Shown here piece by piece: positions 1 through 64,000 of a stretch of DNA of 64,000 nucleotides. How positions within the stretch are numbered: the first letter of the stretch is position 1; each line of letters opens with the position of its first letter. The stretch comes from Truepera sp. (GTDB taxonomy: Bacteria > Deinococcota > Deinococci > Deinococcales > Trueperaceae), in the NCBI GenBank assembly GCA_032027045.1, contig JAVSMU010000001.1:1747924-1811923 (forward strand), read 5' to 3'. Both the position numbers and the translations under genes were made by a program. A model generated the notes under the pieces. It searched no databases and was not told the DNA's origin. It saw only the letters and a program-made list of their open reading frames with translations.

Positions 1-226
1 TGACGCTGCCGGTTGGCCCATTGGGCCGACCGCTGGGCGTCATCGACTGGGTGAGGGCCGCGGAACCGCCGCTGTTGGGTCCAGTAATGGCGGGCTTGCG
101 GTCCAGCTTGTCCGGGAACCTCTTCCGCCAGTAATGAAACGTCTGCGGAGGTAGGAACGTGCAGCCACAACATTGGATCTTGAGTAATGAGATGAGCCAG
201 CACGCTGACTCCACGGTCTACACCGC
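1..226. other. no intact gene; degenerate DNA next to IS tail
   Basis: No convincing reading frame with a start, ribosome binding site and protein-like composition is visible. On the minus strand short stretches such as HYWRKRF resemble transposase sequence, but stops and frame changes break them up. I read this as decayed insertion-sequence DNA. Confidence 0.35.
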
Positions 227-415
227 ATGCATGCCTACTTCTGCAATAACCCGATCGAAAGCATGTTCGGGCAGCTCACGACGCACCTGAAGCGGGCGGC
301 GGCCACCACCCATACCGCCCTGAGCCTGGCCACGAAAGCGGCCCTGGACGCCGTGACCCTCACCGACATCCAGGGCTTCTACTCGCTGCTCGACTTCCCC
401 CGAAAAGTGCTATGA
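227..415 (+). pseudogene. C-terminal tail of an IS630-type transposase (remnant)
   Basis: The 62-residue frame carries NNPIESMFGQL near its start and ends in a helical stretch followed by TDIQGFYSLLDF. IS630/Tc1-type DDE transposases end with an NPIE-(F/W) motif, whose glutamate belongs to the catalytic triad, followed by a helical tail. An in-frame TGA a few codons upstream cuts it off from any N-terminal domain, so the first aspartates of the catalytic triad are missing. It is almost certainly inactive. The methionine at the start is probably only the first ATG in a truncated frame. Confidence 0.55.
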
Positions 416-423
416 AAAACGCT

Positions 424-804
424 TCAAAGCAGCCTGCGGTGCTGGTCTTGAGCCGCGGTGAGCTTGTCAGCGAGCTTGGGTGGCGCGAGCTCCTTGAGGA
501 GGTGCTTGAGATCCCTCCTCTCGTACTGACCCAGGCCTCCGCACGGCACCGCGAACTCGCTGAGCCGCTCGTTGGCCCATTGCCGTTACTCCTCGGTGAG
601 ATCGGGCTTCGTGCGGTTCTTGGCGGTCTGCTTGACGTGCTGCGCGAGGCGCTTCTGGTGCTGCCGTTGTTGGCGCCGCTGCTGTTGGAGCTGACGGCGT
701 GCCTTCTTGGAACGCGAGCTTATGCCACCTTTGGCCCTATTGCCCAGGGCAACGTATGGAATCGCTCTCGACGGGCCTCGACGAGGACAGGAACGTGGTA
801 CCAA
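424..804 (-). pseudogene. broken minus-strand gene of unknown function
   Basis: Read on the minus strand, this frame gives a basic, glutamine-rich segment (RRQLQQQRRQQRQ), then a TAA stop at 586-588, then continues in the same frame as a well-behaved helical sequence (RDLKHLLKELAPPKLADKL) to a TGA at 424-426. The continuation past the stop looks like a gene with one nonsense mutation, though chance cannot be excluded. No family recognised. It lies beside transposase debris, so it may belong to the same dead element. Confidence 0.3.
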
Positions 805-1135
805 TGCTACCGACCCTCAGGTAAGCGCCGGAACTCGACTGTACGCTGGCTGGGTGATGCCGGAGGGGACGGCCTCGTCAATGGTGCGATGCGTGTCTGA
901 AGGTGGACTTGGTGTCGGCTCCAAGCGAGTCCGGCCAGGCCGATCACTCGACACTGGCCGGACCCTTCACTAGCCGGTATGGCTGCTGGACCCTAGAGAG
1001 CGTTCCCGTTGCGGCGGCGTGCCCGCCGCGTTTCGCAGGATGGTACGTCGTCCCCCCTTTCTGCGACAACCAGTACCGCTATGGGGATGCACTCCCAAGA
1101 CCGAATGGTCGCCCTCGTTCCTGTTGGAATGAGGC
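805..1135. other. non-coding stretch
   Basis: No gene is supported here. The frames that are open are short and lack start signals. The one structure seen is a stem GCGGCGG/CCGCCGC with a 5-base loop near 1012-1030, just past the 3' end of the minus-strand lipoprotein gene. It could act as its terminator, but no T run follows in either direction. Confidence 0.3.
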
Positions 1136-2932
1136 TCAGTCTAGTTCGTCGTTCCAGCACAAAACGACAGCCTCATTCCACCACAGGACTGTCTGGAGAG
1201 TCTCATCGATAAAGTCGTCGTCCGTCCATTCATCCTCATCATCGATGTTTACCGTATACGTTGAAGTGTAACCAGGCAGGTACGTCGCGGAAGTGATGTC
1301 GTAAACCCCGTACTCGACGGTGGTGGTCCAGGTGGCGTAGTTGCGTACCTTACGGAGGTTTGGGGTTATGGAGCGGTCGCACCAGGATTGCGTGGACGAG
1401 GTGTAGTAGGTGTTGTAGAAGCGGCCCTGCGTCCCGGTAGGCGGCCTCCAGGCTCCCTCTGCCCACCTGATCAAGACGCTTGACATCTGGTGGCTATTTG
1501 GAACGGTGCAGTCGATAGTGAACGGGAAGCTGTGTATTTCCGTGTCGCTGTTGAGCGCGCGAACCGTAGTGGTTTGCATGACTTGGCCGAACTGGCCGCA
1601 GTTGAACCAGGTGTCGACACCAGAGGGGTTGTGAGCGCGGACGATGGAGACCCTTTCGGGGGGACCAGCGTTGACCGTCACGGTAGGCGGGCTGAGAGAC
1701 GCCCAGGAGTCGTCTATCGTGAAGTCGATGGTCCGTGGGGCCCTGCCGCAGTTCCGTAAGTCGAAGAACGTGCGCGACGACCCGGCGATGGAGGGCATGT
1801 GGTAGGCGAAGTTCAAGACGTGATAGTCGCCTGTGGGGCGTACGTTTACGCATGGCTGGTGCACGTTACTGGTCGCGGTGTCGATGCTGATGTTGAAACC
1901 GTTCTCTGGGTCTTCTGCAGTTGGTGACCCGCCGTCGACCTCGTAGGCCTCTTCGATGCCGTCAGACGGGCAAATGATCAGGAATTCCGATTGGTTGGGG
2001 TCTGTGAAGTCCCAGGGAGTGGCGTTGTTGTAGGTACCGTTGACCGGGTTCCACATGGCGACCTTCATGTCGTAGATGACGATGTCCGGTATGCGGTTGT
2101 TGGCTGTAGGTGGGAATTTTTGGCTGCCGTAGTTGATCTGGATTGTGAATGTCGCGTCGTCACCGTCGCCTGGCACGCCTAGGATGTTGGGGACTTGGAT
2201 AGTGCGCTGAGTATCGCGGGCGTTGGTGTCGACGTTCAGCCACTCCGTGTCGCCGGTCGCTTCTATGACGAGCTCTAGCTGACCGTCGTCTGCCACCCGG
2301 AGTACCAAGGCGCCGGTCAGCGGCTCGTCCGTGCCGCTGTATTTGTTCCTGAGCCGCCATTGACCTTCTGCTTGCCAGCCGTTCACGGCGTCGTATGAGA
2401 AGGGGAACCAGTCGAAGGTGCCGCCCACCCTCTGGTACGTCAGCCCTGCGTCTACGGGATAGTGGTGAGGATCCGCGGACCATATCGGCGCCATCAAGTA
2501 CGCACCTTGTGCTTCGTGATCGTCGGGTAGGTAGAAGTCGACGTCCTCTGGGGCAGGAAGGATGAACTGAAACAGGACAGCGTTGAACCGCTGGCCGGGC
2601 TTGTTCGCGATCGCGCTCCCGAAGAACGTACCTAGGTCAGTTGAGCTGGTCCACTCGGATTCGTCCAGGGGCACTTCCGGACAGGCGAACGACTCCACGT
2701 ACTGAGGGGAAAGGACTGTCTTGCTGGGGTAGGGCAGCAAGACTGGTGCAGGGTGGAAGGTGCCTGTGGTAAACACCAACCGCCCTGCACGTACCGCTTC
2801 CTGTTCCTCCGGAGAGAGCGCGTCGTACGCGGCCTGCCACTCGTCTTGTGGCAATCCGTACGCGTCTTGGCGCGTGCAGGCGATGAACAGAAGGCTGATA
2901 GTGATGAGCGCGACTGGACCAATCCCCCTCAT
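1136..2932 (-). CDS. large secreted lipoprotein of unknown function
   Basis: About 598 residues. The N-terminus has a short basic start, a hydrophobic helix and a lipobox-like LLFIAC, so export and lipidation at about residue 20 are expected. The rest is acidic, rich in aromatic residues, Thr, Asn and Asp, and contains scattered cysteines, as in surface beta-rich proteins. A segment near the middle to C-terminal third (SLSPPTVTVNAGPP) resembles an Ig-like or fibronectin-like strand pattern. I do not recognise a family. ATG at 2932 is chosen because AGGGG lies six bases upstream; a GTG two codons earlier is possible. It is a single gene with lower GC than the housekeeping genes, and its neighbours are transposon debris. 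Confidence 0.75.
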   Translation of the reverse strand: MRGIGPVALITISLLFIACTRQDAYGLPQDEWQAAYDALSPEEQEAVRAGRLVFTTGTFHPAPVLLPYPSKTVLSPQYVESFACPEVPLDESEWTSSTDLGTFFGSAIANKPGQRFNAVLFQFILPAPEDVDFYLPDDHEAQGAYLMAPIWSADPHHYPVDAGLTYQRVGGTFDWFPFSYDAVNGWQAEGQWRLRNKYSGTDEPLTGALVLRVADDGQLELVIEATGDTEWLNVDTNARDTQRTIQVPNILGVPGDGDDATFTIQINYGSQKFPPTANNRIPDIVIYDMKVAMWNPVNGTYNNATPWDFTDPNQSEFLIICPSDGIEEAYEVDGGSPTAEDPENGFNISIDTATSNVHQPCVNVRPTGDYHVLNFAYHMPSIAGSSRTFFDLRNCGRAPRTIDFTIDDSWASLSPPTVTVNAGPPERVSIVRAHNPSGVDTWFNCGQFGQVMQTTTVRALNSDTEIHSFPFTIDCTVPNSHQMSSVLIRWAEGAWRPPTGTQGRFYNTYYTSSTQSWCDRSITPNLRKVRNYATWTTTVEYGVYDITSATYLPGYTSTYTVNIDDEDEWTDDDFIDETLQTVLWWNEAVVLCWNDELD

Positions 2933-3059
2933 TAGCACCCCCTAGTATCATTCCGCGAAGTGGCTCTCGTGATTTGGTACGATTCTCCGCAAGGCTACGA
3001 CTAGACGTTGTGAAAGCTATCACTGCGACCGTGTGGAATTCTGAGTATGAGGCGGGCAG

Positions 3060-3938
3060 GTGTTGGGGTGTGAGCGATATCTTTCGAGAGGGTGGTCGGT
3101 GGGTGCCTTAGCCGCCGTGGCAGCGCTCTGGATCTCCGTCGCGAGCGCGCAGGTGCTAGGAGGGGCCTGTGCCGATTCGGCGTTCCTACACGTCCCCGAC
3201 GCTGGCCTGAGAAGGGCGATCCACGAGTCGCTTGGGTGGGAGTTCGGCTTTGAGGCGGTCGGGGACCTCAAGGGGCCGGATGAGACCACCACCGTCCCCT
3301 GCGAGCTGCTGGCCCGCCTCACGCGCTTGGAGGCCGCGACACCGCACCAGAAGGTGCGCTCGCTGGAGGGTTTGCAGTACGCCACGAGCTTGGAGGCCTT
3401 GACCCTTCGGATGATTCCGTTACCCATCCCGGGTACGAGCGAGCCGCATGCGGTCGAGAGCCTCGAGCCGCTGAGAGGCCTACCGAACCTCAGGTACGTC
3501 AACATCGTGAGCGAGGGCGAGCTGGACCTTGAACCGTTAGCGAGTCTTCCGGTTCTGGAGGAGCTGTACTTGACGGGGGTGAGCATCGCGCGCCTCGAGG
3601 CTCTCCTCGAGCTCGAGGTCGATACGGTGGTACTCCAGTACGCGGGGTTGACGGACATCACGGCCCTCGCCGACTGGGAGAGGCCCCCGGGGCACCTCGG
3701 CCTGTCGCTCAACCGCATCCGCGATCTGACGCCCTTGGCGTCGAACCCGAGCTTCGATAGGGGGCATACCGTCGACCTGAGCTACAACTGCGTCGAGAGG
3801 CCGGCCCCCCTGTCCTTGGATGAGGGGACGTCGTCTCACCCGGTTCGCGTGTTGCGGGGCCGGGGAGTGCGCTTGATCTTGGATCACCAGTCGGTCCGAT
3901 GCGGTGCTCCTGACGGGGCGCTGGAACAGGACAGGTAG
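3060..3938 (+). CDS. secreted leucine-rich-repeat protein
   Basis: 292 residues, GTG start preceded by GGCGGGCAG. A TATGAG hexamer 8 bases before the start could make it leaderless. A signal peptide ends at about residue 30 (VASAQ). The body is a series of leucine-rich units: LEGLQYATSLEALTL, LEPLRGLPNLRYVNI, LEPLASLPVLEELYL, then LSLNRIRDLTPLA near the C-terminus, with about 21-24 residues between repeats. This matches internalin-type LRR spacing and implies a binding role outside the membrane. The partner is unknown. It is divergent from the lipoprotein gene, with 127 bases between them. Confidence 0.7.
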   Translation: MLGCERYLSRGWSVGALAAVAALWISVASAQVLGGACADSAFLHVPDAGLRRAIHESLGWEFGFEAVGDLKGPDETTTVPCELLARLTRLEAATPHQKVRSLEGLQYATSLEALTLRMIPLPIPGTSEPHAVESLEPLRGLPNLRYVNIVSEGELDLEPLASLPVLEELYLTGVSIARLEALLELEVDTVVLQYAGLTDITALADWERPPGHLGLSLNRIRDLTPLASNPSFDRGHTVDLSYNCVERPAPLSLDEGTSSHPVRVLRGRGVRLILDHQSVRCGAPDGALEQDR

Positions 3939-4288
3939 GTGACCGCCCGGCGCGTGCTGTCGGGTCGGTGGGTGGCGCCGGCACCCCGGCATCTAGGGTC
4001 GCAGTGGCTGCCCACACCATTTGCGTGTGCCGCCGGAGGTTGGGCCGGCGGCGACTTCTGGGCAGTGGCGCGGACGCGCAGGTGGGTGTCATCGAAGAGC
4101 GCCTGGTAGGCCCACACGGGGATGTTGCGGCTAAGGGCGAGTGCGGCGCGCACGCGCGGCTCGCGGTGCGTCAGGAGCCAGTGGGTGATGGCGCCCGGCT
4201 GCCCGCCGGTGAGGGCGAGGAGCGGCGCGATGCTACCGATGCGGAGTGCGACCAGGTACGCGAAGTTTACCGAGGAGTCCTCTGGAGT
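3884..4288 (-). pseudogene. remnant of an LRV/HEAT-like repeat protein gene
   Basis: On the minus strand an open frame lacking a plausible start encodes repeats such as REPRVRAALALSRNIPVWAY and DDTHLRVRATAQ. These look like leucine-rich-repeat-variant or HEAT units (the RVRAA...L pattern). Upstream it runs straight into a stop at 4289-4291 that also ends the IS3 transposase remnant, so the gene was cut there. The last 40 residues look like random sequence, suggesting a frameshift. The 3' end overlaps the end of the convergent LRR gene. Confidence 0.45.
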
Positions 4289-4525
4289 TCAGCCGCTTTG
4301 ATGAACAGCTACGAGCTTATCAACCTGCTGGCTCTTGACGCTAGTTTGCCTACCTTCGAACTCCAGGGGTGAAAGGTAGCCGAGGCGGGAGTGGCGCCTT
4401 GCTCCTTAGCGGTAGGTCCATAGATGGCTGTAAACGAACGCGGCACGGAGTGCGTTCTTACCGTTGCTGGCGGTGTAGCGAACGTAGGACCGCTCTTCAA
4501 GGGATCGGCCGCACAGTCAGCCAAT
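4289..4525 (-). pseudogene. C-terminal remnant of an IS3-family transposase (OrfB)
   Basis: Minus-strand translation gives ALRAAFVYSHLWTYR, a TAA stop, then GARRHSRLGYLSPLEFEG and a short tail ending at TGA 4289-4291. IS3-family integrase-like transposases end with a YIE-(F/W)-YN-R...RRHS-LGY-SP-(E)FE motif, which this clearly matches. The internal TAA, plus a change to another frame near 4495-4525 (DPLK), shows it is dead. The DDE core is missing. The IS appears to have landed in, or recombined next to, the repeat-protein remnant downstream. Confidence 0.65.
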
Positions 4526-4751
4526 TAGAAGCTTGGGCTTCAGGTAGCCGTCGTAAAGACTGCACAGGTATTGAGAATTGATGGTGCAGAGTATTGAGAC
4601 CGAAAATGTCTTGCTCGATGGCGGCGCGATGTATAGCTGCCACGCTGGCTTCGATAAGTGGAATCAACAGCCGCCGGCGCCGTAACCCCCTGGTGCCCTG
4701 GCCCCCTCCGGTGCCCTAACCCCCGCCTGGGCCCTAACCCCCGCCTGCGCC
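4526..4751. repeat. non-coding 3' region with short GC-rich tandem repeat
   Basis: 4526-4670 shows no gene. From about 4690 to 4760 a unit of roughly 17-18 bases built around GCCCTAACCCCCGCC is repeated about three times, with degenerate copies before it (GTGCCCTGGCCCCC). It runs into the 3' end of plsX, where it is translated as the last residues. The CCCTAA core resembles a telomere unit only by coincidence. Confidence 0.5.
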
Positions 4752-5828
4752 CTAACCCTCGCCGTCAGCCGCCGCCCCGCCCTGGCGCGCGGCGCCGAAC
4801 TCGGCCATGGCCGCAACGAGCCTCTCCACCGCGCGCGCCGCCACGGCCTTGGAAGCCGTGCGGATGGCGCTGGTCACGGCCCTGGCGTCCGCCGAGCCGT
4901 GGCCTATGAAGGCGTGCCCCTGAACACCCAGCAGCGGCTGCGCGCCGTACTCGGCCGGGTCCAAGCGCTTGGCGATGCCGCGAAGCGCCGGTCTCACGAG
5001 CAGGCCCCCGAGCCGCGCCCGGGGGCTGCTCGCGAGCGCCTCGCGCACCCAGGAGAAGATGGCCTTGGCATCCCCCTCCGCCTGCTTGAGGATCACGTTG
5101 CCCGTGAAGCCGTCGGTGACGACCAGATCCACCAGCCCCGTGAACAGGTCGCGGCCCTCGACGTTGCCGTAGAACTCGATCCCGGCCGTGGCCGCCAACA
5201 GCTCGTGAGCGGCGCGAGTGAGCTCGTTGCCCTTGCTCGGCTCCTCCCCGTTGGACATGAGGCCGACCTTGGGGCTCGGCACGTTCCAGATGCTGCGCAC
5301 GTAGGCGCTGCCCATGACGGCGAACTGCTGGAGGTAAACGGGCTTGCAGTCGGCGTTCGCCCCGGCGTCGATGAGCCCGGTCAATCCCTTGGGGGTCGGG
5401 AGGTTCGCGAGGATGGCGGCGCGGTCCACGCCCTTCACCCGCCCGAGTTCGAAGATGGCCGCGGCCATCGTGGCGCCCGAGTGACCCATCGACACGCACG
5501 CGGCGGCCCGTCCGTCCTTGACCATGCGCATGGCCACCATGACGCTCGAGTCGCGCCTGCGCCGCACGTCCGTCGCGTGCTCGTTCATGCCGATGACGTC
5601 CGATGCGTGCACCACCGGCAGCTCCACCCCGGCGCGCCCCAGTTCGCTACGCAGTTGCGCCTCGTCGCCCACGAGCACGACCGAGTGGCCCTCGAGGTGC
5701 GCGGCCCCGGCGCCCTCGACCGCGGCCCGGGGCATGTGTTCGCCGCCCATGGCGTCTATGGCGATTCGGCCCTTGGAGGCAGCTTCGGTGGGGCGCGGGT
5801 CCGCCGCGGGGGCGCTGCCTGGTGTCAT
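4752..5828 (-). CDS. plsX: phosphate acyltransferase PlsX
   Basis: About 358 residues. PlsX converts acyl-ACP to acyl-phosphate, the first step of bacterial phospholipid synthesis. It is a peripheral membrane enzyme that feeds PlsY. The family signature IAIDAMGGEH lies near residues 21-30, followed by conserved SVMVAMRMVKDGRA, GHSGATMAAA, VGLMSNGEE and TDGFTGNVILK. Length is normal. ATG 5828 is chosen because TATACT at 5842-5837 sits only 8 bases before it, so the mRNA is probably leaderless; a TTG three codons upstream would overlap that -10 box. It is not linked here to fabD or acpP, which often follow plsX. Confidence 0.95.
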   Translation of the reverse strand: MTPGSAPAADPRPTEAASKGRIAIDAMGGEHMPRAAVEGAGAAHLEGHSVVLVGDEAQLRSELGRAGVELPVVHASDVIGMNEHATDVRRRRDSSVMVAMRMVKDGRAAACVSMGHSGATMAAAIFELGRVKGVDRAAILANLPTPKGLTGLIDAGANADCKPVYLQQFAVMGSAYVRSIWNVPSPKVGLMSNGEEPSKGNELTRAAHELLAATAGIEFYGNVEGRDLFTGLVDLVVTDGFTGNVILKQAEGDAKAIFSWVREALASSPRARLGGLLVRPALRGIAKRLDPAEYGAQPLLGVQGHAFIGHGSADARAVTSAIRTASKAVAARAVERLVAAMAEFGAARQGGAAADGEG

Positions 5829-5836
5829 GAGGAGCA

Positions 5837-5842
5837 AGTATA
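5837..5842 (-). promoter_or_regulatory. -10 box of plsX (leaderless transcript likely)
   Basis: Read on the minus strand, TATACT is followed by eight bases and then the plsX ATG. A CTGAAG lies 17 bases upstream as a possible -35. The short distance implies transcription begins at or next to the start codon. Confidence 0.55.
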
Positions 5843-5873
5843 GCGCCGCCTACGCGCAACTTCAGCATAAGGC

Positions 5874-5879
5874 TATGCT
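5874..5879 (+). promoter_or_regulatory. -10 box of rluD (leaderless transcript likely)
   Basis: TATGCT lies six bases before the rluD GTG. No good -35 is seen. It is back to back with the plsX -10 box, the two being only about 30 bases apart. Confidence 0.45.
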
Positions 5880-5885
5880 TCGGGG

Positions 5886-6824
5886 GTGGACTTCCGGACC
5901 TTCGACGCGCCGGCCGGCGAGCGACTCGACGTGGCTATCGCGCAGGCGCTGGAGCTGTCGCGCACCTACGCGAAGGAGCTCGTGAGCGAGGGTTACGTGA
6001 CGGTGGACGGCCGCCCCGTGGGCAAGGCCAGCTCCAAGATGCTCGGCAACGAGGTCGTTTCGGTGATCATCCCGCCACCGCGCCCCATGCTGGTGGAGCC
6101 CGAGGACATCGAGCTGGACGTCATCTACCAGGACGAGGATCTGGTGGCAATCAACAAGCCGCCGGGCCTCGTGGCGCACCCTACCGCCACCTTGCGCACC
6201 GGCACCGTCGTGAACGCGCTGCTGGGGCGCATGCCCCTCTCCAAGGAGCGCCTCCAGGACCCGAGCGACGAGGCCTACCGCCCCGGCATCGTTCACCGGC
6301 TCGACAAGGACACGTCGGGCGTGATGGTGGTGGCGAAGAACGACGAGGCGCACCGGCACCTCTCGCGCTCCTTCAAGAAACGCCTGACGGAGAAGGAGTA
6401 CGTGGCCATCGTGGTGGGCGAGGTCGAGCACGGTCTCATCGTGGACGCCGCCATCGGCCGCCACCCGGTGAGGCGCCAGAGCATGACCGTCGGTGGCGAG
6501 AACGCCAAGGCGGCCACCACCCACTTCTTCGTCGTGGCCCGCCTGAAGGGCTACACGCTCGTGAAGGCGCGGCCACACTCGGGCCGCACGCACCAGATCC
6601 GCGTCCACCTGGCGCACGTGGGGGCGCCGATCCTGGGCGACGAGGTCTACGGCCACGCGTCGCCGATCATCGGCCGCCAGGCCCTGCACGCCTACCGCCT
6701 GAGCCTGCCGCACCCCCGGGACGACCACGGCGTGACCTTCAGCGCCCAGGTGCCCACCGACATGGTGGAGGCGTGGTTGCGTCTGGGAGGCAGCTGGCCG
6801 CCGCCGGGCAACGAGGAGCTCTAG
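5886..6824 (+). CDS. rluD: RluD-family 23S rRNA pseudouridine synthase
   Basis: 312 residues. An N-terminal S4-like RNA-binding domain (residues about 10-75, RLDVAIAQAL...VTVDGRPV) precedes the RluA/RluD catalytic domain. The active-site motif HRLDKDTSG starts at residue 137, with D140 the expected nucleophile. AINKPPGLVAHP and RPHSGRTHQIRVHL are also present. RluD enzymes modify helix 69 of 23S rRNA; which uridines this one modifies cannot be told from sequence. GTG 5886 is supported by the -10 box six bases upstream. Divergent from plsX. Confidence 0.9.
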   Translation: MDFRTFDAPAGERLDVAIAQALELSRTYAKELVSEGYVTVDGRPVGKASSKMLGNEVVSVIIPPPRPMLVEPEDIELDVIYQDEDLVAINKPPGLVAHPTATLRTGTVVNALLGRMPLSKERLQDPSDEAYRPGIVHRLDKDTSGVMVVAKNDEAHRHLSRSFKKRLTEKEYVAIVVGEVEHGLIVDAAIGRHPVRRQSMTVGGENAKAATTHFFVVARLKGYTLVKARPHSGRTHQIRVHLAHVGAPILGDEVYGHASPIIGRQALHAYRLSLPHPRDDHGVTFSAQVPTDMVEAWLRLGGSWPPPGNEEL

Positions 6825-6827
6825 GGC

Positions 6828-6833
6828 TACAAT
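6828..6833 (+). promoter_or_regulatory. candidate -10 box for the pepF operon
   Basis: TACAAT just after the rluD stop would give a leader of about 58 bases before the pepF ATG. No convincing -35 hexamer is seen 17 bases upstream. Confidence 0.3.
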
Positions 6834-6897
6834 CGGTGCAGTGCCAGCCGCCGGGGTGTTCCCTCGCCCTGCGCGATGGATACCGAGGTGACACGGC

Positions 6898-8736
6898 ATG
6901 CCGGACGACATCAGCCAACTCCCGACCACTAAAGAGGCCGAACCGCGTTGGAGCCTCTCGACCATCTACCCCTCCATGGAGTCGGGGCCGTTCCAGGACG
7001 ACAAGGTGCGCCTGCGCGAGCGGCTACGCGAGCTCGAGCGCTACATGGAGGCGCACGGCGTGAGCCCGGGCGGCGAGGGCTCCGCCACCGCCTTGGAAGG
7101 CCTGATCGAGCGGCTCGAGGCCGCCTACTTGCCCCTGGTCACGCTGCGCGGCTTCCTCGGCGCCATCATCTCCGTGGACTCTTTCGACGAGGCCGCCCGG
7201 GCCGAGCTCTCTGCCCTTACCCCGTACACGAGCAAGCTGGCGGCGCTGGGCGCCCGCTTCCAGGGCTGGCTCGCGGGTCTCGACCTGGAGCAGCTCGCCC
7301 TGGCGTCCAAGCTGATAGCCGAGAACGAGTACCCGCTGCAGCGCGAGCAGCTCGAAGGCCGGCACCTCATGTCACAGGAGGCCGAGGAGCTGGCGGCGCT
7401 GCTCGACGACACCGGCGGCGGCGCCTGGGGTCGGCTGCACTCCTCGCTCATCTCGCGCTCGACCATCCACGCCGGCCTGCTGGCCGGCGGTTCCGAGGGC
7501 GAGTACGGGATGGCGCAGCTGCGCACGCTCCAGGCGAACCCCGACGAGGCCGTCAGGCGCCGCGCCTACCTGGCCGAGCGCGAGCTGCTGCAGCGCAACG
7601 AGGTGGCCTACGCGGCCGCCATGAACGGCGTCAAGGGGCAGGCCGAGACGCTGGCGCAGCGCCGCGGCTGGGGTGGGGCGTTCCGCGAGAGCCTCCACCA
7701 GCACTCGATCACGCCCGAGAGCCTTGCAGCCATGCACGACGCGACCGAGGAGCGCTTCCCCGTGCTCCGCGGCTACCTCAAGGCGAAGGCGTGGCAGCTC
7801 GGCAAGCAGCAGCTCGGCTGGTACGACCTCTGGGCCCCGCTGCCGCACGCCTCCGCCTCACGCCACTCGTGGCACCAGGCCAAGGCCTTCATAGTCGAAC
7901 AGTTCGGCAGCTACAGCCTCGAACTGGCGGCTTTCGCGCAGCGCGCGTTCCTCGAGGAATGGGTGGACGTGCCGCCGCGGAAGGGCAAGCGCAACGGCGC
8001 CTACTGCATGCCGGTGCCGGCGAGGGGCGAGTCGCGCATCATGCTCAACTTCGGGGGCACGCAGGCCGACCTGTTCACGCTGGCGCACGAGCTGGGGCAC
8101 GCCTACCACAACGACTGCACCTTCCGTTTCGGGCGCTCGCTCCTACAGTCGCAGACCCCCATGACGCTGGCCGAGACGGCCAGCATCTTCTGCGAGACCA
8201 TCGTGCTGGAAGGCGTACTGGCGGGCGCCGACGACCTCACCAAGCTGCTGGCGCTGGAGCAGCACCTCACGCAGGCCACGCAGTTGATCATAGATATCCA
8301 CTCGCGCTACCTGTTCGAGGCCACGGTCTTGGAGCGCCGCCGCGAGCGCGAGCTGAGCGCCCGGGAGTTCAGGCAGATCATGGACGACGCGCAGGCGCGC
8401 ACGTACGGCGACGCCCTGAACCCCGAGGAGCGCCACGACCTCATGTGGGCGCACAAGGGCCACTACTACTCGGCCGGCCTGTCGTTCTACAACTACCCCT
8501 ACACCTTCGGCTTCCTCTTCGGGCTCGGGCTGTACGCGCAGTACAAGCGGGACCCGGACGCTTTCAGGGGCCGCTACGACGAGCTGCTGGCCTCCACCGG
8601 GCTGGCCGACGCCGCCACGCTGGCGCGCAGCTTCGGCATCGACATCGAAGACAAGGCGTTCTGGCGAGCCAGCCTGGACGTCGTCGAGGAGCGAGTGTCG
8701 GCGTTCCAAGCGCTGACCGAAAGGGTCACCAGATGA
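6898..8736 (+). CDS. pepF: M3-family oligoendopeptidase (PepF-like)
   Basis: 612 residues, the usual size for PepF/M3B peptidases, cytoplasmic zinc enzymes that cut short peptides. The zinc motif HELGH is at residues 397-401 within TLAHELGHAYHND, followed by the conserved MTLAETASIFCE segment that supplies the third ligand. The C-terminal GLSFYNYPYTFGFLFGLGLY is typical of the family. GAGGTG about 10 bases before the ATG serves as ribosome binding site. The stop overlaps the next start (ATGA). The gene begins a six-gene run that ends in a peptide-type ABC permease, which fits uptake followed by peptide breakdown. Confidence 0.92.
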   Translation: MPDDISQLPTTKEAEPRWSLSTIYPSMESGPFQDDKVRLRERLRELERYMEAHGVSPGGEGSATALEGLIERLEAAYLPLVTLRGFLGAIISVDSFDEAARAELSALTPYTSKLAALGARFQGWLAGLDLEQLALASKLIAENEYPLQREQLEGRHLMSQEAEELAALLDDTGGGAWGRLHSSLISRSTIHAGLLAGGSEGEYGMAQLRTLQANPDEAVRRRAYLAERELLQRNEVAYAAAMNGVKGQAETLAQRRGWGGAFRESLHQHSITPESLAAMHDATEERFPVLRGYLKAKAWQLGKQQLGWYDLWAPLPHASASRHSWHQAKAFIVEQFGSYSLELAAFAQRAFLEEWVDVPPRKGKRNGAYCMPVPARGESRIMLNFGGTQADLFTLAHELGHAYHNDCTFRFGRSLLQSQTPMTLAETASIFCETIVLEGVLAGADDLTKLLALEQHLTQATQLIIDIHSRYLFEATVLERRRERELSAREFRQIMDDAQARTYGDALNPEERHDLMWAHKGHYYSAGLSFYNYPYTFGFLFGLGLYAQYKRDPDAFRGRYDELLASTGLADAATLARSFGIDIEDKAFWRASLDVVEERVSAFQALTERVTR

Positions 8737-9512
8737 ACTACCGCGAACTGTTCGAACTGACGGGCCGCAACGTCCTGGTCATAGGCGCAGGCTCGGGCAT
8801 AGGCCGCGCCACGGCGCAGGGCCTCGCAGACTTCGGGGCGGTGGTGACCTGCGCTGACGCCAACGAGGACGCTGCCAAGGCCGCCGCGGCCGAGCTGAAG
8901 GGCCTCGGCTACGAGTCGCGCTCCGCGAAGGTGAACATCACCGACGCGGCGGCAGTCGACGACCTCGTGAACGGCATGGCCGGCCTGGACGCGGTGGTCT
9001 GCACGCCGTCGATAAACGTACGCAAGCCGCTCCTGAAGGTGAGCGGTGACGAGTTCGACCGCGTGATCGGCGTGAACTTGAAGGGCAGCTTCAACGTGAT
9101 GAGGGCGGCCGGCAAGCGCATGGCCGAACAGGGCAAGGGCAGCCTGGTGTTCTTCTCCAGCATCCGCAGCCAGGTCGTGGAGCCGGGCCAGGGCGTGTAC
9201 GCCGCCACCAAGGCGGGCACGCTGCAGATGATCCGCGCGCTGGCGTCGGAGCTGGGCCCGCAGGGCGTGCGCGCCAACGCCGTGGCGCCGGGCGTGGTCG
9301 AGACGCCCCTCACGCAGCAGATCAAGGACCAACCGGAGTGGTACCGCGCGTACGCCGAGAAGAGCGCCCTGGGCCGCTGGTCGCAGCCCAGCGAGCTGGT
9401 GGGCGCCGTCGTCTTCCTGGTGTCCGACGCCGCGTCGTTCGTGACCGGCTCGCTGCTGTTCGTGGACGGCGGCTGGACCGCGCAGGACGGCCGCTTCACG
9501 CCGCCGCTGTGA
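8733..9512 (+). CDS. short-chain dehydrogenase/reductase (SDR)
   Basis: 259 residues, classical SDR length. The Rossmann nucleotide-binding motif GAGSGIG is near residue 17, the NVK-like region VNLKGSFNVM in the middle, and the catalytic YAATK has Y156 and K160, with the serine in FFSSIRS just before it. It ends with FVTGSLLFVDGGWTAQDG, normal for the family. The substrate is unknown. ATGA overlap with pepF upstream and overlap with the M20 start downstream show a translationally coupled operon. The ACTPSIN segment replaces the more common NNAG motif. Confidence 0.9.
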   Translation: MNYRELFELTGRNVLVIGAGSGIGRATAQGLADFGAVVTCADANEDAAKAAAAELKGLGYESRSAKVNITDAAAVDDLVNGMAGLDAVVCTPSINVRKPLLKVSGDEFDRVIGVNLKGSFNVMRAAGKRMAEQGKGSLVFFSSIRSQVVEPGQGVYAATKAGTLQMIRALASELGPQGVRANAVAPGVVETPLTQQIKDQPEWYRAYAEKSALGRWSQPSELVGAVVFLVSDAASFVTGSLLFVDGGWTAQDGRFTPPL

Positions 9513-10756
9513 GCGCTTACCCGTCGGAGCTGGCGCGCCGCGCTGCGGAGGCGGTGGATCCCGAGCTGGTGGCGCGGCTGGCGCACGACCTGGTGCGCAT
9601 CCGCAGCGTGTACGACGCCGAACTCGGCACCACCGAGGCCGCCGCGGCGTCCTACGTGGCGAACCACTTCCGCTCGGTCGGGCTTGTTCCGGTGGTCGAG
9701 GAGGCGGCGCCGGGCCGCCCGAACGTGGTGTGCGACTGGCAGGGCACGGGCTTCGACCCGGCCAGGCACCGCACCCTCATGTTCGAGGGCCACACCGACG
9801 TGGTCACGGAGGGCGACCCCGCCAAGTGGGCGGTTCCTCCCTTCGAGGGGGTAGTCGACGGCGACGTGCTTCACGGCCGCGGCAGCGCCGACATGAAGGC
9901 CGGCGTGGCCGCCAGCCTGGCCGCCCTGGAGGCCGTCAGGGCCGTGGCGCCCGACCTCACCGGCCGCATACGGTTCGGGATCGTTGCCGACGAGGAGGGC
10001 ATGATGCTGGGCATCAAGCACTTCATCAGGCAGGGGTGGGCCGACGACGTCAGCGGCGCCATCATCGCCGAGCCGGAGGAGAACGAGCTGTGCCTGTTCC
10101 AGAAGGGCGCCATGCGCGTGAACGTGAGGGTGGTGGGCGTCATGAGCCACGGCGCCATGCCGTACGCAGGCGTGAACCCCAACCTGGGGCTGGCCGACCT
10201 GATCGTGGCGCTGCGCGATTTCGAGCGGCGCGAGCAGGAGCGGCTGGGGCCGCACGAGTTCCTCGGCCTGCCCTGGATTACGCCCACGGTGATCCGCTCG
10301 CCGGCAACCGGTGAGGCGCAACTGAACGTCATGCCCGAGGAGGCCTACGCCGCGCTCGACATCCGCACGGTGCCGGGCCAAGACCACGCCGAGATAGAGG
10401 CCGAGCTGAGGCGCATCGCCGCCGACATCGAGCGAGCCACCGACCGGCTGCACGTCCACCTCGACGTCTTCGAGTCGAGGCCATGGACGCAAACGCGGGC
10501 CGACGACCCGCTGGTTGGTGCCCTGGAGGCCGTGTACGAGGGCGTGTTCGGCACGCCGCCGCGCTACGGCGGCGTGCCGGGCGCCACCGACGGCACCTTC
10601 TTATGGGCGTGGAAGGACGTCCCCATCGTCACGGTCGGGCCCGGCGACCGCACCATCCCGCATCAGGTGAACGAGTTCGTGCGCCTCAGCGAGGTGGTGG
10701 CCAGCGCTCGCCTCTACGCCGCGGCTGCGGTAACTTATCTCTCGTCAGACAGGTAG
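9509..10756 (+). CDS. M20-family metallopeptidase / deacylase (ArgE/DapE-like)
   Basis: 415 residues from a GTG that overlaps the SDR stop. M20 enzymes use two zinc ions to split N-acyl or dipeptide bonds. The metal motif FEGHTDVV has H95 and D97, then GRGSADMKAG has D128, followed by VADEEG and IIAEPEEN. A lid domain (residues about 190-310, MRVNVRVVGVMSHGAMP) interrupts the catalytic domain as expected. The exact substrate (acetyl-amino acid, succinyl-diaminopimelate or dipeptide) cannot be assigned. A role in peptide or acyl-amino-acid use is likely from its place between pepF/SDR and the peptide ABC genes. Confidence 0.88.
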   Translation: MSAYPSELARRAAEAVDPELVARLAHDLVRIRSVYDAELGTTEAAAASYVANHFRSVGLVPVVEEAAPGRPNVVCDWQGTGFDPARHRTLMFEGHTDVVTEGDPAKWAVPPFEGVVDGDVLHGRGSADMKAGVAASLAALEAVRAVAPDLTGRIRFGIVADEEGMMLGIKHFIRQGWADDVSGAIIAEPEENELCLFQKGAMRVNVRVVGVMSHGAMPYAGVNPNLGLADLIVALRDFERREQERLGPHEFLGLPWITPTVIRSPATGEAQLNVMPEEAYAALDIRTVPGQDHAEIEAELRRIAADIERATDRLHVHLDVFESRPWTQTRADDPLVGALEAVYEGVFGTPPRYGGVPGATDGTFLWAWKDVPIVTVGPGDRTIPHQVNEFVRLSEVVASARLYAAAAVTYLSSDR

Positions 10757-10829
10757 TGCCGGGGCGCCCTCGCGCCGCCCGGCTGCTCGTGAACCGGCTT
10801 CGCGGTCACGGCCTACAGGAGGAGTACAC

Positions 10830-12356
10830 ATGACCAGTTCCCCTCGAACCCGCTTCGCCGGCGCCCTCTTCGGCGCACTGGCGCTCACGTTGGCGCTCCT
10901 GGTGGGTAGCGCCTTCGCCGAGGACCCCGCACCCGTCAAGGGCGGAACCTTCACCGTGGCGATCACCGCCGACCCGCCGGGATGGGACCCCACCGTCTCC
11001 ACCTCACAAGAGATCCCCCGCGTCATGTACAACAACGTCTACGAGGGCCTCGTCAGCTTCGACCGCACCGGCGCCATCGTGCCGGCCCTCGCCGAGTCTT
11101 ACGACCTGAGCGAGGACGGCCTTACCTGGACGTTCCACCTCCGCCAGGGCGTGAAGTTCCACGACGGCAGCGACTTCGACTCGGCCGACGTGGTGGCGAC
11201 GTTCGAGCGCGCGCGCGACAAGGAGTCAGGGCACACGCACCCCGAGTACTACTCGGCCATCAGCGAGATAGCGGCGCCCGACGCCTACACGGTCGTCTTC
11301 ACGCTCAGCCAACCGAGCCGCGGCCTGCTCTACAACCTGGCGCGCCCCGACTCGATCATCTACCCGCCGGAGAAGGCCGAGACGCAGCGCTCCGAGCCGA
11401 TCGGCACGGGCCCCTTCAAGTTCGCGTCGTACACGGAGGGCAGTGAGGTCGTCCTCGAGCGCAACCCCGACTACTACCGCGAGGGCGTGCCGTACCTGGA
11501 CAAGGCCGTCTTCAAAATCATCGGCGACCCGAACACGCGCTTCGCGGCGCTGCAGGCCGGCGACATCGACATGATCGGCGTGGCCCTCTCGCCCGAGCAG
11601 TACCTGCAGCTGGCCGACAACCCGGAGCTCAAGGGCACCGAGGGCACCGCGACCACCGAGATCACGGTGGCCATGAACAACGCGCGGGCGCCGTTCAACG
11701 ACATCCGCGTGCGCCAGGCCATCAACCTCGCCATCGACAAGGACACCATCGTGCAGGGGGCCTTCTTCGGCCTCGGCACGGTCATCGGCTCGCACATGAG
11801 CCCCTCCGAGCCCTACTACATCGACCTCTCGAACACCTACCCCTACGACCCGGTCCGCGCCAAGGAGCTCCTCGCCGAGGCCGGCTACGCCGACGGCTTC
11901 ACCATCCACTTCGAGCTGCCCGAGCCGTACAACATCGAGCGCCGCAGCGGCGAAGTGGTGGCCCAGATGCTGCGCGAGGTGGGCATCAACGTGGAGCTGA
12001 GCGTGGTGGAGTGGGGCACCTGGATCCAGCGGATCTTCCTGGGTGGCGATTACGACATGACGATCATCGGCCACTCCGAGCCGCGCGACATAAACGTGTA
12101 CGCCAACCCCGGGTACTACTACCACTACGACAACCCCGCCATCGGCGACCTGCTGGCCCGGGCCGAGGCCGCCACGAGCAGTGAGGCGGAGACGGCGGCG
12201 TACCGCGAGATCGCCATGGTGATAGCCGAGGACGCCGTGAACGTCTGGCTCTTCTCGCCGCCTTACCTGGTGGCCGCCCGCCAGAACGTGTACGGCTTCT
12301 GGCAGGACCAGCCGACCCCGGCCATCGACGTGACCGAGGTGTTCAAGACCAACTGA
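10830..12356 (+). CDS. peptide/nickel-type ABC transporter solute-binding protein
   Basis: 508 residues with a signal peptide ending about residue 27 (VGSAFAED), without a lipobox cysteine. The body is a family 5 extracellular binding protein (SBP_bac_5, DppA/OppA-like): KGGTFTVAITADPPGWDP, YEGLVSF, LTWTFHLRQGVKFHDGS, and GTGPFKFASY. It delivers oligopeptides or similar ligands to the permease pair that follows. A strong AGGAGGAG ribosome site precedes ATG. Two stable hairpins lie just after its stop, as often seen where binding protein is made in excess over permease. Confidence 0.93.
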   Translation: MTSSPRTRFAGALFGALALTLALLVGSAFAEDPAPVKGGTFTVAITADPPGWDPTVSTSQEIPRVMYNNVYEGLVSFDRTGAIVPALAESYDLSEDGLTWTFHLRQGVKFHDGSDFDSADVVATFERARDKESGHTHPEYYSAISEIAAPDAYTVVFTLSQPSRGLLYNLARPDSIIYPPEKAETQRSEPIGTGPFKFASYTEGSEVVLERNPDYYREGVPYLDKAVFKIIGDPNTRFAALQAGDIDMIGVALSPEQYLQLADNPELKGTEGTATTEITVAMNNARAPFNDIRVRQAINLAIDKDTIVQGAFFGLGTVIGSHMSPSEPYYIDLSNTYPYDPVRAKELLAEAGYADGFTIHFELPEPYNIERRSGEVVAQMLREVGINVELSVVEWGTWIQRIFLGGDYDMTIIGHSEPRDINVYANPGYYYHYDNPAIGDLLARAEAATSSEAETAAYREIAMVIAEDAVNVWLFSPPYLVAARQNVYGFWQDQPTPAIDVTEVFKTN

Positions 12357-12367
12357 GCGCCGCGGGT

Positions 12368-12432
12368 CGGGCCCTTCGGGGTCCGGCCGGCGCTTACGCG
12401 GGGCGGCGCGCGCAGGTCGTGCGCCGCCCCGC
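12368..12432 (+). terminator. paired hairpins between binding-protein and permease genes
   Basis: The first stem is CGGGCCC-TTCG-GGGTCCG (12368-12385, UUCG tetraloop, one G-U pair). The second is a perfect 12-bp stem GCGGGGCGGCGC/GCGCCGCCCCGC (12398-12409 with 12421-12432). No long T run follows, so partial termination or 3'-end protection is more likely than full termination. Confidence 0.6.
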
Positions 12433-12478
12433 TCCAGTGACACTAGGTTGATAGCCACCCGGCCACCGATCCGGGCAT

Positions 12479-13444
12479 GTGAAAGGAAACACGAGCGGAA
12501 TGCTGGCGTTCACCGTTAGGCGCTTCTTCACCGCCCTGATCAGCGTGTGGCTCGCCAGTCTCGTGGTCTTCTCGGCCATCATCGCGGTGCCCGGCGACCC
12601 GGCCGAGATAATCCTCGGCCTCAACGCCAGCCCGCAGGCCCGCGACGCTCTGCGCGCCAAGCTGGGCCTCGACGTGCCGGCGCCGCAACGCTACGTAACG
12701 TGGCTTGCCAAGGCGGTCCGCGGCGACCTGGGCGAGAGCATCAACTACCAGCAGCCCGTCGGCAAGCTGATCGCCGCCCGGCTGCAGGTGTCCGTACCCC
12801 TCTCCATCGGCGCGGCGCTGGTGGCCACGCTGCTAGCCATCCCCTTGGGCATCTTCGCGGCCATGAGGCGGGGCACGTTGTTAGACCCGCTCATCACCAC
12901 CCTCTCGCAGGTGGGCGCGGCCGTCCCGAGCTTCTGGCTGGGGCTTATCTTCATCCTCTATTTCGCGGTGCAGCTCAGGGTGTTGCCCGCGGGCGGCTTC
13001 ACACCGTTCGAAACCGACCCGGCCAAGTGGTTCCGCAGCCTGGTGCTGCCCGTCCTGGCGCTTGGCCTCGGCCAGGCGGCCGTCATGACGCGCATGACGC
13101 GCGCCGCCATGCTCGACGTGCTGGACCAGGACTTCGTGCGCACGGCCCGGGCCAAGGGCGTAGGCACGGGCAAGCTGGTGCTCAAGCACGCGCTGCGCAA
13201 CGCCATGGTCACCATCGTCACCATCTTGGGACTGTCTCTCACCAACGTGTTCATCGGTTCCATCGTCATAGAGCAGGTGTTCGCCCTACCCGGCATGGGG
13301 GCCCTGGCCCTCAAGGCCATCGGCACGCGCGACTTCCCCCTGCTGCAGGGCGAGATCCTCGTGTACGCCGCCACCATCGTGGCGCTCGGGTTCTTGGTGG
13401 ACCTCTCCTACGGGCTGCTCGACCCGCGAATCAGGTACGCCTGA
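12479..13444 (+). CDS. ABC transporter permease, DppB type
   Basis: 321 residues from a GTG. Six membrane helices are expected. GDLGESINY and the EAA loop region (TRAAMLDVLDQDFVRTARAKG), which docks the ATPase, are conserved. The end FLVDLSYGLLDPRIRYA is typical of DppB/OppB. It forms the inner-membrane channel with the next gene, which overlaps its stop by ATGA-type coupling. No ATPase gene follows. Confidence 0.92.
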   Translation: MKGNTSGMLAFTVRRFFTALISVWLASLVVFSAIIAVPGDPAEIILGLNASPQARDALRAKLGLDVPAPQRYVTWLAKAVRGDLGESINYQQPVGKLIAARLQVSVPLSIGAALVATLLAIPLGIFAAMRRGTLLDPLITTLSQVGAAVPSFWLGLIFILYFAVQLRVLPAGGFTPFETDPAKWFRSLVLPVLALGLGQAAVMTRMTRAAMLDVLDQDFVRTARAKGVGTGKLVLKHALRNAMVTIVTILGLSLTNVFIGSIVIEQVFALPGMGALALKAIGTRDFPLLQGEILVYAATIVALGFLVDLSYGLLDPRIRYA

Positions 13445-14265
13445 TGGCGCGGCGCAGCAAGCTCGCCAAGCGCGCCAACCTGATAACCGGCGCCGTGCTG
13501 GTGGGCGTGGTGGCGCTGGCGGCGCTCCTCAGCTTCGTGTGGCTGCCAACCGACCCGCTGAAGATGAACTTCGCCAGCCAGCTCAAGCCGCCGTCGGGGG
13601 CGTACCCGCTGGGCACCGACCACTTCGGCCGCGACCTGCTCTCGCGCGTGCTGGTGGGCGCGCGCTCCACCCTCTACGTCGGCTTCATCGCGGTCGGCCT
13701 CGCCCTCTCGATCGGCAGCCTCCTCGGAGCGCTGGCGGGCTTCCTGGGCAACGTGGCTGACGAGGTGATAATGCGCGTGGTAGACGTGGCGTACGCCTTC
13801 CCGGCCATCCTCATGGCGCTGCTGCTGGCCGCCGTCTACAAGCCGGGGACGCTGACGGCCATGATCGCCATCGGGATAGCCACCGTGCCCATCTTCGCGC
13901 GCATTGCGCGCGCCAGCGTGCTGAGCCTCAAGGGCCGCGACTACGTGGAGGCCGGCCGCGCCCTGGGCGTGCGCCCCGGCCGGCTGCTCTTCAGGCACAT
14001 ACTGCCCGGCGCCGTGGGGCCGCTGGTGGTGCAGGCCAGCCTGAGCCTCGCGGTGGCCGTGCTTGCCGAGGCCGCCCTCTCGTTCCTCGGCCTGGGCACC
14101 CCACCCGACGTGCCGAGTTGGGGCAACATGCTGCGCGAGGCGCAGGGCTTCATGAGCATGAGCCCCTACCCCGCCCTGGTGCCCGGCCTGGCCATCGTCT
14201 GGACGGTGCTGGGGTGGAGCCTGTTGGGCGACGGCTTGCGGGACTGGTGGGACCCGCGGGGGTGA
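13444..14265 (+). CDS. ABC transporter permease, DppC type
   Basis: 273 residues. The ATG overlaps the previous stop. The DppC/OppC signature PLGTDHFGRDLLSRVLVG lies near residues 55-72, and the EAA loop RASVLSLKGRDYVEAGRALG with FRHILPG downstream marks the ATPase-binding site. It ends WSLLGDGLRDWWDPRG, the normal terminus. Normally two ATPases (DppD/DppF) complete such operons, but here the next gene is on the other strand, so the ATPases must be encoded elsewhere. Confidence 0.92.
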   Translation: MARRSKLAKRANLITGAVLVGVVALAALLSFVWLPTDPLKMNFASQLKPPSGAYPLGTDHFGRDLLSRVLVGARSTLYVGFIAVGLALSIGSLLGALAGFLGNVADEVIMRVVDVAYAFPAILMALLLAAVYKPGTLTAMIAIGIATVPIFARIARASVLSLKGRDYVEAGRALGVRPGRLLFRHILPGAVGPLVVQASLSLAVAVLAEAALSFLGLGTPPDVPSWGNMLREAQGFMSMSPYPALVPGLAIVWTVLGWSLLGDGLRDWWDPRG

Positions 14266-14316
14266 GTTGGAAACCTTGCGCGGGCCTTCAGGTGGGAGTG
14301 CCGGCCGACGGGCGGT

Positions 14317-15042
14317 TCAGGGCCGTTGGGCTTGCGGCACGCCGGTGCGGGCGGCGCCGTCTGGGTTGGGTCCGGGCGGAATATCGGCGTCCGAAGGCGC
14401 CCACGTTACGGGTGAGCCGAACAGGCCACGCAGCGAACCGTGCACCATGGCCGCGGGCAGCATGACGATGCCCGCTATAAGCATGCCGACCTCGTAACCA
14501 AGCGAGCTGCCCTTGAAGGGTCTCCCCTTGCGGCGCGACCGGAACGCGCTGTAAGGGATCCCGTAAACGTTGCCCGCCAACATGAATTGAACGGCGGCGA
14601 GCATGACGTGCGCCTCTTCGTCGCCGTACTCTTGCGCGATCAGGTCGAAAGCGGCCTTGTCGGGCCGTCCGGTGTGCTCGGCGAAGTGCTGCGCGAACAA
14701 TATCGCCTTCGCCTCCTCCGGCTCGATGTAGTCGCCGCTCCCGCTCAGGAAACTGTTTATCTCCTCGTTGCTCATGCCCTGCGCCAGCGCCATCTTTGCG
14801 TGCTGGTACGAGCAGGCCGGGCAACCGTTGACTGCGGTTACCGCCAACTGCAAACGCCTCACAAGGTCTTCGTCTACCAGAGCGCGCCTCTTGTTCGCCA
14901 TCAGCTTGGTGGCGGCCCAGGGCAATGCTGCGAAGGCCCGGTACATCTGCCACGCTCCGAACCTGCGCTTGTACTCCGTTCTGGAGGTCACCGCTTCTGG
15001 CAACACCACCCGCGGCGTGGTGTTCGGGTTGGGTTGCGTCAC
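14317..15042 (-). CDS. AhpD-like / carboxymuconolactone decarboxylase family protein
   Basis: 241 residues from a GTG with GGAGAGG upstream. The central domain contains AVNGCPACSYQHAKMALAQG, the CxxC-(x)n-H motif of AhpD-like alkylhydroperoxidase proteins, followed by a FAQHFAEHTGRPD helix. Members act as small thiol-based peroxidase partners or decarboxylases; the CxxC favours a redox role. The N-terminal 60 residues and the C-terminal 60, which contain a hydrophobic helix (YEVGMLIAGIVMLPAAM), lie outside the domain. It is convergent with the ABC operon. Confidence 0.75.
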   Translation of the reverse strand: MTQPNPNTTPRVVLPEAVTSRTEYKRRFGAWQMYRAFAALPWAATKLMANKRRALVDEDLVRRLQLAVTAVNGCPACSYQHAKMALAQGMSNEEINSFLSGSGDYIEPEEAKAILFAQHFAEHTGRPDKAAFDLIAQEYGDEEAHVMLAAVQFMLAGNVYGIPYSAFRSRRKGRPFKGSSLGYEVGMLIAGIVMLPAAMVHGSLRGLFGSPVTWAPSDADIPPGPNPDGAARTGVPQAQRP

Positions 15043-15272
15043 CTACGTCGCCTCTCCTCGCTCATTGCATGCGGCCGCAGTCGGGGCGGCATCGGGTGCC
15101 GCCGCTGTCGGGAAATCGAGTCTGCCGGCCATCTCCCGACACCATTACCCGCCGCTCGCCCGACGCAGGTAGTGGGTCGCACTCGACGACGCCACCGTCA
15201 CGCGCCAGAAGCTCGTTGGACGTGCTAATTTCTTGGCACCCCGGCAGACGCGGCTTTAACGGGAGAATGTCA

Positions 15273-15809
15273 ATGAGGCGTATCAGGTACCAGGTCGCTA
15301 GCAGTCTGGATGGCTTCATCGCCGGCCCCAACGGCGAGATCGACTGGATCCCGCATGAACCCGAGATCGACTTCGCCGAGCTCTTCGCGCAGTTTGACAC
15401 TCTGCTCATGGGCCGGCGCACCTACGAAGACTTGCCGGTAGGCACCGAAGCGTTCGGGGAGCAACGGATCATCGTCTTCTCCCGCACTTTGCGGCAGAAG
15501 GACCATCCGGGCGTGACCATCCTGCGGGAGCTGAGCAGGGATTGGATCGACGAGCTGCGGGCGGAGCCGGGCAAGGATATCTGGCTCTTCGGCGGCGGCG
15601 AGCTGTTCCGCGCCTTCCTGGACCTGGACCGTGTCGACACGGTCGAACCCGCGGTGGTGCCGGTCGTGCTGGGCGCCGGCCGCCCGCTGCTATCGGCCCC
15701 GGCCATCGCGCGAAGGCTCGAGCTCAGGCGCCACCGCGTTTACCAGCACAGCGGCATCGTGCTGCTGGAGTACGACGTGCTGGGGCGGGGGCCCACGGAA
15801 ACCAGTTGA
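15273..15809 (+). CDS. RibD C-terminal / dihydrofolate-reductase-like protein
   Basis: 178 residues. YQVASSLDGFIAGPNGEIDW at the start and IWLFGGGELFRAFLDLDRVD with VVPVVLGAGRPLL later are the hallmarks of the YyaP/YwjB-type RibD_C family, NADPH-dependent reductases with a DHFR fold. Such proteins are not true folate enzymes as a rule and the substrate is unknown. ATG 15273 is chosen because GGGAGA lies 7 bases upstream; an ATG two codons earlier is too close to it. TGCTAATTT near 15224 may be an extended -10. Confidence 0.85.
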   Translation: MRRIRYQVASSLDGFIAGPNGEIDWIPHEPEIDFAELFAQFDTLLMGRRTYEDLPVGTEAFGEQRIIVFSRTLRQKDHPGVTILRELSRDWIDELRAEPGKDIWLFGGGELFRAFLDLDRVDTVEPAVVPVVLGAGRPLLSAPAIARRLELRRHRVYQHSGIVLLEYDVLGRGPTETS

Positions 15810-16041
15810 GGGTCCCAGCCAGATTGTCTCCGCCTTCACTGCAGGCACTGGACCTTACGGGCTCCCATGTCCAACGCATCACCGACCAGGTCCGGAGGAG
15901 CGGTCCAGGCGCTTACGTGCCGTTGCCGGTGGCCGTTGCGGGGGAACGAAGTTAGGCTGGTCGGGTGAGCACGCCAACTACCTCTGAGCTGCTCGCACCT
16001 GGCCGGGCGCGAGCTTCCTACCTCGGCGAGGGCGAGGGCTG

Positions 16042-16512
16042 ATGCCGGTGGCCGCCCATACGTTCTGGCTCGCTCTGCTGGTGGTGACTACCAGCATCTG
16101 GCTTGGCGGTTACGTGGCCATGGCGGTGGTGGCCCGCGCCTCGGCCAAGAGCCTGGAGCCGGCCGTCAGGGTGGCGTTCTTCCGCGCGCTCGGCCGCGCC
16201 TACTTGCCCGTGGGCGCCGCGGCGCTGGCCGTTGGGTTCATCAGCGGCGGGGTGCTCCTGCGGCAACGTCCCGTCGACGTACTCTCCATCGCGGCCGTAC
16301 TCATAGCCGTTCTCCTGGTGGTTTGTCTGGGGGTAGCGGTGGCCCAAGCGAGGAGGATGACCAGGCTGCGGCAGCAGATCGGCGCTGCGCCGGACGACGA
16401 ACGCCTGCAGATGAAGGCTTCATCGGACGGTCGAGCAGCCACCGCGTTGCGCGCGCTCTTGGGCGTGCTCAGCCTGGTGCTGGTAGTGCTCGGCAGCATG
16501 ATGGCCGCCTAG
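16042..16512 (+). CDS. small four-helix membrane protein
   Basis: 156 residues with four predicted membrane helices (about 5-28, 50-70, 78-98 and 135-154) and a basic, soluble stretch (RRMTRLRQQ...DDERLQMKASSDGR) between the third and fourth. The pattern resembles DUF4149/CopD-like integral membrane proteins, but I see no diagnostic copper ligands. The ATG overlaps the stop of a possible 25-codon leader ORF (15965-16042). Function unknown. Confidence 0.65.
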   Translation: MPVAAHTFWLALLVVTTSIWLGGYVAMAVVARASAKSLEPAVRVAFFRALGRAYLPVGAAALAVGFISGGVLLRQRPVDVLSIAAVLIAVLLVVCLGVAVAQARRMTRLRQQIGAAPDDERLQMKASSDGRAATALRALLGVLSLVLVVLGSMMAA

Positions 16513-16604
16513 TAGCGCGATCTTCGCCGCCGGCGCCGCAAGTTCTCCCGAGCTCATGCCACACGCGGCGGTCCTCTCGACGCCGTCCAGCTTTCTGCGC
16601 CTGC

Positions 16605-17018
16605 CTATGGAGGCGCGTCACCCGAACCGCTGAACTTGTTCAAGTGGAGCGCGTTGCTGACCAGCAGGTAGAGCGCCAAGAGCATGCCAAAGCCGTTGAT
16701 GACGATCGTGGCCGTACTGCGACCACCACCCGAGCCCGGAAATAAACTGCCCAACCAGAACTGGACCAGCAGCGCGCTGATCGCGACGACAATGAGGTAG
16801 AACCCGGGACGGAACGGCAGCTCGACCGCCGGAGGGGCTTGAGCGTCACGAAGGACCACCCGGCCCACCGCCAAGATCGCCGCGGCGTTGACGAGGCCTA
16901 CGAGCAGAGCGACGACCAAACCCGCGTCCGGCCAAACGACGACGAGCAAGAAGATCTGCAACGCGGCGAAGGCGGCGGTGGCGCGGAAGATGAGCATGGC
17001 GAACATCGGCCCCAGCAT
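16605..17018 (-). CDS. small integral membrane protein of unknown function
   Basis: About 137 residues from ATG 17018, which has GGAAGC upstream; an earlier in-frame start at 17078 would add 20 unlikely residues. Four hydrophobic helices are seen (for example FAMLIFRATAAFAALQIFLL, ALLVGLVNAAAILAVG, FYLIVVAISALLVQFWLG and INGFGMLLALYLLVSNAL). The C-terminus is short and polar. No family recognised. It lies 90 bases from the ccdA gene on the same strand but is probably not coupled to it. Confidence 0.6.
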   Translation of the reverse strand: MLGPMFAMLIFRATAAFAALQIFLLVVVWPDAGLVVALLVGLVNAAAILAVGRVVLRDAQAPPAVELPFRPGFYLIVVAISALLVQFWLGSLFPGSGGGRSTATIVINGFGMLLALYLLVSNALHLNKFSGSGDAPP

Positions 17019-17107
17019 GACAGCTTCCGCACCCGTGGGAGGTAGCCGGGCGCCCGTAACGCACCACAACGCACGCACACGGTTACGCAGCGCGGCGCAT
17101 GGCGGGC

Positions 17108-17977
17108 TCAGTCGGGAAGCTCACCCTCACTCGGGTTGCGCCCCGGCCCGGCGGCCTCACCACGCCTGGGCGCCACTGCGGCGCGCCAGGTGGCAAGCAG
17201 CACGACCGCCACCACCAGCAGCGGCACCACGAAGTCGGGCACGCGCCTGGCGAGGTTGGAGCCCCACTCCTGCAGCGCGAACTGCCGCTCGACGGCCACG
17301 ATGCCGCCCAAGTTGGCGGTGCCCTCGGTGAGGATGAAGAGCAGGCCGATGCCCACGAAGACGAGGCCGGAGACGAGCGAGGTGGTGTGCGTCCGCAGAG
17401 GACCGATCACCAGCTCCTTGCCCCGCAACCAGCGCCGGCGGCCAAGTTCGAGATTGTTCCAAACCAGCGCCAGCGCGAAGAGGGGCAGCGCCATCCCGAG
17501 GGCATAGACGGCCATGAGCATGCCGCCGTACACCGGGTCGCCGCCGGCGATGGCGAACGTCAGCACGGCGCCCAGGAGGGGGCCCGAGCAGAAGCCGGCG
17601 AAGCCGTAGACGGCGCCCAGCGCCAGTACCGAGAACCCGCCTCCCCCGCCGACCGCCTTGCCGCTGCGGCCGCCGGGGATGAAGGAGAAGCCGCGCCCGG
17701 TGATCGCGAGCAGCCCGAAGACGATCAGCAGCACGCCGCCAATGGTCGTGACGGTCCCGCGGTACTGCGTCACGAGGCTGCCCATGGCGCCGACTCCGGC
17801 GCCCAGCGGCACCAGCACCAGCGCGAGGCCCAGGTAGAAGAGCGCGGTGCGGCCCATCAGCCTCCCCCAGCCGTCGAAGGCGTAGGCGAAGAACGACGGC
17901 AGCAGCAGCGCCGAGCACGGGCTGACGAGCGCAAACAGGCCGCCGAGGAACGCCCCGGCCAGCCCGATATCGATCAT
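17108..17977 (-). CDS. ccdA: CcdA/DsbD-type transmembrane thiol transporter
   Basis: 289 residues, about seven membrane helices. CcdA moves electrons from cytoplasmic thioredoxin across the membrane to extracellular thiol proteins. The two buried cysteines are in LVSPCSALLLPSF near residue 20 and GFAGFCSGPLLGA near residue 130, the conserved CcdA pair. Its ATG overlaps the TGA stop of the DsbA-like gene, so the two are translated together and probably act as one redox pathway for envelope disulfides or cytochrome c maturation. Confidence 0.88.
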   Translation of the reverse strand: MIDIGLAGAFLGGLFALVSPCSALLLPSFFAYAFDGWGRLMGRTALFYLGLALVLVPLGAGVGAMGSLVTQYRGTVTTIGGVLLIVFGLLAITGRGFSFIPGGRSGKAVGGGGGFSVLALGAVYGFAGFCSGPLLGAVLTFAIAGGDPVYGGMLMAVYALGMALPLFALALVWNNLELGRRRWLRGKELVIGPLRTHTTSLVSGLVFVGIGLLFILTEGTANLGGIVAVERQFALQEWGSNLARRVPDFVVPLLVVAVVLLATWRAAVAPRRGEAAGPGRNPSEGELPD

Positions 17978-18684
17978 TTGCCGGCGAGCGCCTGTTCTAT
18001 GAGGCCCACGAACACCGACGTGGGCTGCGCGCCGACGATCGGGTTGCCGTCGATGACGAACGAGGGTGTGCCGGTTATGCCCAGGTTGCGCGCCTGGATG
18101 GCGTCGATGGCTATGCTGGCGTCGAACTGCTCGCTGTTCATGTCGCTCTCGAAGCGCTCGAGGTCGGGCACACCGACCTGTGCCGCGAACGCCACGAGCT
18201 TCGCGGGCGTGAGGTCGTGGTGGCCGATCTCCGGCGCGGCGCCGTAGACGGCGGCGTTGAACTCCCAGAACTTGCCCTGCGCCGCCGCGGCGCGGCCGGC
18301 GCGGGCTGCGAGCATGGAGGCGTCGCCGAAGATCGGAAAGTCGCGCCACTCTAGCCGCACCTTCCCGGTGTTCACGAAGCGTTCCACGATGGCGGGTTCC
18401 GTGGTGTTGGCGTACCGGGCGCAGAAGGGGCAGCGGTAGTCGGAGAAGACGACCATCGTCACCGGCGCGTCGGGGTCGCCGAGCGCGAACGGGTCGCCCG
18501 GCGAGCGGCGCGACTGCTCGCCCAGGGGCCCAGACGTCTCGCGAACGGAGGTGGCAGCGGCCGGCGCCACGCTCGACCTGCCCAGGAAGTAACCGCCGGC
18601 GAAGAGGCCGGCGGCCACCACGGCCCCCACGATCCAGCGCGTGCCGCGGCTCAAGGTGGGGGTACTGCTCGCTTGTGAATCCAT
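17974..18684 (-). CDS. membrane-anchored DsbA-like thiol:disulfide oxidoreductase
   Basis: 236 residues. A single N-terminal helix (about 18-37, WIVGAVVAAGLFAGGYFLG) anchors the protein outside the membrane. The thioredoxin fold has the active site C85-P-F-C88 in SDYRCPFCARY and the cis-proline loop GITGTPSFVIDG near the C-terminus, as in the DsbA/thioredoxin_4 (BdbD-like) family. Start ATG 18684 has GAAGGGA upstream; longer frames lack protein-like sequence. It is coupled to ccdA and divergent from the ATPase operon. Confidence 0.9.
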   Translation of the reverse strand: MDSQASSTPTLSRGTRWIVGAVVAAGLFAGGYFLGRSSVAPAAATSVRETSGPLGEQSRRSPGDPFALGDPDAPVTMVVFSDYRCPFCARYANTTEPAIVERFVNTGKVRLEWRDFPIFGDASMLAARAGRAAAAQGKFWEFNAAVYGAAPEIGHHDLTPAKLVAFAAQVGVPDLERFESDMNSEQFDASIAIDAIQARNLGITGTPSFVIDGNPIVGAQPTSVFVGLIEQALAGK

Positions 18685-18789
18685 CAGAAGATACGTCCCT
18701 TCACGCGCCGATGCTACTTCCGAAAACCGCAAGCCCGAGTCTCGCGAGGGGCGTTCGACCGTTGTGCGTGCCTCCCCCGCGGGAGATAG

Positions 18790-20744
<1,955 letters not shown>

Positions 20745-20745
20745 C

Positions 20746-21186
20746 GTGGCGGACGAGCAGCGCGATCCGACCCGCCGCTCCGGCGTGCCCAGGCCCGAGC
20801 CCGACAAGGCCGGCGCGGCGGCCGAGCCGGCAGCCAACGCCAAGGCCGACGACCTGGCCTCCAACGCCAAGGCCGACGACCTGGCCGCCCACGCCAAGGC
20901 CGACGACCTGGCCGACGACCTGGTCGACGTGGTGGCGCGCAAGCAGGCCCGCAAGGAGCGCTCCCGCGCCGAGGGCAGGCGTGGGCTGGCGTACGGCTTC
21001 GGCGTCTTCGGCCTGGTGGGCTGGTCGGTTGCGCTCCCCACCCTGCTCGGCATCGGCCTGGGCGTCTGGATCGACAAACGCTACCCCAGCCCCTACTCGT
21101 GGACGCTCATGCTCATGATCGCGGGGCTCATGGTGGGCCTGTTCAACGCCTGGTACTGGGTGCGCAAGGAGACCGGCGATGAGTAG
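20746..21186 (+). CDS. atpQ: N-ATPase accessory subunit AtpQ (AtpI-like)
   Basis: 146 residues from a GTG. The C-terminal half has two membrane helices, GLVGWSVALPTLLGIGLGVW and WTLMLMIAGLMVGLFNAWYW, the AtpI-like fold that places AtpQ in the membrane as a likely assembly or ion-handling factor. The N-terminal half is soluble and contains three copies of a 9-residue unit (consensus NAKADDLAx) encoded by a 27-bp repeat at 20836-20916. That repeat looks like a lineage-specific insertion. Confidence 0.85.
   Translation: MADEQRDPTRRSGVPRPEPDKAGAAAEPAANAKADDLASNAKADDLAAHAKADDLADDLVDVVARKQARKERSRAEGRRGLAYGFGVFGLVGWSVALPTLLGIGLGVWIDKRYPSPYSWTLMLMIAGLMVGLFNAWYWVRKETGDE
20836..20916 (+). repeat. 27-bp tandem repeat in atpQ (3 copies)
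   Basis: Three adjacent 27-base units encode NAKADDLAS, NAKADDLAA and HAKADDLAD. Copies differ at very few bases, so the array is young or kept homogeneous. Copy number could vary between strains. Confidence 0.85.
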
Positions 21187-21207
21187 CCGCGGCCTCGAGG
21201 GGCGGGG

Positions 21208-21507
21208 GTGGGCGCCATGAACGTGGGGCACCTCTTACTGGGTTACGGCGCCGGCGCCGTGCTGGGCACCCTGTACCTGCTGGGGCTGTGGTGGACGGTG
21301 GGGCGCGCCGCCCGCACGGGCAACCAGTCGCTGATCCTCATCAGCTTCGCGCTGCGGGCGCTGGCGCTGCTGCTGGCCCTCTACGGCCTGCTCGGCCTGG
21401 GAGCCACCGGCCTGATCGCCGCGCTGCTCGGCTTCCTCACGGCCCGCTTCCTCCTGACGCGGCTGCTGGGCCGCGGGAAGGAGGCGCGCAATGACCCTGT
21501 CTCCTGA
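21208..21507 (+). CDS. atpR: N-ATPase accessory subunit AtpR
   Basis: 99 residues if GTG 21208 is used; ATG 21217 (96 residues) is equally possible, as GGGGTGG precedes it. Three hydrophobic helices: VGHLLLGYGAGAVLGTLYLLGLWWTV, LILISFALRALALLLALYG and GLIAALLGFLTARFLLTRL. AtpR is found only in N-ATPase operons and is thought to help assemble the c ring; conserved arginines in its helices, as in FALRAL and LTARFLL here, have been proposed to pair with the c-subunit carboxylates. It overlaps the start of atpB by 17 bases. Confidence 0.85.
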   Translation: MGAMNVGHLLLGYGAGAVLGTLYLLGLWWTVGRAARTGNQSLILISFALRALALLLALYGLLGLGATGLIAALLGFLTARFLLTRLLGRGKEARNDPVS

Positions 21508-22228
21508 CGAGATCGTCTACTTCACGCTAGGGCCCCTGAACGTCAGCGCCACCCTCGTCTTCACCTGGGTGACCATGCTCCTGCTGATCATCGTCAGCGT
21601 GCTGGTAACGCGCGGCCTCAAGGTGATGCCGCCCATCGGGCGCGGCCAGCACGCTTTCGAGGCGCTGGTGACGTTCCTGCTCGGCGAGATCGAGGCCGTC
21701 ACGGGCCAGGACCCGAAGCGGTACCTCCCGTTCGTGGGCACGCTCTTCTTGTTCATCGTGACCTCCAACGTGCTTAGCATCGTCCCGGGCTTCGAGCCGC
21801 CCACGGGCTCGCTCATGACCACCGGCGCGTTGGCCGTCGCCGTGTTCCTGGCGGTGCCAGGGTTCGGGATCGCGCGGGTGGGTGTGCGCGGCTACCTGCG
21901 CGGCTACCTCGAGCCCTCGCCGTTCATGCTGCCCTTCACGATCATCGGCGAGTTCACCCGCACGCTGGCGCTGGCCATGCGGCTCTTCGGCAACATAATG
22001 AGCGGAACCGTCATCGTCTCGATCCTGCTGGCCATCACGCCGCTCTTCTTCCCCGTGATCATGCAGGCGTTCGGGCTGCTGATCGGCGTAATTCAGGCGT
22101 ACATCTTCGCGGTGCTCGCCATCGTCTACATAGCTTCCGGCACCAGCGAGACCGAGAAGCGACTCGCCAAGGACGGCGCGGCGAACGGCGCCCCCGCCGA
22201 CCGCGCAGCAGAAGGAGGTAACGCATGA
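21491..22228 (+). CDS. atpB: N-type ATPase subunit a
   Basis: 245 residues, about six membrane helices. Subunit a provides the ion half-channels facing the c ring. The essential arginine is R164 in LALAMRLFGNIMSG, and the last helix GLLIGVIQAYIFAVLAIVYI carries the conserved glutamine. Start ATG has GGAAGGAGG upstream, within atpR. Its own stop overlaps the atpE start by ATGA-type coupling. The C-terminus (GAANGAPADRAAEGG) is a polar tail. Confidence 0.93.
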   Translation: MTLSPDEIVYFTLGPLNVSATLVFTWVTMLLLIIVSVLVTRGLKVMPPIGRGQHAFEALVTFLLGEIEAVTGQDPKRYLPFVGTLFLFIVTSNVLSIVPGFEPPTGSLMTTGALAVAVFLAVPGFGIARVGVRGYLRGYLEPSPFMLPFTIIGEFTRTLALAMRLFGNIMSGTVIVSILLAITPLFFPVIMQAFGLLIGVIQAYIFAVLAIVYIASGTSETEKRLAKDGAANGAPADRAAEGGNA

Positions 22229-22494
22229 CCGACCTAGGAATCATCGGCATGGTCTCGGTGTTTACGGCCGGGATCACCATGGCCATCGGCTCCATTGCCC
22301 CGGCCATGGGCCAGGCGCGCGCCATAGCGCAGGCGCTGCAGAGCATCGCCCAACAGCCCGACGAGACGAACTCGATAACGCGCACGCTCTTCGTGGGCCT
22401 GGCCATGGTCGAGTCGACCGCCATCTACTGCTTCGTGATCGCGCTCATCCTGATCTTCGCCAACCCGTTCTGGGGCGCCGTGACGGGAGGATAG
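22225..22494 (+). CDS. atpE: N-type ATPase subunit c with sodium-binding ligands
   Basis: 89 residues, two membrane helices joined by the polar loop QSIAQQPDETNS. The ligand set of the Na+-binding Ilyobacter tartaricus c ring (Q32, V63, E65, S66, T67, Y70) maps with an offset of two to Q30, M61, E63, S64, T65 and Y68. All side-chain ligands are present; position 63 contributes only a backbone carbonyl there, so M61 is compatible. Na+ coupling is therefore likely but not proven; an N-ATPase c ring with a similar outline has been reported to carry protons. Strong AGAAGGAGG ribosome site. Confidence 0.93.
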   Translation: MTDLGIIGMVSVFTAGITMAIGSIAPAMGQARAIAQALQSIAQQPDETNSITRTLFVGLAMVESTAIYCFVIALILIFANPFWGAVTGG

Positions 22495-22502
22495 GTGCTG
22501 AA

Positions 22503-23291
22503 GTGACCGTCGACTGGTTCTTGCTTGCGGCGCAGCTCATCAACTTCGCCCTGCTGCTCGTGCTGCTGCGGGTGTTCCTCTACAAGCCCGTCCTGAACGT
22601 CATGGAGCAGCGCGAGGAGCACCTGGCGCTGGTGTGGTCCGAGGCGGAGCGGGTGCAGGCGGAGGCCAAGGCGGAGGCCGCCGAGCTGGCCGAGGCGCGC
22701 GCCGGCATGGACCGCGAGCGCCGCCGGCGCCTGGAGCTGGTCGAGGCCGAGGCCGAGCGACTGCGGGCAGGCCGCCTGCGCGAGGTGGAGGTGGAGACCG
22801 CCGCCTTCCGCGTCAGCCAGGGCGAGGCGCTGGAGGAGGGTCGGAAGAAGGCGGTGGCAGCGCTTCAAGACCGCAGCGCGGAGCTGCTGCTCAGCGAGCT
22901 GCGCGCCACGCTCGACGACCTGGCAGACGACGACCTCGAGCAGCGCACGACCGCAGTGTTCGCCAGGCGGCTGCGCGAGCTGGAGCCGGAGCACGTGGCC
23001 GAACTGCGAGCGGCGGCGCTGGACGCCGCGCCGGTGATCGCCACCGCGTTCGAACTGGGCGAGCCTCAGCGGCGCGAGCTTGCCGAGCTCGTGAACGACG
23101 TCACGAGCACCACCACGCCGCCGAGCTTCGTAATCGACGACCGCTTGCTCTTCGGGGTCGAGCTGACCGTAGGCGCCGTGCGGGTGGCGGTCTCGGGCGA
23201 CGAGCGGCTGGCGGCGCTGGAGGCAGGCTTCGACCAGGCCCTCGCCGACCTCGAGGCCAGGCTCAGGGCAGGCGGTAGCGGTGAAGCCTGA
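22503..23291 (+). CDS. atpF: N-type ATPase subunit b with delta-like C-terminal extension
   Basis: 262 residues from a GTG. One N-terminal membrane helix (FLLAAQLINFALLLVLLRVF), then a long charged coiled coil (about 35-135, rich in EAERVQAEAKAEAAEL), then a globular part whose end (FVIDDRLLFGVELTVGAVRV) resembles the C-terminal domain of the delta subunit. The operon has no separate atpH, as is normal for N-ATPases, so this protein probably supplies the whole peripheral stalk. Its stop overlaps the atpA start. Confidence 0.85.
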   Translation: MTVDWFLLAAQLINFALLLVLLRVFLYKPVLNVMEQREEHLALVWSEAERVQAEAKAEAAELAEARAGMDRERRRRLELVEAEAERLRAGRLREVEVETAAFRVSQGEALEEGRKKAVAALQDRSAELLLSELRATLDDLADDDLEQRTTAVFARRLRELEPEHVAELRAAALDAAPVIATAFELGEPQRRELAELVNDVTSTTTPPSFVIDDRLLFGVELTVGAVRVAVSGDERLAALEAGFDQALADLEARLRAGGSGEA

Positions 23292-24903
23292 GGGCACCGA
23301 CGACCTCACGCGCGCGCTGGTGGACGGGCTCGAGGCGCTGGACGCCTCGCGCAAGCTGCTGGGCAGCACGCTGAGCGTCGGCGAGGTGGGAACGGTCACC
23401 TCGGCCGAGAGCGGCATAGCTCGGCTGAGCGGGCTGCCGGGCGTGGCCGTGGACGAGGTGGTGCGCTTCGAGGGCGGCCAGGTGGGCCTCGCCGCCGACC
23501 TCGGGCACGCCGAGGTGGGCGTGACCCTGCTGGACAGCTCCGAGGGCATAGTCGCGGGCATGCGCGTCACGCGCACCGGCCGCGTGCTGGACGTCCCCGT
23601 GGGCGAGGCGCTCCTCGGCCGCGTGATCAACCCGCTGGGCGTGCCGCTGGACGGGCTGGGGCCCCTGGCCGGCGACGAGCGCCTACCGGTGGAGCGCCCC
23701 GCCACCCCTATCTTCGAGCGCGCCCCCGTCTCGCGGCCGCTGCAGACGGGCGTCAAGGTGATAGACGCGCTCTTCCCCATCGGCCGCGGCCAGCGCGAGC
23801 TGATCGTGGGCGACCGCCAGACGGGCAAGTCGTCGGTGGCGCTGGCGTCCGTGTTGGCGCAACGGGGCACGGGCGTGAGGTGCGTGTTCTGCAGCATCGG
23901 GCAGCGCGGTTCGCAAGTGGCGCGCACGGTGGAGGCGTTGCGGGCTGCGGGCGCGTTGGAGTACACCACCTTGGTGGTCGCCAGCAGCCACGAGCCGCCG
24001 GGCCTGCGCCAGGTGGCGCCCTTCGCCGCCACCAGCATGGCCGAGGCGTTCATGGAGACCGGCCACGACGTGCTGGTGGTGTACGACGACCTCACGCAAC
24101 ACGCGCGCACGTACCGCGAGCTCTCGCTACTGCTGCGGCGCCCGCCGGGCCGCGAGGCGTACCCGGGCGACGTCTTCTACCTGCACGCGCGCCTGCTCGA
24201 GCGCGCCACGCAGCTCTCCGCGAAGCGCGGCGGCGGCTCGCTGACGGCGCTGCCGATAGTAGAGACGCAGGAGCGCAACCTGTCGGCTTACATCCCCACC
24301 AACCTCATCTCGATCACCGACGGGCAGATAGTCATGTCGCCCGACCTGGCGGCCCGCGGGATCTTGCCTGCGGTCGACATCGGCTTCTCCGTCTCGCGCG
24401 TGGGCAGCAAGGCGCAGCTCCCCGCGCTGCGCGCCGTGGCGGGCAGGCTGCGCCTGGCGTACGCGCAGTTCGAGGAACTCGAACGGTTCGCGCGCTTCGG
24501 CGCCGACGTGGACAAGGCCACGCAGCAGACGCTGCGCCGCGGCCGCCGCGTGCGGGCCTCGTTCGCCCAGGGCGCGCTCGACGCCGTTCCGGCAGGCCAG
24601 CAGGTGGCGCTCATGCTGGCAGTTGGCGAGGGGCTGCTGGACGAAGTGCCGGCCACGGACGTGGCGCGCGTGGAGAGGCGGCTGGCGGCGCTTGCGAAGC
24701 AGCGCCACGCCGAGTTGCTGGGCCGCCTGGAGGGCGGGGCGGAGATGTCCGACGCCGATCGCAATGCCCTACTGGGTACGGCACGTGAGGCCGTGGCCGA
24801 GACGCTGGTCGAGGCGACGGAGGCAGGGACCTCGCGGCCGGAGGCTTCGGATGCGGAGACCGCGCGCGAGACTCATGACGAGCCGGCTGAGGGAACGCCA
24901 TGA
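23281..24903 (+). CDS. atpA: N-type ATPase subunit alpha
   Basis: 540 residues from a GTG. Non-catalytic F1 subunit with P-loop GDRQTGKS at 177-184, VGTVTSAESGIARLSGLPG in the barrel, and DDLTQHARTYRELSLLLRRPPGREAYPGD split across the conserved central region. A tail of about 30 residues (ETLVEATEAGTSRPEASDAE) extends beyond the usual end. Overlaps atpF upstream and atpG downstream. Confidence 0.95.
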   Translation: MKPEGTDDLTRALVDGLEALDASRKLLGSTLSVGEVGTVTSAESGIARLSGLPGVAVDEVVRFEGGQVGLAADLGHAEVGVTLLDSSEGIVAGMRVTRTGRVLDVPVGEALLGRVINPLGVPLDGLGPLAGDERLPVERPATPIFERAPVSRPLQTGVKVIDALFPIGRGQRELIVGDRQTGKSSVALASVLAQRGTGVRCVFCSIGQRGSQVARTVEALRAAGALEYTTLVVASSHEPPGLRQVAPFAATSMAEAFMETGHDVLVVYDDLTQHARTYRELSLLLRRPPGREAYPGDVFYLHARLLERATQLSAKRGGGSLTALPIVETQERNLSAYIPTNLISITDGQIVMSPDLAARGILPAVDIGFSVSRVGSKAQLPALRAVAGRLRLAYAQFEELERFARFGADVDKATQQTLRRGRRVRASFAQGALDAVPAGQQVALMLAVGEGLLDEVPATDVARVERRLAALAKQRHAELLGRLEGGAEMSDADRNALLGTAREAVAETLVEATEAGTSRPEASDAETARETHDEPAEGTP

Positions 24904-25778
24904 GCAGCATGCTGACCACCCGCCGGCAGCTCAAGAGCGCCGAGACGCTGCAAAGCGTGGTTACGACCATGAAGACGCTCTCCTCGGTGCGGATAGTGCA
25001 GTACCGCCGCTCGGTGACGGCGCTGGAGGCTTCCACCAAGACGCTCGAGCTGGCCGTGCAGGCGCTGCTGACGCTGCACCCGGAACTGCTCGAGGTGGAG
25101 GCGGCTCCCACGGGCCGCTCGGTGGCGGCCGTGATACTCGGCTCGGACCGCGGCCTGTGCGGCCCCTTCAACGAGCGCATCATCCGCCACGCCACCGGCC
25201 TCCTCAAGGCGCGGACCCCCGAGGGCGAGGCGCCGACGGTGCTGGCCGTGGGCCGGCGCGTGGATTCGCGGCTGAACGCCGCCGGTTACGCGCCCGCCGC
25301 GCGCGTGGCGCCGCCCGGCAACGTGGGCGCCATAGACAAGTCCGTTGTCGAGGTGCTGGCACACGTGGACCGCTGGCGCTCCCAGGGCCTGGCGGGCCGG
25401 CTCTACCTGGCCTACAACCTCCCAACGCGCGGCGCCGCCTACCAGCCGGTGGCGGTGCGCATACTGCCGGTGGACAGGCAGTGGCTGGAGCGCCTCCGGG
25501 CGCGGCCCTGGCCGTCACGCCGCCTGCCGATGGCCCTGGGCGACGGCTACGCCCTGCTTCAGGGCCTCGTGCGGCAGTTCATAGCCCACGCGCTGGTGCT
25601 GGCCTTCGCGGCCTCACAGGCCAGCGAGAACGCCGCCAGGCTGGCGGCCATGGACGCCGCCGAACGCAACATAGAGGAGCGCATAACGCAGCTAGGCACC
25701 GCGTACAGGCAGGCGCGGCAGAACGCCGTGACTGCGGAGCTGCTTGACATTCAGGCGGCTTATGCGGCGAATAGGTAG
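24900..25778 (+). CDS. atpG: N-type ATPase subunit gamma
   Basis: 292 residues. This is the rotating central stalk. The N-terminal helix LKSAETLQSVVTTMKTLSSV and the C-terminal helix (AMDAAERNIEERITQLGTAY) form the coiled coil inside the alpha/beta ring. GSDRGLCGPFNERI is the conserved core motif. The ATG overlaps the atpA stop. It is the last gene of the operon, as in other N-ATPases. The sequence diverges from housekeeping gamma subunits outside those segments. Confidence 0.92.
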   Translation: MSSMLTTRRQLKSAETLQSVVTTMKTLSSVRIVQYRRSVTALEASTKTLELAVQALLTLHPELLEVEAAPTGRSVAAVILGSDRGLCGPFNERIIRHATGLLKARTPEGEAPTVLAVGRRVDSRLNAAGYAPAARVAPPGNVGAIDKSVVEVLAHVDRWRSQGLAGRLYLAYNLPTRGAAYQPVAVRILPVDRQWLERLRARPWPSRRLPMALGDGYALLQGLVRQFIAHALVLAFAASQASENAARLAAMDAAERNIEERITQLGTAYRQARQNAVTAELLDIQAAYAANR

Positions 25779-26294
25779 TTGGCGCGGGCCCTCGAGTTAG
25801 GGTGGCTGGCCGGTAGAGCGGGCGGTAGGTCGCTCGCTGCGCGCCGTGCGTGCGCGTGGTGGCCACTCGATGCGCATGTGGTTGTGAGGCGAACGTTAGG
25901 CCGGAATAGCATCGCGTCCATGCAGCGGCTTCGATAATCTTGGCCTGGGCTGTCGGGCACCTACATTATTGCCGCTTCGGGCGGTTGTGGAGCAATGTTT
26001 CCACCGGGCTGCCTAAGAACGCTGCCCCGCGACGGGCCAGCTTATTGCACGCAACCTAGCGTCACCATTATTCCAGCGGCAACCTTGGCAGTTGACAAGT
26101 GCACCTTGCATCACCGGACGACAATCGCCTAGACCGCTTGGGCGACTAACTGGGAACGTTTCGGCGAGTTCTCCCACGCGAAATTCGACCCAGAAAGGGC
26201 CGTAGCCGCCTACCGGCGCTGTAACCGCGATGTAACCCGGCTTGGCCCAAAGTAAAGGCCCGTTGCGGGAAATTCACATTGCGGAGGCAGTCCA
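25779..26294. other. non-coding region after the ATPase operon; GC drops here
   Basis: No gene is supported. The GC-rich style of the ATPase genes fades after about 25,850, and the right half has the mixed composition of the island that follows. A TTGACA at 26092-26097 lacks a matching -10 box. A direct repeat CTGTAAC-CGCG-ATGTAAC sits at 26219-26236, 58 bases before the LuxR-type gene. The translation start of that gene has GCGGAGG upstream. Confidence 0.5.
26219..26236 (+). promoter_or_regulatory. direct-repeat operator candidate (Pho-box-like) upstream of LuxR-type gene
   Basis: CTGTAAC-CGCG-ATGTAAC is a 7-4-7 direct repeat with an 11-base period, the architecture of OmpR/PhoB-family binding sites. 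The E. coli Pho box half-site is CTGTCAT. Only one example with this exact sequence is in the window. Confidence 0.35.
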
Positions 26295-26834
26295 ATGGCC
26301 CGGAAAGCTCCAGTCATCAACGTCATAGCAGCCGATTTGTCCTACCATCGGTTGATTCAACATGCCTTGGAGCACATTGAGGCTTCGGCTTCCGAACAGC
26401 CAGGCCCTTACTCCGCCCATCTTCTGCTGGACTTCCCGATGGCATGGGCAATTGGCAGACTGACGGAGATGAATAGCCTCGACAGAGCGAAGACGCTGAT
26501 CGTCACCCAAGGCACGCATGATGCATATCGCGACTTGTTGGCCAGCTTTCATATTAGCGGCGTCGTCGGGACGAGTGACCTTCGCGCCATTGTCGCAGGC
26601 ATCTACGCGGCAGCGTCATCCCTCAAGACCTATCAGTGGAAGTCAGGTCTCACCTACATGGAGTTGCGGGTAACGCGCTTGTTGCTCCAGGGCTTAGATA
26701 CTTCCAGCGCTGCCGAAACTTTGAGGGTCTCTCAGAAGACAATCAATGCGCACGTTTCAAACATCCTTAACAAACTCGGCATCGAGTCCCGAGCTCAGTA
26801 CATTGCGGCACTGCTTGGACACAATCAGCTTTGA
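26295..26834 (+). CDS. LuxR/NarL-type regulator with atypical receiver domain
   Basis: 179 residues. The C-terminal third is a LuxR helix-turn-helix (MELRVTRLLLQGLDTSSAAE, then VSQKTINAHVSNILNKLG). The first 120 residues look like a receiver fold: VINVIAADLSYHRLIQHAL at the start, a strand HLLLDFP whose D46 may be the phospho-acceptor, and KTLIVTQ later. The usual acidic pair is reduced to a single aspartate (D14) and the conserved lysine is not obvious, so it may work without phosphorylation. It stands alone, with no histidine kinase gene nearby. GCGGAGG precedes the ATG. Confidence 0.8.
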   Translation: MARKAPVINVIAADLSYHRLIQHALEHIEASASEQPGPYSAHLLLDFPMAWAIGRLTEMNSLDRAKTLIVTQGTHDAYRDLLASFHISGVVGTSDLRAIVAGIYAAASSLKTYQWKSGLTYMELRVTRLLLQGLDTSSAAETLRVSQKTINAHVSNILNKLGIESRAQYIAALLGHNQL

Positions 26835-27086
26835 CGCCGGCTCGCTAGTGGAGACGTGTGTTACCTGATCCTCCGCTTGGACATCCCTTTGGATTTGGCG
26901 GCCCCCATTGGTGCCGCCCATCCAGCTTGGTAAGATTCAGGCGCTCGACTACGATTCCAAATTCTAGACTCCAGTTGCCAGCATTGACAAAGCCAGTACC
27001 ACAATACTGGATGACCAGCCGGCAGCTAACTCCGCGGCCCGGCCGGGAGCGAGCATAATCCGCACTTCCGCCATGTTAGGAGGGAC

Positions 27087-29540
27087 TTACCAGGCGGAGC
27101 GGATCCTGCGAATCCTGGCTGTAACTGCCGATTTTCGATAATCGCCCGGCCTCAGGCTATCTCGCGCTGCAAGCCATACCTCAAGGTCGTCATCCAGAAC
27201 AGTTCCTAGCTGGATTAGCGCGTCGGTGTCTTGCGAAATCAATACAGCCTGACGAATGGATTCCTCAAGATGGTGTCGATGGTCGACGATTGCAGGAGCG
27301 TCCGACTGTGGAAGCAATGGTCCCGCGTAGAGATTTAGTGCCGCTTGGAATTTGCCGCTTTCAATGTAACTCGTGGCTTCCAAGAAGTCGGACTTAACCG
27401 GGGTTTCCAACTTGTATGGCGATTTTGAAATCGGGAACTTCTTGCGTAACCGCGATACGGCGACCTTGGTTCTTTTGGCATCACCCACGTCTCCATACTG
27501 AAATGAATGTAGCTTTTCGGCTGTTAGGCCGGCAGGGTAAAGGAGGAGCAGGGTAAGAATCTCCGCCTGTCGTGTCGACAATTCCACTGACTTTGGGCCG
27601 TCTCGCATTTGCTGGCCTCCAAGAAACCGGAGCTCCACGGTCACCTTGGAATCCCGATATAGCTTTTTTACGGCTTCTAAACACTCATGATCAGCAGCTA
27701 GCAGTTTCCAACCAGAGTCGCTTAGCGGATCTAGGTAGTACGCATGATTCTTCAGGCATTTCAATGCCCCCTTGGCGTCATTCATTAGGAGCCTCGATAT
27801 GGCTACCCATATGGCCGCTTGGGCAACGTGAACTGCTGCTGCAACTGGCTTGAGGTCTTCTAGGGCGCTCCGCAAATGGCTTTCGGCCTGGGCCTCGCCT
27901 CCGGTCAGGAGAACCATGCCCTTGATTAGTTTCCCCAAAGCCTTTTCGAGTGCAGAACCAGTCCGGCTAATCGAAAAGACTTGATGAGAGAGCGCTTCAG
28001 CGTCTCGTTGTTTTCGCTGGGCGATTTTCAGAGCCACTAGCTCCAGTGAAGCGAGTGCAGACGCCTCCACTGGGGACCTTTCCACAAGAGCGCTAAGCCT
28101 TTCTCCCGCACGATCGAGATCTCCCGTCACCAAGTCAACTCCTCCCAGGGTAGAAATCAACATTTCGAGACCTGGGACATCAATCAATTCACTTCCAACG
28201 CTAATGTCAGCCAATAGCGTTTTGGCCTCATGCGCTTCGCCGACCAAGAGCGTGGCAAAGGCCAAGGTCGCTTTAGCCGACAACTTCCGAGACACATCTA
28301 CCACTTCTCGCCGTCTCTTCTCCCCAAGCGCCCAGCGCGCCCAGCCAATTGCCTCTCGATAGTTACCGACGCGAATTTCATGTTGCGCGATGTCGATTCC
28401 GCACGCCACGACGAGATGGTGTGCCCCATCCATGTCGGCCAAGCGCATCGCTTCTCTAAACATCACAATCGGCATGTCTCTCTCGCCGTGTATGCCCAAT
28501 GCAAATCCATGTGCTCTTAGGGTGATTGGCGCTTCTAGCGCGCTTATGGCCGCTGCCGTCTCGCTTAACATATTCATACCTGGATAGGCCATCGCAACCG
28601 TCGACCTGAGTTCTGGAGCTTCTGAATCGTGAAGGATTCGACGGATTCGTGGCATCAGCAACCACTGTTTTCCAATCGCACAAGCGGCCGCGAAACCCCA
28701 ATATGCCGTTTTGGGCTCATCACGGAATTTGTTCGGCAAGCCGGATAGTCGCGCATAAATGTACTCGTGCTCGCCCCGGTTAAAGAACCAGTCCCCCGCT
28801 CGGTCAATGAACCCCGGAATTCGATCTGGCGCGAGTTGACACGCATAATCAAAGGCCATGCCCCACATTTCGCGGTGTATCAAGCCGTCGATCACTTGGC
28901 CTGGAGAAAGGGCGCTCCCCCCTCTTTCCGGTTCATCAGTTCTCGAGTATTTTTCCACTATCGGCAGACGCAAGAGAGACGATAGAACGTCAAGGTAATT
29001 GCCGGCATTCTGTTCGTGAGCTAATAGCACTGATTCGGGCTCAACCAGGTCAGGCGTCTCAAGGAGCGCTTCTGACTCTGTCAATCGCAGAAAATCCCCG
29101 TCCACGACAACGTAATTGGCCAGTTGCAACGGGATACTTGACGAGATCTCATCAACGACGACTATAGCGTCACAGGTTGGCCCCAAAGTCGCAAGCAGCT
29201 TCATTATGTGGTGCCAATTTGTCTCGGCCCAGCCCGACACAAGTCGAAACGGACCTACTCGCATTTGATACTCCTCAATCACAGATATGGCCGCCGAGAA
29301 AGACCCACTGTTCTCGCCGAACGAAGTGCCAAGTCCACGAGCAATAGAACTTCTCAGAACTCTCGCGAAAGCATCCTCATCCATGGGCTGGTCAACCCAA
29401 ACTGAAAGCAAAGGCAAATTGGACGACAACAGGGCACCGCATATTACGTCAATTCCACTCCTGCGGTGGCAACGCAACAGAGTACGCCGCGGTACTCTTG
29501 CAAGCGTCGCCTGCATTCGCATCCGCCAACTATTGCTCAT
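27087..29540 (-). CDS. large MalT-like regulator with degenerate NTPase and winged-helix domain
   Basis: About 817 residues. The N-terminal VPRRTLLRCHRR and LLSVWVDQPMDEDAFARVLR resemble the start of MalT/STAND ATPases, and DAIVVVDEISS resembles Walker B, but the expected GxxGxGKT between them is absent. The middle (about 250-620) is a helical TPR-like array. The C-terminus has a winged helix (ELSTRQAEILTLLLLYPAGL with TKVAVSRLRKKF), the OmpR/SARP-type DNA-binding fold, placed at the end rather than the start. ATG 29540 is chosen; a TTG two codons upstream is possible. GC is clearly lower than in housekeeping genes. Confidence 0.75.
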   Translation of the reverse strand: MSNSWRMRMQATLARVPRRTLLRCHRRSGIDVICGALLSSNLPLLSVWVDQPMDEDAFARVLRSSIARGLGTSFGENSGSFSAAISVIEEYQMRVGPFRLVSGWAETNWHHIMKLLATLGPTCDAIVVVDEISSSIPLQLANYVVVDGDFLRLTESEALLETPDLVEPESVLLAHEQNAGNYLDVLSSLLRLPIVEKYSRTDEPERGGSALSPGQVIDGLIHREMWGMAFDYACQLAPDRIPGFIDRAGDWFFNRGEHEYIYARLSGLPNKFRDEPKTAYWGFAAACAIGKQWLLMPRIRRILHDSEAPELRSTVAMAYPGMNMLSETAAAISALEAPITLRAHGFALGIHGERDMPIVMFREAMRLADMDGAHHLVVACGIDIAQHEIRVGNYREAIGWARWALGEKRRREVVDVSRKLSAKATLAFATLLVGEAHEAKTLLADISVGSELIDVPGLEMLISTLGGVDLVTGDLDRAGERLSALVERSPVEASALASLELVALKIAQRKQRDAEALSHQVFSISRTGSALEKALGKLIKGMVLLTGGEAQAESHLRSALEDLKPVAAAVHVAQAAIWVAISRLLMNDAKGALKCLKNHAYYLDPLSDSGWKLLAADHECLEAVKKLYRDSKVTVELRFLGGQQMRDGPKSVELSTRQAEILTLLLLYPAGLTAEKLHSFQYGDVGDAKRTKVAVSRLRKKFPISKSPYKLETPVKSDFLEATSYIESGKFQAALNLYAGPLLPQSDAPAIVDHRHHLEESIRQAVLISQDTDALIQLGTVLDDDLEVWLAARDSLRPGDYRKSAVTARIRRIRSAW

Positions 29541-29927
29541 CCCCAATTTATCCTTCCCGAACTTGACGTTGCGTCCGTGAGACCACGCGCCGGGCCCAAG
29601 AAAATCAAACGCTCTTCAGCGAATCCAGAGGAGACACTTCGGCACCCTGCTGCCACTGCCTTGATTTTGACTATTGTCTCACAATAAAGACAAAGGCCCG
29701 TCAACCTCTAGGCTATTGCCAAGGGCCAGACTGAAGCCGGACTATTAGGCATTGAGGTCTACCGGACACGGCACGCCATAGTCGCACAGTGGCTCGAAGG
29801 GGACTAAACGAGTGATTGCCTTACCTAACGCGTTTCCCTTTCCAGAATGCCTACTCACATCCGCGGCTCAGCGGCACGTCAACTGAGAGCTTCCACGCAG
29901 CTAGGTAGTTGTTGAGGGCATTCAACT
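29541..29927. other. 387-base intergenic region upstream of the MalT-like regulator
   Basis: No gene is supported on either strand. It holds a perfect palindrome at 29672-29686 (listed separately). The rest shows no clear terminator for the HD-GYP gene, whose transcription could run through into the regulator. Confidence 0.45.
29672..29686. promoter_or_regulatory. 15-bp palindrome, candidate operator of the MalT-like regulator
   Basis: TATTGT-CTC-ACAATA is a perfect 6-3-6 inverted repeat, 132 bases before the regulator start on the minus strand. On that strand a TTGTCT lies just upstream and a TCAAAA follows after about 17 bases, so the palindrome would fall in a promoter spacer, a common place for a repressor. 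Confidence 0.35.
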
Positions 29928-30836
29928 TCACGCCAGGCTCGGTTGTATAGTCGCAGTCCACTTCTCTCGGCGAATCCGGCCAGCTGAGTAAAGCTTCTCA
30001 AACAACCGCACTAATTCCGCGTCAAAGTGGAGGCCAGCTGCGCCACGAATGTAGACGATAGCTTGGTCGGGCGTAAGTGCAGCGCGATAGGCACGGTTGC
30101 TTGTTAGGGCCTCGAACACATCCACTATAGCGATAATCCGTGCTGCTAAGGGGATGCCCGTAGCCCGTCTGCCTTCCGGATAACCGTAGCCATCCCAGCG
30201 CTCGTGGTGGAACCGGACTGCATTGACAAGATCCGATTCATCCGGAAGCACTGCCATAATTATCTCTGCCCCAACTACTGGGTGCCTTCGAATCTCTCTA
30301 AGCTCCTCATCACTAAGCCTACCAGTCTTCTCAAGAATCGACTTGGGCACGGCGATCTTGCCCAAATCGTGTAAGACGCCTGCACAGTACAAGGAGCTCA
30401 ATGCGTCGTCGGGTAGACCTAGTTCTCTGCCCAAAAGGACAGCTGTTTCAGCCACCCACTTGCTGTGCTCGTGCGTATCGGGATTGTCTTTCTGTGCCAA
30501 CTCGGCCAGACCCAGGCGAACTTCTTCTCTCGACAAATAGGGGGACTGCCTCGTCTCTGACGGCGACTTCATATCTGTGAGAAGGCCCCCTCGCCTCATT
30601 GAGGACCGGACGGCTATAGCCGCCAACATCGCTGAAAATGGAATAGGGATAAGCACAACGGGGGCCAAGAATCCAGAACTGACGCCAAGCAGGCCAACAG
30701 TCGTAGTGATGGACACGCCCATCAGCCACAAGAACATCTGGTTTGCTGGTGTGGTTGCATTGCGACGCCAGGTAGGCAACCAGAGTGGCGCTTTCAAGTT
30801 GGTCGCCTGAAGCCCCCGTGGCCCGATCCGCTGCAT
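29928..30836 (-). CDS. membrane-bound HD-GYP phosphodiesterase
   Basis: 302 residues. Two N-terminal membrane helices (about 33-55 and 58-77) precede an HD-GYP domain: VLHDLGKIAVPKSIL carries the HD pair, and FHHERWDGYGYPEG carries the HHExxDGxGYP signature. HD-GYP proteins usually hydrolyse cyclic di-GMP. No sensor domain is seen besides the membrane part and no GGDEF gene is nearby. The start ATG has AAGGGGGCGG upstream. It lies between the peptide gene and the MalT-like regulator, all three on the minus strand. Confidence 0.88.
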   Translation of the reverse strand: MQRIGPRGLQATNLKAPLWLPTWRRNATTPANQMFLWLMGVSITTTVGLLGVSSGFLAPVVLIPIPFSAMLAAIAVRSSMRRGGLLTDMKSPSETRQSPYLSREEVRLGLAELAQKDNPDTHEHSKWVAETAVLLGRELGLPDDALSSLYCAGVLHDLGKIAVPKSILEKTGRLSDEELREIRRHPVVGAEIIMAVLPDESDLVNAVRFHHERWDGYGYPEGRRATGIPLAARIIAIVDVFEALTSNRAYRAALTPDQAIVYIRGAAGLHFDAELVRLFEKLYSAGRIRREKWTATIQPSLA

Positions 30837-30933
30837 ACCGCCCCCTTAGCGCCAATTCTGCGCTTGAGTTACTTAATAGAGGACTTTAGGGGGGGATCGC
30901 TTAGATTCCACATATATTCTGTCCAACACGCGA

Positions 30934-30962
30934 AAGGCCCGGGCAGGTACAACCCGGGCCTT
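30934..30962 (-). terminator. hairpin after the 33-residue peptide gene
   Basis: A perfect 10-bp stem AAGGCCCGGG/CCCGGGCCTT with a 9-base loop lies 31 bases after the peptide stop on the minus strand. The stem ends in TT on both strands but no longer U tract follows, so it is a moderate terminator that could work in either direction. It separates the peptide gene from the HD-GYP gene. Confidence 0.6.
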
Positions 30963-30992
30963 CAGCCTGTTACAATCGTTCTTTGACGCTAC

Positions 30993-31094
30993 TTACCTCT
31001 GGGAGAAATGCACCCCTGCAAAACCAATCAACGGCATGCTAACGAGGACCGCAAAAACAACCGCAGCGAAGATGCGCTTTCCAGTGTTCTTCAT
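30993..31094 (-). CDS. 33-residue hydrophobic peptide, signal-peptide-like
   Basis: The frame reads MKNTGKRIFAAVVFA then VLVSMPLIGFAGVHFSQR: a basic start, one hydrophobic helix and a short polar C-terminus. It is too short for most gene finders. GGAAGG lies 13 bases upstream of the ATG, and a hairpin terminator follows the stop. An operator-like dyad and a TTGACA box lie about 100 bases upstream. It could be an exported signalling peptide, a small membrane protein or a hydrophobic toxin; sequence alone does not decide. Longer in-frame starts at 31193 exist but would cut into the upstream promoter region. Confidence 0.5.
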   Translation of the reverse strand: MKNTGKRIFAAVVFAVLVSMPLIGFAGVHFSQR

Positions 31095-31192
31095 CCCAAA
31101 CCCATCCTTCCAATGGCCGCCTCTTGGGCGACTCATACCGCTCAAGGCTTCCCTAGCCTCTGGAGACGGCTGCCGGGTAGAATCCCCCAGCA

Positions 31193-31214
31193 CGCTATGT
31201 CAATCTGCATAGCG
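31193..31214. promoter_or_regulatory. 22-bp dyad overlapping a -35 box upstream of the peptide gene
   Basis: CGCTATG, eight bases, CATAGCG forms a perfect 7-bp inverted repeat. On the minus strand TTGACA (31203-31198) lies within it, pointing toward the peptide gene; the -10 is weak (TTCTAC or CTACCC). This is the classical layout for a repressor site. Confidence 0.5.
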
Positions 31215-31451
31215 CTTCTATGGTCGAAGGGATTTGTCAGCGGAACATGTAGCTCCCGACTCCTCCCACCCTCTTCCAACCCCGCACCACTCCCATGATG
31301 CGAACCGAACCATTGGTCTCCCAACCAGGTCGATTGCGCTAGACCATATCAGGTCACGGGACAATTTGCAAGAACATGTAAGGCCGATTTGCACCGATGC
31401 CGACACATAAATCCCGTCCCTATAGCAAATGAGGCGGGCGTCGTCGTCGAG

Positions 31452-31480
31452 TTGAAACGCCCGTTTCTGCCTCGTATATA
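31452..31480 (+). promoter_or_regulatory. sigma-70-type promoter of the TPR regulator
   Basis: TTGAAA at 31452-31457, a 17-base spacer and TATATA at 31475-31480 make the best consensus promoter in the window. Transcription would start near 31487, giving a leader of about 53 bases. Confidence 0.65.
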
Positions 31481-31539
31481 CTGCCACTAGTGATTCACTT
31501 GACACCCAGCGCTTCAGAATTGCTGACGGATTGCGGACA

Positions 31540-33222
31540 GTGAATGCACCCGTGGAAGCTAGCCGCCTCCATGTGGAGGAGCTAATTCAGGAGAAGTTCC
31601 CCGGCGTAACACTTGAAAGCGAAGTTCAGGGATGGGCTTTCCTTGAGCGCTTTGAAGATGGGATACAAGCATTCCTAAGAATCCAGCAACCAACCGCGAA
31701 GGACGACCGTTGGGTGGGCGTGTGCTACTTCCAGACCTTGAGAGACATGGAAGCGCTGGAAGCCTTGTATAGGGCGACGAACCGGGGTGAGGAGGGCGCG
31801 AGGGTCTACTTGGCGCATGTCTTACCGTTCGTCGAGCGCCGAGAAGACGCCCTAATCGAAATGTCTCGGATTAACATCAGTTTGCTAAGCAATTATGACG
31901 CTGCTCTCTACTATCGAATACTTAGCATTAGTGAGGAGACAAGCGGCCATCTTAGAGAGGCTCTAAAGGCCGCGGAAACCGCCTGGCGGCTTATTCAGGG
32001 CGTACCAGAATACAATGTCCTGGCACCCTCCATCTTGGTCCAATTGGCGGTCCTTCATGGGCGCATCGGCAGGTCACAGCGGGCGCTGTGGTTCCTTGAG
32101 CGAGGCCTAGTCGGCACATCGGGCGTAGAACGATTGAAAGTGAAGATTCGACTTGCCACTGTACTCATAAATCTTGGGCGCCACAGGGAGGCACAAATTG
32201 AGGCCGACTCAGTCGATCTCCAGAATGCCCCCCCCTCGTTTCAAGCCGAACGAAACTGGCTCCTAGGCGAAATCGCCTGGGCAAACGGCAGCATGAACCT
32301 CGCCATCCAGCACTACACGGAGGCCATAAAGCTAGCCACCGAGCTCCAGTTCTCCTACGAGGAGTTCCTCTGCCGTCTGCCGTTGGTCTGCATCCTCGGC
32401 GTTCGCGGCGACTACACCGAGGCCCTCAACCACCTCATGCGGGCCCAAACGCTCATCTCCGACAAGTCGGATAGGCTCACCTTCCGCTTCCGCGAGGTTC
32501 TACTCAACTACTGGTCCAAGCGCTACACCGTCAGCCACGCCCTACAAGAATTCGAGGGGCTCATGCAGGCCTTCGGCGAGATGGGCCTCCTGCAGGAGCA
32601 GGCCGCGGTGCGGCTCCACTACGCAGACCTGCTCCGCGTGAGCGGCACCGACGACTGGCAGCGGCAGCTAGACGAGCTGCACGCCCTTAGCGTGTCGCTT
32701 CAGAACCAGGCCTTGCTGGCCCGCGAGTGGACGCTGCTGCCCGAGCTGCGCCAGATCGCGTTCCGCACCCACCCGCGCATCGCCGGCACGGCCGTGCAGG
32801 TGCTCGAGATCTTCACCATGGGCGACGAACGCATGCTCCTCGACGACAAGCCCGTGCACATCCCCCTTCGGCGCGGGGTCGAGCTCATGGCCTACTTCCT
32901 CGAGAACAAGGCCGTCTCCCTGAAGCGCGTGCTGCTCGACGTCTTCCCCGACGAGAAACCGTCCGCGGCTAAGTCGTACTTCCACCAGTTCCGCCACCAG
33001 TTGCGCGAGGCGCTCGAAGGCGTGGAGATAGAGTACGACTCCGAGTCGAAGCTCTACCGCCTCAACAGCGAGATCGACGTGCTTTGGGACGTGAGCGAGC
33101 TGCGAGCCGGCCGCATCATGGGCGAGACGGGCATCTTCCTCCCCTCCTCGGGCAACGAGTGGGCGTACCGGGTGGATCAACAGCTCGACGACCTCCGCAC
33201 CAACGGAAATGACGGCGGCTAG
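31540..33222 (+). CDS. TPR-containing regulator with C-terminal winged-helix domain
   Basis: About 560 residues. Residues 100-420 form TPR-like helical repeats (for example HLREALKAAETAWRLIQG and NLAIQHYTEAIKLATEL). The C-terminus (LEIFTMGDERMLLDDKPVHI, then RRGVELMAYFLENKA and FHQFRHQLREAL) matches the winged-helix part found in SARP/BTAD regulators, here at the C-terminal end. GTG 31540 has ACGGA nine bases upstream; a TTG at 31531 is also open. Base composition changes inside the gene near codon 245 (about 32,270), from mixed to strongly GC-rich, as if the 3' part were native and the 5' part imported. Confidence 0.75.
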   Translation: MNAPVEASRLHVEELIQEKFPGVTLESEVQGWAFLERFEDGIQAFLRIQQPTAKDDRWVGVCYFQTLRDMEALEALYRATNRGEEGARVYLAHVLPFVERREDALIEMSRINISLLSNYDAALYYRILSISEETSGHLREALKAAETAWRLIQGVPEYNVLAPSILVQLAVLHGRIGRSQRALWFLERGLVGTSGVERLKVKIRLATVLINLGRHREAQIEADSVDLQNAPPSFQAERNWLLGEIAWANGSMNLAIQHYTEAIKLATELQFSYEEFLCRLPLVCILGVRGDYTEALNHLMRAQTLISDKSDRLTFRFREVLLNYWSKRYTVSHALQEFEGLMQAFGEMGLLQEQAAVRLHYADLLRVSGTDDWQRQLDELHALSVSLQNQALLAREWTLLPELRQIAFRTHPRIAGTAVQVLEIFTMGDERMLLDDKPVHIPLRRGVELMAYFLENKAVSLKRVLLDVFPDEKPSAAKSYFHQFRHQLREALEGVEIEYDSESKLYRLNSEIDVLWDVSELRAGRIMGETGIFLPSSGNEWAYRVDQQLDDLRTNGNDGG

Positions 33223-33286
33223 CTGGGCTTAGAAGCGCACGGCATCAACCTATGAACCGCCGCTCTCACACGACCGCGGGCCATGC

Positions 33287-33371
33287 TAAGATCGCCCTTG
33301 ATCGGAAAGAGCTTGGGTTGAGAAACAAGCACCCGGAGTGCCGTTGGGAGCGGCTTCTGTACCGGGTGCTT
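33287..33371 (+). terminator. hairpin terminator downstream of the TPR regulator, possible short RNA
   Basis: Stem AAGCACCCGG/CCGGGTGCTT (33327-33336 with 33362-33371) encloses an inner GCCG/CGGC stem and is followed by CATTTATG. It probably ends the regulator mRNA, about 100 bases past its stop. An extended -10 (TGCTAAGAT, 33284-33292) just upstream could alternatively start a short RNA of about 75 bases that ends here. Confidence 0.5.
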
Positions 33372-33469
33372 CATTTATGCTCCGGTTCCGGCGTTGCATG
33401 TGCATGCGTCACGGTCGGGCGTTTGCCCTAAGGATTAGTTTCGGGTTCGTGAAGGCCCTGGAGCGCCTT

Positions 33470-33590
33470 GTAAGAATCTCGTAATAGGACGCCCGTAGGC
33501 TGGAGCCGTGGACTTGAGGTAAATCTCCCAATACCTCTTCCCACCCTCTTCCGAAACGAACCCCGCGCCTCCCACGCGGGGTTCACCCAT
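33470..33590 (+). ncRNA. candidate small RNA unit A (tandem sibling of unit B)
   Basis: The unit opens with a direct repeat of GTAA at 33470 and 33481 (11-base period), then TAGGCT at 33496-33501 as a likely -10. The predicted RNA from about 33508 has a GAGGTA/TACCTC stem, a single-stranded C-rich strand (TCTTCCCACCCTCTTCC) and a perfect 10-bp hairpin GAACCCCGCG/CGCGGGGTTC (33558-33584) as terminator-like 3' end. No protein frame is conserved between the two units. The repetition of the whole layout in unit B supports a functional RNA; the promoter and ends are inferred. Confidence 0.5.
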
Positions 33591-33680
33591 TTGGTGGGAA
33601 TCATGTGGGCGTTCATTGGTGGTGCCTCTGCCCCAAGAAACTGCTTGCCAACGGGCGCGGCTGCCGCCGCAAGACGCAAA

Positions 33681-33801
33681 GTAAGAATTCTGTAAGGCGT
33701 GGCTCGTAGGGTAGAGGCGTGGAACCGAGGTAAGCCTCCCATTACCTCCTCCCATCCTCTTCCGATCTGAACCCCGCGCCTCCCACGCGGGGTTCACCCT
33801 T
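33681..33801 (+). ncRNA. candidate small RNA unit B (tandem sibling of unit A)
   Basis: Exactly 211 bases after unit A every element recurs: GTAA at 33681 and 33692, TAGGGT at 33707-33712, a first stem that is one pair longer (GAGGTAA/TTACCTC), a C-rich strand containing ACCTCCTCC, and the identical 10-bp hairpin (33769-33795) followed by ACCCTTTG. The sequence between elements has drifted while stems are kept. ACCTCCT equals the anti-Shine-Dalgarno end of 16S rRNA, so the RNA could pair with ribosome binding sites. Its last bases lie about 95 bases before the rpsA promoter. Confidence 0.5.
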
Positions 33802-33896
33802 TGTGCATGGCTTCGTGCACGGGTCCGGCGGCCGTTCCAGCGCCTAAACGGCGCTCGGAAAATGTCGACTGGTGCTACAAACCGTGCGCGGCGTCC

Positions 33897-33926
33897 TTGC
33901 ATTTCTGGCCCCTGACGTGGTCTAAT
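33897..33926 (+). promoter_or_regulatory. promoter of rpsA
   Basis: TTGCAT at 33897-33902, an 18-base spacer and TCTAAT at 33921-33926 lead to a start near 33933, a leader of about 38 bases with AGGAGG at 33954-33959. Confidence 0.5.
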
Positions 33927-33970
33927 GAACCCTTGTCGCATAGACACCACTTCAGGAGGAAACCCCTTAC

Positions 33971-36481
<2,511 letters not shown>

Positions 36482-36515
36482 GGCCGGCTAGGCCGCGTAC
36501 CCCTCCAGGCACCTA

Positions 36516-36547
36516 CCGTCCCGCGCCCTGCAAAGAGCGCGGGACGG
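36516..36547 (+). terminator. rho-independent terminator of rpsA
   Basis: Perfect 11-bp stem CCGTCCCGCGC/GCGCGGGACGG with a 10-base loop followed by TTCTCTT, 35 bases after the stop. Confidence 0.8.
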
Positions 36548-36592
36548 TTCTCTTGCGCCACCCCAACTACGCGCGACTGCGCCGCGCGTTGG

Positions 36593-36598
36593 TAGCGT
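36593..36598 (+). promoter_or_regulatory. -10 box of the luciferase-like gene (leaderless)
   Basis: TAGCGT lies 7 bases before ATG 36606, supporting that start rather than the GTG at 36597, which overlaps the box. Confidence 0.45.
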
Positions 36599-36605
36599 GC
36601 GCCCC

Positions 36606-37604
36606 ATGCTGGCCGACGCGCGCGTTCCCCTCTCGATCCTCGACCTCGCGCACTTGGGCACCGGCGTCAGCTCGAGCAAGACCCTCGCCAACTCCGTGCG
36701 CCTTGCCCAGCGGGCCGAGGAACTTGGCTACGAGCGCGTGTGGTACGCCGAGCACCACGGCATGCGCAGCATCGCCAGCTCGGCGCCCGAGGTGCTCATC
36801 GCCAACACGGCCGCCGCCACGAGCACCATCCGCGTCGGTTCCGGCGGCATCATGCTCCCGAACCACGCGCCGTTGCGCATAGCCGAGGCGTTCCAGACCC
36901 TCGAGGCCCTGCACCCCGGGCGCATAGACCTGGGCATCGGAAGGGCACCCGGATCCGACCGCGCCGCCATGGCCGCCATGCGCCCCTTCGACGCCCAGCA
37001 GTTCCCGGCGCAGCTCCACGAGCTCTTCTCGCTCTCGAGAGGCGGCTTCCCGCCAGGCCACGCCTTCCACGGCGTGAGGGCGTCACCGGCCGACGTCGCC
37101 CTGCCGCCGGTCTGGCTGCTGGGCTCCAGCGGCGCCAGCGCCGCCTTCGCGGGGAGCCTCGGCCTCGGTTACGCCTTCGCCGGGCACTTCAGCGAAGCGC
37201 CCGCCGCCTCGGCCATCACGGCGTACCGCGAAGCGTTCGTTCCCTCGGACGCCTTCCCCACCCCGCACGCCATCCTCGCCCTGTCCGTCATCTGCGCGCC
37301 CAGCGACGAGGAGGCAGAGTTCCTCGCCGGCTCGCTCGACCTCGCGTGGCTCCGCATGCGGCGCAACGAGTTCGCGCCGGTGCCGACGCCCGAGGAGGCG
37401 GCCGCCTACGACTACGACGCTCAAGAGCGCGCGTTCATCATGGAGAATCGCCGCAAGCACGTGCTGGCTTCGCCCGCCACCGTGGCGGCGCGCTTGGCGG
37501 AACTGCAGGGGCAGGCCGGCGCGAACGAGCTCATGATCTCGACCATGGTCCATTCGCACGAGGCGCGCCTCAGGAGCTTGGAGCTGCTGGCGGCCGCCTG
37601 GTAA
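36606..37604 (+). CDS. luciferase-like flavin-dependent oxidoreductase
   Basis: About 332 residues, TIM-barrel LLM family. Motifs: LSILDLAHLGTG at the N-terminus, ELGYERVWYAEHHGMRSIAS, and ALHPGRIDLGIGRAPGSD, all typical of the MsnO8/YhbW-type subgroup that uses FMN or F420. The substrate is unknown; members oxidise small organic molecules. No ribosome site is seen, in line with a leaderless start. It stands alone between rpsA and the lipoprotein genes. Confidence 0.88.
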   Translation: MLADARVPLSILDLAHLGTGVSSSKTLANSVRLAQRAEELGYERVWYAEHHGMRSIASSAPEVLIANTAAATSTIRVGSGGIMLPNHAPLRIAEAFQTLEALHPGRIDLGIGRAPGSDRAAMAAMRPFDAQQFPAQLHELFSLSRGGFPPGHAFHGVRASPADVALPPVWLLGSSGASAAFAGSLGLGYAFAGHFSEAPAASAITAYREAFVPSDAFPTPHAILALSVICAPSDEEAEFLAGSLDLAWLRMRRNEFAPVPTPEEAAAYDYDAQERAFIMENRRKHVLASPATVAARLAELQGQAGANELMISTMVHSHEARLRSLELLAAAW

Positions 37605-37842
37605 CCGCCCGCCGGCCACTTTGCGGCGGCTTGTGGGCGCCCGAACGGCTGGGCCATCGCAACCGCTTGCCTCGGGCGCGAGCCCCTTGGGCATGGGTTG
37701 TGCCGACGGTCACCGCTCCAGCGCCCGCGTTGTCGTCATGCTTGGCGCAACACAGGCTCTTACATGGCCGGCCTCGTTTCACCCGAATCCGGCCCACTCG
37801 TGCTGCGTGCGCCTCGCCAACGGACCGCTCCTTGGAGGCACC

Positions 37843-39048
37843 ATGTTCCGTTTCCGCAGCTTCCTGCCTTTCGCTTCCGCGCTTGCCATCTTCCTGGCCG
37901 CCTGCTCGCCGCCCCCGGTGGCGAAGCCGCCTTACATCGATCTCGCCACCAACCAGCCGGCATCCGTGGTGATCGGCCAGCCCGACTTCACGCCCACCTC
38001 CGAGACAGACATGACGCGCTCGTTCACCAGTACCTACGGCCGCCCGCTACTCTTGAACGGCGTGTTGTACCTGCCCGACTACGGCGCAGGCCGCGTGATG
38101 GGCTACCTCGGCGTGCCCACGGCCAACGACGCGGCTGCCGACTTCGTGCTCGGCCGCGACGGCTTCGACGACTTCGCCCCCGGACCGGCATCGGCCCGCC
38201 GGCTGGGTGGGCCCCAGTCACTGGCCACCGACGGCACGCGCGTGTTCCTGAGCGACTTCGGTTTCAACCGGATCCTGGCCTACGACACCGCCCCAACCAC
38301 CACTTACGCGCTGGCCGACTACGCGATCGGGCAGCCGGACCTCACGTCGGGCGGTCCGGGCTGCTCGGCCACCTCGCTCGACGAGCCGGAGGGCATGTAC
38401 GCGCATGGCGGCAAGCTCATGGTGGCCGATTCGACCAACAACCGCGTCCTGATCTGGAACACCATCCCCCTCGACGGCATGACGCCGCCGGACGTCGTGC
38501 TCGGCCAGGCCTCGTTCGCCACCTGTGCCCTGAACGACGACGCCCAGTCGGGCTTAGGCGGCGCCGCGCCCACCGCCCGCACCCTGTACTACCCCACGGG
38601 AGTGTGGACCAACGGTCAGCTCCTCGTGGTGGCCGACGCCGGCAACAACCGCGTGCTCATCTGGACCGGCTTCCCGACCGCTAGCTTCACTCCGGCCGAC
38701 CTCGTCCTCGGGCAAGTCGACTTCGGCTCCGACGCCGCAAGCGCGGCGGCGAGCGGCCTCGACGCCTTTCAGTCCGTCCACGGCAACGGCACGCAACTCT
38801 TCGTTGCCGACACGTACAACAACCGCGTGTTGCTGTGGAACGCCATGCCGACGACCAACGGCCAACCCGCCGACGCCGTGCTCGGCCAGCCCGACCTGGT
38901 TTCGGCACTGCCCAACGGCGGCGCGCTGTCGGCCACGGCCCGCGGGTTCGACCACCCGACCGGCGTTTATGCCATCGGGAACAGGCTTCTGGTGGCCGAC
39001 AACCATAACCACCGGTACCTGATCTTCGAGGGGGGAACCACGCCCTAG
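37843..39048 (+). CDS. NHL-type beta-propeller lipoprotein, copy 1
   Basis: 401 residues. Signal peptide with lipobox FLAACSPP near residues 18-25. The body has repeated units of about 55-60 residues containing (V)VADSxNNRVLIWN and VLGQxxF motifs (VADSTNNRVLIWN, VADAGNNRVLIWT, VADTYNNRVLLWN, VADNHNHRYLIFE), the pattern of NHL beta-propellers. Such domains bind proteins or ligands; the function here is unknown. GGAGG precedes the ATG. A near-identical paralogue follows, so a recent tandem duplication is likely. Confidence 0.85.
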   Translation: MFRFRSFLPFASALAIFLAACSPPPVAKPPYIDLATNQPASVVIGQPDFTPTSETDMTRSFTSTYGRPLLLNGVLYLPDYGAGRVMGYLGVPTANDAAADFVLGRDGFDDFAPGPASARRLGGPQSLATDGTRVFLSDFGFNRILAYDTAPTTTYALADYAIGQPDLTSGGPGCSATSLDEPEGMYAHGGKLMVADSTNNRVLIWNTIPLDGMTPPDVVLGQASFATCALNDDAQSGLGGAAPTARTLYYPTGVWTNGQLLVVADAGNNRVLIWTGFPTASFTPADLVLGQVDFGSDAASAAASGLDAFQSVHGNGTQLFVADTYNNRVLLWNAMPTTNGQPADAVLGQPDLVSALPNGGALSATARGFDHPTGVYAIGNRLLVADNHNHRYLIFEGGTTP

Positions 39049-39135
39049 CCGGGCGGCTCGGCCGCGGTGCTCGCAGGCCCGTTCTCGGCCCTGCACAGCC
39101 GTGATGTGCGGAAGAACATTGCGAGCCGCCCGGCT
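39047..39135 (+). terminator. long-range 13-bp inverted repeat after lipoprotein copy 1
   Basis: AGCCGGGCGGCTC (39047-39059, overlapping the stop) pairs perfectly with GAGCCGCCCGGCT (39123-39135), enclosing 63 bases that include a decayed version of the terminator found after copy 2. It may fold into a protective 3' structure. Confidence 0.45.
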
Positions 39136-39245
39136 CCAAAGGTATTGCTGCAATGCAAGCTGTGCGTCCGCAACGACGTCAACCAGGAACGCGGCGAAAC
39201 TCCAAGGCAGCTTGCCACCGCCCTGGGAAACCATTCGGAGGTCAA

Positions 39246-40451
39246 ATGCGCAAGCTTAGACGAGCCCCCGCACTTCTCGCCGTTCTCGCTCTCATCCTCG
39301 CCGCCTGTTCCACGCCGCCGGCGGAGAAGCCACCGTTCATAGACCTCACCAGCAACCAGGCCGCATCGGTGGTCATAGGGCAGCCGGACTTCACGTCGGC
39401 GTCCGAGGCCGACGTCACGCGCCTGTTCTCCAGCCCTTACGGCCGGCCGTTACTTCTGAACGACGTCCTCTATCTCCCCGATTACGGCAAGGACCGGGTC
39501 ATGGGGTACCTCGGCGTTCCGACGACCAACGGCGCGGCCGCGGATTTCGTACTGGGCCGCGACGGCTTCAATGATTCGGCCAGCGCCCCGGTCTCGGCAA
39601 GCCGGATGGATGGGCCGCAGTCGCTGGCGACCGACGGCACCCGGCTGTTCCAACTCGAGTACGGCTCGAACCGCATTCTCGTCTACGACACCCCTCCCAC
39701 CACGACCTACCCGCCGGCCGAGCACGTGATCGGGCAGACGGACTTCGTGACTGACTCGAGCGACTGCACGGCCACCAAGTTCGATTCCCCCGAGGGCATG
39801 TACATCCAGGGCGACAAGCTCATCGTGGCCGACTCCAGCAACAACCGCGTCATGATCTGGAACCAGATCCCGGCCGACGGCACCACCCCCGCCGATATCG
39901 TGCTGGGCCAGAACGCGTTCGACACCTGCGCCGCGAACGACGACGCCCAAGTCGGAACGGACGGCCCTGCGTCCACCGCCCGGACCCTGGACTATCCCAC
40001 CGAAGTCTGGACCGACGGCAAGATCCTGATCGTGGCGGACGCCGACAACAACCGCGTGCTCATCTGGAACACCTTCCCCACGTCCAACTTCGCTCAAGCC
40101 GATGTCGTTCTCGGCCAAGCCGGCTTCGGCACGAACGCTCCCGGCGTCGGGGCAAGCAAACTCGACTACCCACAGTCCCTCCACAGCAACGGCACCCAGC
40201 TTTTCGTGGCAGACGGAGACAACAACCGCGTACTCGTCTGGGACGCCATACCGACCGCTAACGGCCAACCCGCAGACAAGGTGCTTGGCCAAGCCGACAT
40301 GGACTCCGCCTTGACGGACGGAGGCTCGGTCACGCCGACGGCCATGGGGCTCGCTTACCCCTCGGGTGTCTACGCGTTCGGCAACAACCTCCTCGTGAGC
40401 GACAACGATAACGCTAGGTACCTGATCTTCGAGGGAGCGGTCGCGCCCTAA
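39246..40451 (+). CDS. NHL-type beta-propeller lipoprotein, copy 2
   Basis: 401 residues, the same length as copy 1 and similar along its whole length. Lipobox LILAACSTPP. Propeller units: VADSSNNRVMIWN, VADADNNRVLIWN, VADGDNNRVLVWD, VSDNDNARYLIFE. Differences from copy 1 are spread evenly, as expected after duplication and drift. GGAGG lies 6 bases before the ATG. The 3' flank also resembles that of copy 1 (CGGCTCGGCCGCGGTGCT shared), so the duplicated block included the terminator region. Confidence 0.85.
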   Translation: MRKLRRAPALLAVLALILAACSTPPAEKPPFIDLTSNQAASVVIGQPDFTSASEADVTRLFSSPYGRPLLLNDVLYLPDYGKDRVMGYLGVPTTNGAAADFVLGRDGFNDSASAPVSASRMDGPQSLATDGTRLFQLEYGSNRILVYDTPPTTTYPPAEHVIGQTDFVTDSSDCTATKFDSPEGMYIQGDKLIVADSSNNRVMIWNQIPADGTTPADIVLGQNAFDTCAANDDAQVGTDGPASTARTLDYPTEVWTDGKILIVADADNNRVLIWNTFPTSNFAQADVVLGQAGFGTNAPGVGASKLDYPQSLHSNGTQLFVADGDNNRVLVWDAIPTANGQPADKVLGQADMDSALTDGGSVTPTAMGLAYPSGVYAFGNNLLVSDNDNARYLIFEGAVAP

Positions 40452-40487
40452 CCCAGCGGCTCGGCCGCGGTGCTAGTCAGGTCGCTT

Positions 40488-40522
40488 CTCGGCCCCACAC
40501 GGTTTAGATGTGTGGGGCCGAG
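40488..40522 (+). terminator. rho-independent-like terminator after lipoprotein copy 2
   Basis: Perfect 13-bp stem CTCGGCCCCACAC/GTGTGGGGCCGAG with a 9-base loop. It lies between convergent genes and could serve both; no T run is present. Confidence 0.7.
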
Positions 40523-40564
40523 CCGGGCGCCCGGCGCTCGACGCAGAGATTGCAAGAAAGCTAG

Positions 40565-41146
40565 CTAGTTGCCGGCTAGTTGGTTGCCGGAGGGTTCCAT
40601 GGTGGCCTCGAAGCTACCGGCGATTTCCAGCGCGTTAGCGGGGTCCGGATCCGCGAGGGCGTCCATGACGTAAGCGAGGGTTCCCTCGAAGTTACCGGCG
40701 ATGGCGAACCTGGTCTCGTCAACCGGCCGGAATTCCGTGAGAGTCACTGGAACCTCGTCGTTCACGTAGGTGTCCTTCGTGATGGAGTCGCGGCTGTGGT
40801 ACGTGATGCTTGCGTCAACCGTGCAGGGGCAATCGGTCGGCAGGTCGCCGAAGACCGTGAAAGTCAACTCGAGGCGCCCCTCCATGGTCTGCACGTCGTC
40901 GAGCGTCACGTCCGTGCCCGGGTAAGCGCTGATACCGAAGGTGTAGAACTCGCTTCCGTAGTCGAAGTGGCTCCAGTCGGCGGTGTTGACCCGCACGCCT
41001 GGCCCTTTGGTGATGACCGAGTGCCATACGCGCTGCTCCCCGCCAAGGGTCGCATTTATCACGCCCGAGGTCTCGAGCGGCTCCTGAGCCGCGGCGGACC
41101 CGGCTAGAACGACGAACACGGACGCTATCAAGACCCTTGCTTTCAT
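40565..41146 (-). CDS. secreted protein of unknown function
   Basis: 193 residues with a signal peptide ending near residue 20 (VLAGSAAAQE). The mature part is rich in Thr, Asp and Gly and beta-strand-like (RLELTFTVFG, DASITYHSRDS) with one CPC pair (DCPCT) that could form a disulfide or bind metal. No family recognised. The ATG has GGGAG upstream. Convergent with the second lipoprotein gene. Confidence 0.75.
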   Translation of the reverse strand: MKARVLIASVFVVLAGSAAAQEPLETSGVINATLGGEQRVWHSVITKGPGVRVNTADWSHFDYGSEFYTFGISAYPGTDVTLDDVQTMEGRLELTFTVFGDLPTDCPCTVDASITYHSRDSITKDTYVNDEVPVTLTEFRPVDETRFAIAGNFEGTLAYVMDALADPDPANALEIAGSFEATMEPSGNQLAGN

Positions 41147-41286
41147 GCATCAACTCCCTGCTTGGGTGGCGTGGGGGGACGGTCCCCTCGGTGATAACGA
41201 AACGGGTTGGGTCCTGTCAGGGGCATGGGTCACACCGCGTACACCCCCTGAGCCTCGCACCCTCGGCCGAGCCAGGGCGCGCCTCC

Positions 41287-42342
41287 TCACATGTTGCGCA
41301 GGCGCCTGATCCGCTCCTCGATGGGCGGGTGGGTCGAGAACAGGCCGCCCTCGCCGCCGAGTTGCATGGCGGGGTTCACGATGAACATGTGCCTCACGCC
41401 CTCGCTCACCTCGAGGCGAGGGCCCGGGTAGTTGCGCAGCTTCTCCAGCGCCAGCGCCAACCCCTCGGGGTTGCGCGTGATGTAGGCGCCGGTGGCGTCC
41501 GCGAGGAACTCGCGGCGGCGGCTGACCGCGAACCGCAGCAGCGCGCCGACCAGCGGGCCGATGACGAGCAACACCAGCAGGAGGACGAGCGCGAGGCCCT
41601 GGCCCTTGCCCCCGCCACCGTCGCCGGAGCGTCTGGAGCTGGAACGCCGCGAGCCGCCACTGCCGTACAGCCCGCCGTACATGCCCCAACGCATGACCAT
41701 GTCGCGCAGCACCAGCAGCGCGCCGAGGGTGGCGACGAGCATCGACATGAAGCGGATGTCGTAGTTGCGCACGTGGGCCAGCTCGTGAGCCACCACGCCC
41801 TCCAGTTCCTGGCGCTCCAACAGCTGCAGCAGGCCGGTGGTGACCGCTATGGAGGCGTGTTGCGGGTCGCGGCCGGTGGCGAAGGCGTTGGGCGCCGGCG
41901 AGTCGATGACGTAGACCTTGGGCATGGGAACGCCGGCCCCTATGGCCACGGCCTCTGAAACGTTCAGCAGGTAGCGGTGCTCCTCCGCGGTGGCCACCCG
42001 GGCCCCGGAGGCGGCAAGGGCGATCTGGTCGGAGAAGTAGAACCCCACCGCCGCCTGACCGAAGCCGACGAGCACCGCAACCCCGATGAAGAAGAGCGCC
42101 GCGGTGGGTTCCACGGCCTGCGCCAGCAGGTATGCGGCGGCGGCCAGCAACGCCATCGTGACGAGGGCCAGCAGCCACGTGCTGCGCTTGTTGGCCGCCT
42201 CGTAATCGAGCAGGTTGATCTTGCGGCCCGTCCCGGGAACGGTGAACTGGTCGCCCAGCTTCTGCACGTGGCCGCTGAGCGCAGCGTGATCCACACCCGG
42301 GTCCGGGCGCGTGCCGACCACGTCGGGATCGAACTGCTGCAT
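41287..42342 (-). CDS. htpX: HtpX-type M48 membrane metalloprotease
   Basis: About 351 residues. Two N-terminal membrane helices, then the zinc motif HELAH in EGVVAHELAHVRNYD, another helix pair, and the third-ligand region RRREFLADATGA. HtpX cleaves damaged membrane proteins, active site to the cytoplasm. A Gly/Ser-rich, basic insert (SGGSRRSSSRRSGDGGGG) lies between helices. ATG 42342 is chosen over a GTG three codons upstream. It follows lemA on the same strand, a common pairing. Confidence 0.9.
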   Translation of the reverse strand: MQQFDPDVVGTRPDPGVDHAALSGHVQKLGDQFTVPGTGRKINLLDYEAANKRSTWLLALVTMALLAAAAYLLAQAVEPTAALFFIGVAVLVGFGQAAVGFYFSDQIALAASGARVATAEEHRYLLNVSEAVAIGAGVPMPKVYVIDSPAPNAFATGRDPQHASIAVTTGLLQLLERQELEGVVAHELAHVRNYDIRFMSMLVATLGALLVLRDMVMRWGMYGGLYGSGGSRRSSSRRSGDGGGGKGQGLALVLLLVLLVIGPLVGALLRFAVSRRREFLADATGAYITRNPEGLALALEKLRNYPGPRLEVSEGVRHMFIVNPAMQLGGEGGLFSTHPPIEERIRRLRNM

Positions 42343-42444
42343 AGGGCACACTTTACGTCACGAAGGCCGAACCCCCGGGGCCGCCGGCTGGCGGACTCCC
42401 GGGGGCGGCCCCTCGCGCTTATCGCGCCTGTCGCGCCTGTCGGC

Positions 42445-43017
42445 TCAAGCCCCGGCTTGGGGAGCGGCGCCGAAGGAAACCTGGGGCACCTCGCGGTCGC
42501 CCTCGGGGATCTGCAGGAAGACGGCGGCCTTCTTGTTCATGGGACCGGCGAGGAACACGGCCGGCACCGTCTCGATGAGGGTGTTGTATTGCATGACCGC
42601 GTCGTTGTAGAACTGCCGCGCGTAGGCGATCTTGTTCTCGACGCCCGAGAGTTCCTCTTGGAGCATCTTGAAGTTCTCGTTGGCCTTGAGGTCGGGGTAA
42701 GCCTCGGCGACCGCGAAGAGCTTACCGAGGGCGGCCGTCATGACGTTGGCGGCGTCGGCCGACTCGTTCACCGTCTTCGCGTTCATGAGCGAGGCGCGGG
42801 CGCGCGTTACTTCCTCGAACACTTGGCTCTCGTGAGCGGCGTAGCCCTTCACCGTCTCCACGAGGTTGGGGATGAGGTCGGACCTGCGCTTGAGTTGAAC
42901 GTCGATCTGGCTCCAGGCGTTCTGATAGCGCTTCTCGTACGCCACTATTCTGTTGTAGATCGAGACCGCGTACACACCCAACGCGACCAAGACGATCAAG
43001 ACGATGAGGCTTCCCAT
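42445..43017 (-). CDS. lemA: LemA family protein
   Basis: 190 residues. One N-terminal helix ([19 protein letters not shown]), then the LemA helical domain with [29 protein letters not shown], and [13 protein letters not shown]. LemA proteins sit in the membrane and are often next to htpX, as here, but their exact task is unsettled. Strong AGGAGG six bases before the ATG. It is the first gene of the lemA-htpX unit. Confidence 0.92.
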
Positions 43018-43067
43018 GGTTGAACCTCCTACCAGATTGTAGCGGAAAGCGCCGCCGGGTACGGGGT

Positions 43068-43084
43068 GGGGCCTGCGGGGCCCC
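43068..43084 (-). terminator. short hairpin after mnmA
   Basis: On the minus strand GGGGCC-CCGCA-GGCCCC lies directly after the mnmA stop. No U tract follows, so termination is possible but unproven. Confidence 0.35.
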
Positions 43085-43085
43085 G

Positions 43086-44210
43086 TCAGGCGTCGCGGCT
43101 TGCTATCACTCCGCCGCCAAGCAGCCGCTCGCCGTCATATATGACGGCGCTCTGGCCGGTGGCCACCGCGAACTGCGGCTCGTCGAACTCGAGGCGGAAG
43201 CGGTCGCCCTCCAGCAGCGTCAGGGTGGCATCTTCGGGCTGCTGGCGGTAGCGCACCTGAGCCTGCACCCTGGTCGGCAACAGCTCCTCGCGTGTGAGGA
43301 AGTTGCGCAGGCCGGCTTCGAGCGTGCGCCAGTGGCACATCTCGCGCGTGCCGACGACCACCTCGTTGCTGTCGGCCCTCAGCTCGAGCACGTAGCGCTC
43401 GAGGTGCGACTTGTGAAGCCCGAGGCCGCGCTTCTGCCCGATGGTGTAGAAGGCCACGCCCCGGTGCTCGCCCACCACGGCGTAGCCCTCCGACGCGTCC
43501 ACCACGTTGCCGGGAACGGCGCGCGAGGCCTCCTCGAGGTACGCCTTCACGGTGGTGGGCACGAAGCAGAGGCCGGACGAGCTCTTCTTCTCCGCCGTGC
43601 GTAGGCCGCGCTCGGCGGCCATGGCCCGCACCTCGGCCTTGGTGAGGTCTCCCAGCGGGAACAGCAGGTACTGGAGGATGTTGCGGGGCAGGGCCCACAG
43701 GAAGTAGGTCTGGTCCTTGTCGTCGTCCACGCCGCGGTGCAGTTCGGGGCCGTGCGGGCCGTCCACGCGGCGCACGAAGTGCCCGGACGCCATGTACTCG
43801 CACCCCAGGGCCTGGGCCCGCTTGACGAACGCCCCGAACTTGATGTGGCGGTTGCACCACACGCACGGGTTCGGGGTGCTGCCCGCCTGGTAAGTAGGCA
43901 CGAAGGGGTCCATGACGATCTCTTGGAAGGTGTCGCGGAAGTCGAGCAGGTAGAACGGTACGTCCAGCCCGTCGGCCACGCGGCGGGCGTCGTAGGCGGC
44001 GTCGGGGCTGCAGCAGAGGTCGAAGGCGCCCGCCGGCTTCTCGTCGGGCCAGAACCTGAGCATGCTCCCGACGACCTCGTAACCCTGCTCCGCGAGGAGG
44101 GCGGTGGCCACCGAGGAGTCGACGCCTCCAGACATGGCGGCCATGACCCTGACGGGCTTCACGCCCTGGTCACCGGAGGGCATGGACTCGAGGAATTCGG
44201 GAACGCTCAC
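43086..44210 (-). CDS. mnmA: tRNA-specific 2-thiouridylase MnmA
   Basis: 374 residues. MnmA adds sulfur to U34 of Lys, Glu and Gln tRNAs using ATP. The PP-loop [12 protein letters not shown] lies near residue 30. The catalytic cysteines are in [15 protein letters not shown] and SSSGLCFVP, and [11 protein letters not shown] is conserved. The start GTG 44210 is chosen because TACAAT lies 8 bases upstream, consistent with a leaderless mRNA; ATG 44183 is an alternative. Divergent from lapA. Confidence 0.92.
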
Positions 44211-44218
44211 GACGTCCG

Positions 44219-44224
44219 ATTGTA
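44219..44224 (-). promoter_or_regulatory. -10 box of mnmA (leaderless)
   Basis: TACAAT on the minus strand, 8 bases before GTG 44210. Confidence 0.5.
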
Positions 44225-44301
44225 TGTGCCTGCACGGGGGTGGCGGGCGCCCCTGGGTTACGAACCCCGCCCCCTGCTGTAGACTTGCCCCGGAGGTGGC
44301 C

Positions 44302-44715
44302 GTGAAGAGCGTCCGCATAATCAGGCTCGTCCTGCTGCTAGCACTGGCCGGGTACCTGTGGCTCTTCCACGCCGCCAACCGGCAACAGGTCGAGTTGCCG
44401 ATCCTCAACTATCTCCTACCGCCGATACCGGTGGCATACGTCCTGGCGTTCGCGCTGGTGGCCGGTTGGGCGGTCGGCTTCGTTCCCACGCGCCTCTCCT
44501 TGTGGCGCCGCTCGCGCGAGGTGAAGAAGCTGCGTGAGAGGGTCGCCGAGCTCGAGGCGGTGAGCGCCGGCCCGCCGGTCTCGCGCACCAGCGTGACCAG
44601 CCCTCGCCGCGCAACCCACAGCCCTTACAGCGAGCACGAAACCGAACTACCGGTGATCCCCGACCGTGGCGACCCGTACCCGGGCGAGACCACCTCGGAC
44701 GACGAAGCCGGTTGA
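44302..44715 (+). CDS. LapA-domain membrane protein
   Basis: 137 residues from a GTG with GGAGG upstream; TAGACT at 44280-44285 is a likely -10. Two membrane helices (IRLVLLLALAGYLWLFHAAN and IPVAYVLAFALVAGWAVGFV) followed by a basic coiled-coil-like segment (RRSREVKKLRERVAELEAV) are the LapA/DUF1049 pattern, linked in other bacteria to lipopolysaccharide or envelope assembly. The C-terminus is polar. TGATG overlap couples it to recJ. Confidence 0.8.
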   Translation: MKSVRIIRLVLLLALAGYLWLFHAANRQQVELPILNYLLPPIPVAYVLAFALVAGWAVGFVPTRLSLWRRSREVKKLRERVAELEAVSAGPPVSRTSVTSPRRATHSPYSEHETELPVIPDRGDPYPGETTSDDEAG

Positions 44716-46925
44716 TGCCCCAAGGGGTGCCCGAGGTGCGGTGGTCGGTGAGGCCGCCCGCGCCGCCCAGCGCCGTCGCGGCGCTCAGCCGCGCGCTCCA
44801 AGTCCCGCCGGCACTCGCGGCGGTCCTATGGGCCAGGGGCCTGCGCGACGAGGCGCGATCCCACTTGGATCCTCCCCTCGTGTTGAGCCCCAACCCTGCG
44901 TTGGCGCAGGCCGCCGAGCGCCTGGCCCTGGCAGTGCGGCAGGGCAAGCGCATCCTGATCCATGGCGACTACGACGCTGACGGCATCAGCGGTACCGCCG
45001 TCCTCTTCCTCGGCCTGCAGGAACTGGGCGCCAACGTCGCGACCTTCATACCCGACCGCCTGACCGACGGCTACGGCGTTCATATGGCCCGCGTTCCCGA
45101 GCACGCCGCGCGGGCCGACCTCTTCATCACGGTGGACTGCGGGGTCACCAACTTGGCCGAGATCGGGGCGCTGCAAGAAGCAGGCGTCGAGGTCATCGTC
45201 ACCGACCACCACAGCCCGGGCGCGGCCCTGCCCGACTGCCTCGTCGTTCACCCGGGCCTCTCGCCCGCGGCCCGGCACGGCCTGCCCGAGCTGACTGGAG
45301 CAGGCGTGGCGTTCCACCTCCTGTGGGCGCTGCACGACGCTCTTGGGCTCGAGGCGCCTCTCGAGTACGCCGACCTCGCCACGCTCGGCACCATCGCCGA
45401 CGTGGCCCCGCTCCTGGGAGAGAACCGCGCCCTGATCCGCGAGGGGCTGAAGCGGCTGCACGACTCGCGCTGGCCGGGCCTGCGCGCCAGCGTGGCTCAA
45501 GCGCGCCTCAGCGCGCCCATCTCCGCCCGCAGCGTGGCCTTCGTGCTGGCGCCGCGCCTCAACGCCGCAGGGCGCCTGGGCGAGGCCGACGTGGGGCTCG
45601 AGCTGCTGGTGACACGCTCCGAGCGGCGCGCGGCGGAGTTGGCCGTATACCTTGACGCGCGCAACTTGGAGCGCCGCAAGATCCAAGACGGCATGTACGA
45701 GTCGGCACTAGCCAAGGCCGACCCCGAGGCGCCGGCGCTGGTGATCGAGGACCCCAGCTGGCACCCCGGCGTCATGGGCATCGTCGCCAGCAAGCTGCTC
45801 GAACGCTTCTACCTGCCCGTCTACATCGCCGCCGCCGGCAAGGGCAGCGTGCGCTCCACGCCCGGCATCTCGGCCGTCGAGGGGCTGCGGGCCGCGGCGC
45901 CTCACCTGCTGCGCTTCGGGGGGCACAAGCAGGCCGCGGGCTTCGCGCTCGACATGGAGAACTTCGGCGCGTTCCGAGCGGCCGTCCACGAGTTCGCCGG
46001 CCGCTTCCCGCGGCCCGTGCCCACCGTGGTGGCCGACACCGTCATCGGCGCCGACGAGGTGACCGCGGGCCTCTACCGCGCCATCGTCGACCTCGAGCCG
46101 TTCGGCGAGGGCCACCCGGCGCCCCTCTTCGCCCTCACCGGCACGCTGGACGCGGCGCGCGCCGTGGGCAAGGACGGCAACACCCTGCAGCTCCGGATCG
46201 GGGGCGTGAAGGGCGTGGCGTGGCGCATGGGCGAGCTGGCGCCCGGCCTGCCGGTCGGCGGCAGCGTGAACGTGGCGGTGGAACTCGAGGAGAACGAGTT
46301 CCGCAACGCCCGCACCTTGGAGTTCCGGGCCAGCGCTGTTCGCGCCGCCGAGCCCCTGCGGCTGGCGCCGGAGGTGGGCGAGGACACCGCCGCGCCCCTC
46401 GTGGCGGCGCCCGTGACCCGCGCGGGCACGGGCAGGCTGGTCACCGACCTGGGCCCCGACGCCGTCGCCACCCTGGAGGGCCTGGTGCGCGCGGGCACCC
46501 CCGTCGTCCTCGCCCTGGGCCCGGACACCCTGCACGAGTTGGAGCGCGAGGCCAAGGAGCTGCCGACGGTCAGCGAGGTGCGCCGCGGCCTGCAGGCGTT
46601 GAGGCGCGGCGCGCCCTCGCCCTACCTCGCGGCCAAGTCGGAACGGATCCTGCAGGCGCTTCGCGAGCTGGGGACCGTCGACGAGCTGGGGCGGGCCGTG
46701 CGCCTGCCCGCCGGCACGCGGCTCTCCCCCTACGAGTCGCCCGGCCTCATGGCGGGCCTGTTGCGGCGCTACCAGCTCCGGACGTTCGTGCACGCCTACC
46801 GCCACCTCGACGACGAGGGGCTCGCCATCACGACCGCGCGGCTCTTCGGCGAAGCGGTGGCCGTCGCCACCGGCGACGCGCGCGCCGAGCCCCTCGAGGA
46901 GGGCGTGCCACACGCCATATACTGA
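44715..46925 (+). CDS. recJ: single-stranded-DNA exonuclease RecJ
   Basis: 736 residues. RecJ degrades single-stranded DNA 5' to 3' in recombination and repair. DHH-family motifs: HGDYDADGISGTAVLF near residue 85, TVDCGVTN, VTDHHSPGAALPD, and LGTIADVAPLLGENR. The DHHA1 part has FGGHKQAAGFAL. The C-terminal 200 residues go beyond the E. coli protein and correspond to the extra domain seen in Deinococcus and Thermus RecJ. The start ATG overlaps the lapA stop. The end lies inside the promoter of the next gene. Confidence 0.93.
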   Translation: MPQGVPEVRWSVRPPAPPSAVAALSRALQVPPALAAVLWARGLRDEARSHLDPPLVLSPNPALAQAAERLALAVRQGKRILIHGDYDADGISGTAVLFLGLQELGANVATFIPDRLTDGYGVHMARVPEHAARADLFITVDCGVTNLAEIGALQEAGVEVIVTDHHSPGAALPDCLVVHPGLSPAARHGLPELTGAGVAFHLLWALHDALGLEAPLEYADLATLGTIADVAPLLGENRALIREGLKRLHDSRWPGLRASVAQARLSAPISARSVAFVLAPRLNAAGRLGEADVGLELLVTRSERRAAELAVYLDARNLERRKIQDGMYESALAKADPEAPALVIEDPSWHPGVMGIVASKLLERFYLPVYIAAAGKGSVRSTPGISAVEGLRAAAPHLLRFGGHKQAAGFALDMENFGAFRAAVHEFAGRFPRPVPTVVADTVIGADEVTAGLYRAIVDLEPFGEGHPAPLFALTGTLDAARAVGKDGNTLQLRIGGVKGVAWRMGELAPGLPVGGSVNVAVELEENEFRNARTLEFRASAVRAAEPLRLAPEVGEDTAAPLVAAPVTRAGTGRLVTDLGPDAVATLEGLVRAGTPVVLALGPDTLHELEREAKELPTVSEVRRGLQALRRGAPSPYLAAKSERILQALRELGTVDELGRAVRLPAGTRLSPYESPGLMAGLLRRYQLRTFVHAYRHLDDEGLAITTARLFGEAVAVATGDARAEPLEEGVPHAIY
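46918..46923 (+). promoter_or_regulatory. -10 box of the YdiJ-like gene (leaderless)
   Basis: TATACT inside the last codons of recJ, six bases before GTG 46930. Confidence 0.55.
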
Positions 46926-46929
46926 GCGC

Positions 46930-49872
46930 GTGTCCCTGAACCTTCCGCAGCGCCCGGCCCAACGTGAAGCCCTCTCGAACCCGGCTCCCGCCGACGTGGC
47001 GGCCGAACTCCGGCGCCGCCTGGAGGCGACGGTCGAGGGCGAGGTCCGCTTCGACGCCCGCGCAAGGGCGCTCTACGGCACCGACGCCAGCCCCTACCGC
47101 ATCGCCCCCGTGGGGGTGGTGGTGCCGCGAGACGAGGCGGACGTGGTCGCCGCCGTCCGCGCCGCCAACGAGCTGGGCGTGCCCGTGCTGCCGCGCGGCG
47201 GGGGCACGAGCCTGGCCGGCCAGACGGTGGCGGCGGCGCTCGTCATCGACATGTCGAAGTACCTCACGAAGATCATCGAGCTGAACGTCGAGGAGCGCTG
47301 GGTGCGCGTCCAGCCGGGCCTCGTGCGCGACCAGTTGAACGCGGCGCTGGCGCCGCACGGCCTGCAGTTCACCCCCGACGTGGCGACCACGGACCGCGCC
47401 AACGTGGGCGGCATGGTGGCCAACAACTCGGCAGGCACGCGCTCCATCAAGTACGGCAAGAGCGTCGACCAGGTGATCGAGTTGCGCGTGCTCCTGATGG
47501 ACGGCACCGAGCTCCACCTTGGGCCCCTGCGGGGCAAGGAGCTGGACGAGAAGCTGGCGGCCGAGGGGCGCGAGGGCGACATCTACCGCGCCGTCCACCG
47601 CATGGTGAGTGAACATGCGGACGAGATAGCGGCGCGCTACCCCAAGGTGATGCGGCGCGTGGGCGGCTACAACCTCGACGAGCTGACCGATGCCGGCGGC
47701 GAGGGCCAGCGGCCCTTCAACCTCGCCAAGGTGGTGAGCGGCAGCGAGGGCACGCTCGCGCTGATCCTCGAGCTGAAGCTCGCCCTTCACCCCGTTCCCA
47801 AGCGCCGGCTGGTGACCATGCTCCACTTCGACTCGCTCACGAAGGCGTTCGAGGCCGTGCAGTTCATCAACCGGCACGGCCCCTCGGCGGTGGAGATCAT
47901 CGACGCCGACCTCATAATGCTCGGCCGCGAGAACCCCGCCATCGCGCCGCTGATGACCTGGGTGGTGGGCGACCCGGCCGCGGTGCTGCTCGTGGAGTTC
48001 GACGGGGAGGACCTAGCCGTTTGTCGGGCCGCTCTCGCCGGGCTCGAGGCCGACCCCGAGGTCGCCGCGCTCACCTACGGCTCCTTCCTCGCCGAGGACC
48101 CGAAGCAGCAGAAGGAGATCGCCGACTTCCGCCGCGACGGCCTGGGCATCTACGCCACCATGCCGGGCGCGGCCAAGCCCACGCCCTCCATCGAGGACGC
48201 CGCCATCCCCGTCGAGCACCTGGCGCGCTACATCCCCGAGGTCATCGAGGTGTGCAGGCGCCATGGCACGCGCGCCGTGTTCTACGCGCACGCTTCGGTG
48301 GGGGTCATCCACGTCAGGCCGCTACTGGACCTCAAGGACGAGGCGGGCATAGAGCGCTACGAGGCCATCAGCAAGGACGTCTTCGAGCTGGTGCTGAAGT
48401 ACGGCGGTTCGTGGAGCGGCGAGCACGGTGACGGCCTCATCCGCTCGTACCAGAACCGGCGGCTGTTCGGCGACGTGCTCTACCAGGACTTCCTGGACCT
48501 CAAGCGCGCCTTCGACCCCGCCTGGCTGCTCAACCCGGGCAAGATCGTCGAGGCGCCTGCCATGACTGAGAACCTGCGCTACGGCACCGATTACCCCGCG
48601 GTCGTCGTGCCCACCGTGTTCGACTTCGAGGCCCAGGGCGGCTTCTTGGGCGCCGTGGAGGCCTGCACGGGCGTGGGTGCGTGCCGCAAGGTGGGCGCCG
48701 GGACCATGTGCCCGTCCTACATGGGCACCCGCGACGAGGATCACTCCACCCGCGGCCGCGCCAACGTGCTGCGCGAGGCGCTCACGGGCGGCCTGCCGGG
48801 CGGGTTGACGAGCAAGGACGTCTACGAGGTCCTCGACCTGTGCCTGGAGTGCAAGGCCTGCAAGGCGGAGTGCCCCAGCAGGGTCGACATGGCGAAGCTC
48901 AAGTACGAGTGGCTGCAGCACTACTACGACGACCACGGCACGCCCCTCGCGGCGCGGGCCATGGGCAACGTGGGGCGCGTGGCGCCGCTGGCGCAGGCGC
49001 TGGCGCCCGTCTCGAACTTCTTCCTGCCCCTGAAGCCCGTGCGTTGGCTGCTCAGCAAGGTCGTCGGCGTGGACGCGCGCCGCGTGTTGCCGCGCTACGC
49101 CGCCAGGCGCTTCGACGCCTGGTTCAAGAGGCGGCCGGCGGCCGCCAACGGCGCGCTTGGGCCCGTCGCCCTCTTCGCCGACACCTGGACGATGTTCAAC
49201 CAACCCGAGGTGGGCCAGGCGGCGGTGGCGGTGCTGGAGCGCATCGGTTACGCGGTCGAGCTGGTGCCCTACGGCTGCTGCGGCCGACCGCAGATCAGCA
49301 AGGGCCTAGCGCGCGAGGCCCAGCGCATGGCCGCGGGCAACGTGAGAATGCTGCACGAGTACGTGCTGCGCGGCGTGCCGGTGGTTGGGCTCGAGCCGAG
49401 CTGCGTGGCGGCCTTCACCGACGACTACCCCGACCTCGTGCCGGGCCCGGAGACCACGGCCGTGGCCGGCCAGGTGCGCATGTTGGAGGAGTTCCTCGCC
49501 AAGGAGTGGGCCAAGGGGCGCTTCGATCCCAAGGCGGTCTTCCGCAAGGGCGCCGGGGCCGTGCAGTTCCATGGCCACTGCCAGCAGAAGTCGGTGCTGG
49601 CGGCCAGCACCAGCGCCGGCCGCGCCGTGCTCGAGTGGGTGAGCGACGAAGTGACCGCGCTGGACGCCGGTTGCTGCGGCATGGCGGGCTCGTTCGGTTA
49701 CGCGCACCACGACCTGAGCATGACCATCGGCGAGCAGCGGCTGTTCCCCGCCGTGCGCGAGCACGAGGGCACCACCGCCGCGCCCGGCTTCAGCTGCCGC
49801 CACCAGATCGTGGACGGCACCGGACGCACGGCCGCGCACCCCGTAGAGGTGCTGGCGGCCAACCTCCTCTGA
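46930..49872 (+). CDS. FAD/iron-sulfur D-2-hydroxyacid dehydrogenase (YdiJ/D-lactate type)
   Basis: 980 residues, a fusion of the GlcD-like and GlcF-like parts. The N-terminal half is a VAO-type FAD domain (VLPRGGGTSLAGQTV, NVGGMVANNSAG) with an FAD-linked oxidase C-terminal domain (SGEHGDGLI). The C-terminal half has an iron-sulfur part (CLECKACKAECPSRVDM; a further CTGVGACRK) and two CCG domains (YGCCGRPQISKG and AGCCGMAGSFGY). The layout matches E. coli YdiJ and membrane-associated D-lactate dehydrogenases. The substrate is D-lactate or D-2-hydroxyglutarate; I cannot choose. Convergent with argS. Confidence 0.88.
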   Translation: MSLNLPQRPAQREALSNPAPADVAAELRRRLEATVEGEVRFDARARALYGTDASPYRIAPVGVVVPRDEADVVAAVRAANELGVPVLPRGGGTSLAGQTVAAALVIDMSKYLTKIIELNVEERWVRVQPGLVRDQLNAALAPHGLQFTPDVATTDRANVGGMVANNSAGTRSIKYGKSVDQVIELRVLLMDGTELHLGPLRGKELDEKLAAEGREGDIYRAVHRMVSEHADEIAARYPKVMRRVGGYNLDELTDAGGEGQRPFNLAKVVSGSEGTLALILELKLALHPVPKRRLVTMLHFDSLTKAFEAVQFINRHGPSAVEIIDADLIMLGRENPAIAPLMTWVVGDPAAVLLVEFDGEDLAVCRAALAGLEADPEVAALTYGSFLAEDPKQQKEIADFRRDGLGIYATMPGAAKPTPSIEDAAIPVEHLARYIPEVIEVCRRHGTRAVFYAHASVGVIHVRPLLDLKDEAGIERYEAISKDVFELVLKYGGSWSGEHGDGLIRSYQNRRLFGDVLYQDFLDLKRAFDPAWLLNPGKIVEAPAMTENLRYGTDYPAVVVPTVFDFEAQGGFLGAVEACTGVGACRKVGAGTMCPSYMGTRDEDHSTRGRANVLREALTGGLPGGLTSKDVYEVLDLCLECKACKAECPSRVDMAKLKYEWLQHYYDDHGTPLAARAMGNVGRVAPLAQALAPVSNFFLPLKPVRWLLSKVVGVDARRVLPRYAARRFDAWFKRRPAAANGALGPVALFADTWTMFNQPEVGQAAVAVLERIGYAVELVPYGCCGRPQISKGLAREAQRMAAGNVRMLHEYVLRGVPVVGLEPSCVAAFTDDYPDLVPGPETTAVAGQVRMLEEFLAKEWAKGRFDPKAVFRKGAGAVQFHGHCQQKSVLAASTSAGRAVLEWVSDEVTALDAGCCGMAGSFGYAHHDLSMTIGEQRLFPAVREHEGTTAAPGFSCRHQIVDGTGRTAAHPVEVLAANLL

Positions 49873-49891
49873 GAGTCCAGCCGCCGAGCGG

Positions 49892-51748
49892 CTACATCTC
49901 GCCGGGTGCGGCGATGCCGAGGAGGTCCAGTGTGGCGGCCAGCGTGGCGCGCACCCGGTCCACCAGCACGAGGCGCGCCTCGCGCAGGCCCGGGCCCGCG
50001 CGCATGACCTGCGTGTCGGCCCGCCCGCCGGCGTCCTTGTGGTTGTAGTAGGAGTTCCAGGCCGTGGCCACGTCGAGCGCGTACTGCGCCACCGAGTGCG
50101 GCGCCAGCGCCACCGCGGCGGCCTCCACCACGTCCGCGTAGCGCCTGAGCACGCGCGCGAGCCTCACCTCCAGCGGGCCTAGTTGCCCGAAGTCGGCGCC
50201 GGCCCTGGCGGCGGCCGCGTCCAAGCCGGCGGCCGCGGCGGCGCGCAGGATGCTGCAGGCGCGGGCGTGAGCGTACTGCACGTAAGGCGCGGAGTCGCCC
50301 TGCAGCGAGAGGGCCTGCTCCCAGCGGAAGTCGATGACCTTCTTCGCCTCGCTCTTGAGCATCCCGAAGCGCAAAGCCCCTATGCCAACCTGCCGCGCCA
50401 CGAGGTCCACGTCCTTGAGGCCCGGGTTCTTCTCCTCCACCACGGCGCGCGCCCGGCGCGTGGCCTCCTCGGCCACCTCGTCGATGGACAGCGTTATGCC
50501 CTTGCGGCCGCTCATCGCCTGACCCTCGAGGGTCACGACTTCGTAGGCCAGGTGGTGCGAGTGATCGAACGCGGCGCGGCCCTCGGGGGTGGCCGAGAGG
50601 GCCAGGGCGGTGCGGACGATGGTCTGCGGGTGGCTCTGCCTGGCGTCGATCACGTTGATTATCTCGCGGGCATGCGCGAAGGAGCGGCCGTCGGGGTGCA
50701 GCTCGCCGCGGGGGCTAGACGTGTAGAGCGGCTTGCCGCTCGGCTGCACCGCGAAGCGCTCGTAGGTGAGTCCCTCGAAGATGCCCGCCTTCCAGAACTG
50801 GTAGCCGATGTCCTTCGCCACGTACATCGCGTTGCCGTCCGAGCGCACCAGCACCACCAGCGGCTCCTCGAGGCCGGGCAGGAACTCGCTGACGTCCATC
50901 ACGAGGGCCCCGGCGTACTTGCCCTCGGTGGGCCGCGAGACGTGGGGACTCGCCTCCATCACCTCGAGGCCGCGCTGCAGCAGCCCGCCCTGCACGATGT
51001 CGGACTCCCACACGAGGAGGTCGTAATCGGCGCCCAGCGAGTGGTAGGTCTCGAGCTGGGCCTTGAGCACCCGTTCGACCTCGGGCCGCAGCTCGCCGCG
51101 CTCCAGGCGGTGCATGACCTCCGTCACGCCGCGCTCGATGGCGTCGCCGTCGGTCTCCTTGGCGGCGGCCAGACGCACGTACAGCTCACCCAGCCAGTGG
51201 TCGTACTTGCGCCCGCCCTCGGTGCCGTAGCGGGCGCCGAAGTAGGTGACCGCGAAGATACTCTCGGCGGCCTGCCTGCCGGTGTCGTCGATGTAGTTCT
51301 GCACCTCGACGTCGTGGCCGACTGCCTTGAGGAGGCGCGCCGTGGCGTCGCCGAGGACGATGTTGCGCAGGTGTCCCACGTGCGCTTCCTTGTTGGGGTT
51401 GACGCTCGTGTGCTCGACCACGACCTTGAGGGGTTCCGCGCGCGGGCTGCGCGGCTCGAGCGTCACGCTGCGCAAGAAGGCCGCGGGCTCGACCGTGAAG
51501 TTGATGTAAGGGCCGACCGCGGACGCGCTCGCCACGCCCTCGGGCAGCGCCGTGGCGGCCACTATATCGGCGGCTATGCCCGCCGGGTTGCGGCCCAGCG
51601 CCTTGGCCAGGGTGAAGGCCACCGCGGTGCCGTAGTCGCCCGGCCTACCCTCGGGCACCTCTTGGATCAGGACCGGGACGTCCGGGGCGCCGAGCCCGGC
51701 CACGGCCCCTTCTACAGCGTGCTGCAGGGCGGAGATGACGTCGTTCAT
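49892..51748 (-). CDS. argS: arginyl-tRNA synthetase
   Basis: 618 residues. Class I synthetase charging tRNA-Arg. HIGH-type motif NKEAHVGHLRNIVLGD near residue 120, and MSGRKGITLSID replaces the KMSKS loop, as is usual in many bacterial ArgRS. The N-terminal 100 residues form the additional tRNA-binding domain and the C-terminal anticodon domain contains VQYAHARACSILR. Start ATG 51748 is supported by TAGCGT 8 bases upstream. A longer in-frame start at 51841 gives unlikely sequence. Confidence 0.95.
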   Translation of the reverse strand: MNDVISALQHAVEGAVAGLGAPDVPVLIQEVPEGRPGDYGTAVAFTLAKALGRNPAGIAADIVAATALPEGVASASAVGPYINFTVEPAAFLRSVTLEPRSPRAEPLKVVVEHTSVNPNKEAHVGHLRNIVLGDATARLLKAVGHDVEVQNYIDDTGRQAAESIFAVTYFGARYGTEGGRKYDHWLGELYVRLAAAKETDGDAIERGVTEVMHRLERGELRPEVERVLKAQLETYHSLGADYDLLVWESDIVQGGLLQRGLEVMEASPHVSRPTEGKYAGALVMDVSEFLPGLEEPLVVLVRSDGNAMYVAKDIGYQFWKAGIFEGLTYERFAVQPSGKPLYTSSPRGELHPDGRSFAHAREIINVIDARQSHPQTIVRTALALSATPEGRAAFDHSHHLAYEVVTLEGQAMSGRKGITLSIDEVAEEATRRARAVVEEKNPGLKDVDLVARQVGIGALRFGMLKSEAKKVIDFRWEQALSLQGDSAPYVQYAHARACSILRAAAAAGLDAAAARAGADFGQLGPLEVRLARVLRRYADVVEAAAVALAPHSVAQYALDVATAWNSYYNHKDAGGRADTQVMRAGPGLREARLVLVDRVRATLAATLDLLGIAAPGEM

Positions 51749-51756
51749 GCCGCGCC

Positions 51757-51762
51757 ACGCTA
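51757..51762 (-). promoter_or_regulatory. -10 box of argS (leaderless)
   Basis: TAGCGT on the minus strand, 8 bases before the ATG. Confidence 0.4.
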
Positions 51763-51872
51763 CCACAGGAGCCTTGAGATTCCCTTCCAGCGTGTAGAAT
51801 CTGGGCCAGGCGCTGCCGTGGAGCGGCGCCGGGTGTCGCACGAGGCACCTTTAGTGTCTGACAACCAGTAAA

Positions 51873-51893
51873 CTTGAGCTACTTTGACTCAAC
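51873..51893 (+). promoter_or_regulatory. HAIR-type HspR operator upstream of lon
   Basis: CTTGAGC, seven bases (TACTTTG), ACTCAAC. The published HspR-associated inverted repeat is CTTGAGT, seven bases, ACTCAAG; each half here differs at one position. A -10-like TAAACT (51869-51874) overlaps its left end, so a bound repressor would block transcription. Lon is a known member of the HspR regulon in Deinococcus. Confidence 0.75.
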
Positions 51894-51985
51894 TACCTGA
51901 CCCCCCGCGTGCCCCCGCAGCCGGCGGCGGCACCCCCAGAACACTTCCCCACACCGCAAGCCGCGGTCGAGACTAGGAGACCAGC

Positions 51986-54472
51986 ATGGCAGAGGTCACC
52001 AACCGAACCGATTTCACGGCCCCCATCCCGGTCTGCCCAGTGCGCGGCTCGGTGCTCTACCCCACCATGGTCATGCCGATCGACGCCGGCAGGCCCGTGA
52101 GCATCAGGGCCATCAACGCGGCGCTGGACCGCGACCGGACCATCGTCATCGTCAGCCAGAAGGACCGCGACGTCGAGGAACCCACCGCCGACGACCTGTA
52201 CCGGGTCGGCACGGCCTGCAACATCTTGCGCATGAAGAAGAACCCCGACAACAGCATCCAGATGCTGGTGAGGGCCTTCGCGCGCGTGAAGGTGAACGAG
52301 TACTCCGGCGACGAGGTCATCGAGGCCCTGGTCGAACCCATCGAGGTTCCCACCGGCGACGAGTTGGAACTCGAGGCCGCCTTCCGCGAGCTCAAGGAGA
52401 AGTTCCGCGAGCTCGTCGAGAACGGCAGCCGCGCCATCCAGAGCGAGGTCGCGCAGTTCGTGATGAACCTGGACGACCCCGGGCAGTTCGCCGACTACGT
52501 GGCGTACCACCTCGACTTCAAGCTGGCCGACAAGCAGGCCGTCCTGGAGGCTCCCACCCAGGCACAGCGCATCAAGCACGTGCTGCTGCTCATCGACACC
52601 GAGATCGAGCTGCAGGAGACGCAGCGCCGCCTCCAGCGCGAGGTCAAGGACGAGATCGACCGCAACCAGCGCGAGTACTTCCTGCGCGAGCAGATCAAGG
52701 CGCTGCAGAAGGAACTGTCAGGTTCCGACGAGGACGAGGACGAGGTCGAGGCGTTCAAGGAGAAGCTCCTCGCCCTCGACCTCCCTGAGAACGTCCTCAA
52801 GGAGGCCCAGCGCGAACTCAACCGCCTGAGCCGCATGCACCCCGACTCGGCCGAGGCGTCGGTCATCCGCACGTACCTGACCACCATCGTCGAACTGCCG
52901 TGGAACACGCGCACCGAAGACCGTCTCGACATCACGAAGGCCGGCGAGATACTCGACGCCGACCACTACGGGCTCGAGAAGGTCAAGGACCGCGTGCTCG
53001 AGTACCTGGCGGTCCGCAAGCTCAAGAGCGAGCGCGCCGCCAAGGGCGAGCTGGACGCGTTCGAGGTCAACAAGGGCCCCATCCTGCTCTTCGCGGGCCC
53101 GCCGGGAGTCGGCAAGACGTCCATCGCCCAGTCCATCGCCAAGGCCCTCGGCCGCGAGTACGTGCGCATAAGCCTGGGCGGGGCGCGCGACGAGTCCGAC
53201 ATCAGGGGCCACCGCCGCACCTACATCGGCTCCATGCCCGGCCGCATCATACAGGGCATCCGCCAGGCGGGCGCCAAGAACCCCGTGTTCCTGCTCGACG
53301 AGGTCGACAAGCTCGGCGTCTCCTACCAGGGCGACCCGTCCTCGGCGCTCCTAGAGGTGCTCGATCCCGCGCAGAACGCCAACTTCACCGACCACTACCT
53401 GGGCGTGCCGTTCGACCTCTCCGAGGTGCTGTTCGTAGCGACCGCCAACAACATGCAGCAGATCCCCGACGCGCTGCTCGACCGCATGGAGGCCATCGAG
53501 TTCTCCAGCTACATCGAGCAGGAGAAGCTCGAGATAGCCAAGCGCTACCTCCTGCCGCGCCAGATCATCGAGAACGGCCTCAAGCCCAACCAGGTGACGC
53601 TGACCGACGGCGCCCTCTCGCGCGTCATCACGTCCTACACGAGGGAGGCGGGCGTCCGCAACCTCGAGCGCCTCATCGGCACCCTGTGCCGCAAGGTCGC
53701 CAGGCGCATCGCGCTCGGGGAGGCCAAGCGCGTGCGCATCACCGAGCGCGGCCTCGAGCAGTACATCGGCGCACAGCGCTACACGCCGGAATCCGAGGCC
53801 GAGGACAACCTCGTGGGCGTGGCCACCGGCATGTACTACACGCCGGTCGGCGGCGACATCCTGTTCGTGGAGACGTCGGTTACGCCGGGCAAGGGCGGCC
53901 TGGTGCTTACCGGCCAGCTGGGCGATGTCATGAAGGAATCGGCGCGCGCGGCGCTCACCTACGCCAAGAGCAACGCCCGGCGCTTCGGCATCACGCAGTC
54001 GCTGCTCGATGACTCCGAGATCCACATCCACGTTCCTGCCGGCGCCACCCCGAAGGAGGGCCCCAGCGCGGGCGCGGCCATGGCCACCTCGCTCATCAGC
54101 GCCCTCACGGGCATAGCGGTGCGCAAGGACGTGGCCATGACGGGCGAGATCACGTTGCGCGGCCGCGTCCTGCCCATCGGGGGCCTCAAGGAGAAGCTCC
54201 TGGGCGCCAAGCGGGCCGGCATCAAGCACATCGTATTCCCGGCCAACAACGAGGCCGACATGAAGGACATCGGCGCGCACCTCACCAAGTCGCTCAACAT
54301 GCACCCGGTGGCGAGCCTCGACGAGGTGCTCGAGGTGGCGCTGGTAGGCGGCCTCGGCGCGCTGGAGGGCCGCATGGCGGAAACCGAGGAGGCCGACCCC
54401 GCCGACGGCTCCGGACCCGGCAAGCCGACCCGCAAGCGCAACGCGGCCGCCACGGGAGGGGTGCGGGCCTGA
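51986..54472 (+). CDS. lon: ATP-dependent protease Lon
   Basis: 828 residues. LonA-type: N-terminal substrate-binding domain (about 1-210), coiled coil, AAA+ domain with P-loop GPPGVGKT at 371-378 and [11 protein letters not shown], then the serine-lysine protease with S694 in [10 protein letters not shown] and the lysine in [10 protein letters not shown]. It degrades misfolded and regulatory proteins in the cytoplasm. GGAGA lies upstream of the ATG. A long untranslated leader of about 100 bases separates it from the HspR-type operator. Confidence 0.96.
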
Positions 54473-54506
54473 CGGAACCGCCTGCCTGAGGGCGTGACCG
54501 CCGCGG

Positions 54507-54512
54507 TATCCT
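54507..54512 (+). promoter_or_regulatory. -10 box of tpiA (leaderless)
   Basis: TATCCT, six bases before ATG 54519. It would allow tpiA-pepP expression apart from lon. Confidence 0.5.
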
Positions 54513-54518
54513 CGGCCC

Positions 54519-55283
54519 ATGTCACGCCCGAAGCCCCTGATCGCCGGCAACTGGAAGATGAACCGGTTGCCTTCCGCAGCAGCGTCCTGGACGCGTGAAC
54601 TGCTCGCCCGCTTGGGCCGCACACCGGTCACGGCGGGCGAGCTTGCGCTCATGGTCCCGTTCACCCACCTCCCCGCCATGCTCAACCTAGCCTTCGGCAG
54701 TAACGTGGCCCTCGGGGCGCAGGACGTGAGCGCCCACGAGGCCGGCGCCTACACGGGCGAGGTATCCGCGGCCATGCTCGCCGACCTTGGGGTGCGTTAC
54801 GTGATCGTGGGGCACTCGGAGCGCCGCGCCTACCACGGCGAGGACGACGCGCTCGTCAACGCCAAGGCGGCCCAGGCGCTGGCGCACGGCCTGGTGCCCA
54901 TCGTGTGCGTGGGCGAGAAGCAGGAGCAGCGCGACGCCGGCAACGCCGAGGAGGTCGTGCTGAAGCAGTTGGCCGCGGGGCTCGAGGGCCTCGAGCTTGC
55001 CGGTCCTGACGACATCGTGGTCGCCTACGAGCCCATCTGGGCCATCGGCACCGGGCGCACGGCCACCGCGGCCGACGCGGCGGCGATGGGCGCCGCCCTG
55101 CGCCGCGAGTTGAGGCGCCACTACCCCGCCCTGGCGGACGGTGTCCGCCTCCTCTACGGCGGCAGCATGAAGCCGAGCAACGCCGCCGAGCTGTTGGCGC
55201 AACCCGACGTGAACGGCGGCCTCATCGGCGGAGCCAGCCTCGAGCTGGACGACTACCTGGCCATCGCGGGGGCAATCCTATGA
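54519..55283 (+). CDS. tpiA: triosephosphate isomerase
   Basis: 254 residues, standard length. Interconverts dihydroxyacetone phosphate and glyceraldehyde-3-phosphate. Active-site residues: N11 and K13 in AGNWKMN, H99 in VGHSERR, E171 in AYEPIWAIGTG, and the phosphate loop LYGGSMKPSN. Nothing unusual. Its stop overlaps the start of the peptidase gene, so the two are co-translated. Confidence 0.96.
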   Translation: MSRPKPLIAGNWKMNRLPSAAASWTRELLARLGRTPVTAGELALMVPFTHLPAMLNLAFGSNVALGAQDVSAHEAGAYTGEVSAAMLADLGVRYVIVGHSERRAYHGEDDALVNAKAAQALAHGLVPIVCVGEKQEQRDAGNAEEVVLKQLAAGLEGLELAGPDDIVVAYEPIWAIGTGRTATAADAAAMGAALRRELRRHYPALADGVRLLYGGSMKPSNAAELLAQPDVNGGLIGGASLELDDYLAIAGAIL

Positions 55284-56359
55284 GCACCGCGGCCGAGAAG
55301 GCAGTGGTGAACGAGCGGCTTGCCGCCTTGCGCAGGGGCCTCGAGGCCGCCGGCGCCCAGGCGCTGCTCGTCACCAACCCACCCAACGTCCGCTACCTCT
55401 CGCGTTTCACCTCGCCCGCCGACGCCGTCGTGCTGGTGCTGCCGGGTTCCGCGGTACTGCTCACCGACGGGCGCTACACGGCCCAGGCGACCGAGGAGTC
55501 GGTCATCCCGGTGGAGATTGTCGCGGGCCTCGACGACGCCGCCGTCGACCGCCTCGCGGGCGCCCGCCTGGCGGTGGAGGCGGACCACGTCACGCTGGCG
55601 CGCTACCGCACGCTGGCCGGCCGCCTCGGCTACGACCCGGTGCCGCTGGAGGGCGCGTTCACGGCCCTGCGGCTCATCAAGTCGGACGCCGAGGTGGCCG
55701 CGCTGCGCCGCGCAGCTAACGTCACCGACCTGGCCTTCGCGGAGGCGCTGCAGATGATGGCGCCGGGCGTGCGCGAGGTGGAGGTGGCCATGCGGCTGGA
55801 GACCACCATGCGCTTGAACGGCGCCGATGGCTCGGCCTTCGACGTCATCGTGGCGAGCGGCGTCCGCGGCGCCATGCCCCACGGGGCCGCCTCGCAGAAG
55901 CCGCTGGCGGCGGGCGAGCTCGTGACCCTCGACTTCGGCGCGGTGGTGGATGGCTACCACGCCGACATGACGCGCACCGTCGCCATCGGCGAGGTCGGCG
56001 CGGAGGAACGGCGCCTTTACGACGCCGTGCTGGAAGCGCAGGTTGCCGCCCTGGCCGCCGTTGCCCCGTGGCGCACCGGCCGTGAGGTGGACCAGGTGGC
56101 CAGGGACGTGCTGGCGAAGCACGGCCTCGAGGAGTACTTCACGCACTCGCTGGGGCACGGCACCGGGCTGGTCATCCACGAGGAGCCGCGCCTCAGCAAG
56201 AAGTCCGACACGGTGTTGCAGCCGGGCATGATCGTGACCGTGGAACCGGGCGTCTACCTGCCCGGCTTCACGGGGCTGCGCATCGAGGACCTGGCGGTCG
56301 TTACCGCGGACGGACACGAGGTTCTGTCGAAGAGCCCCAAGGAGTTCATCGCGCTCTGA
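55280..56359 (+). CDS. pepP: M24-family Xaa-Pro aminopeptidase-like protein
   Basis: 359 residues. N-terminal creatinase-like domain (NPPNVRYLSRFTSPADAVVL) and a pita-bread metallopeptidase domain with the metal ligands in LDFGAVVDGYHADMTRT, SLGHGTGLVIHEEPRLS, VTVEPGVYLPG and GLRIEDLAVV. It removes the residue before proline from peptide N-termini, or is an isozyme acting on dipeptides. ATGA overlap with tpiA. Start codon ATG inside the tpiA stop. Confidence 0.92.
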   Translation: MSTAAEKAVVNERLAALRRGLEAAGAQALLVTNPPNVRYLSRFTSPADAVVLVLPGSAVLLTDGRYTAQATEESVIPVEIVAGLDDAAVDRLAGARLAVEADHVTLARYRTLAGRLGYDPVPLEGAFTALRLIKSDAEVAALRRAANVTDLAFAEALQMMAPGVREVEVAMRLETTMRLNGADGSAFDVIVASGVRGAMPHGAASQKPLAAGELVTLDFGAVVDGYHADMTRTVAIGEVGAEERRLYDAVLEAQVAALAAVAPWRTGREVDQVARDVLAKHGLEEYFTHSLGHGTGLVIHEEPRLSKKSDTVLQPGMIVTVEPGVYLPGFTGLRIEDLAVVTADGHEVLSKSPKEFIAL

Positions 56360-56362
56360 GGG

Positions 56363-56440
56363 CGTGCTGGCGACTGGGTCATGCCCAGGGCGTGCTGAGG
56401 GCGTCCCCAGGGCTGAGGGCGTCCCCAGGGGCTGAGGGCG
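56363..56440. repeat. short tandem repeat between convergent genes
   Basis: After the pepP stop a unit of about 18-19 bases around GGGCGTCCCCAGGGCTGA is repeated two to three times, with a looser copy before it. The similar 3'-end array near 4.7 kb suggests such repeats are common between genes in this genome. Confidence 0.55.
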
Positions 56441-56445
56441 GCCCG

Positions 56446-57867
56446 TCAGGCCGTGACCAGTTCTTCCATGGCCCCCAAGATTCGGCCCACGTCCGCGGTG
56501 GTCGGGGCCTCGCAGTAGACGCGCAGTAGGGGCTCCGTGCCGCTGGCCCTCACCAAGACCCAGGCGTCGTCGGCGAGGTTCAGCTTGGTGCCGTCCAGCC
56601 GCTCCACGCTCGTCACCTCGCGGCCCGCCACGCTGTCCAGGGGGTCCTCCAGCTTGGCCGCCGCCCTGCTCATGGCCTCGGCGCCGCCCAGGTGGAGGTC
56701 GAGGCGGTCGTAGGCGTGCCGCCAGCCGGTGGCGGCCTCCAGGGCGGCGAAGCGCTCGCCGAGCGGCTCGCCGGATGCGGCCACGCCCTCGGCGAGCAGG
56801 AGCGCGTTCGCCAACCCGTCGCGCTCGAAGAGGTGCTGGCTCACCCCGATCCCGCCCGACTCCTCGCCGCCAATCAACACGCCGCCCCCCAACATGGCGG
56901 CGAGAACGTACTTGAACCCGACTTTCGTCTCCACCACCTCGAGGCCGCGGAGGCGCGCGAGGCGCTCGACGATCCGGGCAACCGTGACCGTCTTGACCAC
57001 GGACCCGCGCCCGCCGCGGGCGTGGAGGTAGTCGAGCAGCACGGCGAAGATCTGGTGTGAGTTGAAGAACTCGCCGCCGGGTAGGACGACGCCCAGGCGG
57101 TCGGCGTCGCCGTCGGTGGCAACCGCGAAGCTCGCCCCGTCACTCGCTGCGCGCATGCGCTCGGCCGTGACCGCCAGGTTGGCGGGGATGGGCTCCGGGT
57201 TCACGCCGTGGAAGAGGGGGTCCGGGCGCCCGCGGACCTCCAGCAGGCGCTCCTGCAGGTCGTGCCGCGCGAAGTATCCCGCCAACCAACCCGCGGCCGA
57301 CCCACCCATGGCGTCGTGAACGAGCCGCACTGGCGAGGAACGCAGCAGTTCGACGTCGACCAGCGCGTCGAGGGCGCCATAGTAGGCGCTGCGCACGTCG
57401 AAGTCGCCGATGTTGGAGCGGCCCCCGCGCAGGACCTGGTCGGGGCGCACCGCCTTCACGCGCTCGGCCACGTCCCGGTAGGTGGCGTCCTGGGCCGAAC
57501 CGCCGTAGCTCCCCTTGAGCTTGAAGCCCGAGTAGTCGGGTGGGTTGTGAGAGGCCGTGATCATGACGCCGCCGTCCGCCTGTAAGTGCGTGACCGCGAA
57601 CGAGAGCGCGGGCGTGGGCAGGTAATCCGCGCTCACGGCCACCTCCAGGCCGTTGGCGGCCAGCACCTCGCCCACCTGCAGCGCGAAACGTCTGCCCATG
57701 AAGCGCGTGTCGTAGCCCACCAGAACGCTGTGCAGGCCCTCGTCCGAGAGGTGCTCGGCGTACGCCTGGGCAGCGCGACCCAGGTTCGCGTCGGTGAACC
57801 GCGCGGCTATCACGTCACGCCAACCGTCGGTGCCGAACGTCAGATCATCGAGCCGTGAAGACTGCAC
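56446..57867 (-). CDS. phosphoglucomutase/phosphomannomutase
   Basis: 473 residues. The alpha-D-phosphohexomutase family moves phosphate between C1 and C6 of a hexose. The phosphoserine loop TASHNPPDYSG has S106, the Mg site is DGDADRLGV, the sugar loop GGEESGGIG, and the phosphate-binding RASGTEPLLRVY lies near the end. The start GTG 57867 has GGTTAGGA upstream. Sugar specificity (glucose, mannose or glucosamine) cannot be read directly. Divergent from argB. Confidence 0.93.
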   Translation of the reverse strand: MQSSRLDDLTFGTDGWRDVIAARFTDANLGRAAQAYAEHLSDEGLHSVLVGYDTRFMGRRFALQVGEVLAANGLEVAVSADYLPTPALSFAVTHLQADGGVMITASHNPPDYSGFKLKGSYGGSAQDATYRDVAERVKAVRPDQVLRGGRSNIGDFDVRSAYYGALDALVDVELLRSSPVRLVHDAMGGSAAGWLAGYFARHDLQERLLEVRGRPDPLFHGVNPEPIPANLAVTAERMRAASDGASFAVATDGDADRLGVVLPGGEFFNSHQIFAVLLDYLHARGGRGSVVKTVTVARIVERLARLRGLEVVETKVGFKYVLAAMLGGGVLIGGEESGGIGVSQHLFERDGLANALLLAEGVAASGEPLGERFAALEAATGWRHAYDRLDLHLGGAEAMSRAAAKLEDPLDSVAGREVTSVERLDGTKLNLADDAWVLVRASGTEPLLRVYCEAPTTADVGRILGAMEELVTA

Positions 57868-57966
57868 TCCTAACCCCCAGGGCGCGGGTGCGCGCAGGGC
57901 AGCGCAGCAACGCTTGCGTGCCTGACGGAATGTACCACTTGATGGCGCGGCCCTGGGCCCGGCACA

Positions 57967-57972
57967 TACACT
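57967..57972 (+). promoter_or_regulatory. -10 box of the argB-like gene (leaderless)
   Basis: TACACT, seven bases before GTG 57980. Confidence 0.5.
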
Positions 57973-57979
57973 TGGTTGC

Positions 57980-58738
57980 GTGAGCATCGTCATCAAGTAC
58001 GGCGGCAGCGCCATGACCGATACGGCCACCAGGCGGGCGGTGGCGGCCGGCCTGCGGCGCCTGGCGGGTACGGGAACCCCGCCGGTGGTGGTCCATGGCG
58101 GGGGGCCCTTCATCCAGGCGGCGCTGGACGAGGCCGGCATAGAGCACGGCTTCGTGCGCGGCCTGCGCGTCACGCGGCCCGAGTCCATGGAGATCATAGA
58201 GCGGGTACTCACCGTGCTCGGCAAGCACCTGGCCCACGAGATCGGACCGGCCGTGGGAGTGACGGCCCGCGACGCGGGCACGCTCACGGCCACGGTGCGC
58301 GCCCCGGAACTCGGCCGCGTGGGCCGCGTGGAGGGCGTGGACCTCCGCGCCATAAACGCCCTGCGCGCCGGCGGGCTCGTGCCCGTCGTGGCATGCCTCG
58401 CCCTGGACGCCGCCGGCGAGGCGCTCAACGTCAACGGCGACGAGGCCGCCGGCGCGGTGGCGGGCGCCCTCGGCGAGGGCGTCCTGTTCCTGACGAACGT
58501 TCCGGGGGTGCTCGACGACCCGGCCGACCCCACCAGCCTCATCCCCGAGATGGCGCGCGACGAGGCGCTGGCGCGCATCCAGGACGGCCGGATAGCGGGC
58601 GGCATGATCCCCAAGGTCGAGGCGGCACTCGCCGCGCTGTCACAAGGCGCGGCCTTCGCGGTGATCGCCGACGGCCGGGACCCGAGCGGCATCGAGCGCG
58701 CCCTGGCCGGACGCGGCACCCGCGTCAAGGCCGGGTGA
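57980..58738 (+). CDS. argB: acetylglutamate kinase-like amino acid kinase
   Basis: 252 residues. Amino acid kinase fold: IVIKYGGSAM at the start, VVVHGGGPFIQAALDEAGI, the ArgB-like GLRVTRPESMEI, ALNVNGDEAAGAVAGAL, and GGMIPKVEAAL. ArgB phosphorylates N-acetylglutamate in arginine synthesis; the related LysZ phosphorylates LysW-bound aminoadipate in the lysine pathway of Thermus and Deinococcus. The GLRVT segment favours ArgB but LysZ is not excluded. No other arg or lys gene is adjacent. Confidence 0.85.
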   Translation: MSIVIKYGGSAMTDTATRRAVAAGLRRLAGTGTPPVVVHGGGPFIQAALDEAGIEHGFVRGLRVTRPESMEIIERVLTVLGKHLAHEIGPAVGVTARDAGTLTATVRAPELGRVGRVEGVDLRAINALRAGGLVPVVACLALDAAGEALNVNGDEAAGAVAGALGEGVLFLTNVPGVLDDPADPTSLIPEMARDEALARIQDGRIAGGMIPKVEAALAALSQGAAFAVIADGRDPSGIERALAGRGTRVKAG

Positions 58739-58768
58739 GGAAGTCGCGACCACCTACCGCCGGCCTGT

Positions 58769-58800
58769 TGAGAGTTCCGTAAGAGGGGCCCTAGTAGCTT
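58769..58800 (+). promoter_or_regulatory. promoter/operator like those of the tandem RNA units
   Basis: TGAGAGTTCCGTAAG at 58769-58783 matches TAAGAATTCTGTAAG of unit B (33682-33696) at 12 of 15 positions. A TAG-containing -10-like box (TAGCTT, 58795-58800) follows at nearly the same distance. It precedes the 58-residue ORF. Confidence 0.5.
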
Positions 58801-58866
58801 GTCATCACAGACGGCGCCCGCTGGTGAGCACCGCCGGGGGCAACCTCGAAGGCATAGGAGCTAGAG

Positions 58867-59043
58867 ATGAACGACGACATCACCTCGCTACCGAACGCGA
58901 CCCTGCTCATGGAGGCTCGCCTCCTCGAACTCAAGATCATTCATAACGCCAGCTCGGCGATCGAGACGGAGCGCTACTGCCTCATCCAACTGGAACTAGG
59001 CGGCCGCGCGGCCAGGGAGCTGGTGTTGGACCCGCGAGACTGA
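58867..59043 (+). CDS. 58-residue protein of unknown function
   Basis: The frame starts MNDDITSLPNATLLMEARLL and ends GGRAARELVLDPRD, an acidic and basic helical mix with one Cys in RYCLIQLELG. AGGAG lies six bases before the ATG, an ideal ribosome site, and a promoter-like motif shared with the tandem RNAs lies 80 bases upstream. The predicted fold is two helices. No family recognised. Two hairpins follow: GGCACCCG/CGGGTGCC (59051-59088), whose loop contains CTCCCTCCTTGC, and a perfect stem at 59128-59148. Confidence 0.7.
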   Translation: MNDDITSLPNATLLMEARLLELKIIHNASSAIETERYCLIQLELGGRAARELVLDPRD

Positions 59044-59050
59044 CGCGTAC

Positions 59051-59148
59051 GGCACCCGCTCCCTCCTTGCAACGGCCCGACGGGTGCCGGCCGTTCAGCC
59101 CCACCAAACGCTGAAGTGTGGCCGACACCTGCGGGCTGAGCCCGCAGG
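59051..59148 (+). terminator. two hairpins downstream of the 58-residue ORF
   Basis: First stem GGCACCCG/CGGGTGCC with a 22-base C-rich loop; second stem CCTGCGGGC-TGA-GCCCGCAGG (9 bp, 3-base loop). Neither has a clear U tract; the second is the better terminator. Confidence 0.5.
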
Positions 59149-59217
59149 CGCACTTGCTGGTCTAACTTGTGTCGGCAGTTGCCAGTTTCTTCGCGTCGTG
59201 CGCCGCGCTCCGTCTGG

Positions 59218-59223
59218 TAGATT
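59218..59223 (+). promoter_or_regulatory. -10 box of the LysM/M23 gene (leaderless)
   Basis: TAGATT, eight bases before ATG 59232. Confidence 0.45.
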
Positions 59224-59231
59224 TAGCGGCG

Positions 59232-60407
59232 ATGCATTCAAGAGGGCTCGTTCGCACACTTCTCGCAGTGGTCGTCTTGGGGACCGCAGCCGCATACGCC
59301 AAGACCATCACCGTGCAAGCGGGCGACAGTCTCTGGGCGCTTGCGCGCCAGTACGAAACGGACGTCGCCACCCTCAAGAGCATGAACGGCCTGAGCACCG
59401 ACTCCATCAAGCCAGGCCAGGTGCTCAGCGTCCCCGGCGATGACGAGGTCGCCGCCGAGGCCGTCAAGGTGGTCGTCGTGCAAGCGGGTGACACCCTATA
59501 CGACATCGCGCTGGCGAACGGCGTGAGCGTCGAAGACCTGATCGCCTTCAACGAGCTGGACGGCACCCTCATACGCCCAGGGCAGGAACTTAGGTTGGTG
59601 GCGGGCGACAAGGTGCCCGAACCGCTGGTGGTCAAGGTCGGCGTGGGCGACTCGCTGTGGGTCATCTCGCGCCGTTACGACACCACGGTCGCCGCCATCG
59701 CCAGCGCCAACGGCATCTCGGAGACCGGCACCCTCCGCGTCGGAACTCGGCTCACCATCCCCGGACAGTACGCGGCCTCCGACATCGACGTCGGCGGTCC
59801 CGTGCCCATGACCATCGTCGTCGGCCCTGGCGACACCCTCTGGCAACTGGCGCGGCGCTACGACAGCTCCGTGGCCGCGCTCAAGAGCGCCAACTCGCTA
59901 AAGGGCGACGCGCTCTTCGTCGGCCAACAGTTGCGCATCCTGCCGGGTGCCGACGTCGGCTCCTCACGCGCCATGGTGGAGCCCACCGTTTCCGCGTCCC
60001 CCGGGCTCGAAGGCGGCGCGCTCCTGTGGCCCCTCGTCGGGACCATCACGTCCCGCTACGGTTACCGGCAGCTGCGCGTTAGTGGCAGCAACTTCCATAC
60101 GGGCCTCGACATCGACGGCCACACGGGCGACCCCATCAGGGCCGCTCGCGGCGGCACGGTCACGCTCGCCGGGTGGCATGGCGGCTACGGCAACCTCGTG
60201 ATCGTCACCACCGGCAACATCGAGTACTACTACGGGCACGCTTCCAAGATCGAGGTTGCGGTGGGCGACCAGGTGGCGGCCGGCGACATCATCGCGCGCG
60301 TCGGGAACACCGGAAACTCCACCGGATCACACCTCCATTTCGAGATCCGGATCGACGGCAAGACGGTCGATCCTCTAGCCTATCTGGACACGCACGCCTC
60401 GCGCTGA
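59232..60407 (+). CDS. secreted LysM-repeat M23 metallopeptidase
   Basis: 391 residues. Signal peptide to about residue 24 (GTAAAYAKT). Four LysM peptidoglycan-binding repeats (VQAGDSLWALARQYETDV, VQAGDTLYDIALANGVSV, VGVGDSLWVISRRYDTTV, VGPGDTLWQLARRYDSSV) are followed by an M23 LytM-type domain. Zinc ligands H289 and D293 are in FHTGLDI and H367/H369 in SHLHFEI. All expected ligands are present, so it is probably an active endopeptidase of the cell wall or, like NlpD/EnvC, an activator. ATG 59232 is supported by the -10 box eight bases upstream. Confidence 0.93.
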   Translation: MHSRGLVRTLLAVVVLGTAAAYAKTITVQAGDSLWALARQYETDVATLKSMNGLSTDSIKPGQVLSVPGDDEVAAEAVKVVVVQAGDTLYDIALANGVSVEDLIAFNELDGTLIRPGQELRLVAGDKVPEPLVVKVGVGDSLWVISRRYDTTVAAIASANGISETGTLRVGTRLTIPGQYAASDIDVGGPVPMTIVVGPGDTLWQLARRYDSSVAALKSANSLKGDALFVGQQLRILPGADVGSSRAMVEPTVSASPGLEGGALLWPLVGTITSRYGYRQLRVSGSNFHTGLDIDGHTGDPIRAARGGTVTLAGWHGGYGNLVIVTTGNIEYYYGHASKIEVAVGDQVAAGDIIARVGNTGNSTGSHLHFEIRIDGKTVDPLAYLDTHASR

Positions 60408-60430
60408 CGCCCCGGAAGTGAGTTCACGAA

Positions 60431-61219
60431 GTGCGCATCGTCGTCGTGGGCGATATCCATGTACAACCCGACAAGCTGTGGCGCATGCTCAGGGAGGCCG
60501 GGCTGGCCGACGAGCATAACCGCCCCACCGACGAGTTGCGTGATGGCGGCACCAGGCTCGTGCTGTTGGGTGACCTCGTGCACGCCAAGAGCAGGCAACG
60601 TTACGCCGACCTCATCAACGTCAGGCGTTACGACGAGTACAACCCGCGCCACCTGGAGCGAGCCGAGGAGGCCCAGGTGCGCTTCCTGCGCGAGGTCAAG
60701 GGCTTCCAGGAGCGCGTACCCAGCGGCAACATGATCATCCTGCTGGGCAACCACGACTTCAACGCGGCCACGCCCGATCAGGGCCCGCTCCGGACCGACG
60801 ACGTGTCGCACCTCGAATGGAAGCCTGGTTACGGTTCCGAGCTCGACTCGGAGCTGCGCGACTGGATCCTGGCGTGGCCCGCGGAGGCCGGCATCGAGGG
60901 CCTGCACTTCGCCCACGTGGGCCCGCTGCCCGAGCACAACACGTACGACCAGTCGTTCTACGTGGAGAACCGTCGCCGCTGGCTGCAAGAGGACCGCGAT
61001 TATCTCGAAGGCACTCCTTACACGCTCGGTGTGTACGGACACACGCCCGTGCGCGGCGGCGTCAACGTCGCGTCGCAGGGCCGCGCGCTGCTGCTAGACA
61101 CCAACGGCTACAAGGACGAGTACACCTGGCTAGAGATCGACGTGCGCAACGCCGACTACCGCCTGCGGTTGCACGGACTCTTCTTCGACGAGCTGGTGCC
61201 GCGTCAGCAACTCGACTAA
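60431..61219 (+). CDS. metallophosphoesterase
   Basis: 262 residues from a GTG. Calcineurin-like signature: VVVGDIHVQPDKL (D-x-H) at the N-terminus, LLGDLVHAKS (GD), LLGNHDFN (GNHD), LHFAHVGPL and VYGHTPVRGG (GH). These supply the two-metal site. The substrate, nucleotide, phosphoprotein or diadenosine phosphate, is unknown. It follows the M23 gene with 23 bases between and may share its mRNA. Convergent with the DUF3048-like gene. Confidence 0.88.
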   Translation: MRIVVVGDIHVQPDKLWRMLREAGLADEHNRPTDELRDGGTRLVLLGDLVHAKSRQRYADLINVRRYDEYNPRHLERAEEAQVRFLREVKGFQERVPSGNMIILLGNHDFNAATPDQGPLRTDDVSHLEWKPGYGSELDSELRDWILAWPAEAGIEGLHFAHVGPLPEHNTYDQSFYVENRRRWLQEDRDYLEGTPYTLGVYGHTPVRGGVNVASQGRALLLDTNGYKDEYTWLEIDVRNADYRLRLHGLFFDELVPRQQLD

Positions 61220-61244
61220 GTTCGACTAGGGCGCGCCGGTCACG

Positions 61245-63296
61245 CTACTGTTCGACGCGCGAGTCGTAGGTCGGCGTGAGCATGACCCACGTCCTGAAGG
61301 GCGCGAGGTCGACCTCTTCGCCCCCGGCCGTCACGAAGCGCACGCCGCGCCCGTCCCTGAGCACCCAGGTACCACGCTCGGCGCGGCCCTTGAGATAGAG
61401 CGTGGCCTCGCCGCCATCGAGCGGGATGTAGAGCCGCCCGGCCGTATCGCCCGGCAGTTGCCTGGCCGTGATGGCGCCAACCAGCACGGCGTCGTAGAGC
61501 ATCACCTGGCCGTCCGGGTGGTTGGCGGGCGTGCCGTCGCGGATCCAACGGTATGCGCCGAGCACAGCGTCGAAGCGGAAACCCGAAGTGTAGGCCCCGC
61601 TGTACTTGACGCTCACCTCGGTCACGCTGTCGTCATCCGCCGCCGGGGCGAACACGACGCCGCTCACCAGCGTGCTCTTCTCGGGCACCAGGCGCAGCAT
61701 GGCCGTGCGCAACTCGGGGCCCGCGCTGTAGAGGTTGTAGGGCGCCGAACGGCTGCTGTCTCGTGCGAACAGCGGGCCGTTGTTGTACGCGTTCAGCGTG
61801 GGCAGAACGGAGTTGGCGATGGCGATCATGGCCCCGGGCGAGCCGCCATCGTGAACGAGCACCGCCTGGTTCGCCTGCGCGAGTTCAACGAAGTAGTCGC
61901 GGGCGCTGCGCACGGGCCCGACACGGCGCGGGAAGTTCCGGTCGTAGATGGCCATTAGCCGCGTCAGTCCGCCCTCTACGGGCACTTCTAGGATCATGCT
62001 GGCCTCGCGCAGGCCCGTCTGGGGGTAGCCGCCGACGTTGTCGATGAGCACCGCCAAGGGCCGCTCGCGCTCCATGGCGTAAGGCAGTCGCGCCAACTGG
62101 GCCGGGGCGCCCGTGCCGGCGCCCACGCCGTCGGGCGACGCGGCCAGCCCACGACCGTCTGCCGTGGCGTTAGGGTCCAGCGGGCCCGTCTGCCCGGAGG
62201 TGGCGGCGTTGCCGCCGGGAGCACGCGGGCTGTCGGCGGTGGCCAGAACGTCGGTCTCCCCCGGCCTCGTGCCCTGGTCACCCGGGGCGCCCGCGGCCGT
62301 GGTCGGCGAGATGACGTCGGCGCGCATGGTCGGGACCGGCACGCTCCGCACTTGCACGACCGTGGCTTCCGGGAGCACCTTGACGTCGCGAGCCGTACCC
62401 ACCTGGGCCGCCACGCTGGGCGGCGCCAGGGGGCGGGTGCCGCTCACGCTGGCCGTGACGCCACTGGTGCCAAGCAACGTGCCCGCGGCCACCTGCGCCT
62501 CCACCATGGGGGCGTCGAGGGGGCGCGCCGCCGTGACGGCCGCGCGGGCGTCCGGCGCCGCGAGGCCGATCGACTGCGAGACCTGCGCGTTCACCATGGG
62601 GCTCGAGAGCTCACGCGGCGCCGTGACGCTGGCGTTGGGCTGCGGCGGGGCGATGTCGCGCGACTCGCTCACGCTGGCGGTCGGCTCGGAGGCCAATGCG
62701 CGCGCGTCGGCGACGCTGGCGCTGACCTCCGGCACCTTCAACACGACCGGGTCCACGAGGGGCCTCGGGGCCAGCGTCACCGGCTCGATCTCCGGCAGGG
62801 GCGTGGCCGGCACCTCCGCGAGCGGCAGTTGCTGCGTGGGCGGCGCGGCCTCGGTGACCTGAGGCAGCGGCAGGGGCGGCGTGGGCACGTCGGCTGCGGT
62901 CGACTCGAGCGGCTCGGCGGCCGCCTGCGCCGGCGGCGCCTGGGGAGCGGGGGGCTGAACCGTCTCCGGCCGCGTCTCGGGCGCCGTGGACTCCTGCTGC
63001 GGCGCAGAAAGGTCGCGGGGCGTGCCCAGCGTCTCGGCGGCCACCTGGGGCGAGGGCGCCGGTGGCGCCGGCGTCTCCGCGGTGGCGGCGAGCGTGGTCT
63101 CCTCGGAGTAGGCCGGGGTGCCCACGTCGAGGACGATGTAAGGCGGCAGGCGCTCGGGCCGGGGCCTTAGGCCGAACAGGAGCGCCAGCAGCAGCACGAG
63201 CAGGTGCAGCGTCAGCGATACGGCCATGGCGCGGCGCTTGTCCGGGTCGCGCCAGGGGGCCACTTCGCCCGTCGGGTGGGCGCTCGAGGTGCTCAC
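61245..63296 (-). CDS. TonB-like N-terminus fused to a DUF3048/YerB-like domain
   Basis: 683 residues from a GTG. Residues about 1-55 have a basic cytoplasmic start and one membrane helix (LTLHLLVLLLALLFGLRP), as in TonB/TolA. Residues 60-410 are Pro/Ala-rich with about nine 15-residue repeats (consensus A-x-V-x-x-x-R-x-L-x-x-P) at roughly 210-340. Residues about 410-680 match DUF3048/YerB: LAVLIDNVGGYPQTGLREA, RRVGPVRSARDYFVELAQ, VLVHDGGSPGAM and SAPYNLYS. The gene follows exbD with 13 bases between, where a TonB or TolA gene is normally found. It may transmit force to an unknown envelope partner. Confidence 0.8.
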   Translation of the reverse strand: MSTSSAHPTGEVAPWRDPDKRRAMAVSLTLHLLVLLLALLFGLRPRPERLPPYIVLDVGTPAYSEETTLAATAETPAPPAPSPQVAAETLGTPRDLSAPQQESTAPETRPETVQPPAPQAPPAQAAAEPLESTAADVPTPPLPLPQVTEAAPPTQQLPLAEVPATPLPEIEPVTLAPRPLVDPVVLKVPEVSASVADARALASEPTASVSESRDIAPPQPNASVTAPRELSSPMVNAQVSQSIGLAAPDARAAVTAARPLDAPMVEAQVAAGTLLGTSGVTASVSGTRPLAPPSVAAQVGTARDVKVLPEATVVQVRSVPVPTMRADVISPTTAAGAPGDQGTRPGETDVLATADSPRAPGGNAATSGQTGPLDPNATADGRGLAASPDGVGAGTGAPAQLARLPYAMERERPLAVLIDNVGGYPQTGLREASMILEVPVEGGLTRLMAIYDRNFPRRVGPVRSARDYFVELAQANQAVLVHDGGSPGAMIAIANSVLPTLNAYNNGPLFARDSSRSAPYNLYSAGPELRTAMLRLVPEKSTLVSGVVFAPAADDDSVTEVSVKYSGAYTSGFRFDAVLGAYRWIRDGTPANHPDGQVMLYDAVLVGAITARQLPGDTAGRLYIPLDGGEATLYLKGRAERGTWVLRDGRGVRFVTAGGEEVDLAPFRTWVMLTPTYDSRVEQ

Positions 63297-63309
63297 GGCT
63301 GCCCGGCCC

Positions 63310-63717
63310 TCACCCTCCCGTGGAGATGGCGATGCGCTGGGCGCCGCCTTGCTTGATGAGGTCCATGATGCGCACGGCGGTGCCGTGATGCACGTCGCGA
63401 TCCGCGCGCAGCACCACCGTCGTCATCCCCGTGCGGTTGATCTCGTCGCGGACGAGCACGGCCAGTTGCGCCTCCTCGACCCGAACGCCGCCGAAGTACA
63501 CGGCGCCGTCCTTGGTGACCGTTACCGTCGGCATGTCGGAGGGCTGCGCCACCGACATCTGCGCGTCGGGGAGGTCGACTGGCAACCCCGACTCGATGGT
63601 TATGAACGTGGTGGAGACCATGAAGAAGATGATGAGCAAGAACACCACGTCGACCATCGCCGTGAGGTCCAGGTCCGCCCCCATGCCGGAGCGGCGACGC
63701 CTGCGGGCCCTGGTCAC
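63310..63717 (-). CDS. ExbD/TolR family protein
   Basis: 135 residues from a GTG. One membrane helix carries the essential aspartate in LTAMVDVVFLLIIFFMV (about residue 23), followed by a periplasmic domain ending TAVRIMDLIKQGGAQRIAI. With the ExbB/TolQ protein it forms a proton-driven motor that energises TonB- or TolA-like partners. The stop of exbB and this start are only four bases apart. The three genes form one minus-strand operon. Confidence 0.9.
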   Translation of the reverse strand: MTRARRRRRSGMGADLDLTAMVDVVFLLIIFFMVSTTFITIESGLPVDLPDAQMSVAQPSDMPTVTVTKDGAVYFGGVRVEEAQLAVLVRDEINRTGMTTVVLRADRDVHHGTAVRIMDLIKQGGAQRIAISTGG

Positions 63718-63720
63718 GGC

Positions 63721-64000
63721 TTATGCCTGGGGCGCGGGGCGGACGCCGCGCAAGTCGGCGCGTCCCTCCCGGCTCTCTTGTTGATCGGGCTTGGCTCCGG
63801 CGGCCGCCGGCTCGTCTCGCCGGTTGGCGACCGCCTGCACCACGTTCCCCATCAACTCTTCGCGGCGGAGGTCTATCTCGACGAGGCTCTTCTCTACCAG
63901 GCTGTGCAAGTAGCCGTGCCCCACGAGGACCGGGATGGCCACTATGAGGCCCGCAGCGGTGGTCACGAGGGCCTGACCGATCCCGTAGGCCAGCGCCCCG
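63721..64000 (-). CDS. ExbB/TolQ/MotA family proton channel, partial
   Basis: The gene enters from the right edge; about 92 C-terminal codons are visible. LAYGIGQALVTTAAGLIVAI with PVLVGHGYLHSLVEK is the third helix region of ExbB/TolQ, including the conserved threonines that line the ion path. A polar tail of about 45 residues follows (EPAAAGAKPDQQESREGRAD). The N-terminal helices lie outside the window. Confidence 0.85.
   Translation of the reverse strand, partial: GALAYGIGQALVTTAAGLIVAIPVLVGHGYLHSLVEKSLVEIDLRREELMGNVVQAVANRRDEPAAAGAKPDQQESREGRADLRGVRPAPQA

Follow-up and report, generated by a model that had tools for sequence, protein, structure and literature searches.

Introduction

In Listeria, LhrC1-5 form a multicopy, LisRK-controlled set of small RNAs (sRNAs) whose CU-rich sites lie in a stem-loop, a single strand and the terminator (PMC4132741). 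The csRNAs of Streptococcus, which belong to the CiaRH regulon, repress the pheromone precursor comC by pairing around its translation start (PMC4507080), and in Bacillus the stand-alone RNA RosA sponges RoxS, its G-rich regions pairing with C-rich sRNAs (PMC8216469). In alpha-r14/NfeR1 and the cuckoo RNAs, repeated anti-Shine-Dalgarno motifs are left unpaired and the stems are variable (PMC10746234).

The locus described here was found in a 64,000-nucleotide stretch of the genome of an uncultured Truepera sp. (the window), in which two units, A and B, lie upstream of rpsA (Table 1). A first-pass annotation had read them as a pair of sibling small RNAs, each behind a promoter, that match no known family. 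By analogy, LhrC and the pneumococcal csRNAs would be the functionally closest systems. The anatomy is almost that of LhrC, as nearly all members have three C-rich sites (a CUCCCA loop, a linker and a CUCCCA/U terminator loop), but this is a likeness of layout only, and the motif CUCCCA and a small-peptide leader as target are features of the present RNAs. Like the csRNAs, they are multicopy siblings behind an 11-bp-period direct repeat of OmpR type, a motif found in 27 of 29 members. Where the csRNAs target comC, ribosome-site complementarity to the mRNA of a 33-residue peptide is seen here in several genomes, the pheromone role of this peptide being putative. The csRNAs belong to another phylum and no Rfam relation to them was found; hairpin loops in the target leader and a sponge-like RNA are particular to this locus. 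The latter, whose function is putative, resembles RosA, copies the UGGGAG loop of the target and is adjacent to the sRNA in two genera. Unpaired anti-Shine-Dalgarno motifs and variable stems are shared with alpha-r14, which has three hairpins each with CCUCCUCCC whereas two hairpins with CUCCCA and a linker are found here.

No Rfam family matched units A and B at gathering or permissive thresholds, in agreement with the first reading; for LhrC the result at gathering score is relevant only if Rfam holds an LhrC model. The candidate alpha-r14 (ar14, RF02344) reached 20.3 and 16.2 bits against a gathering cut-off of 58.8 and was rejected, and it had no match in ten homologous loci. As homology to LhrC, the csRNAs, RosA/RoxS or ar14 is not indicated, a new family with a new target arrangement is proposed. 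A literature search for Trueperaceae found no structured sRNA family. The present work adds one, supported by covariation, together with an sRNA-target pair backed by intermolecular covariation, which goes beyond target prediction alone. The peptide-mRNA leader, the sponge-like RNA, a remote paralogue and the recognition of a probable response-regulator site in the upstream repeat are additions to the first-pass annotation.

Table 1 Features of the locus, with positions in the window
Feature	Position	Strand	Evidence or remark
33-residue peptide gene, MKNTGKRIFAAVVFAVLVSMPLIGFAGVHFSQR	30993..31094	-	conserved, always 33 aa
Ribosome-site element GGAAGGATGGG of peptide leader	31101-31111	-	
Peptide-mRNA leader	31095-31336	-	complementary to sRNA
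Linear leader site, predicted to pair with sRNA linker	31259-31283	-	-40.3/-44.9 kcal/mol
UGGGAG hairpin loops in leader	31318-31323 and 31290-31295	-	
Promoter-like -10 of peptide mRNA, TATGGT	31343-31348	-	part of 31095..31348 element
TPR protein with C-terminal winged-helix-like domain	31531..33222	+	divergent from peptide gene; predicted TPR fold like RapJ, NprR
Sponge-like RNA	33287..33378	+	homologues in G003, G005, G019; duplex versus shuffles
-10-like TAAGAT of sponge-like RNA	33287-33292	+	predicted start ~33300
Hairpin of sponge-like RNA presenting UUGGGAG (33344-33350)	33327-33371	+	
Unit A direct repeat GTAAGAATCTCGTAAT, putative response-regulator box	33470..33485	+	-38 to -23; placed alike in 27/29 family members
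Unit A -10 box, TAGGCT	33496..33501	+	TANNNT at -12..-7 conserved in family
sRNA unit A	33508..33594	+	fold z -4.8; covariance model 106 bits; covariation
Unit A stem-loop 1 with CUCCCA loop (33525-33530), then C-rich linker	within 33508..33594	+	
Unit A terminator-like hairpin with CCUCCCA loop	33558-33584	+	
Unit B direct repeat GTAAGAATTCTGTAAG, putative response-regulator box	33681..33696	+	repeat test; family-wide placement
Unit B -10 box, TAGGGT	33707..33712	+	TANNNT conserved in family
sRNA unit B	33719..33805	+	fold z -5.1; covariance model 110.5 bits; covariation
Unit B stem-loop 1	33727-33748	+	followed by free strand CUCCCAUCCUCUUCCGAUC
Unit B terminator-like hairpin	33768-33796	+	
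rpsA (ribosomal protein S1)	33971..36481	+	downstream neighbour, outside sRNA units

The sibling units and their RNA family

Units A and B form a direct repeat (33470-33591 and 33681-33802) of 122 nt with 80% identity, offset by the 211 nt that had been noted; the 2.92-Mb genome contains no other pair of strong copies. A remote third paralogue was detected by covariance model at G000:C1:838054-838127 (29.5 bits). The elements described in the first-pass annotation were recovered in both units: direct repeats with an 11-bp period, of which 0.02 would be expected by chance in the window, TAG-type -10 boxes, a first stem and a common 10/11-bp C-rich hairpin. Folding was far stronger than that of dinucleotide shuffles.

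Two details had to be revised. Stem 1 is indeed longer in unit B (7 bp against 6 bp), but this is due to a one-sided change and not to a compensated pair; compensatory changes are visible only at the level of the family, not between units A and B. The anti-Shine-Dalgarno strand ACCTCCTCC is present in unit B at 33744-33752, but its first half is inside stem 1 and the free strand is therefore shortened to that given in Table 1. The linker presented by the sRNA is CUCCCAUCCUCUUCCGA.

Homologues were clear in a DNA search of relatives. A covariance model built on seven sequences, a search suggested by the first-pass annotation, matched homologous units in 27 of the 39 Trueperaceae genomes with E values of 1e-4 or lower; a genome of the same genus (G004) was without a match, and other families of the order gave marginal scores only. 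A pattern scan of a genome collection returned 33 stretches. Of these, 14 were confirmed by the model, each of them bearing the label Trueperaceae, Deinococci, Deinococcales or Deinococcota; the remaining 19 were not confirmed and were dismissed as chance matches.

In a 29-member alignment, which was fitted to the model and is thus biased toward the structure, standard pairs were found in 96.3% of cells (33-52% for slid structures), both helices covaried, with 12 of 17 pairs altered on both sides, and the covariation score was twice that of shuffles. RNAalifold alone recovered nearly the same structure, and covariation is evident in the raw sequences too (GAACCCCGCG/CGCGGGGTTC versus GGGTTTCGTG/CACGAAACCC). 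Conservation is highest in the loops: loop 1 reads CUCCCA and the terminator loop CUCCCA/U. Behind the terminator hairpin, AT-richer genomes have a clear U tract and GC-rich ones only short U tracts. At the level of sequence, therefore, units A and B belong to a real, structured small-RNA family that occurs in several gene contexts.

The repeat lies upstream of rpsA in four genera, and it could be argued, as the first reading itself had allowed, that it is merely duplicated rpsA promoter or leader DNA. Many members, however, are far from rpsA. The unit also ends with a conserved terminator-like hairpin, and rpsA retains a separate -10-like element near its start. Since members adjoin rpsA in some genera but lie at unrelated loci in others, they are not rpsA leader DNA; the duplication was ruled out on these homologues, and we regard it as extremely improbable. 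The reading of the units as sibling small RNAs, each transcribed from a promoter of its own, is supported by the homologues, the covariation and the conserved promoter anatomy.

Promoter and putative regulator

A repeat close to GTAAGAATNNNGTAAG (GTAAG-N6-GTAAG) begins 34-40 nt before the predicted start in 27 of the 29 members and is accompanied by TANNNT at -12 to -7; shuffled upstream sequences seldom match as well. Exact GTAAG-N6-GTAAG sites number 38 in the 39 family genomes, against one for the reversed control. The promoter motif of the family, like its structure, is shown at the level of sequence. PhoB/OmpR-type activators typically act from an 11-bp direct repeat that replaces the -35 box, and CiaR, a member of the OmpR family, binds an 11-bp-period direct repeat at the csRNA promoters, although the sequence of its repeat differs from GTAAG-N6-GTAAG. 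A PhoB/OmpR-type response regulator, postulated from the motif, probably activates the sRNAs via this repeat over the -35 region.

Complementarity to the peptide mRNA

A scan of the window for complementarity to the linker led to 31259-31285 on the minus strand, in the leader of a 33-residue frame 2 kb from the sRNA genes; no other non-self site in the genome comes within one mismatch of the linker complement. The leader mirrors the sRNA, with UGGGAG hairpin loops, a G-rich site and a complementary ribosome site. Ten leaders contain UGGGAG 34 times, against 2.25 expected and a maximum of 8 in 500 shuffles, and stems of 4 bp or more enclose 24 of these 34 copies (33% of background positions). 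The leader stems differ (GGU/ACC, GGGAU/AUCCC, CCGGU/ACCGG) while the loop is unchanged, and both sRNA loops match the leader loops perfectly in genus after genus.

Every leader tested has a site for the linker of its own sRNA at -27 to -45 kcal/mol, energies that leave accessibility aside, the leaders being tightly folded. The preference for the cognate leader was equalled by only 7 of 5040 permutations of the sRNAs among genera; in G013, G015 and G020 the cognate pair was not the best in its row. The sRNA of G010 has the unusual sequence CUCAACCCAUCC, to which GGAUGGGUUGAG at the ribosome site corresponds, with compensatory bases of the type CUCAACCC with GGGUUGAG. In G030 CCCGCC of the sRNA meets GGCGGG, the sister genomes having CCCACC/GGUGGG, and in G013 UUUCUCUUCC in the sRNA corresponds to GGAAGAGAAA in a leader-like region at which no peptide was recognised. 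The ribosome site is also complementary to the sRNA in G003, G005, G010 and G019, whereas G020/G027 show a weak match or none. The sRNA gene is away from the peptide locus in G003 and G005, and the incomplete genome G034 has the leader and the peptide and no sRNA match. Judged from these sequences, the sRNA-leader complementarity co-evolves, and the sRNAs appear to pair with the peptide mRNA.

We consider it likely that A and B are two-component-induced sRNAs that repress the peptide mRNA by pairing with its leader and ribosome site, and that a sponge RNA titrates them. A signal would act through a two-component regulator to give the trans-acting, C-rich sRNA copies of ~85-90 nt, each from its own promoter. 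With CUCCCA in two hairpin loops, and with the linker, they would meet the divergent peptide mRNA as their main local target: the loops would kiss the UGGGAG hairpin loops of the leader and the linker would pair with the upstream G-rich site and the ribosome-binding site, so that translation would be blocked and less peptide made. The neighbouring RNA, with its UGGGAG loop and antisense 5' segment, would titrate the sRNA and set a threshold. In this scheme we infer transcription, the identity of the regulator, the kissing contacts, the direction of repression and the function of the sponge.

The sRNAs might instead be broad anti-Shine-Dalgarno regulators, the peptide leader being one target of many and its UGGGAG hairpins binding, for example, a CsrA-like protein. 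Many ribosome sites could pair with a CUCCC motif, the CsrA motif is GGA in loops, and four genomes share a second conserved site, located in the 5' UTR of a PAS-GGDEF gene. In G002, G003 and G005 this site, UCGGAAGAGGACGGGAG, stands ~124-131 nt upstream of the start (-34 kcal/mol), and the genome studied here has a weaker version of it, which makes the PAS-GGDEF mRNA a candidate second target. Genome-wide, however, TTGGGAG is not enriched before start codons (57 occurrences, control 51), and we therefore do not claim a broad set of targets. The intermolecular covariation of the linear sites and the perfect agreement of the loops across genera also speak against such a broad role, which seems unlikely. 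Searching the family for an uninterrupted antisense site with the pattern GGAAGAGNGNNGGGAG gave no signal. In three relatives the PAS-GGDEF gene is divergent from a thioredoxin-reductase-like gene.

The sponge-like RNA

The putative RNA at ~33300-33378, between the TPR gene and unit A, looks from its sequence like a sponge, a built-in antagonist of the sRNA. Its 5' segment GATCGGAAAGAG is complementary to the sRNA linker, as is its 5' end, GAUCGGAAAGAG. Homologues lie directly behind the TPR gene in G003, G005 and G019, in the first two of these though the sRNA gene is elsewhere. In G005, 22 consecutive sRNA nucleotides pair, with bulges on the sponge side only. Full-length duplex energy did not discriminate between this RNA and shuffled sponges, since shuffles without a hairpin bind more readily; cofolding and 5'-segment tests were used instead. 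Binding equal to that of the 5' segments was reached in 0-26 of 2000 shuffles, and in structure-aware cofolding in 0 of 100 shuffles for four of five pairs and 7 of 100 for unit A. The promoter-like -10 is conserved as judged by eye only.

Alternatively, the roles might be reversed, both the peptide leader and the sponge-like RNA being decoys that titrate an sRNA with its real targets elsewhere; the peptide mRNA would then be an mRNA-derived sponge. Transcript-derived sponges are known (PMC8216469). The strongest leader site is ~165-190 nt before the start codon and is joined by extra loop sites, more than the blocking of a ribosome site would need. Against this, the complementarity extends to the ribosome site itself in the four genomes named above, including the genome-specific match, and we hold reversed roles to be very unlikely.

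The peptide and its TPR neighbour

The peptide has exactly 33 residues in ten genomes, with invariant MKN, GKRIF, AG and final R and a variable C-terminal hexapeptide, for example VHFSQR, after AG. Its gene is upstream of the same TPR regulator in nine of the ten; in G034 the contig ends. The structure of the TPR protein, predicted with good confidence (mean pLDDT 81), is a TPR solenoid followed by a less confident C-terminal winged-helix-like domain. Among the PDB matches listed, target cover was best for RapJ with its peptide (TM 0.73), then NprR (0.65), both by target length; many other TPR proteins match the predicted TPR fold with similar E-values.

The sequence of the peptide is signal-peptide-like and it is possibly secreted. 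A type I toxin fits less well than a signal peptide, in view of the constant length, the variable hexapeptide and the Rap-like neighbour. RRNPP systems encode a TPR receptor and a short secreted peptide together; here a TPR protein and a putative signal peptide are predicted from sequence and fold. The order of domains differs from that of PlcR and NprR, the DNA-binding-like domain being C-terminal in the present protein. The structural model suggests that the 33-mer and the Rap/NprR-like protein are a candidate peptide-signalling pair; a literature search for the lineage did not find such a pair described, and its exposure here is a further outcome of the analysis.

A full circuit for Deinococcota can be put forward tentatively: a two-component system would induce the sibling sRNAs, and these, by kissing of loops and by pairing at the ribosome site, would silence a secreted peptide signal for which the Rap/NprR-like TPR protein is the receptor and transcription factor; a dedicated sponge RNA would be encoded between receptor and sRNA. 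If true, the Streptococcus logic of a two-component system, a multicopy C-rich sRNA and a peptide precursor mRNA would have arisen independently in Deinococcota, and the sponge and the mirrored target hairpins would be additions to it.

Related elements

A second, related RNA subfamily has the core CCUCCACCAUCUCCUCUCUUUG plus GACCCUGCGCCCCCCACGCAGGGUC and includes the remote paralogue. It stands behind a GTAAG box in some genomes and occurs as three tandem copies in G014; the complement of its core, sought in the genome studied here, gave only the core itself and one site with three mismatches. In the same genome the GTAAG box is also present upstream of a type IV pilin-like gene and a lipoprotein gene, and its occurrence before type IV pilin-like/pseudopilin genes and a lipoprotein gene suggests an envelope/pilus regulon. 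Another short unit, a GTGGTGGTC...CCCCC hairpin with a T run behind it, stands after the box in two genomes and may be an additional small RNA. Two relatives carry one or two further copies of the 3' half of the sRNA terminator immediately downstream of it, with a period of ~40 nt.
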